From NCBI GenBank assembly GCA_963971405.1, contig OZ020485.1, forward strand, positions 5,084,001 to 5,148,000: a stretch of DNA of 64,000 bases. Direction: 5' to 3'. Numbering within the stretch: the stretch's first letter is position 1; each line of letters begins with the position of its first letter. The stretch is from Psococerastis gibbosa. Taxonomy: Eukaryota; Arthropoda; Insecta; Psocodea; Psocidae. A program made the position numbers and the translations under genes. The notes under the pieces were generated by a model that was not told where the DNA came from, searched no databases, and worked only from the letters and a program-made list of their open reading frames with translations. Positions 1 to 64,000 of the stretch are shown piece by piece.

Positions 1-761
1 ACGATTGTGTGTTAACTTGGATAACACATCTAACTCGATAACACCAACACTGTGAAGACCCCTATTATATGCCGTGGCTATATAGCCTAGGTACCATATT
101 TCGCCATCCATACAAACTTCCTCAAGCGAATATCATAAAGCCAACACTTTGCCCTCCCCACCCTATTATTTATTAAGTCGTTATTTTATCTTATGGTTAC
201 AATGCGCATCAGAATTGAAAGAAATCACTGGAAAGGAAGGGATAAAGGTTGGATGGAGTCAGCAGTGAGATGAAAAATCGAGAAGTCTGCCAGCAGAATG
301 CACTGCTGAGCTTCCTCTATAAAGCTTTCTTGACTGATGCATAATGCATTGCACTGTATGCGCATATTGTTCTCAGATTACTTATAGGATCCTTGGTGGG
401 AGCGCTGGTCAAAAGGTGTCACAGATGGTGAGCTCTTTCAACATTATGGAAAAATGGTGTCGGTCACCAGAGAGCGTCACCATTTTATATACCATTATCA
501 TTATCGTCAAAATACCATTTAATATACAGCGTCTCAAAATTGTAATACCATCTACAAAGAGCGTTATGCAGACGTCACTGTGCTGGTTGCTTAATCGGAA
601 GAACAACTGCAGTTGTGATTAAATTAAATAAGTGTAGATGACAGAAATGCGGGCATCTTAATTAACGTTTAGAAGACGCAAGTGATGTCTGCCAGTATGA
701 GGGAAGAGACAAATCTGAATATTGTTCTCTATGGTGAGCCTGTAACACAATGTAAACAACC

Positions 762-830
762 AGACTCGAACATGCTTTCCTACATTTATCAATTGGTAGA
801 TAGATAATAATACGAGTAATTCCACAGTAA
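762..830 (+). repeat. Fragment of the ~850-bp poly-G repeat family (left end)
   Basis: The words 'ctcgaacatgctttcc' and 'gtagatagata...gagtaattcca' match the left end of the full copies at 27085, 43570 (inverted) and 46005. Only the left end is recognisable, so this is a diverged, truncated copy. Confidence 0.55.
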
Positions 831-1408
831 ATAAGTCACCTAGGTCCAAATTGTCATCTTCGATAAAAGAGGCATTGAAGAAGGAGTTGTAAAATATGGG
901 GAAGTTTTTCTTTTTCTTCCCCACTAAATGTTTTAATATTACTTGAGTTTCAGCTGAACCCTCTCTTTGCACAAATAACCTAGGCATCATTAAAAAAGAT
1001 AACCTAGATTCTCAGCAATGTGCTACTGACATTAATCGACCGCAAGTGAATGAAGTGCTTTGAACTCTTTTTAAAGAAAATTAAGATAGAAGAGCAGAAA
1101 CGAATAAAATCCATGCCCCAAAGCACAAAGGAAATCTGCCAAGATGTTCACAACAACGAAAAAGGAAAAGAAAGCCCTTCAACGGGGCAGGTGAAGAACG
1201 AGTTGGGCAAATATCCAAGAAATGGGCTACCATTGCAATATATACGACCAAGAGATTTCCCAACGTGTCCTGAAACGAAGATTAAAATGTTCGAGTCCTA
1301 ATAAACTTCTTCACTGAATCTTACGCTATAATACCTTTTCTGACCAGGTATACGGTGCTCAGATGAATTGCTATAAATCATTATCTGAAAGCTATTCCTA
1401 TAAACTAT

Positions 1409-1610
1409 ATGGATCTTCTTTTTTTTGAGGTCACAATCTTAACGATTAGTTGCCAGCAACTCCCTGCATATCATCCTCCAGCTCCCTCGGTACTGCGCCT
1501 TCCTCTTCAGTTCTTGGTACCTTCGAGCTCCTGCGTCCTTCTTCAGTTGATACTTCCACTAGCTGTGCCCTCAATGATGGTGTCTACCAGATTTTCTTGT
1601 CTTAATAAAT
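1409..1610. repeat. Dispersed repeat fragment (shared with 25140-25290)
   Basis: The order of words 'tcacaat-t-aacgatt-gttg-cagcaactc' then 'cctccagctc-ct-ggt-ctgc-cctt' recurs near 25150-25280. It is probably a LINE-derived remnant, but no reading frame survives and the family is not identified. Confidence 0.4.
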
Positions 1611-1998
1611 GCCCTACTCATTTTAACGTCTGCATTTTATATTACCCCGCACACATTCAGGTTAAGGGGGCCTACAAAATAATTTGTTACGCCAATCATT
1701 TTAGAAAAATATACGAATTGTTATTATTATTTAAATGATTTATATCGTATGATTTTAATGATACTGCCGATAATTAGTAGATAACCACCAAATTGGGGCA
1801 AAAGACACAAGAAGTGTTGTTAAATCTGTAGATGTATTCCAATAGATCGCTGTGTTGGTTAAGAGTTTAACTCGCTTTAACCAAGGCAGAAGTGCGTTTA
1901 GCTAACACGCTAGCGCCGGATAGCTGAGTTTTCGACGAATGTTAACTTAACTCAACTTAGCACACTTAGCTAGATTTAACTATTAGTATAATATACAT

Positions 1999-2001
<3 letters not shown>

Positions 2002-2031
<30 letters not shown>
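2002..2031. repeat. (TA)n microsatellite
   Basis: About 15 uninterrupted TA units are seen directly. Confidence 0.95.
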
Positions 2032-2032
<1 letters not shown>

Positions 2033-2331
2033 CTCCAGCGCCGTGAATAGGTACTCTCATTGTACTATTATTACTAATTAAATAAATAAATAACTATATA
2101 TATATTCACCATAAATTATTATTATTATTAGTGGCAAATTGTGTGTATCTCGGTTTCTTTATCATCTAACAGCTACTATACTAACCTACAAATTACTTAC
2201 AATACCTGGTGCTACCAACTAAATGAATCTAGATGAGTTAGGGTTAATAAATTGTAAGAGGGGTCTGAATCTAAGGCCTTATCTTCTTCTTTTTGAGGCT
2301 TTGGTACACTCAGCCCGACCCCATTAGATAT

Positions 2332-2501
2332 TGTAGGGTATGTAAGAGTGTCGTGCGCCACTGGATGTGGCGCATGCGCAGGACAGTCTCGGGTGTGTTG
2401 AAGCTTGGAATGGTTCTTCTTTTTGTAATGTTTCTTAAATCAAATAAATAAACTATGTAATCGGGGCGTATCGTGTATTTAATACAATTCATCTCCCTAT
2501 A
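2332..2501 (+). repeat. 5' LTR (170 bp)
   Basis: It matches 6969-7141 almost base for base. It contains a perfect 7-bp hairpin (GCGCCAC at 2355-2361 with GTGGCGC at 2367-2373, 5-nt loop) followed by a T-rich stretch, and an AATAAA poly(A) signal at about 2443-2448. The LTR is very short for the family. The ends TGTAGGG/CCCTATA are an imperfect inverted repeat, with final TA rather than CA. Confidence 0.93.
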
Positions 2502-2503
2502 TT

Positions 2504-2521
2504 TGGGGGCTCGTCCGGGAT
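2504..2521 (+). other. Primer-binding site, tRNA-Pro type
   Basis: TGGGGGCTCGTCCGGGAT is the complement of the 3' end of animal tRNA-Pro including CCA. It sits two bases downstream of the 5' LTR, where minus-strand priming begins. This is the same primer choice as in murine-leukaemia-type retroviruses; I know of it less often in arthropod Ty3/gypsy elements. Confidence 0.9.
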
Positions 2522-2710
2522 GTGTGGTGTATCGGGGAAGTGAATTGTGTGCTGTGGAGGCATCCAGGCATGTGAGTAGAACTTGTGACTGGGACGATAT
2601 AATGGCGCTGTCATGTTATAGCAGCAGGCAGAGTACGGTGGTTCGTGTAATAAGGGCGTAAGTTAGTTGCAGTGGCGTCTCCTATCATATTCTTCATCAA
2701 ATTTTTTTTA

Positions 2711-5700
2711 ATGATGGCGTGCCTGGGGGATGTAAGGAGTATTAAAAAAGCTGTTCTATACACAAAGACAAAGACTTTGAAGCAGTTTTTTGAATTCTTA
2801 TATAATGATCAAGCGTTTAATAAAGCTGAAATATTGGCGTTTTCTGGATTTGAATATGAGACACAACAGCTGCAGGACAAAAAGGCAGAGCTGCTTGAGA
2901 TGAAAAAGTGTGACCTTGTGGCTTTTTGCATTTTGTTGGGCATCAGTTTTGAAGGTAGGAAAGATGAGATAGCTGATCGGTTGATGGTACTTCTCAATAA
3001 TGTGGGTACATACGTTCCGGAGGATAAAGACGAAGACGATGAAGACGACGGTGATCATGAAGACGATGACCACGACAAAGACGAAGACGACGGTGATCAT
3101 GATGAAGACGATACTAAAGATGCAATTTCTGCCAATACAATTCCTAAAAGAGCTAACGAAGACGCGATACAGCTCCTCACCTCATTGGCTAGCCGTGTTG
3201 GCGTTTCATTCCATGACGTCCAAGATAGTATTCGCCTATTTGACGGTTCAGATAGGATTACCGTCGAAAGTTGGGTTGAAGAGTTTGAAGAAATGGCGAC
3301 TACTATGCATTGGGACTCACTTCAAACGTTTGTGTTTGCTAAAAAATCATTAAGAGGCGTCGCCAAGCTATTCATTGAGAGTGAACGAGGTATAAAAACG
3401 TGGCCTCAACTGAAAAGAATTCTGTTAATGGAGGTTAAAACGCACACGAGCAGTATGCGCCTCCATGAGTGTATGAAAGAGCGAAAAAAGCAAAAATCGG
3501 AATCAGCCGTTGAGTATTTTCTGGAGATGAAGAAAATTGCAAAGTCGGGGTCACTCCATGATGGTGATTTAATGCAATATGTGATCGATGGCATGACGGA
3601 CGATTATGGTGGTAAGGTGATGTTATACGGCGCTAAGACGCTCACTTCGTTTCGTGACAAGCTGAAAGACTATGATATTTTGGCTACGAAAAGCCGAAAG
3701 GTGGTGAAACCTCCGGATGTTAAACCTGTGAAGAGGCGGGAAGACAGTCACGTCAACAAGAATGGGGAAAGACCCGAGCATTGTTTTAATTGTGGCAATA
3801 AGGGTCATAAATCGACGGAATGTCCGTACAAGGCTGATGGTCCTAAATGTTTTAAATGTAATTCTTTTGGACACATGGCCAAATATTGTCCACAGACAGT
3901 ACTGGAGTCTGCCATATGCAGTCGACCGGACGAGAGTGGCATGTGTAAAGAAGTTCTCGTGGAAGGCATACCAATTGTTGCGCTCATCGATACCGGCAGT
4001 CAACTGACCCTTTTAAAAGAAAGTCAGCATGTTCTAATGGGGAACCCAGAGTTAAAGGCATCGGATGTTCAAGTACTTGGAATTGGCCATACCCTTGTCA
4101 GGTCCATGGGCTTTATGGACACTAAAGTAAGCATAGATGGTGCTACTTTCCGGACGAAGATTCATGTCTTGCCCAATGACGCATTACGAAGACCTATGAT
4201 AGTTGGACGTGATGTCACTGATCAAACCGTTATGAACATTGATCATGGAAGGGTTACTATTGCGCAGAATACCATTTCAAATGGCTCAGACAACTGCGAC
4301 GATATGTTTGGGTGCTTTAATGTGGAGGAAGTACCCGGACCTTCAGTTAGTTTGGTATCGAATGACCAGTTTCGCGCTGAGGCTCTCCACATGATGCATA
4401 ATTACGTGCCTCAGAAAAATAAAGACTGTCCTATTAAGATGCGTGTTGTAGTTAAAGATGAGACACCTGTCTACTGTGCTCCAAGAAGACTGTCTTTCAA
4501 AGATCGTGACATCGTTGATGCTCAGGTGGAGGTGTGGTTAAAAGATGGCATTGTTCAACCAAGTGTGTCAGAATATGCTAGTCCTGTTGTCGTTGTACGG
4601 AAGAAAGACGGATCTCCGAGGGTCTGTGTCGATTTTCGTAATTTCAACAAAAAGGTATTCCGTGATCGTTTTCCACTGCCGGTAATGGAAGACCAGCTGG
4701 ATCGTTTAGTGGGCGCTAAGGTGTTCACCACTTTGGACCTTAAGAACGGGTTTTTTCACGTACCTGTTGAGGCGGACAGCCGTAAATATTTGGCATTTGT
4801 TACGCACAAGGGACATTGGGAATTTTTGAGGGCTCCCTTTGGGTACTGCAATTCACCGCCAGTGTTCCAACGCTTTGTGAACACAGTGTTTCGACAGCTC
4901 ATTATTAGTGGTGATATCATTACATACTTGGATGATTTAATTCTTCCCTCAACAACTTATAAGGATTGTATGAATAAACTGCAAACTGTCCTAGACACAG
5001 CTTCTCTGTATGGCCTTGAGTTTAATTTAAAGAAATGTAGACTGTTGGAAAGTGAAGTTGAGTTTCTGGGACATCGAATTCGAGAAGGACAAATCTTCCC
5101 GTCAGAGGAAAAGACGCTTGCCGTGAAGCAATTTCCTGAACCCAAAACACAAAAAGCCCTCCAATCATTTATAGGTTTAACGTCGTATTTCCGTAAATTT
5201 GTGAAAGACTATGCGCGTATTGCAAAGCCACTCACCGACTTATTGCGAATCGACAATAGTAAAGTGACTTTTGGGCAAGAAGAGAAGATCAGTTTTGAGA
5301 CTTTAAAGTGCGTGTTGTCGAAAGAACCAGTGCTTTGTATTTACGATCCTAAGTTGGAAACAGAGTTGCATACCGACGCATCTCAAGATGGATTTGGTGC
5401 CCTGATGCTTCAGCGACAAATGGCTGATAACGCCTTTCACCCTGTTTATTATTACAGTCGCAAAACTTCGCCTGCTCAAAGGAAGTACACGAGCTACGAA
5501 CTCGAGATCCTGGCAGTGATTGAAGCAGTGAAGAAATTTCGGGGTTACCTGCATGGTATTCATTTTACTATTGTGACAGATTGCGATGCCTTTAAGAAAA
5601 CGATGGACAAGAAGGATCTGTCAGCACGAGTGGCCCGTTGGGCTTTGCTACTACAGGATTTCGACTGTGTGGTGGTGCACCGCGCTGGAAAGCGACTGTC

Positions 5701-6973
5701 CCATGTGGATGCATTAAGTCGTTACCCTTCTGCAATGAATGTTGAGGATGGAATCGGACCTCAAATCGAGCAGTGCCAATCTGAGGACGACGACCTTCAA
5801 AGAATTAAGACTCTCTTGTCACATGGTCCTCACGAGGACTTTCTACTTAGGAACAACATTCTGTATAAATTTGTTGACGGTACAGAACTGCTGGTGGTTC
5901 CCAAAAATCTGCAGACAGAAGTCATCAAGAGAGCTCATGAAAATGGCCATTTTGGCTTAAGAAAAACTGAGGAACAAATCAAACAGATGTACTACATACC
6001 AAAGTTGCCCGAGAAAATTACTAATATTCTGAGAAACTGTGTGCTGTGTATTTTGAAGAATCGAAAAGAAGGAAAAAAAGAAGGATTTCTGAGCCCGATA
6101 AATAAGGGAGACACCCCGTTGGACACGTACCATGTCGACCACTTGGGTCCACTGGAATCCACGCATAAGAGGTATAAGCACATCTTGGTCGTCGTCGATG
6201 CTTTTACCAAGTATGTATGGCTGTATCCTACTAAATCCACATCGACCGCTGAAGTCCTTGACAAGCTCAACTTACAGAAGTCGTTATTCTCAAATCCACG
6301 CCGCATTATCAGTGATGGCGGTACGGCTTTCACGTCAAAGGAGTTTGCAGAGTACTGCACGGACAACCAAATCCAGCATGTATTGATAACTACGGGACTA
6401 CCCAGAGCAAATGGTCAAGTTGAACGTGTCAATAGGTCACTGATTCCAGTTTTGGCGAAGCTCTCCCACGATGATCCTACTAAGTGGTATCGTTTTGTAC
6501 CCCAGGTTCAGCTGAGTCTTAACTCTACGTCGCATCGAAGCACAGGATTTTCACATTTACAACTTTTGCTGGGAGTCCCTCCAAGGACGCTGCCCGATCA
6601 AAACGTCCTTGATCTGCTACAATACGAGCACGAGACCGATTTTATGAATAGACGAGCAGACCTACATAGTTTGGCAAAACACCAAATCCAGGTGGTGGCT
6701 AATGAAAACCAGAGGACCTACAATCTGCGACGGAAACCACCTTCTGTTTATAAAGTTGGCGACTTCGTCTCGGTCAAGCGGACCCAGTTTGGGCCTGGCC
6801 TCAAACTTAAATCAAAGTTCTTGGGTCCATATCGCATTTGTTCAGTTCTTAACGGACAATTTCAAGTCGAGAAGATTGCTGGGGAGGGTCCCCTTTTGAC
6901 GACGACGACTGTTGAATTCCTCAAGCATTGGCCCACATCCGGGGGGGATGTGGCGCAGGATGGCCGAGTGTAG
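2711..6973 (+). CDS. gag-pol: Gag-Pol polyprotein of Ty3/gypsy retrotransposon
   Basis: This single 1420-codon frame encodes the capsid, protease, RT/RNase H and integrase. I start it at the ATG pair at 2711/2714; the frame opens upstream at a GTG (2672), but homology to DEK begins right after the ATGs. In order it holds: DEK/SAP-like domain, about residues 5-97; Asp/Glu-rich tract, about 105-136; Gag capsid region; two CCHC knuckles (CFNCGNKGHKSTEC at ~357, CFKCNSFGHMAKYC at ~379); aspartic protease DTGS at ~427; RT with YLDD at ~739; RNase H (HTDAS at ~885, SHVDALS); integrase with HHCC zinc site, catalytic Asp1143, Asp1202 and Glu1238 (35 residues between the last two); and a GPY/F motif (FLGPYRI). 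Gag and Pol share one frame, so no frameshift is needed. All catalytic residues are intact. The stop codon (6971-6973) lies inside the 3' LTR. Confidence 0.95.
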   Translation: MMACLGDVRSIKKAVLYTKTKTLKQFFEFLYNDQAFNKAEILAFSGFEYETQQLQDKKAELLEMKKCDLVAFCILLGISFEGRKDEIADRLMVLLNNVGTYVPEDKDEDDEDDGDHEDDDHDKDEDDGDHDEDDTKDAISANTIPKRANEDAIQLLTSLASRVGVSFHDVQDSIRLFDGSDRITVESWVEEFEEMATTMHWDSLQTFVFAKKSLRGVAKLFIESERGIKTWPQLKRILLMEVKTHTSSMRLHECMKERKKQKSESAVEYFLEMKKIAKSGSLHDGDLMQYVIDGMTDDYGGKVMLYGAKTLTSFRDKLKDYDILATKSRKVVKPPDVKPVKRREDSHVNKNGERPEHCFNCGNKGHKSTECPYKADGPKCFKCNSFGHMAKYCPQTVLESAICSRPDESGMCKEVLVEGIPIVALIDTGSQLTLLKESQHVLMGNPELKASDVQVLGIGHTLVRSMGFMDTKVSIDGATFRTKIHVLPNDALRRPMIVGRDVTDQTVMNIDHGRVTIAQNTISNGSDNCDDMFGCFNVEEVPGPSVSLVSNDQFRAEALHMMHNYVPQKNKDCPIKMRVVVKDETPVYCAPRRLSFKDRDIVDAQVEVWLKDGIVQPSVSEYASPVVVVRKKDGSPRVCVDFRNFNKKVFRDRFPLPVMEDQLDRLVGAKVFTTLDLKNGFFHVPVEADSRKYLAFVTHKGHWEFLRAPFGYCNSPPVFQRFVNTVFRQLIISGDIITYLDDLILPSTTYKDCMNKLQTVLDTASLYGLEFNLKKCRLLESEVEFLGHRIREGQIFPSEEKTLAVKQFPEPKTQKALQSFIGLTSYFRKFVKDYARIAKPLTDLLRIDNSKVTFGQEEKISFETLKCVLSKEPVLCIYDPKLETELHTDASQDGFGALMLQRQMADNAFHPVYYYSRKTSPAQRKYTSYELEILAVIEAVKKFRGYLHGIHFTIVTDCDAFKKTMDKKDLSARVARWALLLQDFDCVVVHRAGKRLSHVDALSRYPSAMNVEDGIGPQIEQCQSEDDDLQRIKTLLSHGPHEDFLLRNNILYKFVDGTELLVVPKNLQTEVIKRAHENGHFGLRKTEEQIKQMYYIPKLPEKITNILRNCVLCILKNRKEGKKEGFLSPINKGDTPLDTYHVDHLGPLESTHKRYKHILVVVDAFTKYVWLYPTKSTSTAEVLDKLNLQKSLFSNPRRIISDGGTAFTSKEFAEYCTDNQIQHVLITTGLPRANGQVERVNRSLIPVLAKLSHDDPTKWYRFVPQVQLSLNSTSHRSTGFSHLQLLLGVPPRTLPDQNVLDLLQYEHETDFMNRRADLHSLAKHQIQVVANENQRTYNLRRKPPSVYKVGDFVSVKRTQFGPGLKLKSKFLGPYRICSVLNGQFQVEKIAGEGPLLTTTTVEFLKHWPTSGGDVAQDGRV
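2717..3010 (+). other. DEK-like (SAP-containing) domain at the Gag N-terminus
   Basis: The encoded segment shows, in the same order and spacing as the N-terminal DNA-binding domain of DEK, an LGDV start, a Lys/Leu-rich helix ending in FLYN, the FSGFEYE motif, a KKAELLEMKK helix, and a SAP box (LGISFEGRKDEIADRLM). From memory, human DEK has LGDI, LLYN, FSGFPFE and a SAP box with SG...ELVKRI at matching places. DEK binds chromatin and structured DNA. In a Gag this could tether particles or integration complexes to chromatin, which is inference. An acidic stretch follows, as acidic tracts also occur in DEK. Confidence 0.75.
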
Positions 6974-7141
6974 GGTATGTAAGAGTGTCGTGCGCCACTG
7001 GATGTGGCGCATGCGCAGGACAGTCTCGGGTGTGTTGAAGCTTGGAATGGTTCTTCTTTTTGTAATGTTTCTTAAATCAAATAAATGTTTAACTATGTAA
7101 TCGGGGCGTATCGTGTATTTAATACAACTCATCTCCCTATA
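6969..7141 (+). repeat. 3' LTR (173 bp)
   Basis: It is the same sequence as 2332-2501 apart from a 3-nt indel after ATAAAT and about two substitutions. A clear polypurine tract is not present immediately upstream; the nearest purine run is the G7A at 6941-6948, about 20 bases away. Confidence 0.93.
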
Positions 7142-7169
7142 ATATTAAAAAAGTTTAAAGAAGTTTTAA

Positions 7170-7618
7170 GCTGGCTATGCACGAGGGCTCCAAACGGACT
7201 CGCGCCAAGTCAAATGGCGCGTCCTGTTCCATTTGGCGTTAGCGCCATTTAGAGGGATCATCACGACTACGCTGAACCAGTCGCTCCAAATCTTTCAAAT
7301 TGTACAGTGTGACGATACGGAAGAGGTGGTACTTTCACACTGTACAATTTTAAAGATTTAGAGCGTCCTGTTCCATTTGGCGTTAGCGCCATTTAGAGGG
7401 GTCATCACGACTACTCTGAACCAGTCGCTCCAAATCTTTCATATTGTACAGTGTGACGATATGGAAGAGGTACTTTTACACTGTACAATTTGAAAGATTT
7501 GGAGCGACTGGTTCAGCGTAGTCGTGATGACTTCTCTAAATGGCGCTAACGCCAAATGGAACAGGGCGCGCCATTTGGCTTGGCGCGAGTCCGTTTGGAG
7601 CCCTCGTGATTGGCCAGT
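7170..7618. mobile_element. Foldback MITE with TTAA target duplications (piggyBac-like)
   Basis: The left end GCTGGCTATGCACGAGGGCT is mirrored by the right end (reverse complement ACTGGCCAATCACGAGGGCT). TTAA lies outside each end (7166-7169, 7619-7622), as piggyBac transposases produce. The arms run for well over 100 bp. The left arm is tandemly duplicated with a period of 144 bp (7219 and 7363 onward), and each copy holds its own inner hairpin. There is no coding capacity. Assignment to piggyBac rests on TTAA only. Confidence 0.75.
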
Positions 7619-7622
7619 TTAA

Positions 7623-8766
7623 GAGATCTTGTCACGACGAATTTATGGGTATGTATGGTGTGTAAATAGTCTGTTAGTTTTAATTTTTGAATATTGTACT
7701 TTTTTTCAGATAAATTTGTAATTTTATATAACGTTGTAGTACTATATTTATTCTGGGTTAATTGTAGGACCTACCGGTCCGAAATTCGTCCATACGGAAA
7801 ATAAAGACAATTTTCTTTCTTCCTTTTTTTTTTGAAATGCCAAAAATTCTCCCAAATGGAAAATATCTAGCAATTTTCTTTTTACCCACATCTTTCTTTC
7901 AACTAGGGTAGCTCGAGGTCGAGGAAACCCAAACGGACTGCTAAAGATATTCTGCAACGAATATGTTTGCTCTTTAATGCTAATAGTTTACATACACCGT
8001 AGTAAGTTTTAAGGGTTTCAAAGGAATTTTCTGCAAATATTATAGCAGCAGAAACCCGGCATATTTCCCCCCCCCCCCTGAAATTGCATTCTTGGAAAAT
8101 CCAATATGGCAAGTGGAAGTTACGCTATCAAAAGGTAAAGAAAATACGTAACTGCCCACCGGCTTCCCATACAACCCTCCCCTAACTTTCCCGAACCTTA
8201 TTACTTTCAAAGCAACGCCAATGGCATTTTCATTTGATATAACAAAATAGAACCAATAAGCCCTAAGGCATAATACATTTACCAATAAAAATTGCCTCTT
8301 AAAAGTCGGATAAGGGCAAAAGATAATAAGTGGTTACGCGGTATTGGCTTGGCAGATAATAATGGGCTGGATATTAATATTTTACGTTGTCCGGAAAATA
8401 ATTTTATATCAGAAGCGATAAAACAAAAAATAAGGAAACCGCGCTCGTAGAAATCTAATTTTGAAGCATCGATCCTCGGTCCAACTCAAATTATAAGTTT
8501 GGGAGTAATGGGTTATTGATGAAGTTGTTGCACTCCCTTGGGTTGGAGTTGTACACGTACTAGACTCACGTAGTCTACTTTATCATCTCGCCTTGGATTT
8601 GTTATAGCTCCCTTCTCTATTGCCAAACTTGTATAAATATTTCAGGCCAGTGGCAGGGAGCTTAAACGATATTTTACGTCTAATAAATTGTATGTTTCAG
8701 TGTTATTCTCGAGTTTGAAAATACAGCCGACGAGTACCTTATTAAATATAGAGATAGCCCTTTTGT
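7623..8766. other. Gene-free stretch
   Basis: No gene is supported. A C homopolymer lies at about 8067-8078. The segment near 7785-7830 ('ggaaaataaagacaattttctttcttcc') is related to 36085-36115, so it is part of a dispersed repeat. Confidence 0.5.
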
Positions 8767-9454
8767 CAGTGGCGGCTCGTCCATTAGGGCACTGGGGCTA
8801 CAGCCCTCCCATAATTTTACAGGCAAACAAAGCAATTTCCTTTTAATAATAATAATAATAAAATAATAATATACTATTCTGAAGAAAAATGCAACTGCTA
8901 CAATTCGGCTATGCTATGTGCGTGCTCTGGGCAACTTGGGGCAATTTTCAATTTATCCCCGGGTCGCCATGGCAACCGAGTCAGGCAAAAGTTAAGAAGA
9001 TCGTTCGCACCATTGAAAAGGTGTACACAACTTTTCTCTTATGGACCTTGCAATGCAATTCATGCCATATGCATTTATACATGGGTAGCGGGGCAGCGCC
9101 CCAAAAATGACTTTAAATGTTTCGTATTAATAATATCGTTGAATATTGGTATTTTTTTTAAATCATAATTATAAGAGTTATTTTTGAGAAGAGTTTCACT
9201 ATTTTGTCATGACTGATGATTATTATAAAATTTTTCAAAGAAGAATTTTTGACTAGGGAAGTCAGGTTCTGCCCAACGGCCAGGCAGGGTAATGTAAACA
9301 AATATTACAAAAATGTAAACAGCGAGTGATAGACTTGTTTGCCACATCGAAATGCCGAAGAATCTATTTGATAATCAAGTAATGGTAAGTTATATGCTAT
9401 TACTTTATTACAATTCGTTGCCCCACCATTTTGATACACCACGAGCCGCCACTG
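8767..9454. mobile_element. Non-autonomous hAT element
   Basis: The termini CAGTGGCGGCTCGT and ACGAGCCGCCACTG are perfect inverted repeats. The flanks CCTTTTGT (8759-8766) and CCATTTGT (9455-9462) agree at 7 of 8 positions, the 8-bp target duplication typical of hAT. The interior (688 bp) has no transposase frame. It includes the word 'gcagcgcccc', typical of 'ggcagcgccccaaa' hAT MITEs. Confidence 0.85.
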
Positions 9455-9602
9455 CCATTTGTAAATGACTACGTATTTTGATACGTAACATGAATGTTGA
9501 CGTGACAACGTCTAATAAAGCGCCTGCTGGAATACTAGGTGCATCTACGAATAAATGAAGCGCGGGTCGCTAACACGGGTCGCTAACGCTGGTCAGTAAC
9601 GC

Positions 9603-10283
9603 TGGTTTAAAGCAACTTTTTGGGCAGATGTAGAAGGTCCATCTCCATTTAAATTATACCCATGTCTTCGTCTATTCTTCCTCTTTCAGGCCATGCTATA
9701 TTTGTTGTAATGGGGCAAGGGGTTCGACTTTAGGGGTGTGAAACGTGAGGAGGTGCGCCCAAATCTGGCCCAAATTTGCCGATTTTAATCGAAAATAGAC
9801 CTTTTTCGACCGCGTTTTAAGGGGTGTCAATATAAATTTGACAAATTCAAACTATTTTAGTTCTTTTTCACTTTTCTTACTCTTTCCAGACATATATTCA
9901 GTTTTACTATCCGTCCCTTCATTCAGGGTCAGGTGAGTGTATAAGCCATTGGTGTTTCGGCGGAAAACAGGTTCAAAGGGTACTTTTGAAATTACATGCA
10001 TAGAGTAAAGAAATTCCACAGCCTGCAATTTTCAACTGAAATTAATTCATAATATTTCATTATAAGCAGTATGAATTAAGGTTTCAAACGAGTACAAATA
10101 CAATTTTTCAAATTCACCCCTTCACCCCTTAAACACGAGTAGAACACAAAATGACGGATTTCCAGCAATCCCATTTGAATTGCATGGGCGGGTTTGAAGC
10201 AATTTTTTGGGCTGGTGTGGAAGGCCTATCTTGATTTAAATTATACCCATGTCTTCGTCTATTCTTCTGCTATATTTGTGGTG
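9603..10283. repeat. Pair of direct repeats about 590 bp apart
   Basis: The block with 'aaattatacccatgtcttcg' occurs at 9603-9709 and again at 10190-10283, preceded in both by a 'gcaa-tttttgggc' word. Between them is unrecognised sequence with no gene. Shorter repeats of 'gggtcgctaac' occur just upstream at 9564-9600. Confidence 0.6.
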
Positions 10284-10617
10284 ATCAAGCATTTTCACAT
10301 TTCTTACTCTTTCCAGCCATGTATTATTTACGTTAATTAGTTAATTAAATTTAAGTTAATTTAGGCGTTGTCACGTTAAACTATCGTCCGTAAACCGACT
10401 TTACAACCGACTTACAGACACCCAATGTTTTTATTTTAAGTTTTATCTGCTCACTTGAGAATGACGAATAGGCCTAGTCGAAACCGGTCGTAACATAATT
10501 TTATATGTTTTTTTGTGTAATATTTTATCAAGTCAACTTTGAAGATAATGTGTTTGGAATATTACAAAGTTACAAAGGAGACTATTTTATATACATAGCA
10601 ACATAGGTACATTGGTA

Positions 10618-10818
10618 TAGTCCACGCAAAATTAAAAAAGTATGGACATGGAATGTTTTGATCCTGTTCAACATTGTAAAAATGTTACTTGCACCATTTT
10701 GTGTTACCTTGTTGCATTGGATGCAAGGCATAACAAAAATTGTGCAACGAATATTTTTATAGTGTTGAACACGATCAAAACATTCCATGTCCATACTTTT
10801 CTCATTTTGCGTGGACTA
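10618..10818. mobile_element. Tc1/mariner-like MITE
   Basis: This 201-bp near-perfect palindrome has arms starting TAGTCCACGCAAAAT and sharing 'gtatggacatggaatg'. TA sits on both sides (10616-10617, 10819-10820), as expected for Tc1/mariner target sites. The two arms match over about 85 bp. No gene is inside. Confidence 0.75.
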
Positions 10819-11321
10819 TACAAACGTGACTTACCTTAAGACCTAGCTGTCAAGAGTGGATTTATATGGTTTGATATGATGTTGGGGGTGTATATAGGAA
10901 CTTGGCTCGCGCGCTGCCGCACAATTAATTGTCAGCACAACAACGGTTTTGCCACAGTTTTTGAAGAGGAACATTTCTTTTACTTTATTACATCTCAGTT
11001 ATGTTTCTATTATCGATATTTCATGAGAAGTTTTGTATACAAACAACGTATGGGGGTTACCGACTTGATTTTAAGGGTAAATATGTACTGTACGTATATA
11101 CAGTAAATTGGTCGGACAATATTATTGGACAGCATCAATATCTCACTGAAGCCTTGGGGATATGTCTTGTGTTGGGACCGGGCCCTTTGTGAAATTCGAC
11201 GCTGGACAAACAAATATATGTTTGCTTGCTTTGTCAATCATTCATCTGAGGATTCGCATTACCTATTTCATTCTGTCAAAAGCGATAATATGTCGGGTAA
11301 ACCATACAAGACGGGCAAAGA

Positions 11322-11518
11322 GTTATAACCGAAAATAGAAGGTATTATAGATAAAACTGGACTTGACGGGATTTGAACCCACGATCTACGCCTATTAATG
11401 GCGTCACCTCAACTGCTGGACCACAAGATCACAAGACAACGCCCCGGATAGGCATAGATCGTGGGTTCGAATCCCGCCAAGTCCAGTTTTTTCTACATCC
11501 TATACTTTCGGTTATAAC
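11322..11518. mobile_element. Foldback element made of two inverted tRNA-like units
   Basis: The ends are GTTATAACCGAAA and TTTCGGTTATAAC. Each arm contains a tRNA-like 3' half with a perfect or near-perfect B box (GGTTCGAATCC) and the acceptor end CAAGTCCA. The left arm (minus strand, about 11359-11431) also has an A-box-like TGGTCCAGC. Relatives are at 24880, 44680, 59818, 60118 and (ends only) 63420. It is not a functional tRNA gene: the stems are imperfect and the family is dispersed. Confidence 0.75.
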
Positions 11519-11687
11519 GATGAGGTTACCGCTTCAACACACGTCAGTTTAAAAGTCAGTGTTATATACCATATAAAAACCTACTGCAATAATATATTGA
11601 AATGCCGAAAAGCAATAGGAATAAATTCACTCAAAAATATTTTTTATTTTTTTTATTAATTTAAGGACGCGAGGCCACGCCTGTGGC

Positions 11688-12367
11688 CAGTGGCGTAGCC
11701 AAATTTTTTTTTGGGGGGTCCAGTTTTCATGCAACATCAATACATAAAGTTTGTCCATTTACGACAAGTCTTCGAATGGGGTGGTGTTTAATTTGGCGCT
11801 TCCCCCCTCCCGTATTTTCGTAAAAGAGTAAAAAAAGAGGAAAGCCATCCTCATGGACGTACACATCTTTTCCCCACCCAAGGGGTCGCGGCCCGAAGAG
11901 GGGCCCAGGGGTCTCTCCCGGGGAAGGTTTTTGAAAAAAAAATAGGCCGGAAATTGTGGAATTTTACACATTTTGATGCATATACAGTACGTCTTGTAAC
12001 GTATTCTAATAATGTTTATGTTTTACAGCCAACGAATAGTAGACTTACTGCAAGAAAGGGGGCCCGGGGGTCTCCCCCGGTGGAACTATTTTGAAAAAGA
12101 GTAGGCCCAAAATAGTGCAATTTACGCACTTTGAAAGCAGTTATGTTCGGGGGGCCCGGGAGCTAAGGAGATAGGCTAAAAATAGTTTGTCGGCAAAAAA
12201 TTTTGATTTTTCAGACGATAACTTTATTAACAAAACTGGAAACAGGGGGACCGGGGTCTCCCCGGGGATTCATTTAAAAATTAATATTTGAAAAATGTGC
12301 TGTTTTTCTCAAATTTGGGGGGGTCAGGACCCCGCTGCTCCCCCCCCCCCCCTTGGCCACGCCACTG
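11688..12367. mobile_element. Non-autonomous hAT element
   Basis: The termini are CAGTGGCGTAGCCAA and, inverted, CAGTGGCGTGGCCAA. The flanks CCTGTGGC and CTTGTGGC agree at 7 of 8 bases. The interior repeats the motif 'ggcccgggggtctcccc' several times and has no transposase frame. A poly-C run lies next to the right terminus. Confidence 0.8.
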
Positions 12368-13129
12368 CTTGTGGCGTATGCGCCAATTAATATAGAAAAA
12401 TATTTTCAAATGAAATGGCCAATGGGTAGTATAATACAAGAAAAATTGAAAGAGAATCTTTTTGAAAATAAAAAAATTCGAATGAAGGAAAAATATGCTG
12501 TTGAGACGGAGGGAATTGCAGTTTCGATTAATTATAAAAATATAACCAGCATTTGAGGGACGAGCAATGGCGTCAAATGAATGCAATTATAACTAAAATA
12601 TTAGATGATGTTTGCAGATAACGGCAAAAATGCAAAATTAATTATTATTCGGTTGATCCATTGCATCAAATTACTGAATAAGCCTACTTACTTTTTCCTC
12701 GCTTTTATCCCTAGGTGGGGTCAGCTATACGGCAGGTTCCCTTCCAAGTTCCACTCCTTGCGATTCTGTGCATTAGCTGCAGTTACTCCCACAATACTGA
12801 CGTCATAGCCAGTGCCGGGTTTGGCTACCCACAAAAAACAAGCCCCCACCAAAAGCCGAAAATACAAAATACCAAAACAGCAAACTAAACCAAATAAATA
12901 AACTTGTCGAAATATTTGGCGGGAAATTGGAAGTTGCCGTGGCAATAATGATAAATCGCCTTACTCTATTTTTCATTCTGTGTCTCTATTTGTTTAAATG
13001 ATAGTGGAATATTCGTCTAATGGCCTAAAACTTTTCTGCCAGAGATAGGAGCCCCACACAATTCCGACTAAGGGGCCCCCACAAGACCAAACCGACTTTC
13101 TCTTCTACTGTTAGCAGACTAGCAGTCTA

Positions 13130-13340
13130 CGTGCGTGTCAAGTCCTGGTCACCTCCGATTTAATCGTGTGACTTTACCATATTCCCCAAGTGGTTCGGAA
13201 CCCACTATATTCAGGAGATCCACCCTGCCAGAAAACTCCCCTTTCCCCGAGGTGAAGGAGTCTGCCCTTAGGGTCCCTCAAGTTAACAACAGACTCACTC
13301 CCCCCGCCAGGCTGACAGTGTTGCTTAAAGCAGAAATGCT
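13130..13340 (+). repeat. Retroposon fragment, family of 18403/37919/61085
   Basis: The sequence 'cctggtcacctccgattta', then 'aagtggttcggaacccacta', matches the minus strand of 18403-18692 and 37919-38216. The downstream part ('cccgaggtgaaggagtctg') matches only the copy at 61085-61400. It is a second, related subfamily and is non-coding as far as can be judged. Confidence 0.6.
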
Positions 13341-14024
13341 GAAAGCAGGCTTTGGAAACAACAACAACCTTCCACTGTTAGCCTGGGCCGTTCCCGTCTT
13401 CTTTTTCCCCCAACTTCGATATGTTTTCAAACTACTGAATAGCTTAATTAAAAAGGATAACTAGTAATAATTGATAATCCTTTCTGATATCGTTTTCTCA
13501 AAATTGTTTCAAGATCTCTTTGTTAAAGCTGAGCCAAGGAAATGAGTTAGTAACGCCGTTAACATGAAAAGATGTTCGGCTCGGGGTCTAATAAGTAAAA
13601 TATTCTGACACTCTCAATAAACAAAACAAATTGTCTGCAAATGGTTCCCTGGAAGTAGAGAAATAAGGAGATTTTAGCGTAATTAACCCCATCTTCCTCG
13701 GCAGCCTTTAATGCTGGTCCTCATATTTTTGCCTTAATCTAAATAAACTTGGTGTTACTGCCAAACTCGTAGACCCGAGAAAAAATATGTTTACTCGCTG
13801 TTTCCTTCTCATTTACTGCTTTTTTTTGCGTGTAACATAAAAAAATATTTTTATACTACACCCAATTTTAATTTAACTTTTGTTGTGAGGTTTTTCATGG
13901 TACGTTTTAAGGTAGATAGGCTATATATCCTGACTCTTGTAAATAACTCTGTATAACTGCTGCTGGAGGCGTGCTTATAAACAGATGCAAAATTGTTGTA
14001 ATGTAATGTTGTAATTTTTTGGAA

Positions 14025-14205
14025 GGACTTTTTGTAGACCCCAGGCCTACATATAGGTCCCTTGTCCAATACCAACGACCCCATAGATTTTGGAGATTAT
14101 TTGTATTGTTTACGTATGAATTTTTGGCCATTGGCAAACTAGGCAATGATTTTGTCCAGGCAAAACAGTTTGCCAATCATGGCACTGCTGTTAGAACATT
14201 CCTAT
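14025..14205 (+). repeat. Dispersed repeat ('aataccaacgaccccat' family)
   Basis: It shares 'ccaataccaacgaccccat', 'attatttgtattgttt' and 'ggccattggcaa' with 18960-19190, with the inverted copy at 57900-58195, and more weakly with 21250-21460. It looks like a SINE or MITE of about 230 bp. Ends are not defined here. Confidence 0.6.
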
Positions 14206-14213
14206 CCAGTTCC

Positions 14214-14382
14214 TGCAGCCTGATTGAGGCGATTATAATACCGGTATTTATTTAATACCCTGGCAATAAAAATGTAAACAAGATAATTTTATAATGGATT
14301 ATATATTCAAAATTTGTTTGTTTACAGTTATAATCCTAGGGTATTTATTTATAATCGCCTCGATCAGGCTGCAGGCTGCTGA
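14214..14382. mobile_element. Palindromic MITE ('cagcctgatcgaggcg' family)
   Basis: The arms begin 'gcagcctgattgaggcgatt' and end with its complement near 14378. The inner words 'aaaatgtaaacaagataatt' and 'tttgtttacagttataatcc' are identical to those of the larger nested palindrome at 28761-29175. No gene is inside. Confidence 0.7.
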
Positions 14383-14925
14383 AGTATGATGTATGCAGAA
14401 GGCAGACTAAAGTAAACAGATGGCCAAGCAGTGTGCTTACAAGCTACCGACATTGCAACTCCTGTCCCTTATATCTGTAAGCGAACTAGTAAAGTAAGCT
14501 AAATGCGTGGTTAACAAAGAAATAGTAATGGGCGAGTGGACGACAAAGGAGTGGTTATGAATGGTCAGCGAGGAGTGAAGACAAAGTCTTGGACTTGATG
14601 CTGACTCAGCAATTGCCGCCGCGAACGGTTCCTTTCACCGATTTTTCCTCCAGTCGATAACCCCCTCAATCGTTCTTTCTCGCCGCCTCGCACTTCACTA
14701 CCCTTCTACTTTATCAATGCTCAACTCACATCTTCTGCTTTTGCCAAGAATGGGCGCTTGCTTTATAACGCTATGATTCAGCATTTTTAATGGAAATCTA
14801 CAAGTCAAGGTCGAATAATTTTTAGGAACTATTCATACAAGAGTACTGAGTACTGGGCCCAACCTAATAATCGTTTTAATCCATATATTTATTTGTACCA
14901 GGAAACGCGATGTTATATTTTAATC

Positions 14926-15135
14926 AAGACATGTAACAGTGGTACAGACTCCGACTTTCAACCGAAAGGTTGTTGGTTCGAGTCCCACACTTGCTACATT
15001 TTCAGGCCATTCTTCGGAGGGCAAGTAAAGCAGGCGGTCCCAGGCTTTCCTAGTTGAGTATAAGAGAGGGCTTTTTAGCCCTAACCCCTTTAGGTTGGCA
15101 TAGTAATAGAACAAAAATTTATGTATTTATTTTAT
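14926..15135 (+). mobile_element. tRNA-derived SINE, family 1
   Basis: The head has a B-box-like GGTTCGAGTCC within 'gaaaggttgttggttcgag' and an upstream A-box-like stretch. The body is 'gcaggcggtccc-ggctttcctagttgag', then 'gagggctttttagcccta', then a T/A-rich tail with TATTTATT. The same order recurs at 24668, 38327, 56121 and, truncated, at 50736, 57008 and 57165. Confidence 0.75.
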
Positions 15136-15675
15136 TGCGGTGGTTTTCGAAATGTAGTTTTTGCTTTCATATATTTATACGTTGGTAGGCATAAGGCAAG
15201 TATGTAGCCTACGGGTTCATTTAGTATGGTTATTGTTAAACAACTATTAATTTTTTAAGCTCCAGTTCCTTATTCTCAGCTGGAAGCAGATTTTCGTGTT
15301 TTCAAAATAAGCCACGAGATATTTCTTGATGGTATTTTTATTTAAAAACAGGATTTTGCCGCTATTTGGGCCTGTAGAAGAATGAATTTAAGGTAGAAAT
15401 CGTAAATTGACTGTGGGGACCCTTTAGAAGTTTCAGAGACGAAATAATAATGAATTATCGGAAAAATTCGACTGTTTTCGTATTCAGTACCAAAATCTTT
15501 GGCTGAAACCTTAAAAACTAATCTTTCGAGTCACCTCTCGGCGCCGTTGGAACTTGGGCGCCGGTGGCGGCCACATCACCGCCTCATAGTACCGCTCGGT
15601 CTTGGAATCATCCTACATCTATAACTTGATTTTCATCAGGTTGAGTAAATAGGTGCAAGTCGTTTACTATGATCG

Positions 15676-15931
15676 ATACCTGAAGGAATAAATGAAGAAA
15701 CAGTAGAATTCGGGCTGATGGGCCGTGGTCGAAATGAAAGCAAACTTCCAAACGTTTCGTCAACATCTGGGGTCGACATTTGCAGTGGAACAGCGTAGAC
15801 TTCTACGATTGTATCTTGGAGGCTCAGAAGCAACTCATTTCAACCACGGCCCATCAGCCTGGACATAAATGGTTCTTCATTTCACTCCGGCCGTGAAAGC
15901 CTTTGCTTTTCCATTATACCTGAAGGAATAA
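15676..15931 (-). mobile_element. SINE-like retroposon with hammerhead-like core, family 2
   Basis: Both sides carry the identical 16-mer ATACCTGAAGGAATAA (15676-15691, 15916-15931), a long target duplication that shows reverse-transcription-based insertion. On the minus strand the interior holds TTCCA, a stem GTCGAC/GTTGAC, then GAAACGTT and TGGAA (see 54545-54700). It is partly a foldback, with 'accacggcccatcagcc' in both orientations. The CTGAAGA box is mutated here. Confidence 0.75.
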
Positions 15932-18393
15932 TTTACAATCCAAATCAGGTTGTAAATTGCTTGTGAAAATGCTCGTATTTCGTCACGACTAATTTACAGG
16001 AAACAGAAGCGCATAATTATTCCTGGGCAAAAGTTTAACTGAGAAACTTGCCTCCACAACTTGAAAAGACTTGACTTCAAAGTTGGAGAGTCATCGGTTT
16101 TCATGCGGCACCTTAGCATCTCATCAAAAAGTACAGATTACACGTCTCAAATGCTATTTCGTTTACAGACGTCTTCAAATTATTGCTGTATGTGTGCTAT
16201 ATATCTTCAAGTGAAAGCACATCATTCTGACGAGGGACGGATCCAGCCCATTGGGGGGGAGGGGGTAATTGTGCGTCAAAATAGAAGAAACTTATGTAGT
16301 CAATTAGCGATTAAATTATAACGCAATAAATTAACTTGCAACAAACTAACTATTTTTTTTTTGGGGGAGGGGGGGCAGCTGTCCTACCCTACCAACCAGC
16401 TTACATTCTTCTGAGTCTTATACGTATGCCATGGCATAATATAAATTAAGCGAAATAACGCTAAGTTAGCAGAAATGAAGGTAACTTTAAACTCCGAGGA
16501 TTAGATAATTAATAGTTTCGTTGACTTGGTGGTACTTAACATGTTAATAATAAATTGGAAAGCAAAAAAATAACGAAGTTATATCGCAACATCGGAAATA
16601 ATATAACCGTATAATATTAGAAGACGACCGATTTCATTCAGACCAGTTTCCTTGTAAACAAGTTATTTAACCCAAATTAGCTATAACCACTGGATTACAT
16701 TAACCTTTTCTGTTCATTTTACGTATGCTGTCTCAGCCAGAGATTTATTTGCCGAATCCAAAATGTCACATTTAAATTACATGAGTGAAAACGGGGGGAA
16801 AAATTAAATATAAAAAAAACGTTATATAAAAGTATTGGAAGTGACTAGGCAGTTTTTATTTTTACTTTAAAAGAAATGTTTTAATTTCTAGTTTGTGCGG
16901 TACGGTACCGTACATTAAAAAATAATAATAATAAACCATAATAATTATAATCCACTATATTATTTCAATAGAAGGGGATGTGGTAAACAACCAACCCACA
17001 AAATCAGATAGGAATCCTCCAATTCTAAAATACTGATGATGGGACTAGCACCCACTCCTGAAACGTCGCCCCCTACCCCTGACAATGGGCTCTGCCCTAA
17101 TTCATCTATTACTATGAGACCCATGCCTCTATAACGACTACTAACACAACAGGCAATATAAGTCTAACTAAACCTTTGTTAAATACTAAAATACTCTCTC
17201 CAGTCAGTACGGCAAAGAAAAAATAAAGCACGAAATATTCGTAACAGAACAAACAAAGCGACAATGAGGAGAAACAACGCGACAGCTCTATTCACCGGTA
17301 ATTTATATGAAAAATAGCGAGAAAAGAAACGGGCACAGTCGAGCTAAAGTACAATATTGCATGCGCACGTGGAAGAAATTAAGTGAAATAGCATTGTAAA
17401 AGGAACGGAAAGAAAGCGCGGCACAGTGAAAGTAGAGCAGAATTTCGTGAAAATATCAAGTTTCTAGTCTGACATAGCAGCTTTTGTCTTGTCTCACCAT
17501 ATTTTCGTTCCATAAACCACTCTGGATGCCCTCGAGCATTCCTTCGCATTTTCATTTTTCTCCCTGTGATAGCATTACCTTTCTCAATTTTAAATGCGAT
17601 AGAGTGGCTACGCTGCTGAAACTATTCTATTGCGGAAAGTTCGTATACAGTCCTTGTAAGCCGCTCTAGCGGCCTCTTGTCCATGCATGCATCATTTCCA
17701 GTTTCATATACTTTACTTGTCTTTTAAGAAAAAATATAAATTTCTGAATAATCGATAATAAAATAGCATCTAGGTGATTTGCACTGAAGACACCACGAAG
17801 GCACAACGAAGACCTGAAATAAAATTTCATGCTTTTGATGCTGAGTGAGGAAACCGTGTTGCTGCTGTCCTGATCAATATAGTCTCAAAGGTTACATTGT
17901 ACGAATACATAAAAAGAAGAAACAACAAAAATGTCGGCAAAAAGAACGTGTTGAATTGAGCACAGTGATAGCCCAGTCGCAGTGACACAGCTCTGCGGTC
18001 TCCGGGGTCTCTTTATGCAAATTTTGAATTTCCCCTTAAGCACTGAAATAATGCGGACGAAAGATCTTGAGCAAGGTGAAAAACTAAACTCTATTCCCAT
18101 TAACTGTTTGCCTGACGTTATGGTATCATAGCTCGTCATTAAGATCTTTCGCAAGTGTAGGAGGGTAAAAAACCGGCCATGAAATTGCCGAGTAGCGATC
18201 GTTTAACTTGATTTACGTCTCATTTTATTAGTGATTTTAGCACGTTCTTCTCTTTTATTATTTTCAAGTGAGCCTTTGACGTTTATGTCAATTACCCTAT
18301 ACATAATTCAAACCTCCCACTTGGTTGGTTATAGACAAGTACTAAATCAAAGTTATAGTGAACAACTATAACCTTTTTAAAGTTATGGCAAGA
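15932..18393. other. Gene-free stretch with minor repeats
   Basis: No supported gene is present. Items seen: G-rich runs near 16252-16265 and 16360-16375 next to a 'ggacggatccag' word (a decayed hAT-type element); the perfect 14-nt palindrome GTACGGTACCGTAC at 16900-16913, which recurs at 35003-35016; and a dispersed block at about 17040-17180 related to 62740-62870. Confidence 0.5.
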
Positions 18394-18701
18394 ATCGTAT
18401 AGTAGTTAGTAGTAGTGTTCGTCGGGTTAATAACGACTTAGGCCTCATATTTGGGCCCATAGAGCGACCCCGACTTGACTGTCCTATGCCAGCCCATAGG
18501 ACAGTGGACCTCCTGATTATAGTGGATTCCGAACCACTTGGGAAACACAGTGAAGTCACGCGATTAGTTCGGAGGTGACCAGGACAAGTCCTACCATGTT
18601 TCCCTACCGGCACTGTCCACACAACCAAGTTGTCTGCAGCTTTGAACCTGCTTTGGTCTGCTGAATTCAACTTGGTATGGCGGCCGGCTAGTATCGTATA
18701 G
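18394..18701 (-). mobile_element. Retroposon copy with target duplication, family 3
   Basis: The body at 18403-18692 matches 37919-38216 at high identity. The flanking ATCGTATAG (18394-18402 and 18693-18701) is a 9-bp direct repeat. On the minus strand the element runs from 'gccggccgccatacc' to a (CTA)n-like tail, with a B-box-like GGTTCGGAATCC. A frame stays open through most of it on the minus strand in both copies (contains CPGHLRTNRVTSLCFPSGSE). Confidence 0.75.
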
Positions 18702-18959
18702 TGGTGAAGGATCATAATATTATATATATATATATATACACACTATATATACTGTATATAAATTATAAGACGGTGAATTCTGGCAAACACTCAGGAAAAT
18801 CTACAGAAAGCAAATTTGTTGCATGTTATATTATAGTAAAATATAGAATATTTCTTTTTTTCTTTTCTGTTTGAATATCCAACGGTCATAACGGTTAAAC
18901 GAGACACCCTAAGAGTAAGTTTGCCAATTTAAGTTTTGATGTAGTTAATTACTAGCAGT

Positions 18960-19190
18960 TAAGGACTTATTTATGGGCCCAGGTAGTGGCCCATAGGTCC
19001 CATGTCCAATACCAACGACCCCATGGATTTTGGACATTATTTGTATTGTTTTCATCTGAACTTGGCCATTGGCAAGCTGGTATACGTTCTCGATGTCAAC
19101 TTGCACTGGCTACAAGCGATAATGGACAAGCTGAGATAGGTCTACCATTGACGCAATGAAATAGGTGAAAGCATGACTTAACCAAGAAAG
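18960..19190 (+). repeat. Dispersed repeat ('aataccaacgaccccat' family)
   Basis: This is the best full-length copy: 'aggacttatttatgggccc', 'ccaataccaacgaccccat', 'ggccattggcaagctgg', 'ctcgatgtcaacttgcac', 'gacaagctga'. Compare 14025-14205, 21250-21460 and the inverted copy 57900-58195. Confidence 0.65.
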
Positions 19191-21249
19191 TACAGATACG
19201 AATCAATTTTTAAGGTATCTAATATATCGAAAAACTATAATGACGCTCAGCATGTCAGCATGTGCCCTATATCGCTTCACCTATTGGAAATATTTTGCGC
19301 ACATATGTATACATAGAAAAACTATTGTTTAAACAAATTAACATGGTACTCAAAATAGACATACGGTAGATTAGCACAGTCCCAAACTAACTTTTTAATA
19401 GGAAACTATGGCTTATGTTAACGTCATTTAAACATGACGAAGAAAATTAACCAAAATTGACAGAAGATGCAAATGCACAATGAATTCATTCTGGTAGAGC
19501 TATTACATTATCATTCGGGACATGCTGTGAACAACCAGCAGACGTCAAAGATGGCGGCGTGCATGTCATTAAAAATTACGACTCGTAACATTGGATGGGA
19601 TGAAATAATTTATGAGGAGGGAGGAGGCTACCCTGAGAACTGTTAGCCCACTTGGGGATAGCAAATAAAACCGAGAAGGGACATTGCGTGTTGCAGTATA
19701 ATTTAGGTAGTATCATTTGCTGCCAGAGATGGAATTGAAATTAAATCACCGGTCATTTCCGAGTAGGGGAGCGTCTATTTAATGACACAATCTGAAAGAT
19801 TAGTTACCGACTACATCTAGTAGGCAAATAACCATTTATCAGATTGCTGGCTAATGGATTACTGAAACCCAATTTAGAGAATTGGTTACCTATCACGATA
19901 CCTACGCTTATATTTAAGGTTTCTGGTTATGGAACTACGGGCACTTCAGACATAGATTCTCCCTCAGCTGGAGTCAATGTAACTCCCTTAGTTTTGAAAG
20001 GAACGTTTCATTTAAAGACGACTTTGACGGTAATTAAGTTTTAATTTCTTTCTGTTTATGTCATGCATTTTAATTGGTCCCTAATTCAGCTTCAATGACA
20101 CAGTTAAATTAATGTGAAAGATATGTTTGAGACAGGGTAAGCTCCTGTTCAGGTATAAATGAATAAGTGGCGGTTTTTTTTCAACAAGATCAATAAGAAA
20201 ACATCGAAGAAATTCCTTCCTTGTGGCTAATGTACATTTAGGCTCGGCCCCATCACCGCTTGAATAGTCAGTGAGGAGCATTGCACGGCACCGAAATGCA
20301 TTATTGGTAAATAACACGTATTTCTGGCCGAGACTTTTCATGTGAGAGTGGGAACCACTCAGCACCATTGGTATGAGGTATTATTACTCTATCAAGAGTT
20401 GATAAAAAAATCTTTCAGTTATGCTTTCCCATACAATGTGTTATTTTGCGTGACAACCTAAAAAATGTATCCAAATGCTTTGTCTGATTTCACCCCACAG
20501 TAGGTACATCGCAAGGTATTCTTGGAAGGAATTTAAACAGTCTCTTGAATAAAATTCTAAGGTACAACCACTTCTGCCACTCAGTCCAGACGATACCGTG
20601 GTCTAATCGAAATAGTTGGATCCTGAAATGTTGGTACGAATGTGGAAGGCAAAGGGAAACCACGGCATTACCTACCCCAATCCTGAGGGGAACTTAACCA
20701 CCGACCACCCTTACATCTCCTAATCCACTGAATTTCTACCTCTCAACGCAAAAGGAGGTCACACACCTCTCATGTCCTCTGTTTTCATCCCGCAGGATAC
20801 GAAGAATCCAATAGAATTCAAATTCCCAAGTTATTGGCGGCATTATATACTATAGCATATTCACGTTAGTAAAATTTGCGATGCTCTTTGCATTTTATTA
20901 ATTGCAGACCTGCAGCCATAGTACCTGTGGAAAATAATAGCTTATCCTGGAATAAGGAGGAAAATAAACCCAAATAAATGTAAATTTTAAAGTAGAATTT
21001 AGAAGTAAAATTGACCCAAAATTGAAGGAAAATCACTGAATACTAAAGCAACAGACAATGCAAGTCCAACTAACGCATTGTTAAAAAATATTACACCATT
21101 CACATTAACCAATAGATAACCAAACTAAGTTCAATAAAAAACCTCGGTTAGTAGAGAACTTCTCGATTGGACCGGCCATGTCTTTACTATAAGCGAGTTC
21201 GACTGTGTTTACTAATTAGAATTCGTTACAGGCTACGATCTACAATTAT
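19191..21249. other. Gene-free stretch
   Basis: No gene is supported. Around 20560-20760 lies a decayed block with 'ggaaggcaaagggaaaccac', probably the same LINE 3' family as 41870-42120 and 53450-53800. The rest is unrecognised. Confidence 0.5.
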
Positions 21250-21460
21250 CATTTTTGAAGGGCTTTTTACGGACTAGACCTAAATTAGTGGCCCTACGAG
21301 CGAATGATCGAATTGCGATTTTTTAAGATGATTGGTAATCTTTCCGTAACAATTTTGGCCACTGGTACACTGGTACACATCCTCGATGTCAACCCACACC
21401 GGCTACAACTGACAATGGACAAGCTGATAAATACTTAGGATAGACATAAACAATGTAACA
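21250..21460 (+). repeat. Diverged copy of the 'aataccaacgaccccat' family
   Basis: It shares 'ctcgatgtcaac-c-cac-ggctacaa' and 'gacaatggacaagctga' with 18960-19190. The middle part has been replaced. Confidence 0.5.
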
Positions 21461-21474
21461 GGCGGAAGCGTACC

Positions 21475-21713
21475 AAGGACGGATTTGGCTTCGTGCGGCA
21501 CTGCCCTTGTCGCGGACATTAATAATAAATACTATGGCGGGGGGGGGGGGGGGGGCGGGTGTTCACTAATAAATCTACTTTTTTTAATTTTTATAACCAA
21601 AATAACCTACTTTCTATGCCGTAACATATCTTTTTTTACGTAATATGCAACAACAAAAAATCTTTAATGTACGCGCGCGCGGACATTTGCATCAGTTGGT
21701 AAATCCGCCACTG
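21475..21713. mobile_element. Decayed hAT MITE
   Basis: The right end AAATCCGCCACTG is a clean hAT-like terminus; the left end (AAGGACGGATTTGG) is mutated. The flanks AGCGTACC and TCCGTACC agree at 6 of 8 bases. A G homopolymer of about 18 bases and a CG/CA-rich run are inside. Confidence 0.55.
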
Positions 21714-23039
21714 TCCGTACCAAGTAATAATATAATTATAATAATTCGTCTATTTCACAAGACTATTGACATAACAACATATACTGTAGGCCCCATTAAC
21801 CTAATGGTGTGCAGGGTACCTACTAACTCTATAGCTGACAAAATTTAATAATAAAGACACAATCGCAATAACTAAGCACAACAATAACTACTTATACCCT
21901 GCAAAGTTGGCAGCAGTGCCTCTGGTATACTCAAATTTGAGCCATATGTACTACAATAATAACTCACAGTAGTCAGTAATATGTCAGTCAGTAATTAGTG
22001 ATCTACTATAACAAAACCAAGCAGCTCTAGTTAAAACTTTCAGTTAATTAACAGCACTGGTCAGTTACCTATGACTAACGGCGTTTGGCTGCTGTAGGGC
22101 TGTAGACTTTATTTCATGAAATGTTTGAATTCTGAAAATTAATTAATTCTCATTAGCAATTAATGGCAGGCAGCGGCCTCCTGCATAATAAATTAACCTG
22201 CCTAACTTGATTATTAATTAAAATTAAAACATTACCTCCAGCGAAAGGAAATCCGGAGGGACAGACAAAATATTCTCAGCTAAAAGCCTGCATAAACTCT
22301 CGAAAATTTTCCTGTGCAGCTGTAAATCAAGTTCAGGTACTTTTCAGCACCTGTTCCTGGTGCAGACATGACGGGTGACATGGAACCATTCTCATTTACA
22401 TCGACATGGTTGATGTGAGCAAGGAAAGCTCGACTTCTTTTTGGGATTTTGGGGAGACATCTTGAAGAAAAGTTATCCAATAACTTTATCAGATTTCTGC
22501 CGACTGAAGTACAGCTCACTTTCAGGATGAGAACATCAACGAAAAGTAGTCATTTTTAAATCAATTTGTATTGTTTAAAGTTTTACGCTTTGGGGGCTTT
22601 CTGCCTTTCAGCTTAATTCTTAAAAGCTGTTTTTGTTTTAACCCTTTGTAACTGTAAGTAAATAAAATAACATTGGCTTTAAAAATAACTTAGATTCAAA
22701 GATGATTATCTGGAGTGGAATTTCGTGTAAGAAGTCTATAAACAATTTACATTAGTAAAGTGAATAACAAAATGCGAGTATACTGTCCATTGTTTCACTT
22801 TATTAGGCCTACGTTAATGGGAATGATACGTATCCATATAATATGCCAAACAAAATACCATATAAATGCAATACTATATCTTCTTGACGCCATATAGCTT
22901 AATATACCAGTGCCACAGACTGTGGCTTTAAGAATGTAATGTAATTTTTATTGTTGTTGTTACATGTTATATATAAGTATTTTACTTGTTTCTTATTGAA
23001 TTTCGAACTGATGATGAAATAATTAGAAAAAAAATATTT
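21714..23039. other. Gene-free stretch
   Basis: No gene or recognisable repeat is supported. The 79-aa minus-strand frame at 22280-22519 shows no family motif or splice context. Confidence 0.45.
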
Positions 23040-23300
23040 GCTGGATCAGTTGAATCCGGGATGATAGGCCGTGGTCATTTTATTTGTTTAGATAGGTAAC
23101 CAACACGTCCAACCGCACACGGGTCATTGCCTTGGGGAATTTGTAGTATTAGTATTAAATTGAAAAAGAGTACTTACAAACGTTCCGTCAATATCTGCGA
23201 TCGACATCTTCAGTGGAACTGCGTAGACTTCTAAGATGCAATCATCCCGGATTCTACTTATCCAGCACGTAACTCCAGCCGTGAAAGCTTTTGCAATTAG
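23040..23300 (-). mobile_element. SINE-like retroposon, family 2 (hammerhead-like core)
   Basis: On the minus strand it reads AGTTCCACTGAAGATG, then a stem GTCGAT/ATTGAC, then GGAACG. Relative to the copy at 54545 the sixth stem pair has changed from C-G to T-A on both sides. The 3' part contains 'gaaagctttt', corresponding to the usual 'gtgaaagcctttgc'. Confidence 0.6.
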
Positions 23301-23795
23301 ATATAATATTAATACTGCACCCGTCTTTTGGCCTAATTCGTCGACTGATTTCATTCCGATTATTTTATAGCTACAATTGGCTAAGTTCCCGTCAAACACG
23401 GTTGCAGTGCCAATGGCCAATGGCCGGGGCCCATAGGCCATAAGTGGGGTTTGCACCATCCAAACGTTTCAATAAAAAAATAATTCATATTATTTCATGA
23501 AGCGGTCATAAAATGGAGATTTTTATTGTTGAAATATGAAAATGCTAAAACTTTACTTTACGTCTACTGCACAGGTTTATAAACTTTTCTCAATGAGTAA
23601 ATACGCCCCCCCCCCTTCCCTCCGCCCGAACCTCCGTCGCTTTGATTGCGCGAAGAAACCCAATGAAAATGGTTGGTAACCCTGAGGACTCTCTTTACGG
23701 CCCTTTCACGATAAACTTGAATGCAGCCAACATAGAGGTGAATAACAGGCGTCCTCCTACAGTATGTCCCATATAGTCAGTAACGATATATTCAC

Positions 23796-24017
23796 CAGTG
23801 CCGGATTCACTCCTGTGTGGGCTGTGGGCACAAGATATCGGGGGGGGGGGGCGTGGGTGCAAACTCTGTCTACCAACATTGCAGCAGAAACAAAAAAACG
23901 TTTAATTTCCAACCTTTAATTTTTTTTATTAAAAAAAGAAATCTTGTTTGTGGGGGGGGGGGGCATTTATTAGGCATTTTTGTGGGGCCATAGCCCCAAG
24001 TGCCCAATCCGGCACTG
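23796..24017. mobile_element. hAT MITE with internal poly-G
   Basis: The ends are CAGTGCCGGATT and AATCCGGCACTG, with flanks ATATTCAC and ATATTTTC (6 of 8 agree). Two G homopolymers are inside. A relative in the opposite orientation is at 35354-35584. Confidence 0.75.
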
Positions 24018-24667
24018 ATATTTTCTAGCCAATGTAATAGGTCACATACCTACCCCGTGGAAGGTATGGGTAGGTATTCAACCATTTATAAAAGGTCGCA
24101 GACAAATTACTGTTGGTACTATTTTATACAGCATTCTCTGTGGTTACCTTAATACATAAGGGCTGAATAAAACCAACATTTGCAATGCTGCCCATAGTAA
24201 ATCACCCGCAGCGGCAGGATTTGCCTAATAATCCACATGGACTACCCCTCCCCCATCCCGGGCAAACCTTCAATTGCAGCTTATTAAAAGGCGAATTGGC
24301 AACACGCGACGAGCCCTCTGATTGGTTGCGTCATGAGATCATATCAGAATAATTGATATGATTGGTGGATTGGATAATATTCGCCCTCGGTCATTACTCT
24401 ATTCTTGAAACTTCTATGTATATTGAATCCGAGTGCCCACTGTTGTATGCGAAATTACCATGTTTAATTAGCATAACAATGGCGTAGGGAAATGTATTGT
24501 TTATGGGGCCCAGCAGCGACTTCCTACATACTGCAAGTACAGTAGGTAACTACGATATAGCTGGAGCCTTGCGAATCCACGTCCGCCGTTCCATATCCAA
24601 AATTTCGTACAACAAGTACATCATTTGAATGATGTTACTCAATATAGGACATTTAGAATTAGAGTGT

Positions 24668-24865
24668 CAGGACATTTAGAGTAGTGGAACAGGCTTCTAT
24701 TTTCACCCGAAAGGTTGATGGTTTGAGTCCCACACATGCTACATTTTCTGGCCATGCTTCGAAGGGCATGTACAGCAAGCGGCCCCGGGCTTTCCTAGTT
24801 GAGTGAAAGAGAGGGTTTTATAGCTCTAACTCCACTAGGTTGGCTTAGTAGTAGAAAAAAATGTA
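24668..24865 (+). mobile_element. tRNA-derived SINE, family 1
   Basis: It shows the full order: 'caggacatttagagtagtgg', 'cccgaaaggttgatggtttg', 'gcatgtacagcaagcggccc', 'gggctttcctagttgag', 'gagggttttatagctcta'. The B box is slightly mutated (GGTTTGAGTCC). Confidence 0.75.
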
Positions 24866-24879
24866 AATGTAGTATTTTG

Positions 24880-25030
24880 AAAAAACTGGACTTGGCGGGA
24901 TTTGAACCCACGATAGACGCCTGTCAGTGCGTTGTCTTAACCTCTGGACAACAAGTCCTTAAGACGACACCCCGGATAGGCGTAGATCGCGGGTTCAAGT
25001 CCAGTATTTTCGACATTCTCTTTTCGGTTA
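24880..25030. mobile_element. Inverted tRNA-like foldback element
   Basis: The left arm holds 'actggacttggcgggatttg' and the right arm the complementary 'gcgggttcaagtccag' with a 5-base loss. The outer right end TTTTCGGTTAT matches the ends of the 11322-11518 copy; the left outer end is lost. Confidence 0.65.
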
Positions 25031-26590
25031 TTTAAATAACAGGGAGGGTGGGGGTTGGTGATTTAAGTACTCACTGGTGTTTAGCACAAATTGGCCACAG
25101 TTCTAGAAATGCTTCGACCTCTTTGCATCATTACTGACCATTATTTCTAACTTTCGTCTACTGAGCTCACAATTTCAACGATTGGTTGGCAGCAACTCAC
25201 TCCTCCAGCTCTCTAGGTTCTGCACCTTTCTTTTTGCGCTTTTGGCAAGTTGGCGATTCTGAGTCCTCCTTTTTTACTAATAAAGTAAAATAACTGGCAG
25301 ATCGGGGTTAGTGACGGCTACAAAATATACATCAACGCGTATAGAGGAATAATTTTTCTAGTTTATTACACCTTATCTATGGCTCTATGATCGATATATT
25401 TCATGAGAAATAAGTCTTTGCGTCAAAAATTGAAGGGGGGGGGCATATGCTCTTGTTATTAACAAAGATAGAAGTTACTCTTTGTATATTCGTATTTTCC
25501 TGTCCCATGTATTCAAAATATGCATAGACTATTAATGAATCAAACTTGAAGCTTTAAGTTACAAATTATTGTTAGGGGAAACTTTGTTGGTCCTAAAATA
25601 GTTTAGATCAATTTTATGCTAAAGTGCTCTAGATAGCAAGGACGTTTTTTTATTAAAAAACTTAAAAGATCTCAACGGAAAACAACAACGGTTGTTAGGA
25701 AAAGTTTCAAATTGCATTCTTTCTCTTATTCACAGCAGCCTGCACAATTCAATTCAAATTTCCTGTCGTAAATTTCTTGACCCCCATTCAATTATCAATT
25801 CAATACGGCCCATTGCTCAAACTTGGATCAATTCATAGGAATTTCTGTTAAAGCTTTGTGGGGTTGTAAATGGAGCACTAAGCCGATTTAATATTAAAAG
25901 AAAAGAGTATAACTCGCTTAGTGACTCCTCGGATAAGTGATAAACCTGGATAAGCGATAAACAAATAAAAAAAATAAAGAACTAAGAAGATTTTTTGGTC
26001 GCCACGAAGATTCATAAGGTGCCCATGAAACGTAACTAGCAAAGTTGAAAACACGGTCTCGGTCGTAAATGAACTTTTTGAGATTCTGATGCACTGTATT
26101 ATGATTTATGTAAGACTGCGTGTTACCATATTAAAACAATAAGTTAATAGGTACCCTGTGGGGGCCTACAATATATCTGTAGAAATGTTAAATTGTTTAA
26201 AGAAAATACACGAATTATTATATTATTAATTAGAGGTTCAGAGTACTTGTACACAATAATAAAATAAATTTATATTTCCATAAAAGTTAAGTTACAGTTA
26301 TACAGTATATAATATGCTGCAGGGCACAGCCCGCGTGTAGCTTAAATTAGGGAAAAAAATCTTAAGCTAAGTTCAGTAAGTAAGTCAGTAAGTAAGTTGT
26401 TCAGTCTTCGTTTGTCGGTGTTAACTCGTTGAGATTTGTCTTTAGATATTTTCGAAATACGTTCAATTGTTTAATAATTTTTACGTACATGTCGGGAGTC
26501 TGTTGTAGTGCGTTAGTCCTACGTACTTGGCCTGTCGTTGTATGTACAATATGTAAGTCTCGTATTAAACTATGTAGAGTCTCTGCAGGC
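25031..26590. other. Gene-free stretch
   Basis: The only recognisable item is the repeat block near 25140-25290 shared with 1409-1610. Short 'cagtaagtaagt' repeats lie near 26370-26400. No gene is supported. Confidence 0.5.
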
Positions 26591-26610
26591 AGGAGAATGA
26601 GAAAAAAGGA

Positions 26611-26697
26611 AGGCACGGGCAGAAACAGGATTCAAACTCCGAGTCTCCGCCTTACTGGGGTGGCATGCTGACCACTGCACCAAATCAGTCGGACTTT
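26611..26697 (-). repeat. tRNA-like SINE head
   Basis: On the minus strand an A box (TGGTGCAGTGGTCAGCATG) and a B box (GAGTTTGAATCC) are spaced as in a tRNA. No clean cloverleaf or 3' trailer is seen, so I call it a SINE-type tRNA-derived fragment, not a tRNA gene. Confidence 0.5.
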
Positions 26698-26780
26698 TCA
26701 TGTCTTCCTTCTTCTTATGCCGTAAAATTGACCGAAAATGGAGAGAAAATCGATTGTAATACATTACATGGAAATAATGC

Positions 26781-27045
26781 TGAGGTCCTGAGGCGAATAG
26801 ATTCAGAAACCATGTTGCTGCTGACGGTTAAGAAACGGAAACTAACATTCTTCGGCCAAGTGATGAGGAACAAAGAGTATCGCCTTCTGCATGTATCTAA
26901 GGGTAGAAGAGCCTGAGGAACTGGTTTGGCAAGAACACGACATGCCTTTTCAAAGTAGCAGTCTTTAGTGTCCAAATTGACAAACAAGTTGATCACCAAT
27001 CTTCTATAGATGAGGCATTAAAAGAAGAAGAACATAACTACAAGT
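26781..27045 (+). pseudogene. LINE ORF2 C-terminal fragment, broken
   Basis: The frame encodes EVLRRIDSETMLLLTVKKRK followed by LTFFGQVMRN, the familiar C-terminal tail of many arthropod LINE ORF2 proteins ('KKRKL.(Y/F)(L/F)GHVMRN'). After a stop and frame change it continues as RNWFGKNTTCLFKVAV, also typical. It is a dead remnant. Confidence 0.65.
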
Positions 27046-27084
27046 GTAACCAGTTTGATGCGTAAGTTACCGCAAAGTATTAAA

Positions 27085-27961
27085 AGAACCGGTCCGAGTT
27101 TACTTGAACATGCTTTCCAATTTACCAATTAGCAGATATAGAGAAAATGAGTAAATTTAATATCATGGAAAATAATTTTCCTATGGTTAAATTTCCGATA
27201 TCACGGGGGGGGGGGGGGTCCACCTGACGCCACTGGAGGTGAGGTAAATTCTAGACAGGTCAGACCAACACATTTAACCACACAGTAATAATGGCAGGGT
27301 ACGCAATGAGTTTGAAGTGAATTTTCTAACATTTGTTCAAAAAACATTTTTTCGCACAAAACCAAATAGTTTTTTGGGAAAGCAACCTGACCAGTTTCAT
27401 TACTCAAGTTAGCACCTACAACATGCCTGGAGATAGAAATCATCGATAGAAGGGTTTCGCAGAAAAATTATTTTTTAGGTATTTTTCATTAAAATTTAGT
27501 TATTTTTTTTTTTTTACCCCCATAAGCAAACTATCAAGGGGCAAGCGACCCCTCGCATTTTATCAACATTAATAACGACTACAATATATGTGAATTTAAA
27601 AGAAATCGTTGGAGCCGTTTTTGAGAAATATTTTTTTTATACGTTTTTGTTTAGTTTTTTGAGAATAAACCCCACCCCCCAAATTGAGTTAGCCAAAAAA
27701 AAAAAAAATTCTGTGTTTGATTTTTGTAAATTTCATCAAAATCCACCGAGTAGTTTGCCCGGAAATCGATGAACAGACAGACAGGCAGACAGACAGAGCG
27801 ACAGACAGATACAGACAGACAGAGCCACAGACATTTCGTAAAAACCACTTTTCTGGGGGTTCCTGGTACCTCAAAACGTGTAAACCCGTTGAAATCTCGG
27901 AATCGAAAATTTCGACCATCACAAAGCTTTCCTTATACTACGTATAAATTGGAAAGCAAAA
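27085..27961 (+). mobile_element. ~850-bp poly-G repeat, full copy
   Basis: The ends 'atgctttccaattta' and 'taaattggaaagca' form a short terminal inverted repeat. In order it holds: a G homopolymer at about 27205-27218; 'acctgacgccactgg'; 'caagcgacccctcgc'; 'tttcatcaaaatccaccgag'; a (GACA)n block at 27773-27835; 'tcacaaagctttccttat'. No protein is encoded. Other copies: 30063 (+), 43570 (-), 46005 (+, truncated), 46950 (+, old), and fragments at 762 and 56766. Confidence 0.75.
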
Positions 27962-28760
27962 ATATCAGGTAGTGTTAGAAAAAGGAACTTTCATGGCCTT
28001 GACTGACAAAAAAAACACAAGTAATCCATTAAATATGTAAATTGCGCTTCTTAGAAAGGCAGAGATCAAATTGGGCGATAAGGGTCTTGCCTTTTATGGA
28101 ACCCTTCTCAACGAACATCTTGTGGTGGTTAGAGTAAACGTCAGCTTGTAAGGTTACTAGACAGGCAACGTCTTCAGTTCCCCTCGTTTAAGCAGCAGTA
28201 ACCTGTTCACGGCAAGCGATAGCAGTGTTGCTCGATTTTTCAGGTTGCACTTACTGTCGGGACTATTAGCCATAAAAGAACGTCATGAAGGAACTAGGGT
28301 GCGACACCTAAAAAGGAGTGAAAATGACCGCACAAAACAGACAAGAGTGGTGGAGAAGAATACAACATTCGCTACAAACCAATTCCTAGATTGCAACTCG
28401 AGAAGAAGAACCGAAAAGAATAACTTATCCGGGAATAAGAGTAAATTAATCTAAATAAACTCCCAATGAATAAAAATTTACTGAAAGAAATTAAAGCTGG
28501 AAAATAATTAATACATAAATTGTTTAGAGTAATTGCTGTTTATTTTTGCAAATGCTAGGAGGAACCGGAATTCTAGTGGTACCAACATGACAAAAACAAG
28601 ATAATCGTCTACTTTGGAGCGGGTTAATCTTATTGCCACATTAAAATGGTATGGATTAGGGTTCTATACATAGAAGAAATAAGACATATAATTTTTTTTT
28701 AATCCTGGGACCACCTGATTTCACGTCTCCTATGACCGTCCATTGATAGGATAGGTTAGC

Positions 28761-29175
28761 AGCAGCCTGATCATGGCGATTATAATACCGGCATTTATTT
28801 AATCCCCTGGTAATAAAAATGTAAACAAACAAATTTTTAATAGCACTTTCCATTATAAAATTATCATGTTTACATTTTTAATATACCTGCAGCCTGATCG
28901 AGGCGATTATAATACCGGGGTTAAATAAATACCCTAGGATTATAACTGTAAACAAACAAATTTTGAATAGCACAAATAAATACCGGTATTTATTTAATCC
29001 CCTGGTAGTAAAAATGTAAACAAGATAATTTTATAATGGAAAGTGCTATTCAAAATTTGTTTGTTTACAGTTATAATCCTAGGGTATTTATTTAACCCCG
29101 GTATTATAATCGCCTCGATCAGGCTGCAGGGGATTAAATAAATACCGGTATTATAATCGCCATGATCAGGCTGCT
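28761..29175. mobile_element. Nested palindromic element (415 bp)
   Basis: The outer arms are AGCAGCCTGATCATGGCGAT and its complement ending at 29175. Inside lies a second palindrome with its own 'gcagcctgatcgaggcgatt' arms (about 28890-29128). This is one foldback element inserted within, or grown inside, another copy of the family. It has no coding capacity. Confidence 0.75.
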
Positions 29176-29654
29176 GGTAGAGTAGCCCTTTGAGGCTTAA
29201 GATTTGCATTTTATTGGACTTTTAGGTCTGTTTGCAAATTATTGATTATTTATTTACCTATTTATAGCTCGCCTAATAAATGACTTTTTCATTTCATGGT
29301 TTATTTCATTGGAAAAACGTAGCAAGTGACCCCAGAGTAAGAAAAATACTTTTGGCGCGCTTGAACGTCTCATCATTCCTATGTAGAATTCTAGTAGGCC
29401 TATCAATAATTCCCCGGGTAAATTACTGTTTTCCCTCATGCTAGGCCTGCTGAAGGAGAAAAATTACGCCTATAGATCCCTCAAGTGTCAGTGGAATTAA
29501 TTTTATGGTGGTGAGCATTCCAACCCGACTGATGCGAGGGATCTGTGAATTTTAATGTTCAGTGCTAATGTGTTCCTAGCCGCCTATTACCACCATACAA
29601 TAAAATGACGTCAACTGGTTACAATATGACCCTATTTGGTGTCGGAACATGTAG

Positions 29655-30020
29655 GAAGTCCAGCAGCCCGATCACAGCGGTTTGGTATTATTATAATACC
29701 GGGGCTTATTCAGTTGTCTTAAACAAATGAGTGCAAAATGCGCGGGAAACAAAATTCATAAATAAATGTTTATGGGGAGTTTTATATTTTTTCTCGCTTA
29801 GATTTAGACACATTAATTTAAATTCTTATTATATTTCCAAATTCTACCGGTAAATTTTAATGTATTTCCTTCAATTATTAAACAATGCACCATTTTCTTG
29901 TATTCTAATAATTTATTACTTGGAATTTCCCGCACATATTTTAACACCATCACGTGACTCCTAACTACTGCAGCATTAAAAAAAAACACCCCGGTATTAT
30001 AATAATCCCAAATCGGCAAG
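29655..30020. mobile_element. Foldback element related to the 'cagcctgatcg' family
   Basis: The left end 'ccagcagcccgatcacagcg' plus 'attataataccggggctt' is mirrored by 'caccccggtattataataat' near 30000. The inner words 'gcgggaaac' and 'tttcccgc' are also mirrored. It is non-coding. Confidence 0.6.
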
Positions 30021-30062
30021 ATATAGGGCGGCAGGTGATCGGATATTATCCGTTATCATCCC

Positions 30063-30730
30063 ACAAAATTAGTAGATAGAGAAAATGAGTAATTTCATGG
30101 TAAATAATTTTCCTATGGTTAAATTTCCGATATCTCGGGGGGGGGGGGGGGGTTGTCCACCTGACGTCACTCGTCACTGGTGGTGAGGTAAATAAATTCT
30201 AGATAGGTCAGACCAACACATTACCACACAGCAATACTGGCAGGGCAGGCAATGCATTTGAGCGTGAATTTTCTATCATTTTTTCAAAAACATTTTTTTG
30301 TACAAAACTAAATACTTTTTTGGGAAAGCAACCTGTCCGGTTTCGTTACTCAATTTAACACCTAAAACATACCTAAAGGTAGAAATCATCGATAGAAAGG
30401 TGTCGCAGAAAAATTATTTTTTAGTCATTTTTCATTAAAATTTAGTCATTTTTATTTTTTCACCCCCAGAAGCAAACTATGAAGGGGCAAGCGACCCCCC
30501 GCATTTTATCAAAATTAACAACAGCTACAATATGTGTGAATTTAAAAGAAATCGTTGGAGCTGTTTTTGGGAAATAATTTTTTTAGCCTTTTTTTTGAAG
30601 TTTTTTGAAAATAAAACCCCCCAAATTGAGTTAGCCCAAAATAAAAAAACGATTCTGAGGTATGATTTTTGTGAACCTACATGCCGAATTTCATCAAAAT
30701 CGACCGAGTAGTTTGCCCGGAAATCGACGA

Positions 30731-30761
<31 letters not shown>

Positions 30762-30895
30762 TTTCGTAAAAACCACGTTTTTGGGTTCCTGGGACCTTAA
30801 AACATATAAATCCGTTGAAATCTCGGGATCGAAAATTTCGACCGTCACAAAGCTTTCCTTATACTACGTATAAATTGTAAAGCAATTATTAGAGT
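30063..30895 (+). mobile_element. ~850-bp poly-G repeat, near-full copy
   Basis: It shows the same order of landmarks as 27085-27961, with a G run at about 30137-30151 and (GACA)n at 30731-30760. The left terminal 'gctttccaattt' is missing, so the left end is slightly truncated. Confidence 0.75.
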
Positions 30896-32169
30896 TGGCT
30901 GGTGTTGTCGGGACAAGCAAAGGCGCGGTTGGTTTTCTTGGTGGACGGAAGGCTTACAATAAGAGGGGAACTAGGACGGTGGTCGAAAGCTATTTGTGCG
31001 AATTTTAAAGAAATTATACGAGTTTTTGCCTGTTATATAATATAAAAGAAATGTCAATAACATCAGAATACGAGCTTACAATACTGTTTTCTTTATATAT
31101 TAAAGAAATTAACTCATAAACGAGTCAATCTAGGTTTGTTGAATCTTTGGATTTCACCCGTATTCTAAGATTTTTGATGAATGAAATCGATACGACGTGG
31201 CGTTCATATGAGGAAACTCTGCGCCCACTTAAAAAGAGATTAGAACCCGTATCCTTAACAGCTTGGATTGTTGCCAATTTGTGGTAAAAACATTCTCCTC
31301 GTCTACTTTGGAGTTTGGGAAGACTCTAGCCCAGCGGGCTATATTCTGCGACCACGATAAATAAATCACAAGAGAGTAGGGGCATAATAATAACTGCCGC
31401 GTAATGGCTTACTTACGCTATATATATAGGATAAGTTTTATGGTAATAAATTTTACTTTCTTATACTTTACAACAAAAAATATTTATATAACCTCTTTTA
31501 CTGCGGTTAGATATAGACATTGGGTGCAATTCAAGAAAAGAAGTAAAAAAACTTTATTTTTTATTTGGGTGAATTTTATTTCACAAATTTGAGCAAATGT
31601 TTCATGAGAAGAAGGTTTTGATTCCAGGAGTAAAAGTAAAAGGGCTCTGTACTATGGTATTTAACAAATATAGAAATACTTGTAGTATTGGGAAAATATA
31701 TTATTTTAATAAGAATTTATCATTTTAATTTTTCTCTTCACTTAAAGAAAATACCCCTTTTCAGGAATTCGATCCACTGCATTATTGGCAGTGCGCTAAG
31801 CGAAATCACCTTGACTTGATATAATAGAGGTGCCTACTTCATATTATGTTCACCAGCACCTGCAAGAAAAAGGATAACTTACCGGGGAATTATGGGCTCT
31901 GAAAAAATGTAACGTCAACAGCTAGCAAGCATATTATATTACACAACAATGACCGGCAACTATAATCTCTGTTGACAAGCAATTTGTTTATTTTATTTTA
32001 TTCCTGTAACTTAATTTACATCCATACCTCCCTATTATACACACTCGAGTATTGTTCCAAGATTTGATCCGATAAATATGAGTCTAAGAAAAAATTAGAA
32101 AGGGTAATATGCACCTAAATTCAGATTCGATTCGAATACCTATACTTCAACATTTTTAAACATTTAAAT
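30896..32169. other. Gene-free stretch
   Basis: No gene is supported. A weak tRNA-like word (GGATCGAATTCC on the minus strand) lies near 31775 and is too degenerate to call. Confidence 0.45.
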
Positions 32170-32199
32170 TAATTTTTATCGAATAAAGATAGAATCAAA

Positions 32200-32860
32200 T
32201 GAAAATTATTTATAATTTGTAATTATTGTATAATCAGGGCGATTTCGGTTTATTTAGGATAACTTACACTTAGGCGCTCATTCCACCGACCGGCTAGGGC
32301 TATTTACAAAAACGGTGACGTGGTAGCAGACATTCAAGACTTAGGTGGCGTATCCACCGACCTCGCATTGCAGAATGCAAATGAAATTGACGGAAATTAG
32401 AATTTTTTTTTATAGAAATCTATTAAAATGTTTGTACTTAACATATCCCATGACGCCATTTTTTAATTTTAGTTTGTTTGTGATTTTACTGTGTGATCAT
32501 TGATCAATTTAAACTATGGCATAGAGGAAAATAAACATTTCCGTCAATTCTGCAATGCGAGGTCGGTGGAAACCCCGCCTAAGTCTTGAATGTCTGCTAC
32601 CACGTCACTGTTTTTGTAAATAGCCCTAGCCGGTCGGTGGAATGGGCGCCTTATTTCCAGATAAGCTGTTCAGTTATGTTGGCTCTAGGCATGTTCAAGG
32701 TTAACATTCCACATATTTTTTTTAATCCAATAAATATATAATCAAATAAAATATATTAGTGTGTAATCAGGGCCATTGGGGTTTATTTAGAAATGGCAAT
32801 TTATACTTATTTCCGGATAAGTTATTTCGCTACGTTTGTGCTAGGTCTGTTAAGAAGTTA
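32200..32860 (+). repeat. Tandem pair of a dispersed repeat, first copy interrupted by a MITE
   Basis: The first copy runs 'ataatcagggc-att-ggtttatttag-...-actta' to 32272 and resumes at 32651 with 'ttatttccagataag'. The second copy (about 32750-32860) runs straight through: 'gtaatcagggccatt', 'tatacttatttccggataag'. It therefore serves as a pre-insertion site for the MITE. Confidence 0.7.
32273..32650. mobile_element. Harbinger-like MITE with TTA target duplication
   Basis: This 378-bp element has inverted arms of about 115-130 bp: GGCGCTCATTCCACCGACCG against, inverted, GGCGCCCATTCCACCGACCG. TTA flanks both ends (32270-32272, 32651-32653), the 3-bp duplication of PIF/Harbinger. The empty paralogous site at about 32805 has a single TTA. 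No transposase is inside. Confidence 0.8.
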
Positions 32861-35353
32861 TGATTTACGATTAATATAAGAGTTAACTTACCATCGGTTT
32901 ATTCAGTTAGAGCTCAACCTGAAAGCAAAAAACAACAAAACTTCAGTCACAGCTTAATAAACACAGAATCAGAATGGATTCTACCGTTAAACCAACCTAT
33001 ACTAGACTTAGACAGGAATTAACTTTTAAAACTCAATTAGAACTGCCTGTTAATTACAGCATTCCGATTTTCGACAATTGCTTAGACTCAGAGAATATCA
33101 AAATTATGGTAACAATGTTAAACATAGTTCGAGAGTATATAAAGCATCACTAGTGTAGTTCCATTACACAGCCTTCAAACGAAAATCCGACAGAAATAAG
33201 CACTACAGCAGAAACGGAACTGAATACACCCCTTACGATGGGGTAAAGTGATTTAATACAGGGGGCCCTTAATTGCTCGGGAATGTTGCGGATAGGAAGG
33301 CGTTAACGGCTCCCCAAAGACTCAACTCCACGTTCATTTCAGTTTCAGATTATTTTGATGCATGAAATTACTGCTGGCACACACTTTACATAATGTACAA
33401 CAATATATACTGTATTGGTACAGCATACAATATGCAACTACTGTGTATCGACAAGAGTCGACCATCTATCAGATTGACTTTTATGTTATCTTCACCGTTA
33501 TTTTTCAACTGCCAATAGAAATATAACCTGCACCTAGTAAATTTAAATAATGGCTTATTGTGGGGTCAAAAATGTATGCAAATTAAAATTAGAATGCAGA
33601 AGGGCTACTCTAAAATAGGGGTAGCAGCGGAACCTTTCTGCCCCCTGTAGCTGTGTCACACCTGGGAAGAAATGGTCAGAAAGCACCTTAAGAGTTAAGA
33701 CATGCCCAGCTCTCGTCAATAGCAGAGGTTCACCAGTTATGTGTTGTATTGGACTTCAAAAAAGCTGATGGCGGAAGCCTAATGCTATGGTGGCATAATT
33801 TTAAAAAAAAAATTGTTTTGATTATATTTTTAAGACCACAATAGGTAGGCCCGCAGTTGAAGAAGAAAATTAATTTAAACAAGATTGATAAAGCTGATGT
33901 AGGCTATTGTTGATGAAGGCCGAAAGGAAGGAAATATTAAAAGGGATAGCTATGGAAACTAAATTCAAATTTGTACTGCTCACTGATTAAGTTATGCTCA
34001 ACAAGTTTTGCCCAGGGAATACAAGATATTCATAAGACCTTTGTGTGCGAGCAGACCTAATTCAATTACATGCAATGTCTTTGCCTTCCTCTTCAGCCTG
34101 CCTGTATTGTGGAAACTGTAATAAGGTAAAGGCTAGAAATTCTGAAAAAGGTTTAGTCAGATTCGACAATATAGTCTACGTAGCCAATGGTCATACCATG
34201 TTGAATCAAAGAATAAGGTAAAAATTAACCAGCATGGTAGGCCCTCTGGAACGAGAAATTAAATAATCAACTTTCACGCCATGTTGTTTTCAAAAATTCC
34301 ATATCCATCGGCGTTATTTATTAGCTTGTATGATAAGTTTGTAAAAATAATAATGCTTAGCTTATACGATTAGAACAATGGCGCCGACCTCTGTGATAAC
34401 CTAATAAACAGAAAATACAGAAAAATATTTGTGGACCCATAATATCCCTTACCGGGCACACGTCTACCATAGGCGAACTATCAGAGGCAAGTAGGCTACT
34501 AATGTAAAAGACTTTAAACATAAGCAACACTTAAACGATACCTTGACCCAGTCAACACTCTGTACTTATCTTATGTAGGCTCACTCACCCAGCGAATTTC
34601 ATGCTTATCTTGGGCTGCCTCACTAGCACAGCCATGTTGATATTATTGACAACGCTCAGCACTCTATATATAGTGATGCTGATCCCAGAGTTATTCATAA
34701 TAGAAGAGATGGGAAATACGCTTCCCGCCTAAAATAATTTTTTTGAATTTTTGGGGCCACGTCTCATATGACCAGACATTGAAAAAACGTGGCAAGCGGC
34801 TCCAAGTTTCACAAAATATTTATAACGCACTCGAATGTCCATCTCAGGTGATCCCACTTCGTGCTCCCTCTGGATTTCAATTCGTACTCGAATTTCAATT
34901 GAGTCAGCATAGCGGAATTCGGGCGCCTACCAAGTTCGCTGTTGAGTAAAATATTAAATTACGTCTGAAAACAAACATGATAAACGGCGTTGTGAAAATA
35001 CTGTACGGTACCGTACATACTGTACAGTACACGAAGTCCCTATACTTTCTTGTAGATTATACAATAGTTTCCAATTATTGCTATTGTGATGTGTTTCTGT
35101 GTCTTGTCTTGTTGAACTCAATGGCAGCTGTGATGCTTGCTTTGTCATATGACTTCCACCATTATAATTTCCTGTTTATTTTGCATTTGTGTTCAACAAG
35201 AGAGACAAATTGTCCCATTTATGTGTAAAGTTGAGCTTCCGCATTTTTTTTCTGATGCAATGTTGTGAATATCTATTCAATTTTTAGTATATTCTGCATT
35301 TTAAGGCTACATGAATTATTTATTTATTTAGTAGTACCTACCGTACATTATAC
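32861..35353. other. Gene-free stretch
   Basis: No gene is supported. The block at 34430-34660 ('taatatcccttaccgggcac', 'ccagtcaacactctgta', 'cttatcttgggctgcctcac') is related to 40010-40245 inside the TTAA element, so it is a dispersed repeat remnant. A GTACGGTACCGTAC palindrome is at 35003-35016. Confidence 0.5.
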
Positions 35354-35584
35354 CAATGCCGGATTAATCCATGGACCCTTGGGTCACAGGCCCACGGCCC
35401 TCACGAAAATGCCTAAAATTCCGGCCCCACAAACGTGATTTTTCTTTTCAATAAAAAAAATTAAAAGTTGTAAACCATTTCTACACAAAGTTTTGCAATT
35501 GGCGGGAAATTAAACTTTTTTTTTCTGCAATGTTGGGAAACAGAGCTTGCACCCGCGGCCCCCACAGGGGCTAATCCGGCACTG
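35354..35584. mobile_element. hAT MITE, relative of 23796-24017
   Basis: The ends are CAATGCCGGATTAATCC and GGGGCTAATCCGGCACTG. The interior ('ggccccacaaacgtgatttt') matches the other copy in inverted orientation. The target duplication is not clear. Confidence 0.65.
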
Positions 35585-37033
35585 AATTATTTGTACTGAG
35601 GGAAAGTTAGTTAAGATCACAGACACCGGCAATAAGGTCAATTAATTTTAATCTTCGCTTTTGAATTTCATTAATTAATTAATCCAGCACTTTCTTTAGT
35701 TCTCAGCTCTTCAAATGAATGATGTTTTTATGAAATGTACTGTATATAGTGCATGAACTTAACTATATTTACTCATTCTTATGACCCGTGTATAGTCGAA
35801 AACTCATATAAATGCTGCTTCGTATCTAGATTTTTCCCTTTTTCTTTCAGAGGGAACCCCCGAACACTATTCAAAAAAGTATTGGGTACGGTCGTGAACG
35901 AAATTGGAATATTTCAAACGGGGTCTAGTATTTCAAGATTTATTTTGTGTTTTATCAATGAAACAAGGCCACTGGGTAGGAAAACTCTCTTGATGAGAGC
36001 AGATGTAAACAAAAATGTTGCCTTCAACAAATTGATCGATTAATAATTGTAAGAGCCGAGAGGTCCAAAAAATTAACGCATATGGAAAATAAAGATAATT
36101 GTATTTCTTCCTTTCTTTATAATGCAGCTTTTGGTGCCTTTTACTTTCAACTATTACCAGAACAGGGAATGCCTCTCATAAATTTCTGGCATTGTCACAG
36201 CAAAGCTCCATAAATTACCCCAATAGCTCTGGAGGCATTCAATTTACCAATAGCCCTGTAAGGTCCGTTATTGGACTGAAATAAAATAGGTAAAACAAAG
36301 TAGGACTTTGCTGTTTCAAAATGAAAAATATGAGGTCGATAATACAATATATTCTGGTCAGCTTCAAAATAGAAAGGCTGGCCATGAATTCTGCAACTGA
36401 CCAAGCAAAGGTTTCCACGGTAATAAATCAGAATTGATACATAGTCGGGTCGCCAAGTAAAGAATTTTATTCTGGACTAGAAATATAGTTTAGGGTTTCC
36501 TCCATGAAATATATAGTAGTGCCTACTATTGTCTGCTAGGTAGAGTTATTGCATGTAGCCTATGAGGACAGCTGATACAAATACTATACCTGGTCTCTTC
36601 TTTCAGAAGCGCCAGGCCATGCTGAACCTTGTAGCTGAGAAGTCAGTATTTTTAGTTACAGAAGATCAGGAGTCAAATTAAATACAGTAGGTATCTAATT
36701 AAATTAAACCAAGTGAATGACGGGCAAATCATCCCTGTTATTCACATTCTCAGTCATACAGACCCATAAACCGGAAATTTTGTAGCTAGAAAACGTAGTT
36801 TACATACCCTAGTTACATATGTAACTTCCAACTTAAAGCTGCTCTTTTAAAACTAAGAGAGCAAATTATTTCTAGCTGAACAAAGTTTCTCTCCCCAAAA
36901 TGTAAGGGACATTGGGTTTGCATCATTCAGAGATTGTGTACCTGTAAGGATGAAACTGGCCGGGGCAGAGATCGACCGCGTTCGAATTTTGATTTTGGTC
37001 AGTTCATTATTTCTTCTTTTGTTAAGAAGTATG
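35585..37033. other. Gene-free stretch
   Basis: No gene is supported. The small block at 36085-36115 is shared with 7785-7830. Confidence 0.45.
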
Positions 37034-37361
37034 TTGTATGTTAAGAAGAGCATGTGGCTTTTCTCTGATTGACAGAGTGAGAAACACCGACATAAGATGC
37101 CAAATGAGAACAAGAGTCATCCACGAAAAGCTGCGAGAAAGACGACTAAGCTGGTGGGGGCACGTCGAGAGGAGGGGGGACAACGAGTTGATAAAAAGAG
37201 TGCGATCAACACCCGTACCAGGAACCAGAGCACGTGGACGACCAAAAATCTCACTGGCGAGTAAAACACGGAAGGACCTACTAATTGCCAATCTCTCGAA
37301 GGAACAGGCCCAAGACCGGGTGACCTGGAAGCGTTGCTGTCGTGCCGCCGACCCCCCGTGA
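37034..37361 (+). pseudogene. LINE ORF2 C-terminal fragment (RTE/R2-like tail)
   Basis: An open 109-codon stretch encodes LRRACGFSLIDRVRNTDIRC, then ERRLSWWGHVERR, then a Gly/Arg/Pro-rich 'ARGRPK' and a terminal 'RVTWKRCCRAADPP'. This is the well-known C-terminal tail of non-LTR endonuclease/RT proteins ('RW.GHV.RR...GRP...W'). No RT catalytic domain is present; the copy is 5'-truncated. The 3' side ends 'aaaaagtaaagtaag'. Confidence 0.75.
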
Positions 37362-37639
37362 AGGGAAATGGCGCTGAAAAAGTAAAGTAAGTATTATTTC
37401 TTCTTTTCCCTAATTTTCTTTGTTCTTAAGGAAATAGGTTGGTAGTCATTACTGCATCGTTCAATACATTAAGTTCCATGATTCTTCAAGGCTTGAATCT
37501 AAAATTCTAATTGAGCCATCAATTTTGATTCAGGTATCACCTGAGCTGGGGGCCATACGTACTTACTCTAATGTAATTGTTCCCTGCCACCCGTGTAATC
37601 ACAACGTTATGATGTGAGCTGAGCCTTCGTGATACAAAC

Positions 37640-37770
37640 TGAGAAGTCTACCACTGAAGATGTTGATCACAAATGTTGACAAAACGTTTGGAAGTACGCT
37701 TTCATAACGACCACGGCCTATACTCCCGGATTCTACAGCTTGATCAAGGCAGGAGTAGCATAGCATATTC
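37640..37770 (+). mobile_element. SINE-like retroposon, family 2 (partial)
   Basis: It holds 'ccactgaagatgttgatcac', 'gttgacaaaacgtttggaag' and 'tttcataacgaccacggcc', the same order as in 54545-54700. The GAAA box is AAAA here. Confidence 0.6.
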
Positions 37771-37906
37771 CATTTTGACATTGGGGGTCCTGCTACTGAT
37801 GGCAATTGTAATTCACATAATAATGTATATACTTATGCAGAAAATTACCGTTACGGAACCGTTAGATTACACAACTGCCATGTGTCGGGTCTTAAGCTAT
37901 TTCAGC

Positions 37907-38228
37907 CATTCAGGGCTAGTAGTAGTAGTAGTAGTAGTAGTAGTGTTCGTCGGGTTAATAACGACTTAGACCTCAAATTTGGGCCCATAGAGCGACCCCG
38001 ACTTGACTGTCCTACGCCAGCCCATAGGACCGTGGACCTCCTGATTATAGTGGATTCCGAACCACTTGGGAAACACAGTGAAGTCACACGATTAGTTCGG
38101 AGGTGACCAGGACAAGTCCTACCATGTTTCCCTACCGGCACTGTGCACACGACCAAGCTATCTGCAGCTTTGAACCTGCTCTGGTCCGCTGGATTCAACA
38201 TGGTACGGCGGCCGGTCATTCAGGGCTA
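37907..38228 (-). mobile_element. Retroposon copy with 12-bp target duplication, family 3
   Basis: CATTCAGGGCTA occurs at 37907-37918 and 38217-38228. The body between is near-identical to 18403-18692. On the minus strand it ends in a (CTA)n tail (37919-37942), a microsatellite tail typical of some LINE-mobilised SINEs. Confidence 0.8.
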
Positions 38229-38326
38229 AGTACCTACTGTTCCCTGATTGGTCAATTCACGTTAACTATAGTGCTGATTGCCTTACTACAAATATTAGGT
38301 TCTTATAAATGAATATAATGAATATG

Positions 38327-38555
38327 TCAGGACATGTAGAGTAGTGGAACGGACTCCGACTATATCACCCGAAAGGTTGTTGGTTCGAGTCCCACATTTG
38401 CTATATTTTCAGGCCATACTTCGGGAGGCATGTAAAGCAGGCGGTCCCGGGCTTTCCTTGTTGAGTGTAGGAGAGGGCTTATAGCCCTAACTCCGCTAGG
38501 TTGGCTTAGTAAGAGAACAAAAAAGTCAATATTTATTTATTTATGTATTTATGTT
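38327..38555 (+). mobile_element. tRNA-derived SINE, family 1 (full)
   Basis: This is the best-preserved copy: 'caggacatgtagagtagtgg', 'ggttgttggttcgagtccca', 'gcggtcccgggctttcc', 'gagggcttatagcccta', 'ctccgctaggttggcttag', and a tail of TATTTATTTATT. Confidence 0.8.
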
Positions 38556-39003
38556 AAAGACTCGTCATGTTCATTACCTACTACCATGAAAGGAAATCCC
38601 ATCTGTCCATATAATCGTACAGTGGTAAGCATCCATTCGATTTTCCGAAAATCCTTTGAAATTTGAAATTAATGAAATAAAACACACAACACAACTTTGT
38701 CAAGTATTACTAAAAATTATAATTGATAGTGACCGGTTGACTAGGCTACAGAGAAACAATACTGTAGTCTGACCAAGTGCCGAAACTTTTCAATTTGAAT
38801 TAAAAAAATATTAATTCTTGAGAATGCTGTGTGTTTAATTTATTTAATTTATACCAGGGTGAAGTAGCCTACAACAAAGTGAAAGTGGAAAAAATTATTT
38901 AAAAAAGCGTGACATTTTTAAAATTTCAGTATAAAAAATGATAATAAGACGGGAATACTGACGCCAGAGACGTCATGTCCACTGGGCATTTGCCATTAGT
39001 TGT

Positions 39004-39312
39004 TTAATAACGAGGAACTGCTGGAAGGTCCCCTCTCGAAGGAATCCTCAAAGGACATCCGCGCGCTACATAATTTATGACTCGTGTCAGCACCCACGCT
39101 GTGGTCGTCGTGGCAATCTCAGAACCTGTCACATTTAACGTATCATGTCCAAGACTGAGCTGCACACTGCACGAATTCCATGTCAAGCTGACGTAGCGGA
39201 CATATTCATTCATGCACTTAAAAGAGGGTGATGGCCAGGTGTCGGGAAGTAAAATAGTACATGTCTGTCGGATACCAAGGGGGGGGGGGAGGGGTTGTAG
39301 GCATGTTCCCAT
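39004..39312 (-). other. Unassigned open frame, possible exon remnant
   Basis: The 102-codon frame is more GC-rich than its surroundings and has scattered Cys (QTC, KCM, NSC, RGC). I recognise no family. A G homopolymer lies at its 5' end (39280-39292). No clear splice sites were found, so it is not called as a gene. Confidence 0.15.
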
Positions 39313-39941
39313 TTTTGGAAAATATATAAGATTTAATCGTGTAAGATTCTAATATAATTCTAATATAACTTCTGAGTTGCCGCAATGCCAAACTTGGTCA
39401 CCTTGCTATTGTGAAACCAAGTGACGATATTTAAAAATTTCTTGTCATTTAAGTTTTTTATGATTTAATTATGTAAAGGGCTAATATTCCTATGAATATT
39501 GAGAGCAATTCTTAACTGCTTGTTAATTAATGTAAAGTTTGATCAACGTCAATGATTTATATTGTAGTTATAAATGGTCTAAAGCTCTGAGCTTCATGGA
39601 TACATATACATATACTGTATATATTTTGTTACTATCATAATTAAACCACTACTTTCCTTAGTTAGGAGCTTACTCATTACTGAACAAGCACATGAACCAG
39701 ATATTTGGAATAATTTTGTTTGTTTCTTGCTTATAACAGTGTTTTATAAGTAGTTTTGAACTAAGATTCAGGAATTAATCGTAGGCCAATATTTCAAAAA
39801 CACCTATACTAAAAAACACCTATACTAAGAAAGAACTAATCGGTGTCATCTGGTACAAGAGGCCGAAGTAAATATTTTAGGGAAATGACAAATACGTCAT
39901 AACAGGCAGATGTCATATAAAGCGTATATACAAAGCCTTAA

Positions 39942-40654
39942 GGCCAAACCGGAGGGTTGTAGCCTTGACCGTTGAGCGTTGAATACATAGAAATATAATA
40001 GAACTGGAGCGGCGGGAGTCATAATATGCCTTACGAGGCACCCGTTAACCATAAGCCAACTATCAGATATAAGTACCAACGCAAAAAATATCAAAGTCTT
40101 ATACATTGCACATAAGCGGATACCTGGACCCGGTCAAAAACTCTGTAGTTTCGAAGTTAGCTTGTTCAGGCTATTTCCCCGCCGAATTGCGTACTTATCT
40201 TGTGCAGGCTACACTAACAGTCATATTGATAACGGTCTCCAGCCACGGGATCGTTGAATATCCATTTTATAAACAAAGCCCCGCGTCTCGTACCTGTTCC
40301 GTATTTGACTTGTGTTATTTCAAATAATTGCAGTTTTAATTATTTCTGGCGCTTTACTGTCAAATTAAGTGTTGAGCTTCTAACTAATGTGCATTTCATT
40401 ACAAAAGTTGGAGGTTTTTCTTCCCTGTGGGGCACGTAAAAATGTTCTAAACGGTATGTTTTTAATTGCTTCATGCACAAATTTTAGACCTAATGTAATT
40501 GTAATTTTTGGTTTAGTCAATAGTGTAAGCATGTCTACGCGTATACTATACCCTTCTATCGATTTTTACTATACCACTGCGGTTTAAAACATATATTACG
40601 AACCCTCTGCAAAGACATTTCCAGGCCAGTCACGTGACCCCCTCCGGTTTGGCC
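39942..40654. mobile_element. TTAA-flanked MITE (piggyBac-like)
   Basis: Terminal repeats GGCCAAACCGGAGGG and CCCTCCGGTTTGGCC are perfect over 15 bp. TTAA flanks both ends (39938-39941, 40655-40658). The 713-bp interior contains a block shared with 34430-34660 and no transposase. Confidence 0.8.
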
Positions 40655-40882
40655 TTAATGAAAACCAAACTTCGTTTTGTAATTACGTCATAATAGGCGG
40701 TTGGTCAATATAGGCGGAGTCATAATAAACGAATTCAACTGCACTTGGATTTCCAGGTACGTTAATCCTCCACATCACATTCCAGGAAACATAAGCCGAA
40801 GTAAATATTTTAAAATAGCATAAATTGAAGTAGTGAGTACTTGCATTTCCAGGTATTTGCCAAGTACGTTAATCCTCCAGAT

Positions 40883-41180
40883 CAGGGGTTCCCAAACTTT
40901 TTTGTCCGTGGACCACTACATTATTTTATGATGACCACCATGGCTGTGACAGAAAAATCGTCAAATTCTAGGAGCAAGATCAAGTAGTTTGTGCGTACAA
41001 TTAGACTACGTGCTAATATTTTATTAAATGTTTAGGACTGGTATCGGTTGGATTTTACAATTCAGTGCCAAGGGTTGCTGTAATTTACTTCAAATTTCCA
41101 ATAACTCAGCTGTTTTATTTTTTTATTTCTTACTTTGGCCACCTGATGTTTGTCTGTGGACCACAGTTTGGGAACCACTG
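40883..41180. mobile_element. hAT MITE ('CAGGGGTTCCCAAACT' type)
   Basis: The ends are CAGGGGTTCCCAAACT and AGTTTGGGAACCACTG, with GGACCAC words next to each. The flanks CTCCAGAT and CTCCAGCA agree at 6 of 8. A second copy is at 57367-57677. Confidence 0.85.
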
Positions 41181-41869
41181 CTCCAGCAGATAAATTTATC
41201 GTAGACTACTTCTAACGCTCCCCTACGAAAGCTTACAAATCGATCTTCTTTTCCATTATTGTATGACTCGAGTGAAATTACTTGTGGTAAATTTTTAATA
41301 GACCCACCTTGGATGATATGTCCATGTCAGGCTAGCAAGCTGGAAGCTAGCACGCTAGCCCATAGCTTGCTATACTATCATGAATAGGCCTACTGGGCGC
41401 GAGAGCCAGTAATAAATTAAGATATTTTTCTATTGCCAAATTGCAATTATTTGAAACTGAATACCATGAAGACTTTTTGCTGCATAACGGTCAGGATTAC
41501 ATCACAATCGGTTATTCAGTTTGGTGCAAATGTGTATTGTCACAGAGCCATCATTTGCCCGCATGCAACTTTGAAGAACGAATTTGCTAATTTATTTGAC
41601 AAACATTTCCAATACCATGTTTTATTAGTGAATATACTAATTATCCTCTGGGCTGCAGGCTACTATAGCAGGTGGCAGATAGCGAGAAGACCAGCATATA
41701 TTGTGGGTAGTTGCGAATATCGCGAATAAGCAGTCACTGACCTAACAGCGGCATAATCGGCGGGTGTGGTGGCAAGGCTGGTGGTGCAGGCTTGTCTGAG
41801 GATGACTACGTGTACGTATGTGACGGGGCGAATAGTTGCCGCCACTAAATAAGCAACCACTACTAGGGC

Positions 41870-42120
41870 ACTCTTTGTTCCTGGAATTGGGCCCCGAAGG
41901 TTGAGGAACTCGATGAAGAGTCAACGGAATAACGATGCAAAATGCAGCGGAAAACCACTGTATAAAAAAATGCATAATACAGCAGTCATTAATACATTCG
42001 ATACTCTACATACTTGACTTCCTTTTGGGGAGCCCAATGTACGGTGTCTACGTGCCAGCGATTGCCATGATGATCGCCAATTTTCGACAGAAGAGGCATT
42101 TGAAGAAGGAGAAGATAAGC
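41870..42120 (+). pseudogene. LINE 3' fragment
   Basis: It contains 'ggccccgaaggttgaggaactc' and, at 42045-42110, a short frame reading AIAMMIANFRQKRHLKKEK, the common LINE C-terminal end ('IAMMIANLR...RHLKKK'). The minus-strand block at 53450-53800 carries the same parts. Confidence 0.6.
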
Positions 42121-43404
42121 TACCCCCTCCCCCATAGAGCTTTTCTGCAGAGCCTAAATTTAACAAAAAAATCTCAAACTATGGCTAATTTTACGTAATA
42201 TGAGGCAAGACGTAGACACAGTGTCTATATTTTCTAAGAAGGGAATATGAACTGCAGTCATGTAACTTTCATGATTTGGTGCTGACACCATAAAATATTG
42301 AATTAGTCTTAGTTGTCAAACATCTCTAAAAAAAATAATTCAACTGAGTCTGGATGGTTTGAATTGAATTGAATTGGATTAAAAACGACTTTATTGAAAA
42401 AAAACTAACAATAAGACTATTAAGTCTTCTTTTCATGCTAACCTTAAGAAACAAAAATATTGTATTAATTACTGATAGATGCTTAAAATTAAATAGAGAA
42501 GAAACAAGAGAGGAAGAGAGAGAGAGAAAAAAGAAATAAAAAAGAAGGATCCATTGTCGTCACAATTAATTATGAGACCGGTTTGTTTCAAAATCAAAAT
42601 AAAAAATTAAATCCAAGCCAATATTAGTGTAATGCAATTCAGACCACAGAGAAATTTTGAAGAGAGCACTGTTGAATGAATTCCCGAAGGCGAGCATGTT
42701 GTGGCTGCACTGACGGGAGATAACTGCAAGATAGATGCAGATTTTGGGGGAGAAGCAGCAACCGCGAGCAGGCTACATTAAACTCTTTGTGACGCAAATG
42801 AGGTAAATAGTGGGGTAAAATTACACAGAGACGTTTTCATTTCTATTGAACTCGGCTGCTCATCTCTTTCCGCTCACTTGTGGTCTGTCTATCAAAGGCT
42901 CAATCCAATAGCGCCTCCCAACAACAAAGCAAATATAGCATCAGTCAATAGAAGCTGTGTTTACTGAAGACTCTGGGTTATAAGGTATTTTAACGCTATG
43001 ACACATACTACGGGCAGGGCTTTTTTGAGCGAATTATCAAATATTGTAAAGCCCTTGCGAACCGTCTCACTATACTACTACAAGGACAAAAAAGGTGCGG
43101 AACCCCTCCTCTAACCTAGTCTAACAGAGGACCTCTGTGTTATTGTGATTAGTTATTAGGGCCGGGATGTTGGGCTGAGCTCAATTAAGTTACGTTAACT
43201 TTTAATTTTGGTGATTATTTAATAAGTCAAAAATTTCGTAATACTTATATTTACGTTTAGCACTGTTTCTTTTATGTGTGAGCGTAATTTTAAATAATTA
43301 TATGAGTGCTAAGAGAGGTAGCTATGAACGAACTGATGGATAAATAGGATAATTCTTGTCTCTATCATCAAAATCATGTGACTTTTTTTTTTAACCAAAA
43401 GATT
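42121..43404. other. Gene-free stretch
   Basis: No gene is supported. A purine-rich run (GAGA repeats) lies near 42500-42545. Confidence 0.45.
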
Positions 43405-43568
43405 AAATCGTATACAAATAATTTAATGAATGTATCCAATTAACTTCTTCAATTCCCTCACTAAGCCATCCCATAAAATAATAAGTACTTGTGTCGAGCT
43501 ATGACACGTCTCCGACCGCAAGGGTGTGTAGGTAGATGCTCGCACAAGTTCCCACCTTGCCACCGAAG
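43405..43568 (-). mobile_element. SINE-like repeat, family 4
   Basis: On the minus strand it reads 'gcaaggtggga-cttgtgcgag' and 'ggagacgtgtcatagctcga', and ends 'ggatacattcattaaatt-tttgtatacgat'. Six copies lie at or near the serine protease homologue genes (49316, 50398, 53995, 55080, 59540). The head has an A-box-like TGGTAGCGTG but no clear B box. Confidence 0.6.
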
Positions 43569-43569
43569 C

Positions 43570-44435
43570 ATTGTTTGCTTTCCAATGTATACGTAGTTAT
43601 AAGGAAAGCTTTGTGACGGTCGAAATTTACGATTCCGAGATTTCAACGGATTTACACGTTTTGAGGTCCCAGGAACCCCAAAAAACGTGGTTTTTACGAA
43701 ATGTCTGTCTGTCTGTCTGTCTGTCTGTTCGTCGATTTCCGGGCAAACTACTCGGTCGATTTTGATGAAATTCGGCAGGTAGGTTCACAAAAATCATACC
43801 TCGGAATTATTTTTTTTTTTTTGGGCTATCTCAATTTGGGGCGTTTTATTTTCAAAAAACTCCAAAAAAACGTCTAAAAAATTATTTCTCAAAAACGGCT
43901 CTAACGATTTCTTTTAAATTCACATTATATTGTAGCCTCGTTATTAATGTTGATAAAATGCGTTGGGTCGCTTGCCCCTTGATAGTTTGCTTCTGGGGGT
44001 AAAAAAATAAAAATAACTAAATTTTAATGAAAAATGACTGAAAAATAATTTTTCTGTGAAACCTTCCTATCGATGATTTCTAACATCAGGCATGTTTTAG
44101 GTGTTAAATTGAGTAACGAAACCGGACAGTTTGCGTTTCCAAAAAACTATTGGGTTCTGTGCAAAAAAAATTTGAAAAAATTAGAGCAAATTCACGCTGA
44201 AATGCAATGCGTGCCCTGCCATTATTGCAGTGTGGTAATGTGTTGGTCTGACCTATCTAGAATTTACGTCACCTTCAGTGATGTCAGGTGGACGACCCCC
44301 CCCCCCCCCCCCCCCCCCGTGATATCCGAAATTTAGATATAGGAAGATTATTTACCATGAAATTAATTATTTTCTCTCTCTACTATTCGATAAATTGGAA
44401 AGCATGTTCGAGTAAATTCGGACCGGTTCTTTACT
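43570..44435 (-). mobile_element. ~850-bp poly-G repeat, inverted full copy
   Basis: This is the complement of 27085-27961, with both ends present ('tttgctttccaatgtatacg' left, 'ataaattggaaagcatgttc' right). The homopolymer appears as about 21 C at 44297-44318, and the (TGTC)n block at 43701-43728. Confidence 0.75.
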
Positions 44436-44679
44436 GTCTGATGGTATAATTTTGCGTTTAAGTGTCATCTGAAATTGGCTGTAAGCCAGATAGAAAGTTT
44501 CCTGTTTCGTAGTCAAGCCTAACTACAGTATGGGTTAGAGGTTAGAAGAAGAGACCCCCGAGTGGTCTATATTCCATAATATAGAATATATTATGAAATT
44601 CAGATTAAAAGAAATTGTTCCATTAATATTATTTTTCGAATGCCTAAGGCGTTAACCGAAATTAGAAGAATTATAAACT

Positions 44680-44751
44680 GGACTTGGCGGGATTCGAACC
44701 CACCATCTACGCCTATCCGTGGCGTTGCCTTAACCGCTGGACCACAAGCCC
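44680..44751 (-). repeat. Complete tRNA-like unit (not a functional tRNA gene)
   Basis: These 72 nt fold as a cloverleaf: acceptor GGGCTTG/CAAGTCC (one G-U), anticodon stem ACGCC/GGCGT with loop ACGGATA, T arm GTGGG-TTCGAAT-CCCGC, and A-box-like TGGTCCAGCGG. The nominal anticodon would be GGA, but position 33 is C instead of U and the D stem is poor. It belongs to the dispersed family at 11322, 24880 and 59818, so it is a SINE/MITE component. The element end 'taaccgaaattag' lies just left. Confidence 0.65.
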
Positions 44752-44765
44752 GACAAGTGCAATGC

Positions 44766-44769
<4 letters not shown>

Positions 44770-44797
<28 letters not shown>
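44770..44797. repeat. (TA)n microsatellite
   Basis: A direct run of TA units. Confidence 0.9.
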
Positions 44798-44803
<6 letters not shown>

Positions 44804-44929
44804 CCCTTATTGACAAGATTCGTATTGCTAAACAGGTAGCACAACCACACAACTACCTAGCCGAACAGGTATGTCAGCTCATTTTATTGCTTAAAAGCAA
44901 TGTTTTATTCAATATATCTTATCTTATCT

Positions 44930-45015
44930 TAGTTTTTAGTTTTTTAGTTTTAGTTTTAGTTTTAGTTTTAGTTTTAGTTTTAGTTTTAGTTTTAGTTTTA
45001 GTTTTTAGTTTTAGT
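44930..45015. repeat. (TTTTAG)n microsatellite
   Basis: About 12 units of AGTTTT with slight length changes. It is followed by 'gggggcccagcacaggctcg', which looks like the end of an unrecognised retroposon. Confidence 0.9.
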
Positions 45016-45491
45016 TATTAGCTGTATTAAAAGGGGGCCCAGCACAGGCTCGTCCTAAAGGGTACCCACCTACTGATATTATACTTAGAAAATAATTGTA
45101 AATCTATATTTTGAAGGAGATAAAAATTTACTTTACTTTACTTATATATTGCAGTGTTATATTGTATATATCACTACCACTAACCTAACATTGTTTGAGG
45201 GAATTAGCCAAAGTGAAATGTCGCTGTTACATACCATATAATACTGCAATATAGGCCCTAAGAAGTTCCTGTTTCAGGTAAAGTAGATTACAAACTATGT
45301 TTTGGTGAATACATTCGCTAATGCACCATTTCTTTATGTGCATACTGTATACTGTATGGAGTATTCCTCAAAATTGCAACATATGCATTAACGTTTAACT
45401 TCATTGTGGAACATTGGGAAAGTAAGCAATAACAGGCAATACTACACAGGCTATATTTTGCCACAATATAGCAACGTTATATATTTTAAAT

Positions 45492-45905
45492 TTAACCCAT
45501 GGTGTCATTGAAGCAGGTGGAGCATACATAATTTTCCGTTATGTCAACAAAGTCAGGGGGACTTGCCCCGTGGCTGGCTTCGGTTACCCACTTGACGGTT
45601 TTTCCAGTGAATTCATCAATCCAAGGCTTGAAGGCTTGTACCTTGGTGTACACGTCTGGGTAATCCTTATCAGCACATTTCCGTGTCATTTGATAAGTCA
45701 TTGCAATTTGTACACCCTTGTACACAACTGGCCCTCCAAAGTCCATCTGACACATTCCGCGACCTTTGCTCTGCGCGCAGATGGTATTAGAACCGAGAAC
45801 TATAGTGCCAAGTTCAAGTTTGCTGAAGTGTTGGTAAATTCCGAAGCAATCGTACATTGAAACAGCGGTGATGTTGGTAGTAACTAAGTAGCCAGACGGA
45901 ATATT
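45492..45905 (-). CDS. Downstream SP homologue, exon 4
   Basis: The acceptor is TTATAG|AAT and the stop is TAA at 45494-45492. It encodes NIPSGYLVTTNITAVSMYDC, then the Ser195 region MCQMDFGGPVV and the terminal helix. NIT and NDT are possible N-glycosylation sites. Confidence 0.88.
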   Translation of the reverse strand, partial: NIPSGYLVTTNITAVSMYDCFGIYQHFSKLELGTIVLGSNTICAQSKGRGMCQMDFGGPVVYKGVQIAMTYQMTRKCADKDYPDVYTKVQAFKPWIDEFTGKTVKWVTEASHGASPPDFVDITENYVCSTCFNDTMG

Positions 45906-48900
45906 CTATAAAAAAAAAGAACTTGTTCGAATTTACTACAACATATTTTCCTATACTTGTCAATTAGTATTGGTACCGAGATAGATAAATAAAATAAATA
46001 AATAAAGAACCGGTCCGAGTTTACTCGAACATGCTTTCCAATTTATCAAAATTAGTAGATAGAGAAAATGAGTAATTCTATGGTAAATCATTTTCTATGG
46101 TTAAATTTCCGATATCTCGGGGGGGGGGGGGGAGGGGGGGGGGAGTTGTCCACCTGACGTCACTGGAGGTGAGGTAAATTCTAGATAGGTCAGACCAACA
46201 CATTACCACACAGCAATACTGGCAGGGCACGGAATGCATTTGAGCGTGAATTTTCTATCATTTAAAAAAAAAAACATTTTTTTTTATAAAACCGAATACT
46301 TTTCTGGGAAAGCAACCTGTCCGGTTTCGTTACTCAATTTAACACCTAAAACATACCTGAAAGTAGTAATCATCGAAAGAAAGGTTTCGTAGAAAAATTA
46401 TTTTTTAGTCATTTTTCGTGAAAATTTAGTTATTTTTATTTTTTTACCCCCTGAAGCAAACTATCAAGGGGCAAGCGACCCCCCGAATTTTATCAACATT
46501 AATAACAACTACAATATATATGAATTTAAATGAAATCGTTGAAGCCGTTTTTGGGAAATAATTTTTTTAGACGTTTTTTTGGAGTTTTTGATGAATTTAG
46601 TTCTTATGTTCAGTAATCAAAAAAAAAAATATATATATATTATTATTAAAAATTGTGCCAAGCGCGGGGCCTGTGTCTTTTGTCACACTCGCCACATGGT
46701 AAAACCGGCTATGCACTAAGTAAGTAAGTTCATATACTGTAAGATAAAATAAGATAAATGTTTCAGATAAAATGTTTATCACTCTGTTGAATCCGGGGTT
46801 TTCATGCTAATGTTCCTTTCCAATTTATACGTAGCATAAGGTAAGCTTTGTTGTAATATTTGTCAGTAGGTTCTGGGACAGATGAAATCTTAGTTTACTA
46901 AAAACTTGTTTTTTGGGTCGTAGATTTTTTATGAACTCAGGTAGGCTGTTATAGAATGAAACTGATAGGTAAATATGAGAATGTTGGAAAAGGGTACTGT
47001 TATGATTGGGGTCTGAAGATTGCGTCGAATAATATGAATAATTCCAAAATAAATAATTTTTCCAGGGTTGCGACCTCGACTTTCCCTATCCCAAAGCTGA
47101 AATTACAACAGAGTAATAGCAAGGTATACAATGTATTGGGGTATGAATTATCCATCATTTCTTCAAAAAATAATTTTTTATAGCCTACAATATTTTTTTT
47201 TTTTTTTGGATAGCTAATTGTTCCTTTTTGTTAATATGTAACACCTAAAGCATACCTACCTAAAGTTGAAAAGCATCGATAGAAAGATTCCCTTTAAAAA
47301 TTATTTTTTGTTGATGTTTCAATTAAAATTGAGTTTTTATTTTTTTTTTTACTTCAAGAACTAAACTATCCAGGGGCAAGCGACCCATTGCGTTTTGTTA
47401 ACATTAGTAACCCGACTACAATATCTGTGAATTTAATGCTGCCGTTTTTGAGAAAAAGGTTTTTAGTCGTGTTTTTTTACTTTTTTGAGGGTGAAACACC
47501 CCAAAGTTATCCCAAAATGAAACAATTGATCAATGAAAACAATAACAAATAGGTACCTAGCCTATTGTACATATACTGTCTATTTGTTAATTAATTTATC
47601 ATTGATAGGTCATATAACCAATGAAGACGTGCTCCCTAGAATAAACAAAAAGCTCTCTATTATTGCCGCCATTTCAATATGAAGGGACAAATGGATGGGG
47701 CACATTCTGAGATATGACGGACTCCTCAAGAACATAATTGAGGGTATGGTTGAAGGCACCAATCAAAGAAGACGACGGAGGAAGGAGTTCTTAGATGATG
47801 TCATGAAGGACCTAGAACCGCACAAGAGAAGGGAGAAGGAGATAGAAACTCTAGAAGAAGAATTAATTAATTAAATTTCAAAAGGTCTCCTACTTTACTT
47901 CATGCCATGATTCATTGTACTGACACGATTTACTGCGAAGTGAATTATACACAATAATTAAGCAGTTTAGAAACCATGTAACAGCAAAGGCTTTCACGGC
48001 CAGAGTCGAATGAAGAACCAGTAGAGTCCGGGCTGATGGGTTGTGGTCGAAATGAAAGCGAACTTTTTTTGGAAGTTCGATTTCATTTCGACCACGACCC
48101 ATCAGCCCGGATTCTACTGGTTCTTCATTCGGTGCAGGAACCATTATCGCTTCCCTTTCAATTCTTGTAAATACAAGTTTGAGGACAATTTGTTTCAAGA
48201 ACTGTGTGTTGTTTCCATTAGCCGATTATTTTCCTGTGTATTGACATACAACTGGCCGGTTCTATGGGATTTTGTTTCAATAAGGCGATTGTTTAAAAAA
48301 AAACCGTGGTTCTAATAAGCGGAGTCTACTGTAAATTTTAATTTTTGTGACTGAACATTGATGCAATACAACAGATGTAAGCATAAATTTACCAAGTGTG
48401 GGTACTAGTTTGGTCGTAACTAAGTTAAAATTAAAATTAATTTTCATAATTTCCTTTTCATTTCCCCCTTCACCATTTGCTTCCATGAATGCAAAAGTTC
48501 CCTTTTAACCACGAAGTTTATCTCGATACTATATTGACGAGGACAGGGACCTACTGTTCCAATATTGATAGAGTATAGTTGCAATGTGGTGGGGATGAAG
48601 ATAAAGGTCAAACTAGCGGTCCACAATTGGCTGATTCGAACCCTGTTTGCAACCATTTTTAGGGAGATTCATCTGCCTATTGAGATGGCGACCAATGTTC
48701 GACTTTCGGAAAATTTCTTCACAACTTTTCATTTCATGACCCCGTGAGCCTAAAACCACCCACCGTATATGTATATTCATATACAGTATATGTATGTATG
48801 TATATTGATTTTAGGAAACACTCTAACTTCCGTAAATATTATCCGATTTTAATGAAACTTGGCACAAAAATTGATCATACAAATTTCTTGATCGAGTTTG

Positions 48901-51144
48901 TTAACCAGCTAGATCCACTATTTAGTTACAAGATGGCGGCCGATTGAAACCTTATATAATTCATACCTCAGTTAATATTGGTTGCAGAGGAATGAATTAA
49001 AATCTGACTGAAAGCCCGTATTATTATCTACGATAATGGTAATCACCATTTTTTACGACAAATCAACCATTTTAAGATGGCATCAGGTCAAAGTGAAAAT
49101 AATTTGATACATAAAAGTTCATAGTTGGCATTGTGGTTCGAAATTTGGAACACAAGAGTGTTTTGTGTGTTGATGTTGTGATCGGGAAAATAATTAAGTA
49201 TTTTTTTTATTTTTTAAAACATAGGTACACAGCGTAGGTAGCGTAGAGGAAAAGTAGGGTCTGCGGAATCTCCCTACTCCTGATCGGTCAGAGCTGAAAG
49301 GGATTTTTTTTAAGGTTAATCGCATACAAACAATTTAATGAATGTATCCGATTCAGTCACCTCTATAGGTTAATACCCGTCGAGTTACGACATGTCTCCG
49401 ATCGCTTGGCTTGTAGAGACTCGCACAAGCACAAGCACGCTACCACCTTGCCATCAAAGTCGACATTTCCCATTCTTAATCGCTCTCATCGCCAAAACTT
49501 ACCCCTTCATTGAACCCCCATCCGCTGATGGTAAAAGGTTCACCTGCAAATCTTGCATATCCTTCTCCCTTTGGATGCGTGGAAATGAATAGTTTAATTG
49601 GGGACACTTTGTTTGATAAAGGAAAGCGGCCAATTACTCGCAAAACAGCATAGTTGGATGCCGCCAAATTGTCCTTGACCGGATAATCAGGGTGTATGTA
49701 GTAACTCTTCACTTTCAACAAAGTACCTGATTTACAGTCTGCCCATTCCTGGGTTCCACATTTAACTTTTAATTCAGCGGCAGGAATCCTAAAATTCGAC
49801 AAAATGAGTAAAAGCAAAGTAAAGTAAAATAGATAGACCCTAAGTAAACCCTTGGTAGGCTTATAACAATTCTACCCACCCTAAAATATATTATAAAAAA
49901 TAAATTAAACATGCAACTATTACTTGCACATTAATAACATCCTGTGTTATTGTATTTTAGAAAAAAAGTAATTTTACGTCACAGCAAAATAATCACAGTA
50001 AGTTGACTGAGGCACACTGTGCAAGTGTTACGCTATAAACAGTCATCTTACAAAAGTGCGTATCAAAAATATAATTTGCAAGATGACTGTTTCTTACGTA
50101 ACACTTGGACAATATGCCTTAGTTCACTAACCGTGATATTTTTGCAGAGACCTAGTAGTTTTACTGTAGATAAATTGGCTCAAAGTACATAATGCAACCA
50201 TTTACAATTTATCCTAGTCATACATAGCCTTCGAGAGTTGTCATAGCCTCCGAGAGTAGTCATTCAAAATATAGCCTCCAAGCCTCTCTTTGGTGACAAC
50301 TGTACATTGACATCGTGCTGTTTGAAAATGGGAAAACATACGGTAGTTTTGTTTTGCTATGGGACAAAATTCCATCAATATATCAATATCAACTTCGATT
50401 GCTAGGTGGTAGCGTGCTTATACTTGTGCGAGTCACTACACGCAATGCAATCGGAGACGTGTCGTAACTCAACACGAGTACTGTAGCCTATAGAGGCGAC
50501 TGATGAGGTCAATCGGATATACATATATTCACTAAGCTCTTTGTATGCGATTAATCTTTTTATAAAATTAAAATACATAATACTGTATAATATCTTATAA
50601 GATTTTTTTATAATCGACATTGAAACGTCATTGTCCCTTATTTGATGGATGAATCGTCTCAGGATTGAAGTGTCTGAGAGCGTTGCAAGCCTAAATTATG
50701 GTATTAATTGATTATAGCTGCGAGTTCATGAACATTCTCTAGTTGAGTGTAAGAAAGGATCCAAAGGCCCTAACTCCACTCTCCACTAGGGGAGCTTAGT
50801 ACAATTAAGTAACTATTATTATTGTTATTATTGTTGTTGATGGGTGAGTTAAAAGCGGGTATGAAAAGATGGCTGGTCAATGGGAGTTAATAATAATAAT
50901 AAAAACTGATATTAAAATAACAAGTTAAAATAACATAAAAAATAAAAATAAAATAAAATAAACATAAATAAATAACAAAAATAAATGATTAAGCCTTGTT
51001 TAGCAGCACTGTATGAGTCTTTTGTCCCAAATAAGCGCTAGCTTGGGGATGCGGGATGGTATTATTATGTATTCTATTTTTGTAATATATTCTCCTTGTC
51101 CAGGGAATACTGGACAAGAAAAAGAAAGAACGAAGCAGAAGAAG

Positions 51145-51201
<57 letters not shown>

Positions 51202-51600
51202 TAACAAATTGCAACTTAAACTAAAAGAATTGAACAAAATAGGGAAAATAAAAAAAGAATTAAAAAAATACTTAATTTTAAATACAGACTATTAGCCATT
51301 TCATTATACATATAATTTTACATCAATATATAATAATATAAATAATAAATATATATAAATACATCCTTCAGAGTTCAGAAGGATCTCACTCATTGCAGAA
51401 AGCTAGAGTGAGTACTATATAATGGTTTATTATTATTAATTATTATTAATTATATTTATATCTTGCAGAGCCACTGCACTATGATCGCTCGATAAGCGGA
51501 AGCTTGAGCGTGATAATGCTGATTAATAACAAATTGTTGTTCTCAATATATGCACCTTGTCCGGGGTTACCGGTCAAGGAAAAAAGTGAAGTGAAAAGTG

Positions 51601-51633
<33 letters not shown>

Positions 51634-53078
51634 CCGACTATCTCTATGAAAATAAATTGCTAAGTGAACATCAATATGGATTTCAGAAAAATAAAAGTGC
51701 AGAATTATGCCTGAGTGAATTTTGTGACTATATAAATGGGCAACTACACATTAATAACCATGTCTTAGTACTTTTTATTGACTACTCAAAGGCTTTTGAC
51801 GTTTTAAGCAAAGAAGTGGTACTAGCACAATTGAAAAGCTTGGGAGTAGAGGATATCGAGATGGAATGGTTTGAAAACTATCTGACGGGGCGTCAAGTTG
51901 TCGTGAAAGTGTGTGACTCAACAAGTAACCCCGGAGACTGGGCAACAGGCGTACCACAAGGTAGTAAAATTGGCCCAATCCTCTACTTAGTAGCTACTAA
52001 TAAAGTACTGCAGACATTGAGGAAAGGCAAGGGGTTTATGTTCGCCGATGATACGGCTATAGTAGTGGCCTGTAAGGAAATTAACAAAGCCAATAGCATT
52101 CTCCAAAAAGTAATTAAAGATATTCAAAAGATATCTCATGATATTGGGCTCACAATAAATTGTGCAAAGACCAAAATAGTACATATAAGAAACAGGGGGC
52201 CTAAACAACGGAAAAGTAAGTTCACTTTCCATAAACATGAGTGCTTACACAATGATGAAAGCTCAACAAGATGCGAATGCAGCGATTTCATAGATATAGT
52301 TGAGGAGCATAAATATCTTGGTGTTTGGATTGATGGGAACTTTAACTGGCAAACACAAATTGACTCAGTGTGTAAAAAGCTAAGATCGGCATGTGGAGTA
52401 CTACATAAATTGAAATATGGAGTTCCTTTGAAAGCTAGAAAGATGGTGTACCATGCACTAGTGGAATCAGTTATCAGTTATGGGATCACATCATGGGGAC
52501 GAGATAATAACACTTACATACAAAAAATACAAAAAATACAAGATAGAATTATAACTAATATGTATTCGGAAAAATTTAACAAAAAATACAATGATACATT
52601 TTCGAAATATCAACATGCTGAATTATTAACGTGCAATAAAATCTTAAAATTTAAAATTATAAAACAAAATTATTTCGACGATAAATATAAAGCAGCGGAC
52701 AAAACTAGATATACGAGGCAACAACAAAGGTTACAGATACCAATTACATACAATAAATATGGGGACAGGGAAAATAATGTGCTAATAAAAAAATTGTTCA
52801 ACGAAATCCCCCAAGCTATAAAAAATGAAGAAAAAATTGGGAAAGCAAAACAAGTAATAAAAAAATGGTTGCTAGAGACTCAATAGGCAAGACCTATTGA
52901 ACCCACAATACCCTTAAAAGTTGCAACATTTAGTGAAGAAGACGCCACCCCCGACAAGCGGAAGCTTTGGGGTGGTCGTGAATTATAATTAGTCTATTTT
53001 TATTTTGAATTAATATAATCCCCTAGCTGGTGGAGTAACCAGTTAGGAAAAAAAAAATTATTGTTATTATTAGGGGCC

Positions 53079-53120
<42 letters not shown>

Positions 53121-54204
53121 TCTCTAAACTTCCACGTCATCCTATAGGAATTACGAAACTTATGAGGCTTTAAAGAATTTTTCAAAGCTCTATGAACCGC
53201 ACACAATTAACCTTAAAAAACAGTAATAACAGTCACAAAAAGACAATTTACCTTCCATTGTTGTAAACACACGTGGCTTCAGTGAGCGCATATTCTTCTG
53301 CAATTATACTTCCAGAGCATACTAGGAGAAACTGTTTCAAAATTCCAACATGATATGGCTGATTTTCTATATTAACGACATTACTTCCTGCTCCATAAAT
53401 ACGTCGCAGACCTACAATTTAATTGACTGATAAAATGTACCGTAATGTGTATTGACTCCAGGCTATACCGACTATTTTTCGTTTTCTAAAACCTCTTCTA
53501 TTGCAAAATTGGCGATCATTGTGGCAGTCATATTGACTATTCTAGGGAATTGTAATGCAGTGGTTTCCCGTTCTCTTCTATATTTATATGCCGTTGACTT
53601 TTCATTGAGTTCCTCAGCCTTCGGGGCCAGTTTCCCAACCCCAGAACAAAAGGATGCCCTGCACAAAAAATACAGTGTTGCTCGCTTATCCTGCCCGGCT
53701 CATACTCGTTCCCCTATATGTATTGAGTCGCCATTACGCGCTTCCATTTCCAACACGAGATTAGGGATTTTTGTGTCTTCGTCTCTGAGACCATAACTCC
53801 AAAGCTCAAAAACAAATACCGACTATACTGTAAAGACAAATTCAAAAAAAAGAGTAAAGCCTTACGTACTTGTTAAGAATTGTGGGAACTCCTTATTTTC
53901 TGTGTCATATTTCTTTAGTTTACTGAAATATTCGACATAGGCAGACTGAATGAGAAACAAACCTTTAAGTTATCATAAGTGTCGACTTTATCGACTTCAA
54001 TGGCCAGGCGGTAGCGTGCTTGTACATGTGCGAGTCTCTACACGCTATGCGATCGCAGACGTGTCGTTACTCGACACAAGTATCTATTAGGTAAAGTATC
54101 ATAATTTTACATGAATGTATGATTAATTTATACTCACCAAAAGCGCTTGAAGTTAAAGCGATAAACCATAATATTATGGTAGGTAAAACTCGCTGTAAAT
54201 ACAT
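45492..54204 (-). CDS. Secreted serine protease homologue (catalytically dead), downstream paralogue
   Basis: Spliced from four exons: 54204-54138, 53411-53252, 49788-49503, 45905-45492 (927 nt, 308 aa). Introns are in phases 1, 2, 0 and all have GT-AG ends. Exon 1 encodes a signal peptide (MYLQRVLPTIILWFIALTSS). Exon 2 has an activation-like R|IYGAGS and CSGSIIAEEYALTEATC, where His57 is Thr. Exon 3 has SNYAVLRV (Asp102 is Asn) and the SGWG landmark. Exon 4 has MCQMDFGGPVV (Ser195 is Phe, Gly193 is Met, Asp194 kept), PDVYTKV and a C-terminal extension ending VCSTCFNDTMG. The trypsin fold and main cysteines are kept, so a secreted non-enzymatic role such as binding or cofactor is likely; known clip-type homologues act as cofactors in phenoloxidase activation, but no clip domain is seen here. 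Substrate or partner is unknown. No expression data. Confidence 0.85.
46005..46592 (+). mobile_element. ~850-bp poly-G repeat, 3'-truncated, in intron 3
   Basis: The left end 'gaaccggtccgagtttactc' and the poly-G slot at about 46118-46144 (interrupted by one A) are present. It stops in 'gacgtttttttggagttttt', before the (GACA)n part. It is antisense to the gene. Confidence 0.7.
46815..47520. repeat. Old, diverged copy of the ~850-bp repeat
   Basis: The words 'aggggcaagcgaccca', 'aacacctaaagcatacct', 'catcgatagaaag' and 'tatctgtgaattta' occur in the family's order on the plus strand. A fragment of the other end ('cctttccaatttatacgtag') lies at 46815 in opposite orientation. The poly-G part is absent. 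Confidence 0.55.
47683..47874 (+). pseudogene. LINE ORF2 C-terminal fragment
   Basis: A 63-codon frame encodes RDKWMGHILRYDGLLKNIIE, then GMVEGTNQRRRRRKEFLDD, and ends at TAA. It matches the 'RW.GHILR...LLK.(V/I)IEG..EG.(R/K)GRGRP' tail of many LINE proteins. It is 5'-truncated and lies antisense in intron 3 of the downstream SP homologue. Confidence 0.65.
47990..48145. mobile_element. Head-to-head inverted pair of family-2 SINE segments
   Basis: The left arm is 'gaatgaagaaccagtagagt' to 'gaaatgaaagcgaactt'. The right arm 'gaagttcgatttcatttcga' to 'actggttcttcattc' mirrors it, with only about six T between. It would form a hairpin of about 60 bp. Confidence 0.7.
49316..49464 (-). mobile_element. 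SINE-like repeat, family 4
   Basis: On the minus strand it has the family landmarks: 'ggcaaggtggtagcgtgctt', 'gtgcgagtctctacaagcc', 'gatcggagacatgtcgtaac', and the 3' end 'ggatacattcattaaattg'. It ends only a few bases from SP homologue exon 3. Confidence 0.65.
49503..49788 (-). CDS. Downstream SP homologue, exon 3
   Basis: The acceptor is TTTTAG|G and the donor GGG|GTAAGT (phase 0). It encodes IPAAELKVKCGT, YYIHPDYPVKDN, SNYAVLRV (Asn for Asp102) and ISGWGFNEG. Confidence 0.88.
49984..50145. mobile_element. Small foldback MITE
   Basis: The arms share GCAAAA-A-ATCAC at the ends and 'caagtgttacg' with 'aaacagtcatctt' towards the centre. About 70 bp are mirrored. Target duplication and family are not determined. 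Confidence 0.6.
50398..50560 (+). mobile_element. SINE-like repeat, family 4
   Basis: It carries 'ggtggtagcgtgcttatact', 'gtgcgagtcactacacgc', 'atcggagacgtgtcgtaact' and 'gaggtcaatcggatata', and ends 'tttgtatgcgattaa'. Confidence 0.65.
50736..50815 (+). repeat. SINE family 1, 3' fragment
   Basis: Only 'tctagttgagtgtaagaaag' to 'ggggagcttagtacaa' remains, with an internal duplication of 'ctccact'. Confidence 0.55.
51005..51205 (+). mobile_element. LINE 3' tail ending in (TTA)n
   Basis: A 'ccttgtcc-ggga-tac-gg-caagaaaaa' word precedes about 18 TTA units at 51147-51201. The same tail layout is seen at 51430-51632, so both look like LINE 3' ends of one family. Confidence 0.6.
51430..51632 (+). 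mobile_element. Second LINE 3' tail ending in (TTA)n
   Basis: It holds 'gataagcggaagcttgagcg', 'caccttgtccggggttaccg' and a (TTA)n run at 51602-51632. The word 'caagcggaagctt' is shared with the 3' UTR of the LINE that follows (about 52958-52970), so this is the tail of a related copy. Confidence 0.6.
51633..52886 (+). CDS. LINE reverse transcriptase, N-terminally truncated
   Basis: The 417-codon frame has RT motifs in order: SEHQYGFQKNKSAE; catalytic FIDYSKAFD; GVPQGSKIGPILY; FMFADDTAI (FADD box); LTINCAKTK; KYLGVWIDGNFNW; then a C-terminal domain with a CECSD-containing Cys motif and SVISYGITSWG. The RT core from motif 3 on is uninterrupted, so the copy is young. The endonuclease and first RT motifs are missing. 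The frame stays open upstream into the TTA tract (poly-Tyr), which is not part of the protein. Clade jockey/CR1 is judged by eye only. Confidence 0.85.
51633..53119 (+). mobile_element. 5'-truncated LINE (jockey/CR1-type) with (TTA)n tail
   Basis: It starts inside the RT domain directly after a (TTA)n tract and runs through the end of ORF2 (52886), a 190-bp 3' UTR, poly-A-like 'aaaaaaaaaatta' and a final (TTA)n at 53079-53119. Truncation at the 5' end is typical of target-primed reverse transcription. It lies antisense in intron 2 of the downstream SP homologue. Confidence 0.85.
53252..53411 (-). CDS. Downstream SP homologue, exon 2
   Basis: The acceptor is TTGTAG|GT and the donor AAG|GTAAAT (phase 2). 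It encodes LRRIYGAGSNVV to the Cys42-Cys58 loop; the AAHC motif is changed to EATC. Confidence 0.85.
53450..53800 (-). pseudogene. LINE 3' fragment, inverted relative of 41870-42120
   Basis: On the minus strand it has 'ggccccgaaggctgaggaac', 'gggaaaccactgcatta' and the MIANF-coding word 'atgatcgccaattt'. It sits in intron 1 of the downstream SP homologue in the same orientation as the gene. Frames here on both strands are not host exons. Confidence 0.6.
53995..54112 (+). mobile_element. SINE-like repeat, family 4 (partial)
   Basis: It reads 'aatggccaggcggtagcgtg', 'gtgcgagtctctacacgc', 'gatcgcagacgtgtcgtta'. The 3' part is lost. It is only ~20 bp from the donor of exon 1. Confidence 0.6.
54138..54204 (-). 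CDS. Downstream SP homologue, exon 1 (signal peptide)
   Basis: The ATG at 54204 opens a 22-codon hydrophobic leader. The donor is G|GTGAGT in phase 1. This exon is too short to be found by frame length alone; the phase match with exon 2 (first bases GT) supports it. Confidence 0.75.
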
Positions 54205-54544
54205 TTAAAAATTAAATGGGGCACCTGCTGCAATCTATTGAAGAATAATTATGGTTAGTGAATAATATTATGTATTTCGCTGCGATAGGCAAATAACACA
54301 ATCATATTTTGTACAATACAATAATAAGTATTGTTACCAGTAGATTATGCCATTGTGTCCGTGGTCCATTTAATATTACAAGCAGTACACGGTTCAGGAC
54401 GTTGTAGAAACCTTAATGAGGTATGAAAATGTTACCATAACTCTTATTAATTATAGGCCTAGTTTCTACGCTGATAGCTTCGTGTGATAAATGCGTTGTT
54501 TAATCAAAGAAACAGGATGCAACAATCCAAGAGTCATTATGCAA

Positions 54545-54700
54545 ATGTCTACATGATACAATCTTAGAAGTCTACGCAGTTCCACTGAAGATGTCGACCG
54601 CAGATGTTGACGAAACGTTTGGAAGTTCGCTTTCATTTCGACCACGGCCTATCAGCCCGGTTCTTCAATCGACTCCGGCCGTGAAAGCCTTTGCTGTTAG
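54545..54700 (+). mobile_element. SINE-like retroposon, family 2, best hammerhead-like core
   Basis: The core at 54580-54624 reads: TTCCA, CTGAAGA, T, GTCGAC, CGCAGAT, GTTGAC, GAAACGTT, TGGAA. TTCCA/TGGAA would be stem I, GTCGAC/GTTGAC stem II (one G-U), and A-C/G-U a minimal stem III. CTGAAGA and GAAA fit the hammerhead box consensus CUGANGA...GAAA except for one extra U before stem II. Downstream follows 'ttcgaccacggcctatcag' and 'ggccgtgaaagcctttgc'. Confidence 0.6.
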
Positions 54701-55009
54701 GAGAGCTTCCAGCAAACTTTATATTCCTAGCAACCGAGCAAATTTCTGCAACCATTCCTTCGCAGTGAAGACCCCTAGCCCCTAGGCTTTGAATTTCCAT
54801 GACAGAAGAAACTAGGAAAGTGAATTATTTGAGGAAATTTAGGACAGCCTGCCATTTATTTCTGGGGAGTGATGTCACTGATGTGTGAGAATGAATGAAT
54901 GGGTGCTTGAGATATTGTAGGGTACTATGTAAATATTTTTTTCTCTTTTCCTTTTGTATTTTTTTAAAGGAATAATCTTATGTTATAAATTGATTTTGAT
55001 AACAAAAAT

Positions 55010-55075
55010 AGGTCAGCTGGTAGAGTAGCCCTTCAGGGCTAAAGCTCGCCTAACATAAAGACGCTTTTCATTTCA
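55010..55075 (+). repeat. SINE 3'-end fragment ('agctggtagagtagccctt')
   Basis: It shares 'ctggtagagtagccctt' and 'agctcgcctaa' with 29174-29300. It is the end of another retroposon, whose head is not visible. Confidence 0.5.
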
Positions 55076-55079
55076 TTTA

Positions 55080-55255
55080 CAAACAATTTAATGAATATAT
55101 CCGACCTGCCCCTTCAGTCGCATGAAGTTACTTAAGGTGCCTGAAGGTACGTAATCTGTGAGGTGTATCTCCGGCACGTCTCCGATCGCATAGCGTGTGT
55201 ACTACAGTATACTATAAAAAGCTACAAAAATATAAGCACGCTACCACCTTATTTG
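55080..55255 (-). mobile_element. SINE-like repeat, family 4 (with internal insertion)
   Basis: On the minus strand it begins 'aaggtggtagcgtgcttata' and ends 'ggatatattcattaaattgt'. An extra segment with 'cttaaggtgcctgaaggtac' lies in the middle. Confidence 0.55.
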
Positions 55256-55824
55256 TAAAACGTGCTTTTTTATATTTCACGTTGTAAATCTTCTTAATTT
55301 TTTATCTGATTATCTAGTTTAGCATTAGAACTGAGTATAACTGATATGAGTAGCTTACCTGTATAATGATTTTATCAAGTTGCTGAGACTATTTTTCAAA
55401 ATATTCTAACACGTATACGAGGAGAATACGGTATTGCGTGAGATTGATAACTTGTGCATGTCCTAAATGTCAAATTCTAATGTGAGTTATTCCAAAAAAA
55501 TTGAACTGCCAGGAAATTATATTACCTATCATATTGTAGCCTATGTACAAAATGAATTTAAAATGCATAAATGAATTATATTAGCCTTACAGTAATAATG
55601 CATAGCAGACTGTATTGTATATTTGCAATCAGCAATTTTATTAAAGACAGAGCATACTTGGCGAACCTGAGACTACTCAAGTCAAGACGTATAAGAGCCA
55701 CAAATATACGTATATATATAAAACCCTTATCAGACTTATTGCAACGTTTGACTCGGAAACCAGAAATCTACTGTCAATGACTCAAACAAACTGCGAGAAT
55801 TGGAAACAAAGATAACAAAAAGGA

Positions 55825-56094
55825 TCTATGCTATGCGAAGACGGAGAGTGGCGTACAAGAAACAACGCTGAAAAAGACGCAATACTCAACGGAGAAGACA
55901 TTGTCCGGTTCATAAAAGCGCAACGCCAACGCTGGGCCTCGTCGCAAGAAAGTCTGACGACTGCATGCCGAAAAAGATGTACAAAGCAAGAATGACAGGA
56001 AGACGACTGGTGGGGCGTCCTCGAAAACGCTGCAAGGATGAGTTGGGAGTCCAAAACCAAAGCCCACCAAGGGCTGCAGAGTCGGAAGAAGAAT
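55825..56094 (+). pseudogene. LINE ORF2 C-terminal fragment with frameshift
   Basis: One frame reads GEWRTRNNAEKDAILNGEDI, then VRFIKAQRQRW; a second frame continues with DCMPKKMYKARMTGRRLVGR, then PRKRCKDELGV, to a stop. Together they match the 'NGEDIVRFIK..RLQWLGHV.R......GRR..GRPR.RW' tail of I/R2-like LINE proteins, with one frameshift after the Trp. Confidence 0.7.
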
Positions 56095-56120
56095 GAAGAA
56101 GAAGATCAACTTAAGCTATG

Positions 56121-56310
56121 GTCAGAGCATGTATAGCGTAGTGATACGGACTCGGACTATCACCCGAAAGGTTGTTGGTTCGAATCTCACACAACATGCT
56201 ACATTTTCTGTCCATGCTCCGGACGGCACATACATCAGACTGTCCTAGTCGAGTGTAAGAGAGGGCTTTATAAGCTAAGTACAGTAATAGAATAAAAAAG
56301 TCACTGCTAA
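56121..56310 (+). mobile_element. tRNA-derived SINE, family 1
   Basis: Head 'gcgtagtgatacggactcgg', B box GGTTCGAATCTC, body 'gtccta-tcgagtgtaagag', 3' part 'gctttata'. It lies just downstream of the stop of the upstream SP homologue. Confidence 0.65.
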
Positions 56311-56383
56311 AATTTTATTTATGTTGTAAGAATGTTGCTTTCGTAAAATCAAATTTCATTAACAACTTAAATTTGCAGCCTAT

Positions 56384-56734
56384 TTACCAAATCGGTTTAT
56401 GCTCTTCTGAGGGGTACCAAAGGACACGGTTGCCTGTGGCCCAATCAATGAAATCCTTATATGGAGACATGTCAATCCGCAGGTACGCATCGGGCATCAG
56501 GTCTTCGTGGCAGTACTTGGGTACCCACGAGATGAGACCAACTAAATAACCTCCGATAACAACTGGACCCCCATGGTCCATGTGACACGCCCCTGCTGTC
56601 CCGTCTCTCCAGGCGCAAGTCATGTGGTTGCTATGGGCCCTCTCGTAGATTGTGTTCCGAAAATGATTAAATAAACAATCCGCATAGCCGATAACAGTGT
56701 TGGTCGTTGTTCTCAGATTCGGGGACCAAGTTTT
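56384..56734 (-). CDS. Upstream SP homologue, exon 4
   Basis: The acceptor is TTTCAG|AAA (phase 0) and the stop TAA is at 56386-56384. It encodes KTWSPNLRTTTNTVIGYADC, the Ser195 region, C220 loop (PKYCHEDLMPDAYLRI) and the terminal helix. Confidence 0.88.
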   Translation of the reverse strand, partial: KTWSPNLRTTTNTVIGYADCLFNHFRNTIYERAHSNHMTCAWRDGTAGACHMDHGGPVVIGGYLVGLISWVPKYCHEDLMPDAYLRIDMSPYKDFIDWATGNRVLWYPSEEHKPIW

Positions 56735-59672
56735 CTGAAAGAGTGATTGACAAATGAGGCTTTTAGCTTTCCTATTTATATACACGTATAAGGAAAGCTT
56801 TGTGATGGTCAAACTTTCGTGATTTCAGTGGATTTATACGTTTTGAGCTCCCAGGGTTTTACGAAATGTCTGTCAGTTGCCCGTTGGCAATTTGTAGTTA
56901 ACCAGCTTGCCAATCATAACTATGACGTCCAAGAACCGATGAAGTCATTCACAGGGCAAGATTTACCCAAAGACCACACTAATATGCATGCATACGTCCA
57001 TACGTCATACATTTTCTGGCCATGCTTCGGAGGGCATGTAAAGCAGGCGGTCCCGGGCCTTCCTAGTTGAGTGTAAGAGAGGGCTTTATAGCCCTAACTC
57101 CGATAGGTAGGCTTAGTAATAGAAACAATAAAAAGTCCTTATTTATTTATTTATTTATTTACATTTCCTGGCCATTCTGGCCATGCTTTGGAGGGTATGT
57201 AAAGGAGGCGGTCCCGGGCCTTCCTAGTTGAGTGTAAGAGAGGGCTTTATAGCCCTAACTCAACTGGGTTGGCTTAGTATTAGAACAAAAAGTCATCATT
57301 TATTTATTTACCGTACTTATTTATAAAAAGGCATTCAATAATAATAATAACTCCTGCATGCTAGACCAGGGGTTCCCAAACTTTTTTTCCGTTGACCACT
57401 AGATTATTCTATGATTTTCCGTGGACCACTATGGTTGGGACAGGAAAATCGTTAAATTCTAGGACCACAATCAAGTAGTTAGTGCTTACAATTACGTGCC
57501 GGTGCTAGTATTTGATTTAATGTTTAGGACTGGAATCGGTCGGATTTCATAGTTCAGTGCCAAGACTTACGGTATTTTATTTCAAATTTCCAAAAACTCA
57601 GCTGTTTTATATTCTTATTTTTTTACTTTGGCCTGCGGACCACTTGATATAGGTCCGTGGACCGTGGTTGGGAACCCCGTTATAGAGGATTTTTTTAGGG
57701 CTCTATTGTTAGAGTTGAATGTCGTCTGCTTCGGTGCAGGACTGTCATAATGGACTGTAAAATTGTTTACATAATTCATGGAAATTTTTTTCTTTGCCGG
57801 GTTTTTTAGTAACTGATAGGTATGATAAAGCCACTTATAGGACAAGTAATACCTGAAACAATATACGATGGGTTATTAAGCCACACATTCCAGCCACAGG
57901 CTGATTGTTTGGTGCATATTAAACATAAAATAAGTACGGTAGTACGTGTTGACTCGTATCGGTACTTGGTTGAGTCATGTTTTCGCCTGTTTTATTGCGT
58001 CAATGACAAGCTTGTCCCAGTTTGTCCATTATCGCTTGTAGCCGGTGTAGGAGAACGACATACCAGTTTGCCAATGGCCCAAACTTCATTCAGAAACAAT
58101 GCAAATAATGTCCGAAATCCATGGGGTCGTTGGCATTAAGCAAGGGACCTATTGGCACTATAAGTAGGCCTAGGTCCATAAAAAGTCCTTAAAAAATAAT
58201 CATAATAATAATAAAGTAGTATGTGTATGTTCCCACTCGTGGGTGAACAAGAGGCGCATCTACTTTATAATACAAATCTTTTCTATTAGAGACGCAACTA
58301 TGTCTTAATACCTTTGAAAGTTGAGTTCCAACTCTAATTTTTTAATGTATTCAAATTACGATGGAAAATACAGTCAGTTCAGTTCAAAACCAGAGGTTTG
58401 TCCATTATATTTATCGCTCATAAAGTGCAAAAGTACCTAGACATAAAAAATATTTTCCTCTACCGACCGGAGTTACGTCGCAAAGCAGTAGGATCCGGGA
58501 TGTTAAGCTGTGGTCGTTCTGAAAGCATACTTACAAACGTTTCGCCACCATCTGTGGTTGACATCTTCATCAGTGGAACTGTGTAGACTTATAATATTTT
58601 ATGTGGAAGGCTCAGCACGTTTGGGAGTACCCTTTTGGAACGACCTCCCGACTTCCCGGATTATCCTGCTTAAGAGGAGAAGAGAAAACTAGCACTAATA
58701 CTTTTTTTTTCATTAACTCAGCAAGTTATTAAGAATTTAGCTCATTTAAGTTGTAGAAGACTACTTCGTGCATCATTCAATATAATTGGTATTTTTTACT
58801 TTTCGGATTCTTAGTTTTTCCAAAAATCCCAGATAACAAATTTTTGTCCCCTCTGGTTTTTATGAAAGAACTAGCGTACCAAAAATTTCCTATTACAAGC
58901 GTAGGAGCCGCGTGGGGCCCGTAGGGCCCCTGTAGCGGAGACACTTGTTTCCTACTATATGATGCATGAAGTAGCTTTCTTCAACTTACATGAGCCATGT
59001 CTTTAATATTTTCCTTTGTTAGTTAATTAAAAAATAAAGAGTCAATAAAATCAACAAATTTTGGGGTGCTAATTTTCTAGGTAGCCAAGCATGTTCTCTT
59101 AAATGAAATTACAATATTCAACGTCATGTAATACTGCATAGACCGTATGTATGGAGTCATCTTTGTATATAGTAACTTACAGTTTCTGTGATTCCCCAGC
59201 CTGTTATCGTGACGACTTCACCGACCTCCGGCTTGGCCTTCCGGATCTTAATAGTCCTCACTGTTGTCTCAAGAGCTGAAACAGGGCTTTCCAGCTGAAG
59301 AACAGCAATATTGTACTCGTCTTCTTTGAAGGAGGGATCGTAAAACGGATGAATATACCAACGTCTCACAAGCTTGGTCCGAGCACGTTTGTCTTTGCAG
59401 TCCGACCAAATGCTAGTACCATACCTGACTTGGAATTTTCCTAAAATACTGAAAAAAATCTAAAAGTGTAACAAATTTGCCTTTATTCAATATATTGCAG
59501 TATTATACGGAGTATAACATAAGTTTGACTTCAACTACGATGGCAAGGTGGTAGCGTGATTGTACGTGTGCGAGTCTCTACAAGCCATGCGATTGGAGAC
59601 GTGTCTTAACTCAACACGGGTACTTACCTACAGGGGCGACAGAAGAGGTCAATCGGATACATTCATTAAATT

Positions 59673-59708
<36 letters not shown>

Positions 59709-62700
59709 ATAAAGCGCCAGACCCGTGTGGGTAAACGCGCTTTTTTTTGTTTGTATGCGATTAACAACTTTGAAAATAAACTCTGTTTGAACCTCCGAAA
59801 TTGTTGGATTTAGAAAAAACTGAACTTGGCTGGTTTCGAACCCACGATGTACGCCTATCCGTGGCGTCGTCTTAACCGCTGGACCACAAGCCCGACAATT
59901 TGTGCACAGGTGTAGATCATGGTGTCAAATCCCACCAAGTCCAGTTCTTTTTAAAGCCTCTAATTTTGAATTTTTGAATAGAGGCAAAAGCTTTATGCAA
60001 TAAAGGGAGCTGTTGGTTAGATAGTTATGTAGCTGTGCTAACTTGTAACAATACGAATCTTGTCAATAACATCAATAAGATCAATAAGTAGAAGATTTAG
60101 CAGGCACTTGACTTGTCGACGACTCCCCGGTTAGGCGTAGATCGTGAGTTCAAATCCCGCCAAGTCCCGGTTTTTCAAAATCCTTTGATTTCCTAAAATT
60201 GTGCAGGAAGTTCATTTGAAAAAGATTTAATTGTTTTTTCTAATGCCTACTTTCAGCATTTCTGCTTTAACCCCTTCGCTCCTGAGGGGTCACTGGTGGC
60301 ACATCAAACTTTAAATTTTTTTTCGGGAAAGTGTGGTCGTGGCAGTGGCCGTGGTTGATCACATTGGCTTCAGTTAACCTTGTAAGCAACAATGGCACCA
60401 GCCCTCTGCTGACTGAGACCTATATTTTTGCAATATTTCGGCAAATATTAGACCATGTCGAAGGGAAATCAAACTGAATATAAACATCTGATATTGATTG
60501 ATTGCAAAAAAACAATATTTTAGTGCCAGTAATCTGATTGTTTGCGTAGAAATAACTAGAAATAATGATTTGACTAGGGTTTGAGGCCTATGCAAAGTCA
60601 CAGGTCAGTAAAAGTGCGTGTGCCACCCGTGGCACATCGGTTCTCAAACAAAGTCACAATAATAAGATGGAAAGAAATGTATAACATGGTACATGTTTAG
60701 TTTTATACTGCAAGGTGAAGAAGAAGCCAATTAAGTTCAACCTTAATCAGAGGCGTAAAGTTGGGGGGGGGGGGGCACGGTCCAACTTCCCCCGCCCCCA
60801 GCCTCGAGCATTGTAAGACGTGGTTCATACTTCATGGTCCCCTCTGCAGCAATATGAATGTAAGCATTCCTTTTTTAGCTTTGTAAATCTACAGCTATAT
60901 TTTACAACTATTAAAATGCGTAAAACCCTATACTATTTTGCTCTTATATTTTCAATTTTTCCTTATCTTGCATGATGACGTCATAAAGTCTACTTAGTTT
61001 TGACCCCGCCATCATTCTAAAACTTTACGCCTCTGACCGTAATACTCAAATATGATACTTTTTTGGAGGTCCTGCAAAATTCAAGTTGAGCAACCCTGTC
61101 AGCCTGGCGGGGAGAGTGAGTCGGCTTATTAACTACCCATCCTAAGGGCAGACTCCTTCACCTCGGGGAGAAGGGAAGCTGACTGACAGGGTGGACCTCC
61201 TGATTATAGTGGATTCCGAAAATAGAAAAGTCACACGATTAATTCGGATATGACCAGGACTCGCCACGCACACCGACTGACTGGTATAGTTTCAGCGTGT
61301 AATCAAGTCCCGCTATGTTCCCCTGCCAACGCTGTGCACACTACCAAGTTTGCCGCAGTTTGGAACATGCTCTACTCTCTCGTGGATTCAACTTGGGCCG
61401 GTACTATTACAATTAATATATACGTGGCTGTTGTTCTCTTTGAAGCAGAATTTGGGGATTGTGGGATACCTACACATTGATACATCGCGTGACGGTGAGG
61501 ACATGCTTGTCGGAGATCAGGGCGCCTGAGCACACCATTGAAGTAGGTTTGAGTATGGCGACGACATACGGATGATCAGCAATATCAGCTGCAGTGCCCC
61601 CTTTAATAGCTGAAGACAATAAACAAATCAAAGTAATTGGACGTATTATAGTATATGATATATATATATATATAGACTCAAGCATCTACCTGCTGATCTA
61701 ACAAAGAGATACTGAGAGGCTCGGCGTCAAATGGCTCTACTGCCACAGACGGGCGTTGGCTAAACTAAACTAACTAGTATATGATGGACCTACCAAAATT
61801 CAGGTACATATAGAATTATAATTTATAGTTGTAATGTCTTAATGGTGTAATACAAATTAACAAAGAGTTAGTTGGATTTGCATTGACTGCTGTGCTAAGA
61901 GTCATTAGAGGCAGGGTTTATCGAACAATTAGGTTATAGCCCATTGTCTGAAAAAAGGGGGGACTTTCCATAAGAGGGCGGTACTCCAGTGGCGGCGCTA
62001 GAAATTTTAAGGCGGTGAGGCCAAGGGGGGCATGACTTCTGTCTGGGGGGGGCAATGAAAAACAAAACATTTTTCATTGGGTGTACCGTTCAATAATTCT
62101 GCAATTTAACAACATGTAAAATATCTCAAAGGGGGGGGGCGGAGGGGCCGGAGAAACTGTTGTGGGGGCCAGGCCCCCTCGGGCACCCCGGTACTGCGGT
62201 ACTCCCATCAAAAGTCCTGATAAGGACTGTTGGTTTCTGGACGATTAGTGCATAAATAAATAAATAGATAATTCTCTTAGATTATACGATCAAGTAATCA
62301 ACAAGTAATTGACAAGAAAGTATAAAGTAAAATCGTCAAACTATCGTCAAAATCAGGTAGTTCTGTCATTGTCATTGTGCTAGTGCCTCAGTGACAGTGT
62401 ACAGTAGAAAGCATTCTCTATAAGCAATTTATGGAAGTAGGTAGCATTTCTCGTGGGTCCCAGTTCAATCGGGAGTTTTCTAAGGTGGACGAAACGTTGT
62501 AGTATAGGATCCAGTCGCTCACTCTGGCCTTACAAGGTCTCCCCGTTGCCCCGTGTTGTAGGTGTAGGTGTCCCCGTTTTGCTTAAATTTCCCCCACACC
62601 TCAGGCTTTAAGATATGTAAAATGCATCTAAATAAGTACAGACTTGGGGCTGTCATTGCTCTTGTATCATAATCTGAATTAATGAGTAAATCTGATCCCC

Positions 62701-63643
62701 TTGAGGATTCGAACTACCGGTCTCTCAATTTAAAAGCACCCACTCCCCAAACCCCCTTTCCCTCCGCCCTAACTGTTCGATGACTATGAAGCCCCTGCCT
62801 CTTATGACTATTAACTCAGCTGGCAAAGTAAAAGTCCAACTAACCCTTTGTTAAATATAGTATTGTGTTAAGAGTGTAATTTGTGGCAAAAATCAGAATT
62901 AAGTGCTAAAACACATCTATTGTATATCTGCACCTAGGATAGTGCAGGATAAATGAGTATGATGGTATTCCACATACGTCAATCGTCAATGAAAAATTGA
63001 AAAATGACGTTTTAGCAGACATTAAGGACATACTAAAAATTCTGCTACCACGTCAATTTACGTCATTGTTACGTCATTTTTCAATTTTTCATTGACGATT
63101 GACGTATGTGGAATACCCGCCTAACTGATATTAATAATATCGTATAATAGAACCCGAGGGTCTATTCCTTAACATAGGCGTAGGCCTGTAAAATAGCCCA
63201 CAGGAGCTCAGTCCCATATTTATGCAGATGAACGTGTATTTAGTAATAAAAAAAATGTTATAGTATTTTCCTACTTTCCACTCTATTCCAATCGAGCTTA
63301 CAAATCAGCTTGAAAATTTTGTAAGCATCAATTTTTTTTAAAATTATTGTATTATAAGCCTATGTTACAACACAATATAGCCTGATATAGTCATTAAATT
63401 GTCTTGTAATGCAAGGTAATTATAACCGAAATTAGAGAAACAGTCCAGATTTTTCTTGATGTTATAATTTCGGTTTTGTAAGCTGATTTTATTTATTTAT
63501 TGGATAAATATTGTCACAGCAAGGGTCAACTATAAATATAAAATGAATTATTAAAAAGTCAATACTATACCCAATGTAGAAGAAATACATCCAAATAACA
63601 CGGCAACAGCCAAAAGTTGATTAGTTCGCTCAAGCGCAGTCAT
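56384..63643 (-). CDS. Secreted serine protease homologue (catalytically dead), upstream paralogue
   Basis: Spliced from four exons: 63643-63571, 61609-61474, 59448-59181, 56734-56384 (828 nt, 275 aa). Intron phases 1, 2, 0 equal those of the neighbour. Exon 1 encodes a leader (MTALERTNQLLAVAVLFGCI). Exon 2 starts AIKGGTAADIADHPYVV and has CSGALISDKHVLTVTRC, where His57 is Arg. Exon 3 has YIHPFYDPSF, EYNIAVLQL (Asp102 is Asn) and TGWGITET. Exon 4 has ACHMDHGGPVV (Ser195 is His, Gly193 is Met, Asp194 kept), VGLISW and a short tail ending EEHKPIW. Unlike its neighbour there is no Arg before the IKGG start, so the mature N-terminus may simply follow signal-peptide removal. It is predicted to be secreted and non-enzymatic; partner unknown. 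Confidence 0.85.
56766..56878 (-). repeat. ~850-bp repeat, terminal fragment
   Basis: The 'ataaggaaagctttgtga', 'ggatttatacgttttgag' and 'tacgaaatgtctgtc' words match the right end of the family in inverted orientation. It lies directly upstream of exon 4 of the upstream SP homologue. Confidence 0.65.
57008..57310 (+). mobile_element. Two tandem SINE family 1 3' halves
   Basis: 'catgcttcggagggcatgta', 'gcggtcccgggccttccta', 'gagggctttatagcccta' and a TATTTATT tail occur twice (57008-57163 and 57165-57310). The second copy lies right after the tail of the first, a tail-directed insertion or duplication. Confidence 0.7.
57367..57677. mobile_element. hAT MITE, second copy of the 40883 family
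   Basis: The left end CAGGGGTTCCCAAACT and right end GGTTGGGAACCCCG are present, with GGACCAC/GTGGACC words. The final bases are degraded, so no target duplication is read. Confidence 0.75.
57900..58195 (-). repeat. Dispersed repeat ('aataccaacgaccccat' family), inverted
   Basis: It holds 'ccatggggtcgttggcatt', 'attatcgcttgtagccggtg', 'accagtttgccaatggcc' and 'aggtccataaaaagtcctta', the complement of 18960-19190. Confidence 0.65.
58440..58690 (-). mobile_element. SINE-like retroposon, family 2 (foldback type)
   Basis: On the minus strand the core reads TTCCACTGATGAAGATG, then a stem region and GCGAAACGTTTG. This copy carries a CTGATGA box (the classical hammerhead form). The outer parts 'atccgggatgttaagctgtg' and 'gaacgacctcccgacttccc' mirror one another loosely. 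Confidence 0.6.
58691..59180. other. Intron 3 sequence of the upstream SP homologue, unassigned
   Basis: No recognisable repeat or gene is visible apart from a 'gggcccgtagggcccctgtag' GC-rich word at about 58916-58936. Confidence 0.4.
59181..59448 (-). CDS. Upstream SP homologue, exon 3
   Basis: The acceptor is TTTCAG|TATTTTAGG and the donor ACT|GTAAGT (phase 0). It encodes ILGKFQVRYGTSIWSDCKDK, YIHPFYDPSF, EYNIAVLQL and ITGWGITET. A second AG (TTTTAG) eight bases downstream would break the phase. Confidence 0.85.
59540..59740 (+). mobile_element. SINE-like repeat, family 4, with long poly-T
   Basis: Full copy: 'gcaaggtggtagcgtgattg', 'gtgcgagtctctacaagcc', 'cgattggagacgtgtc', 'ggtcaatcggatacattc', then a T homopolymer of about 29 at 59676-59704. 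It lies in intron 2 of the upstream SP homologue. Confidence 0.65.
59818..59950. mobile_element. Inverted tRNA-like foldback element
   Basis: The left arm (minus strand) is a near-complete tRNA-like unit: acceptor CAAGTTCA end, anticodon stem ACGCC/GGCGT, A box TGGTCCAGCGG. The right arm holds 'gtcaaatcccaccaagtcca'. A separate right half is at 60118-60180. Confidence 0.65.
60118..60180 (+). repeat. tRNA-like 3' half
   Basis: 'gtaggcgtagatcgt'-like word, then a B-box-like AGTTCAAATCCC and 'cgccaagtccc'. It is one arm of the 11322 family. Confidence 0.55.
60748..61035. mobile_element. hAT MITE
   Basis: The ends are CAGAGGCGTAAAGTT and AACTTTACGCCTCTG, perfect inverted repeats. The flanks ACCTTAAT and ACCGTAAT agree at 7 of 8. 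A G homopolymer follows the left end. Confidence 0.85.
61085..61400 (-). repeat. Family 3 retroposon, second subfamily
   Basis: 'aggtggacctcctgattata'-type sequence shared with 18403 and 37919, plus 'ccccgaggtgaaggagtctg' on the minus strand shared with 13130-13340. It ends close to exon 2 of the upstream SP homologue, in intron 2. Confidence 0.6.
61474..61609 (-). CDS. Upstream SP homologue, exon 2
   Basis: The acceptor is TCTTCAG|CT. The donor AATGT|GTAGGT was chosen because it keeps phase 2 and joins in frame to exon 3, as in the paralogue. The alternative GTATCC site two codons on would leave an in-frame TAG. Confidence 0.8.
61987..62196. mobile_element. hAT MITE with perfect 8-bp target duplication
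   Basis: CGGTACTC occurs at 61979-61986 and 62197-62204. The left end is CAGTGGCGGCGCTAG and the right end GGGCACCCCGGTACTG. The terminal repeats are poor beyond the first bases, but the duplication fixes the boundaries. It lies in intron 1 of the upstream SP homologue. Confidence 0.75.
62690..62870. repeat. Dispersed repeat with a tRNA-like edge
   Basis: 'gaggattcgaactaccggtc' is B-box-like (minus strand). The block 'gtccaactaaccctttgtta' recurs near 17160-17190 and 21060-21085. Confidence 0.45.
62965..63116. mobile_element. Small foldback MITE, Harbinger-like
   Basis: GTATTCCACATACGTCAATC is mirrored by GATTGACGTATGTGGAATAC. The arms are about 50 bp and the loop shares 'gctaccacgtca'/'gcagacatt' words with the larger MITE at 32273. 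Target duplication not clear. Confidence 0.65.
63420..63480. repeat. Deleted tRNA-foldback element (ends only)
   Basis: 'attataaccgaaattagaga' on the left and 'gatgttataatttcggtttt' on the right, with 'cagtccaga' between. These are the ends of the 11322 family with the centre lost. Confidence 0.5.
63571..63643 (-). CDS. Upstream SP homologue, exon 1 (signal peptide)
   Basis: The ATG is at 63643 and the donor is TTGG|GTATAG in phase 1. The junction with exon 2 (G+CT) gives Ala before IKGG. The donor is weaker than the others. Confidence 0.7.
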
Positions 63644-64000
63644 ATTTACACTGCAATTTAATTTGATTGCAAATATCTGTAGCTGCTTATTGTATTAAGA
63701 AGACCTGGATTAGAAAATGGTAATGAATCGATATTATCAATGTATTATTAACCTAATTACGAATAACTCTGTTAGGTAGCCTATTAATTAAATATGTTCT
63801 TGTAATATATCCAGATGTTATTAAACTTCATTTAGTACAGTTGGCTGATTAATCACAATGCCACGCTAAATATAATATTTAATAGAATAGAGGACAAAGA
63901 ACCAATAAAAATTTCAACAATATTATGCCATAGCTAATTGTTCAACAGCCTAGGTTGCTGGCAAGGGTAAATGGAAGTCGGCTTAGTGCTGTACAGTCTA
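63644..64000. other. Upstream flank of the SP homologue pair
   Basis: This would hold the promoter of the upstream gene (minus strand). I see no convincing TATA box or initiator. Confidence 0.35.

Follow-up and report, generated by a model that had tools for sequence, protein, structure and literature searches.

A Ty3/gypsy clade of the insect Psococerastis gibbosa with a DEK-like domain at the Gag N-terminus

Judged from sequence, three families of Ty3/gypsy retrotransposons in Psococerastis gibbosa, here called A, B and C, form a clade whose Gag carries an extra domain that looks like part of a chromatin protein. The domain stands at the N-terminus and resembles the pseudo-SAP/SAP domain of DEK. 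The best overall explanation, to which an even chance is given, is an acquired DEK-homologous Gag domain that serves as a putative chromatin tether. The ancestor of at least three Ty3/gypsy families would have gained the domain as the first part of Gag, ahead of the capsid, with an acidic linker behind the domain. There, the domain would let Gag, or a capsid-bearing pre-integration complex, hold chromatin by contacting dyad and linker DNA of the nucleosome, with the acidic tract possibly touching histones. Such a Gag-side tether would work in the manner of MLV p12.

The element that led to this clade lies in a 64,000-nucleotide stretch of the genome (contig OZ020485.1, positions 5,084,001 to 5,148,000), termed the window. 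It is intact and flanked by a 4-bp target-site duplication, ATAT, at 2328..2331 and 7142..7145; the features inside are all on the plus strand. The 5ʹ LTR (2332..2501, 170 bp) and the 3ʹ LTR (6969..7141, 173 bp) differ by two mismatches and three gap columns. The primer binding site read from the sequence, TGGGGGCTCGTCCGGGAT (2504..2521), is presumed to resemble the tRNA-Pro site of MLV. Gag-pol is encoded by a single intact open reading frame of 1420 amino acids (2711..6973), whose stop codon falls just inside the 3ʹ LTR. Pfam matches in this frame comprise CCHC, RVP, RVT_1, RNase H, Integrase_H2C2 and rve, with neither a chromodomain nor a DEK_C domain among them. These place two CCHC zinc knuckles of the nucleocapsid at 3782..3889, the aspartic protease at 3950..4228, reverse transcriptase (RT) with RNase H at 4595..5662, and the zinc-binding and core domains of integrase at 5897..6397. 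Upstream of the knuckles is a capsid-like region, delimited by eye at 3203..3700 from an alignment of the three families, within which Retrotrans_gag matches at 3383-3598 below the Pfam cut-off (E 0.0017). The paired LTRs, the 4-bp duplication, the order PR-RT-RH-IN and the CCHC-containing Gag identify a member of Ty3/gypsy (Metaviridae). Elsewhere in the window, a 473-bp foldback palindrome (7158-7630; 153-nt arms, 92% complementary, plus nested repeats) begins 16 bp past the 3ʹ LTR, and a 478-codon open frame at 51450-52883 resembles, by eye, the RT of a non-LTR retrotransposon.

The DEK-like domain comprises residues 1-97 of Gag (2711..3001), with a best-aligned core at residues 17-95 (2759-2995), and was delimited from PDB matches, a hidden Markov model (HMM) and hhalign. 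An earlier note on this DNA had drawn attention to the motifs LGDV, FLYN, FSGFEYE and EGRKDEIADRLM, all of which are found at the place and in the order claimed. The Asp/Glu tract that it described after the domain is likewise borne out: 24 of 31 residues are acidic (residues 104-134, 3020..3112), and the underlying DNA is a degenerate 9-bp repeat. Its further statement that the alignment with DEK lacks large gaps is almost correct: the loop between FLYN and FSGF contains a gap of three or five residues, depending on the method.

Several comparisons connect this region to DEK. When the single sequence was searched against the PDB, DEK entries were the top three of six matches at E up to 10 (E 0.0039, 0.055 and 0.056), and element residues 17-95 aligned with human DEK 100-183. 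A profile of the three families gave DEK as the best three of nine PDB matches (E 3.8e-5, 2.0e-4 and 2.1e-4). A DEK HMM built only from human DEK and the host's DEK, with no element sequence included, was scored against 3 real and 15,000 shuffled sequences. Among these 15,003, the top place goes to family A (E 7e-6) and the next, just above the shuffles, to family B (E 0.012); family C alone ranks 186th (E 23) and is insignificant against DEK. Profile-profile comparison with DEK by hhalign extends over 94 columns with a score of 40.2 and a probability of 91 (E 9.3e-7, counted for a single comparison), whereas the best of 200 column-shuffled controls scores 18.5. Both the FSGF core and the SAP box contribute to this alignment, and a sequence match over both halves of the DEK pseudo-SAP/SAP domain is found for family A and the three-family profile, and more weakly for family B. 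The DEK likeness of the Gag N-terminus is thus confirmed at the level of sequence, well beyond chance, and the element domain is very probably homologous to the pseudo-SAP/SAP domain of DEK.

A more restricted homology has also been considered, in which Gag gained only a SAP half and the likeness of the first half to DEK reflects convergence or chance. Pfam indeed detects the SAP half alone (residues 66-96, 2906..2998), and below the cut-off: SAP_new25 matches family A at E 4e-4, family B at E 3.5e-4 (with SAP PF02037 at E 0.008) and family C at E 0.13. The insignificance of family C alone against DEK points the same way, as does an element of a distant Ty3/gypsy group, L046, whose Gag starts with a SAP-like box and has no FSGF half (L046 1174-1473, G000 C12:15448673-15448972; SAP_new25 E 0.0096, below the cut-off; 21 near-identical matches over all 100 residues). 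However, much of the colinear 94-column alignment falls beyond the SAP box, as does the FSGF core, and no shuffle reaches the DEK matches of family A and of the three-family profile. Moreover, the L046 box aligns with the three-family profile at a probability of just 2.6, and a PDB search with it gave nothing at E up to 10; the box is perhaps a separate gain. Homology confined to the SAP half is accordingly improbable, and homology over the whole domain is preferred.

Structure prediction was less informative. Single-sequence AlphaFold2 models of the domain reached pLDDT values of 58 and 52, too poor to test the fold, probably due to the lack of an alignment. At this low confidence, the predicted string of six helices fits the DEK helices named in PMC12263440, and DEK is absent among the best 50 matches listed in each fold search made with the first of these low-confidence models.

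A search of the insect's own genome (409 Mb, 68 contigs) returned 35 matches to the DEK-like domain. Sixteen belong to family A, 11 of them identical across all 136 residues, 12 to family B and four to family C, at least one of which (C15) is only a piece; the remainder are a degraded A copy in two pieces and a short fragment. Family A alone as query retrieves B (E 2e-10) and C (E 8e-7), and C is additionally linked through B (35% identity, E 1.5e-10). The common order in all three is domain, acidic tract and capsid. Identity between the families is 27-34% in the domain, 38-49% in the capsid and 55-62% in RT-RNase H. That an F-[ST]-G-F core is retained in A, B and C at this level of domain divergence, relative to that of RT, suggests selection on the fold. 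Family A moved recently, as 9 of its 11 scorable copies have no substitution between their LTRs (one of the nine with 14 gap columns). On C12, a tandem array of a family-A-like RT fragment (G000 C12:44738794-44765125; 13 RT matches, mostly 2066 bp apart) adjoins a family-A copy with the DEK-like domain. Translated with the invertebrate mitochondrial code, the COX1 of this assembly resembles, by eye, that of an insect. The nuclear genome also contains pieces of mitochondrial COX1, two adjacent ones at C14:11085363-11086704 making up nearly the whole gene and others being short.

The earlier note had recognized that the domain might instead be a general Gag fold shared by many unrelated Ty3/gypsy elements. 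In an RT search in which 95 of 1276 candidates were scored, families A, B and C stand at ≥61% identity, the next groups at 41% and all others at ≤37%. Of nine elements from these other groups (RT ≤41%, same genome), some of which look related to one another and one of which is L046, none has the domain; the best E values are 1.1 with the three-family profile and 0.74 with the DEK HMM. Within this genome, the absence from all nine argues against a general N-terminal Gag fold of Ty3/gypsy unrelated to DEK, which is highly improbable even though databases may sample Gag N-termini poorly and residues 1-102 have no homologue at E up to 1 in protein searches (44 and 36 candidates). A single gain in the common ancestor of A, B and C is the simplest reading. 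Beyond this genome, a Gag alignment search found one Menopon gallinae protein among 6499 candidates. This protein is identical at 75 of 154 positions in the capsid-nucleocapsid, and its model begins downstream of the DEK-like region. The viral contigs and prokaryote genomes searched gave no match. An unrelated feature was seen by eye in L039 (G000 C20), from a Ty3/gypsy group at 41% RT identity: a repeated motif of about 25 residues, FSHGDFRKENQPSCLSG..., located 3ʹ of the protease on the reverse strand, in the open frame 1543-3399 of that strand.

The origin of the domain was approached through the host's own DEK. DEK_C (PF08766) occurs at three places in the genome, none of which coincides with an element position. 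One of them, L019 (C12, minus strand), also has DEK-SAP exons (first exon E 2.4e-6, second exon E 0.098) and is taken to be the host DEK gene. An intron lies in the middle of its DEK-SAP domain, whereas the element domain is intronless. The family A domain is identical to host DEK at 20 of 95 positions (21%) and to human DEK at 24 of 79 (30%). It had been proposed that the element captured a host DEK exon set, and the comparison does not bear this out, since the element is no closer to the DEK of this host than to that of human. The element domain is, on these identities, not a recent copy of this host's DEK gene, and any capture would be old or from another source; the comparison involves two DEK sequences, which cannot separate a DEK origin from a shared older ancestor. 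Of the interpretation first offered, then, the DEK-like domain that opens Gag, the acidic tract and the absence from nine elements of other groups have stood, and the capture from host DEK exons and the targeting of chromatin are hypothetical.

Whether the domain would still grip nucleosomes can be judged from its likely contact residues. In human DEK, the domain contacts nucleosomal DNA at the dyad and at both linkers through nine basic residues, R107, K111, R116, K144, K124, K125, R153, K158 and R168 (PMC12263440). At these nine positions, a basic residue is kept at four in family A, three in B, two in C and six in host DEK. R116, K125, K158 and R168 are non-basic in all three families, K125 in host DEK as well; R107, K124, K144 and R153 are still basic in family A. 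The net charge of the domain is 0 in A, -2 in B and +3 in C (95-98 residues each), compared with +10 for human DEK (84 residues) and +3 for host DEK (105 residues). The fold is likely retained, and a human-style grip on the nucleosome by the element domain is doubtful, because few contact residues are kept and the charge is low. Histones could instead be the target of the acidic tract.

The loss of most DNA-contacting basic residues and the low net charge also favor a role apart from chromatin. The DEK-like fold may have been kept as a protein-protein or assembly module in place of a matrix, or as an RNA-packaging module, that no longer binds chromatin, with the acidic tract as a flexible spacer. 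The invariant columns, mostly hydrophobic, glycine or cysteine, agree with such a role, as does the position of the domain before the capsid. Set against it are the four positions still basic in family A and the general habit of SAP modules, which are mostly nucleic-acid binders. This alternative is a considerable possibility, appreciably below even. A tethering function is put somewhat short of even and, by analogy, is favored over an assembly or RNA role.

The analogy comes from retroviruses. Gag-borne chromatin tethers are found in gammaretroviral p12 and in foamy virus Gag, and MLV p12 contacts nucleosomes directly, in competition with the foamy virus sequence (PMC6021111). These precedents count for a tether, as does the lack of a chromodomain in the open frame; they also precede the placement of a tether in Gag rather than in integrase, of which the earlier note knew no description. 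Counted against the overall explanation are the lack of a DEK match for family C alone, the reduced basic contacts and low net charge, the poor structure models with no DEK among the listed fold matches, and the lack of a palindrome association in family B.

This last point arises from the insertion sites. Eleven of the 16 family-A copies were scored, the others (L027, L029, L031, L032 and L035) being without an exact match at the LTR edge. Exact 4-bp duplications flank all 11 and have the form [CA]TA[TAG] in nine; in family B, AT-rich 4-bp duplications flank all nine scored copies (10 given). Five of the 11 family-A sites are in (three) or within 20 bp of (two) a foldback inverted repeat of complex sequence. 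Control placements in 86 kb of sequence fall within 20 bp of such a foldback in 20 of 400 cases, by a distance measure (≥60 bits, span up to 700) that was chosen afterwards; within 400 bp, the same measure gives 5 of 11 versus 53 of 400. By BLAST self-complementarity of 1200-bp empty sites, any inverted repeat is present in 5 of 11 versus 39 of 150 window pieces, and repeats of at least 100 bits in 4 of 11 versus 19 of 150, a weak contrast. Control draws overlap one another and sample a small number of places. Folding energy showed no excess in the 200-bp empty sites of the 11 family-A copies. Near-palindrome insertion was seen at 0 of 10 family-B sites (9 of the 10 copies plus L009), with C1:49504956 left out for want of a 5ʹ LTR edge and L014 for want of a second LTR edge in the sequence covered. 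Because family B carries the same domain, the palindromes lend no support to a preference of the domain for structured DNA. The family-A association is a lead, a hint rather than evidence for DEK function. That a DEK-derived Gag domain steers integration to nucleosomes or structured DNA, and so biases family A toward foldback palindromes, is unlikely, and the weaker contrast in the 1200-bp BLAST control lowers its standing further.

Should the domain bind chromatin, a retrotransposon Gag, rather than integrase, would house a folded chromatin reader, beside the peptide tethers of MLV and foamy virus, and young insertions would allow tests of how Gag-side contacts guide integration. Otherwise, there is still a clear chromatin-protein-like domain at the front of Gag, kept while three families diverged deeply. 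Among the papers listed in literature searches, which did not cover most subscription journals, none was seen to describe a DEK or SAP domain in Gag.

Comparison with known systems makes clear what is shared and what is distinct. With human DEK (PDB 2JX3, 9L1X and 8KCY), the element domain shares motif order and spacing over about 95 residues, the F-x-G-F core and the SAP box, and both proteins have acidic stretches. Unlike DEK, the element domain opens a Gag, is without DEK_C and has fewer DNA-contacting basic residues; in host DEK an acidic open frame also precedes the domain, whereas the acidic tract of the element only follows it. Chromoviruses, Ty3/gypsy elements with a chromodomain at the C-terminus of integrase, are likewise Ty3/gypsy elements carrying a chromatin-reader-like module, but theirs is in integrase, and no chromodomain was found in the window element. 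A host-type domain fixed in a lineage is also known from Phalaenopsis Ty3/gypsy elements with an AlkB-like m6A demethylase; there, in plants, an enzyme is encoded in an extra open reading frame, whereas here a DEK-like domain is fused to Gag (PMC9289625). Fifteen extra domains are counted in that study, some of them described by name, and neither DEK nor SAP is among these (PMC9289625). MLV p12 and prototype foamy virus Gag, like the putative tether of the element, place the chromatin contact in Gag (PMC6021111). These viral tethers are short nucleosome-docking sequences, whereas the candidate tether of the element is an N-terminal DEK-like domain of about 97 residues.
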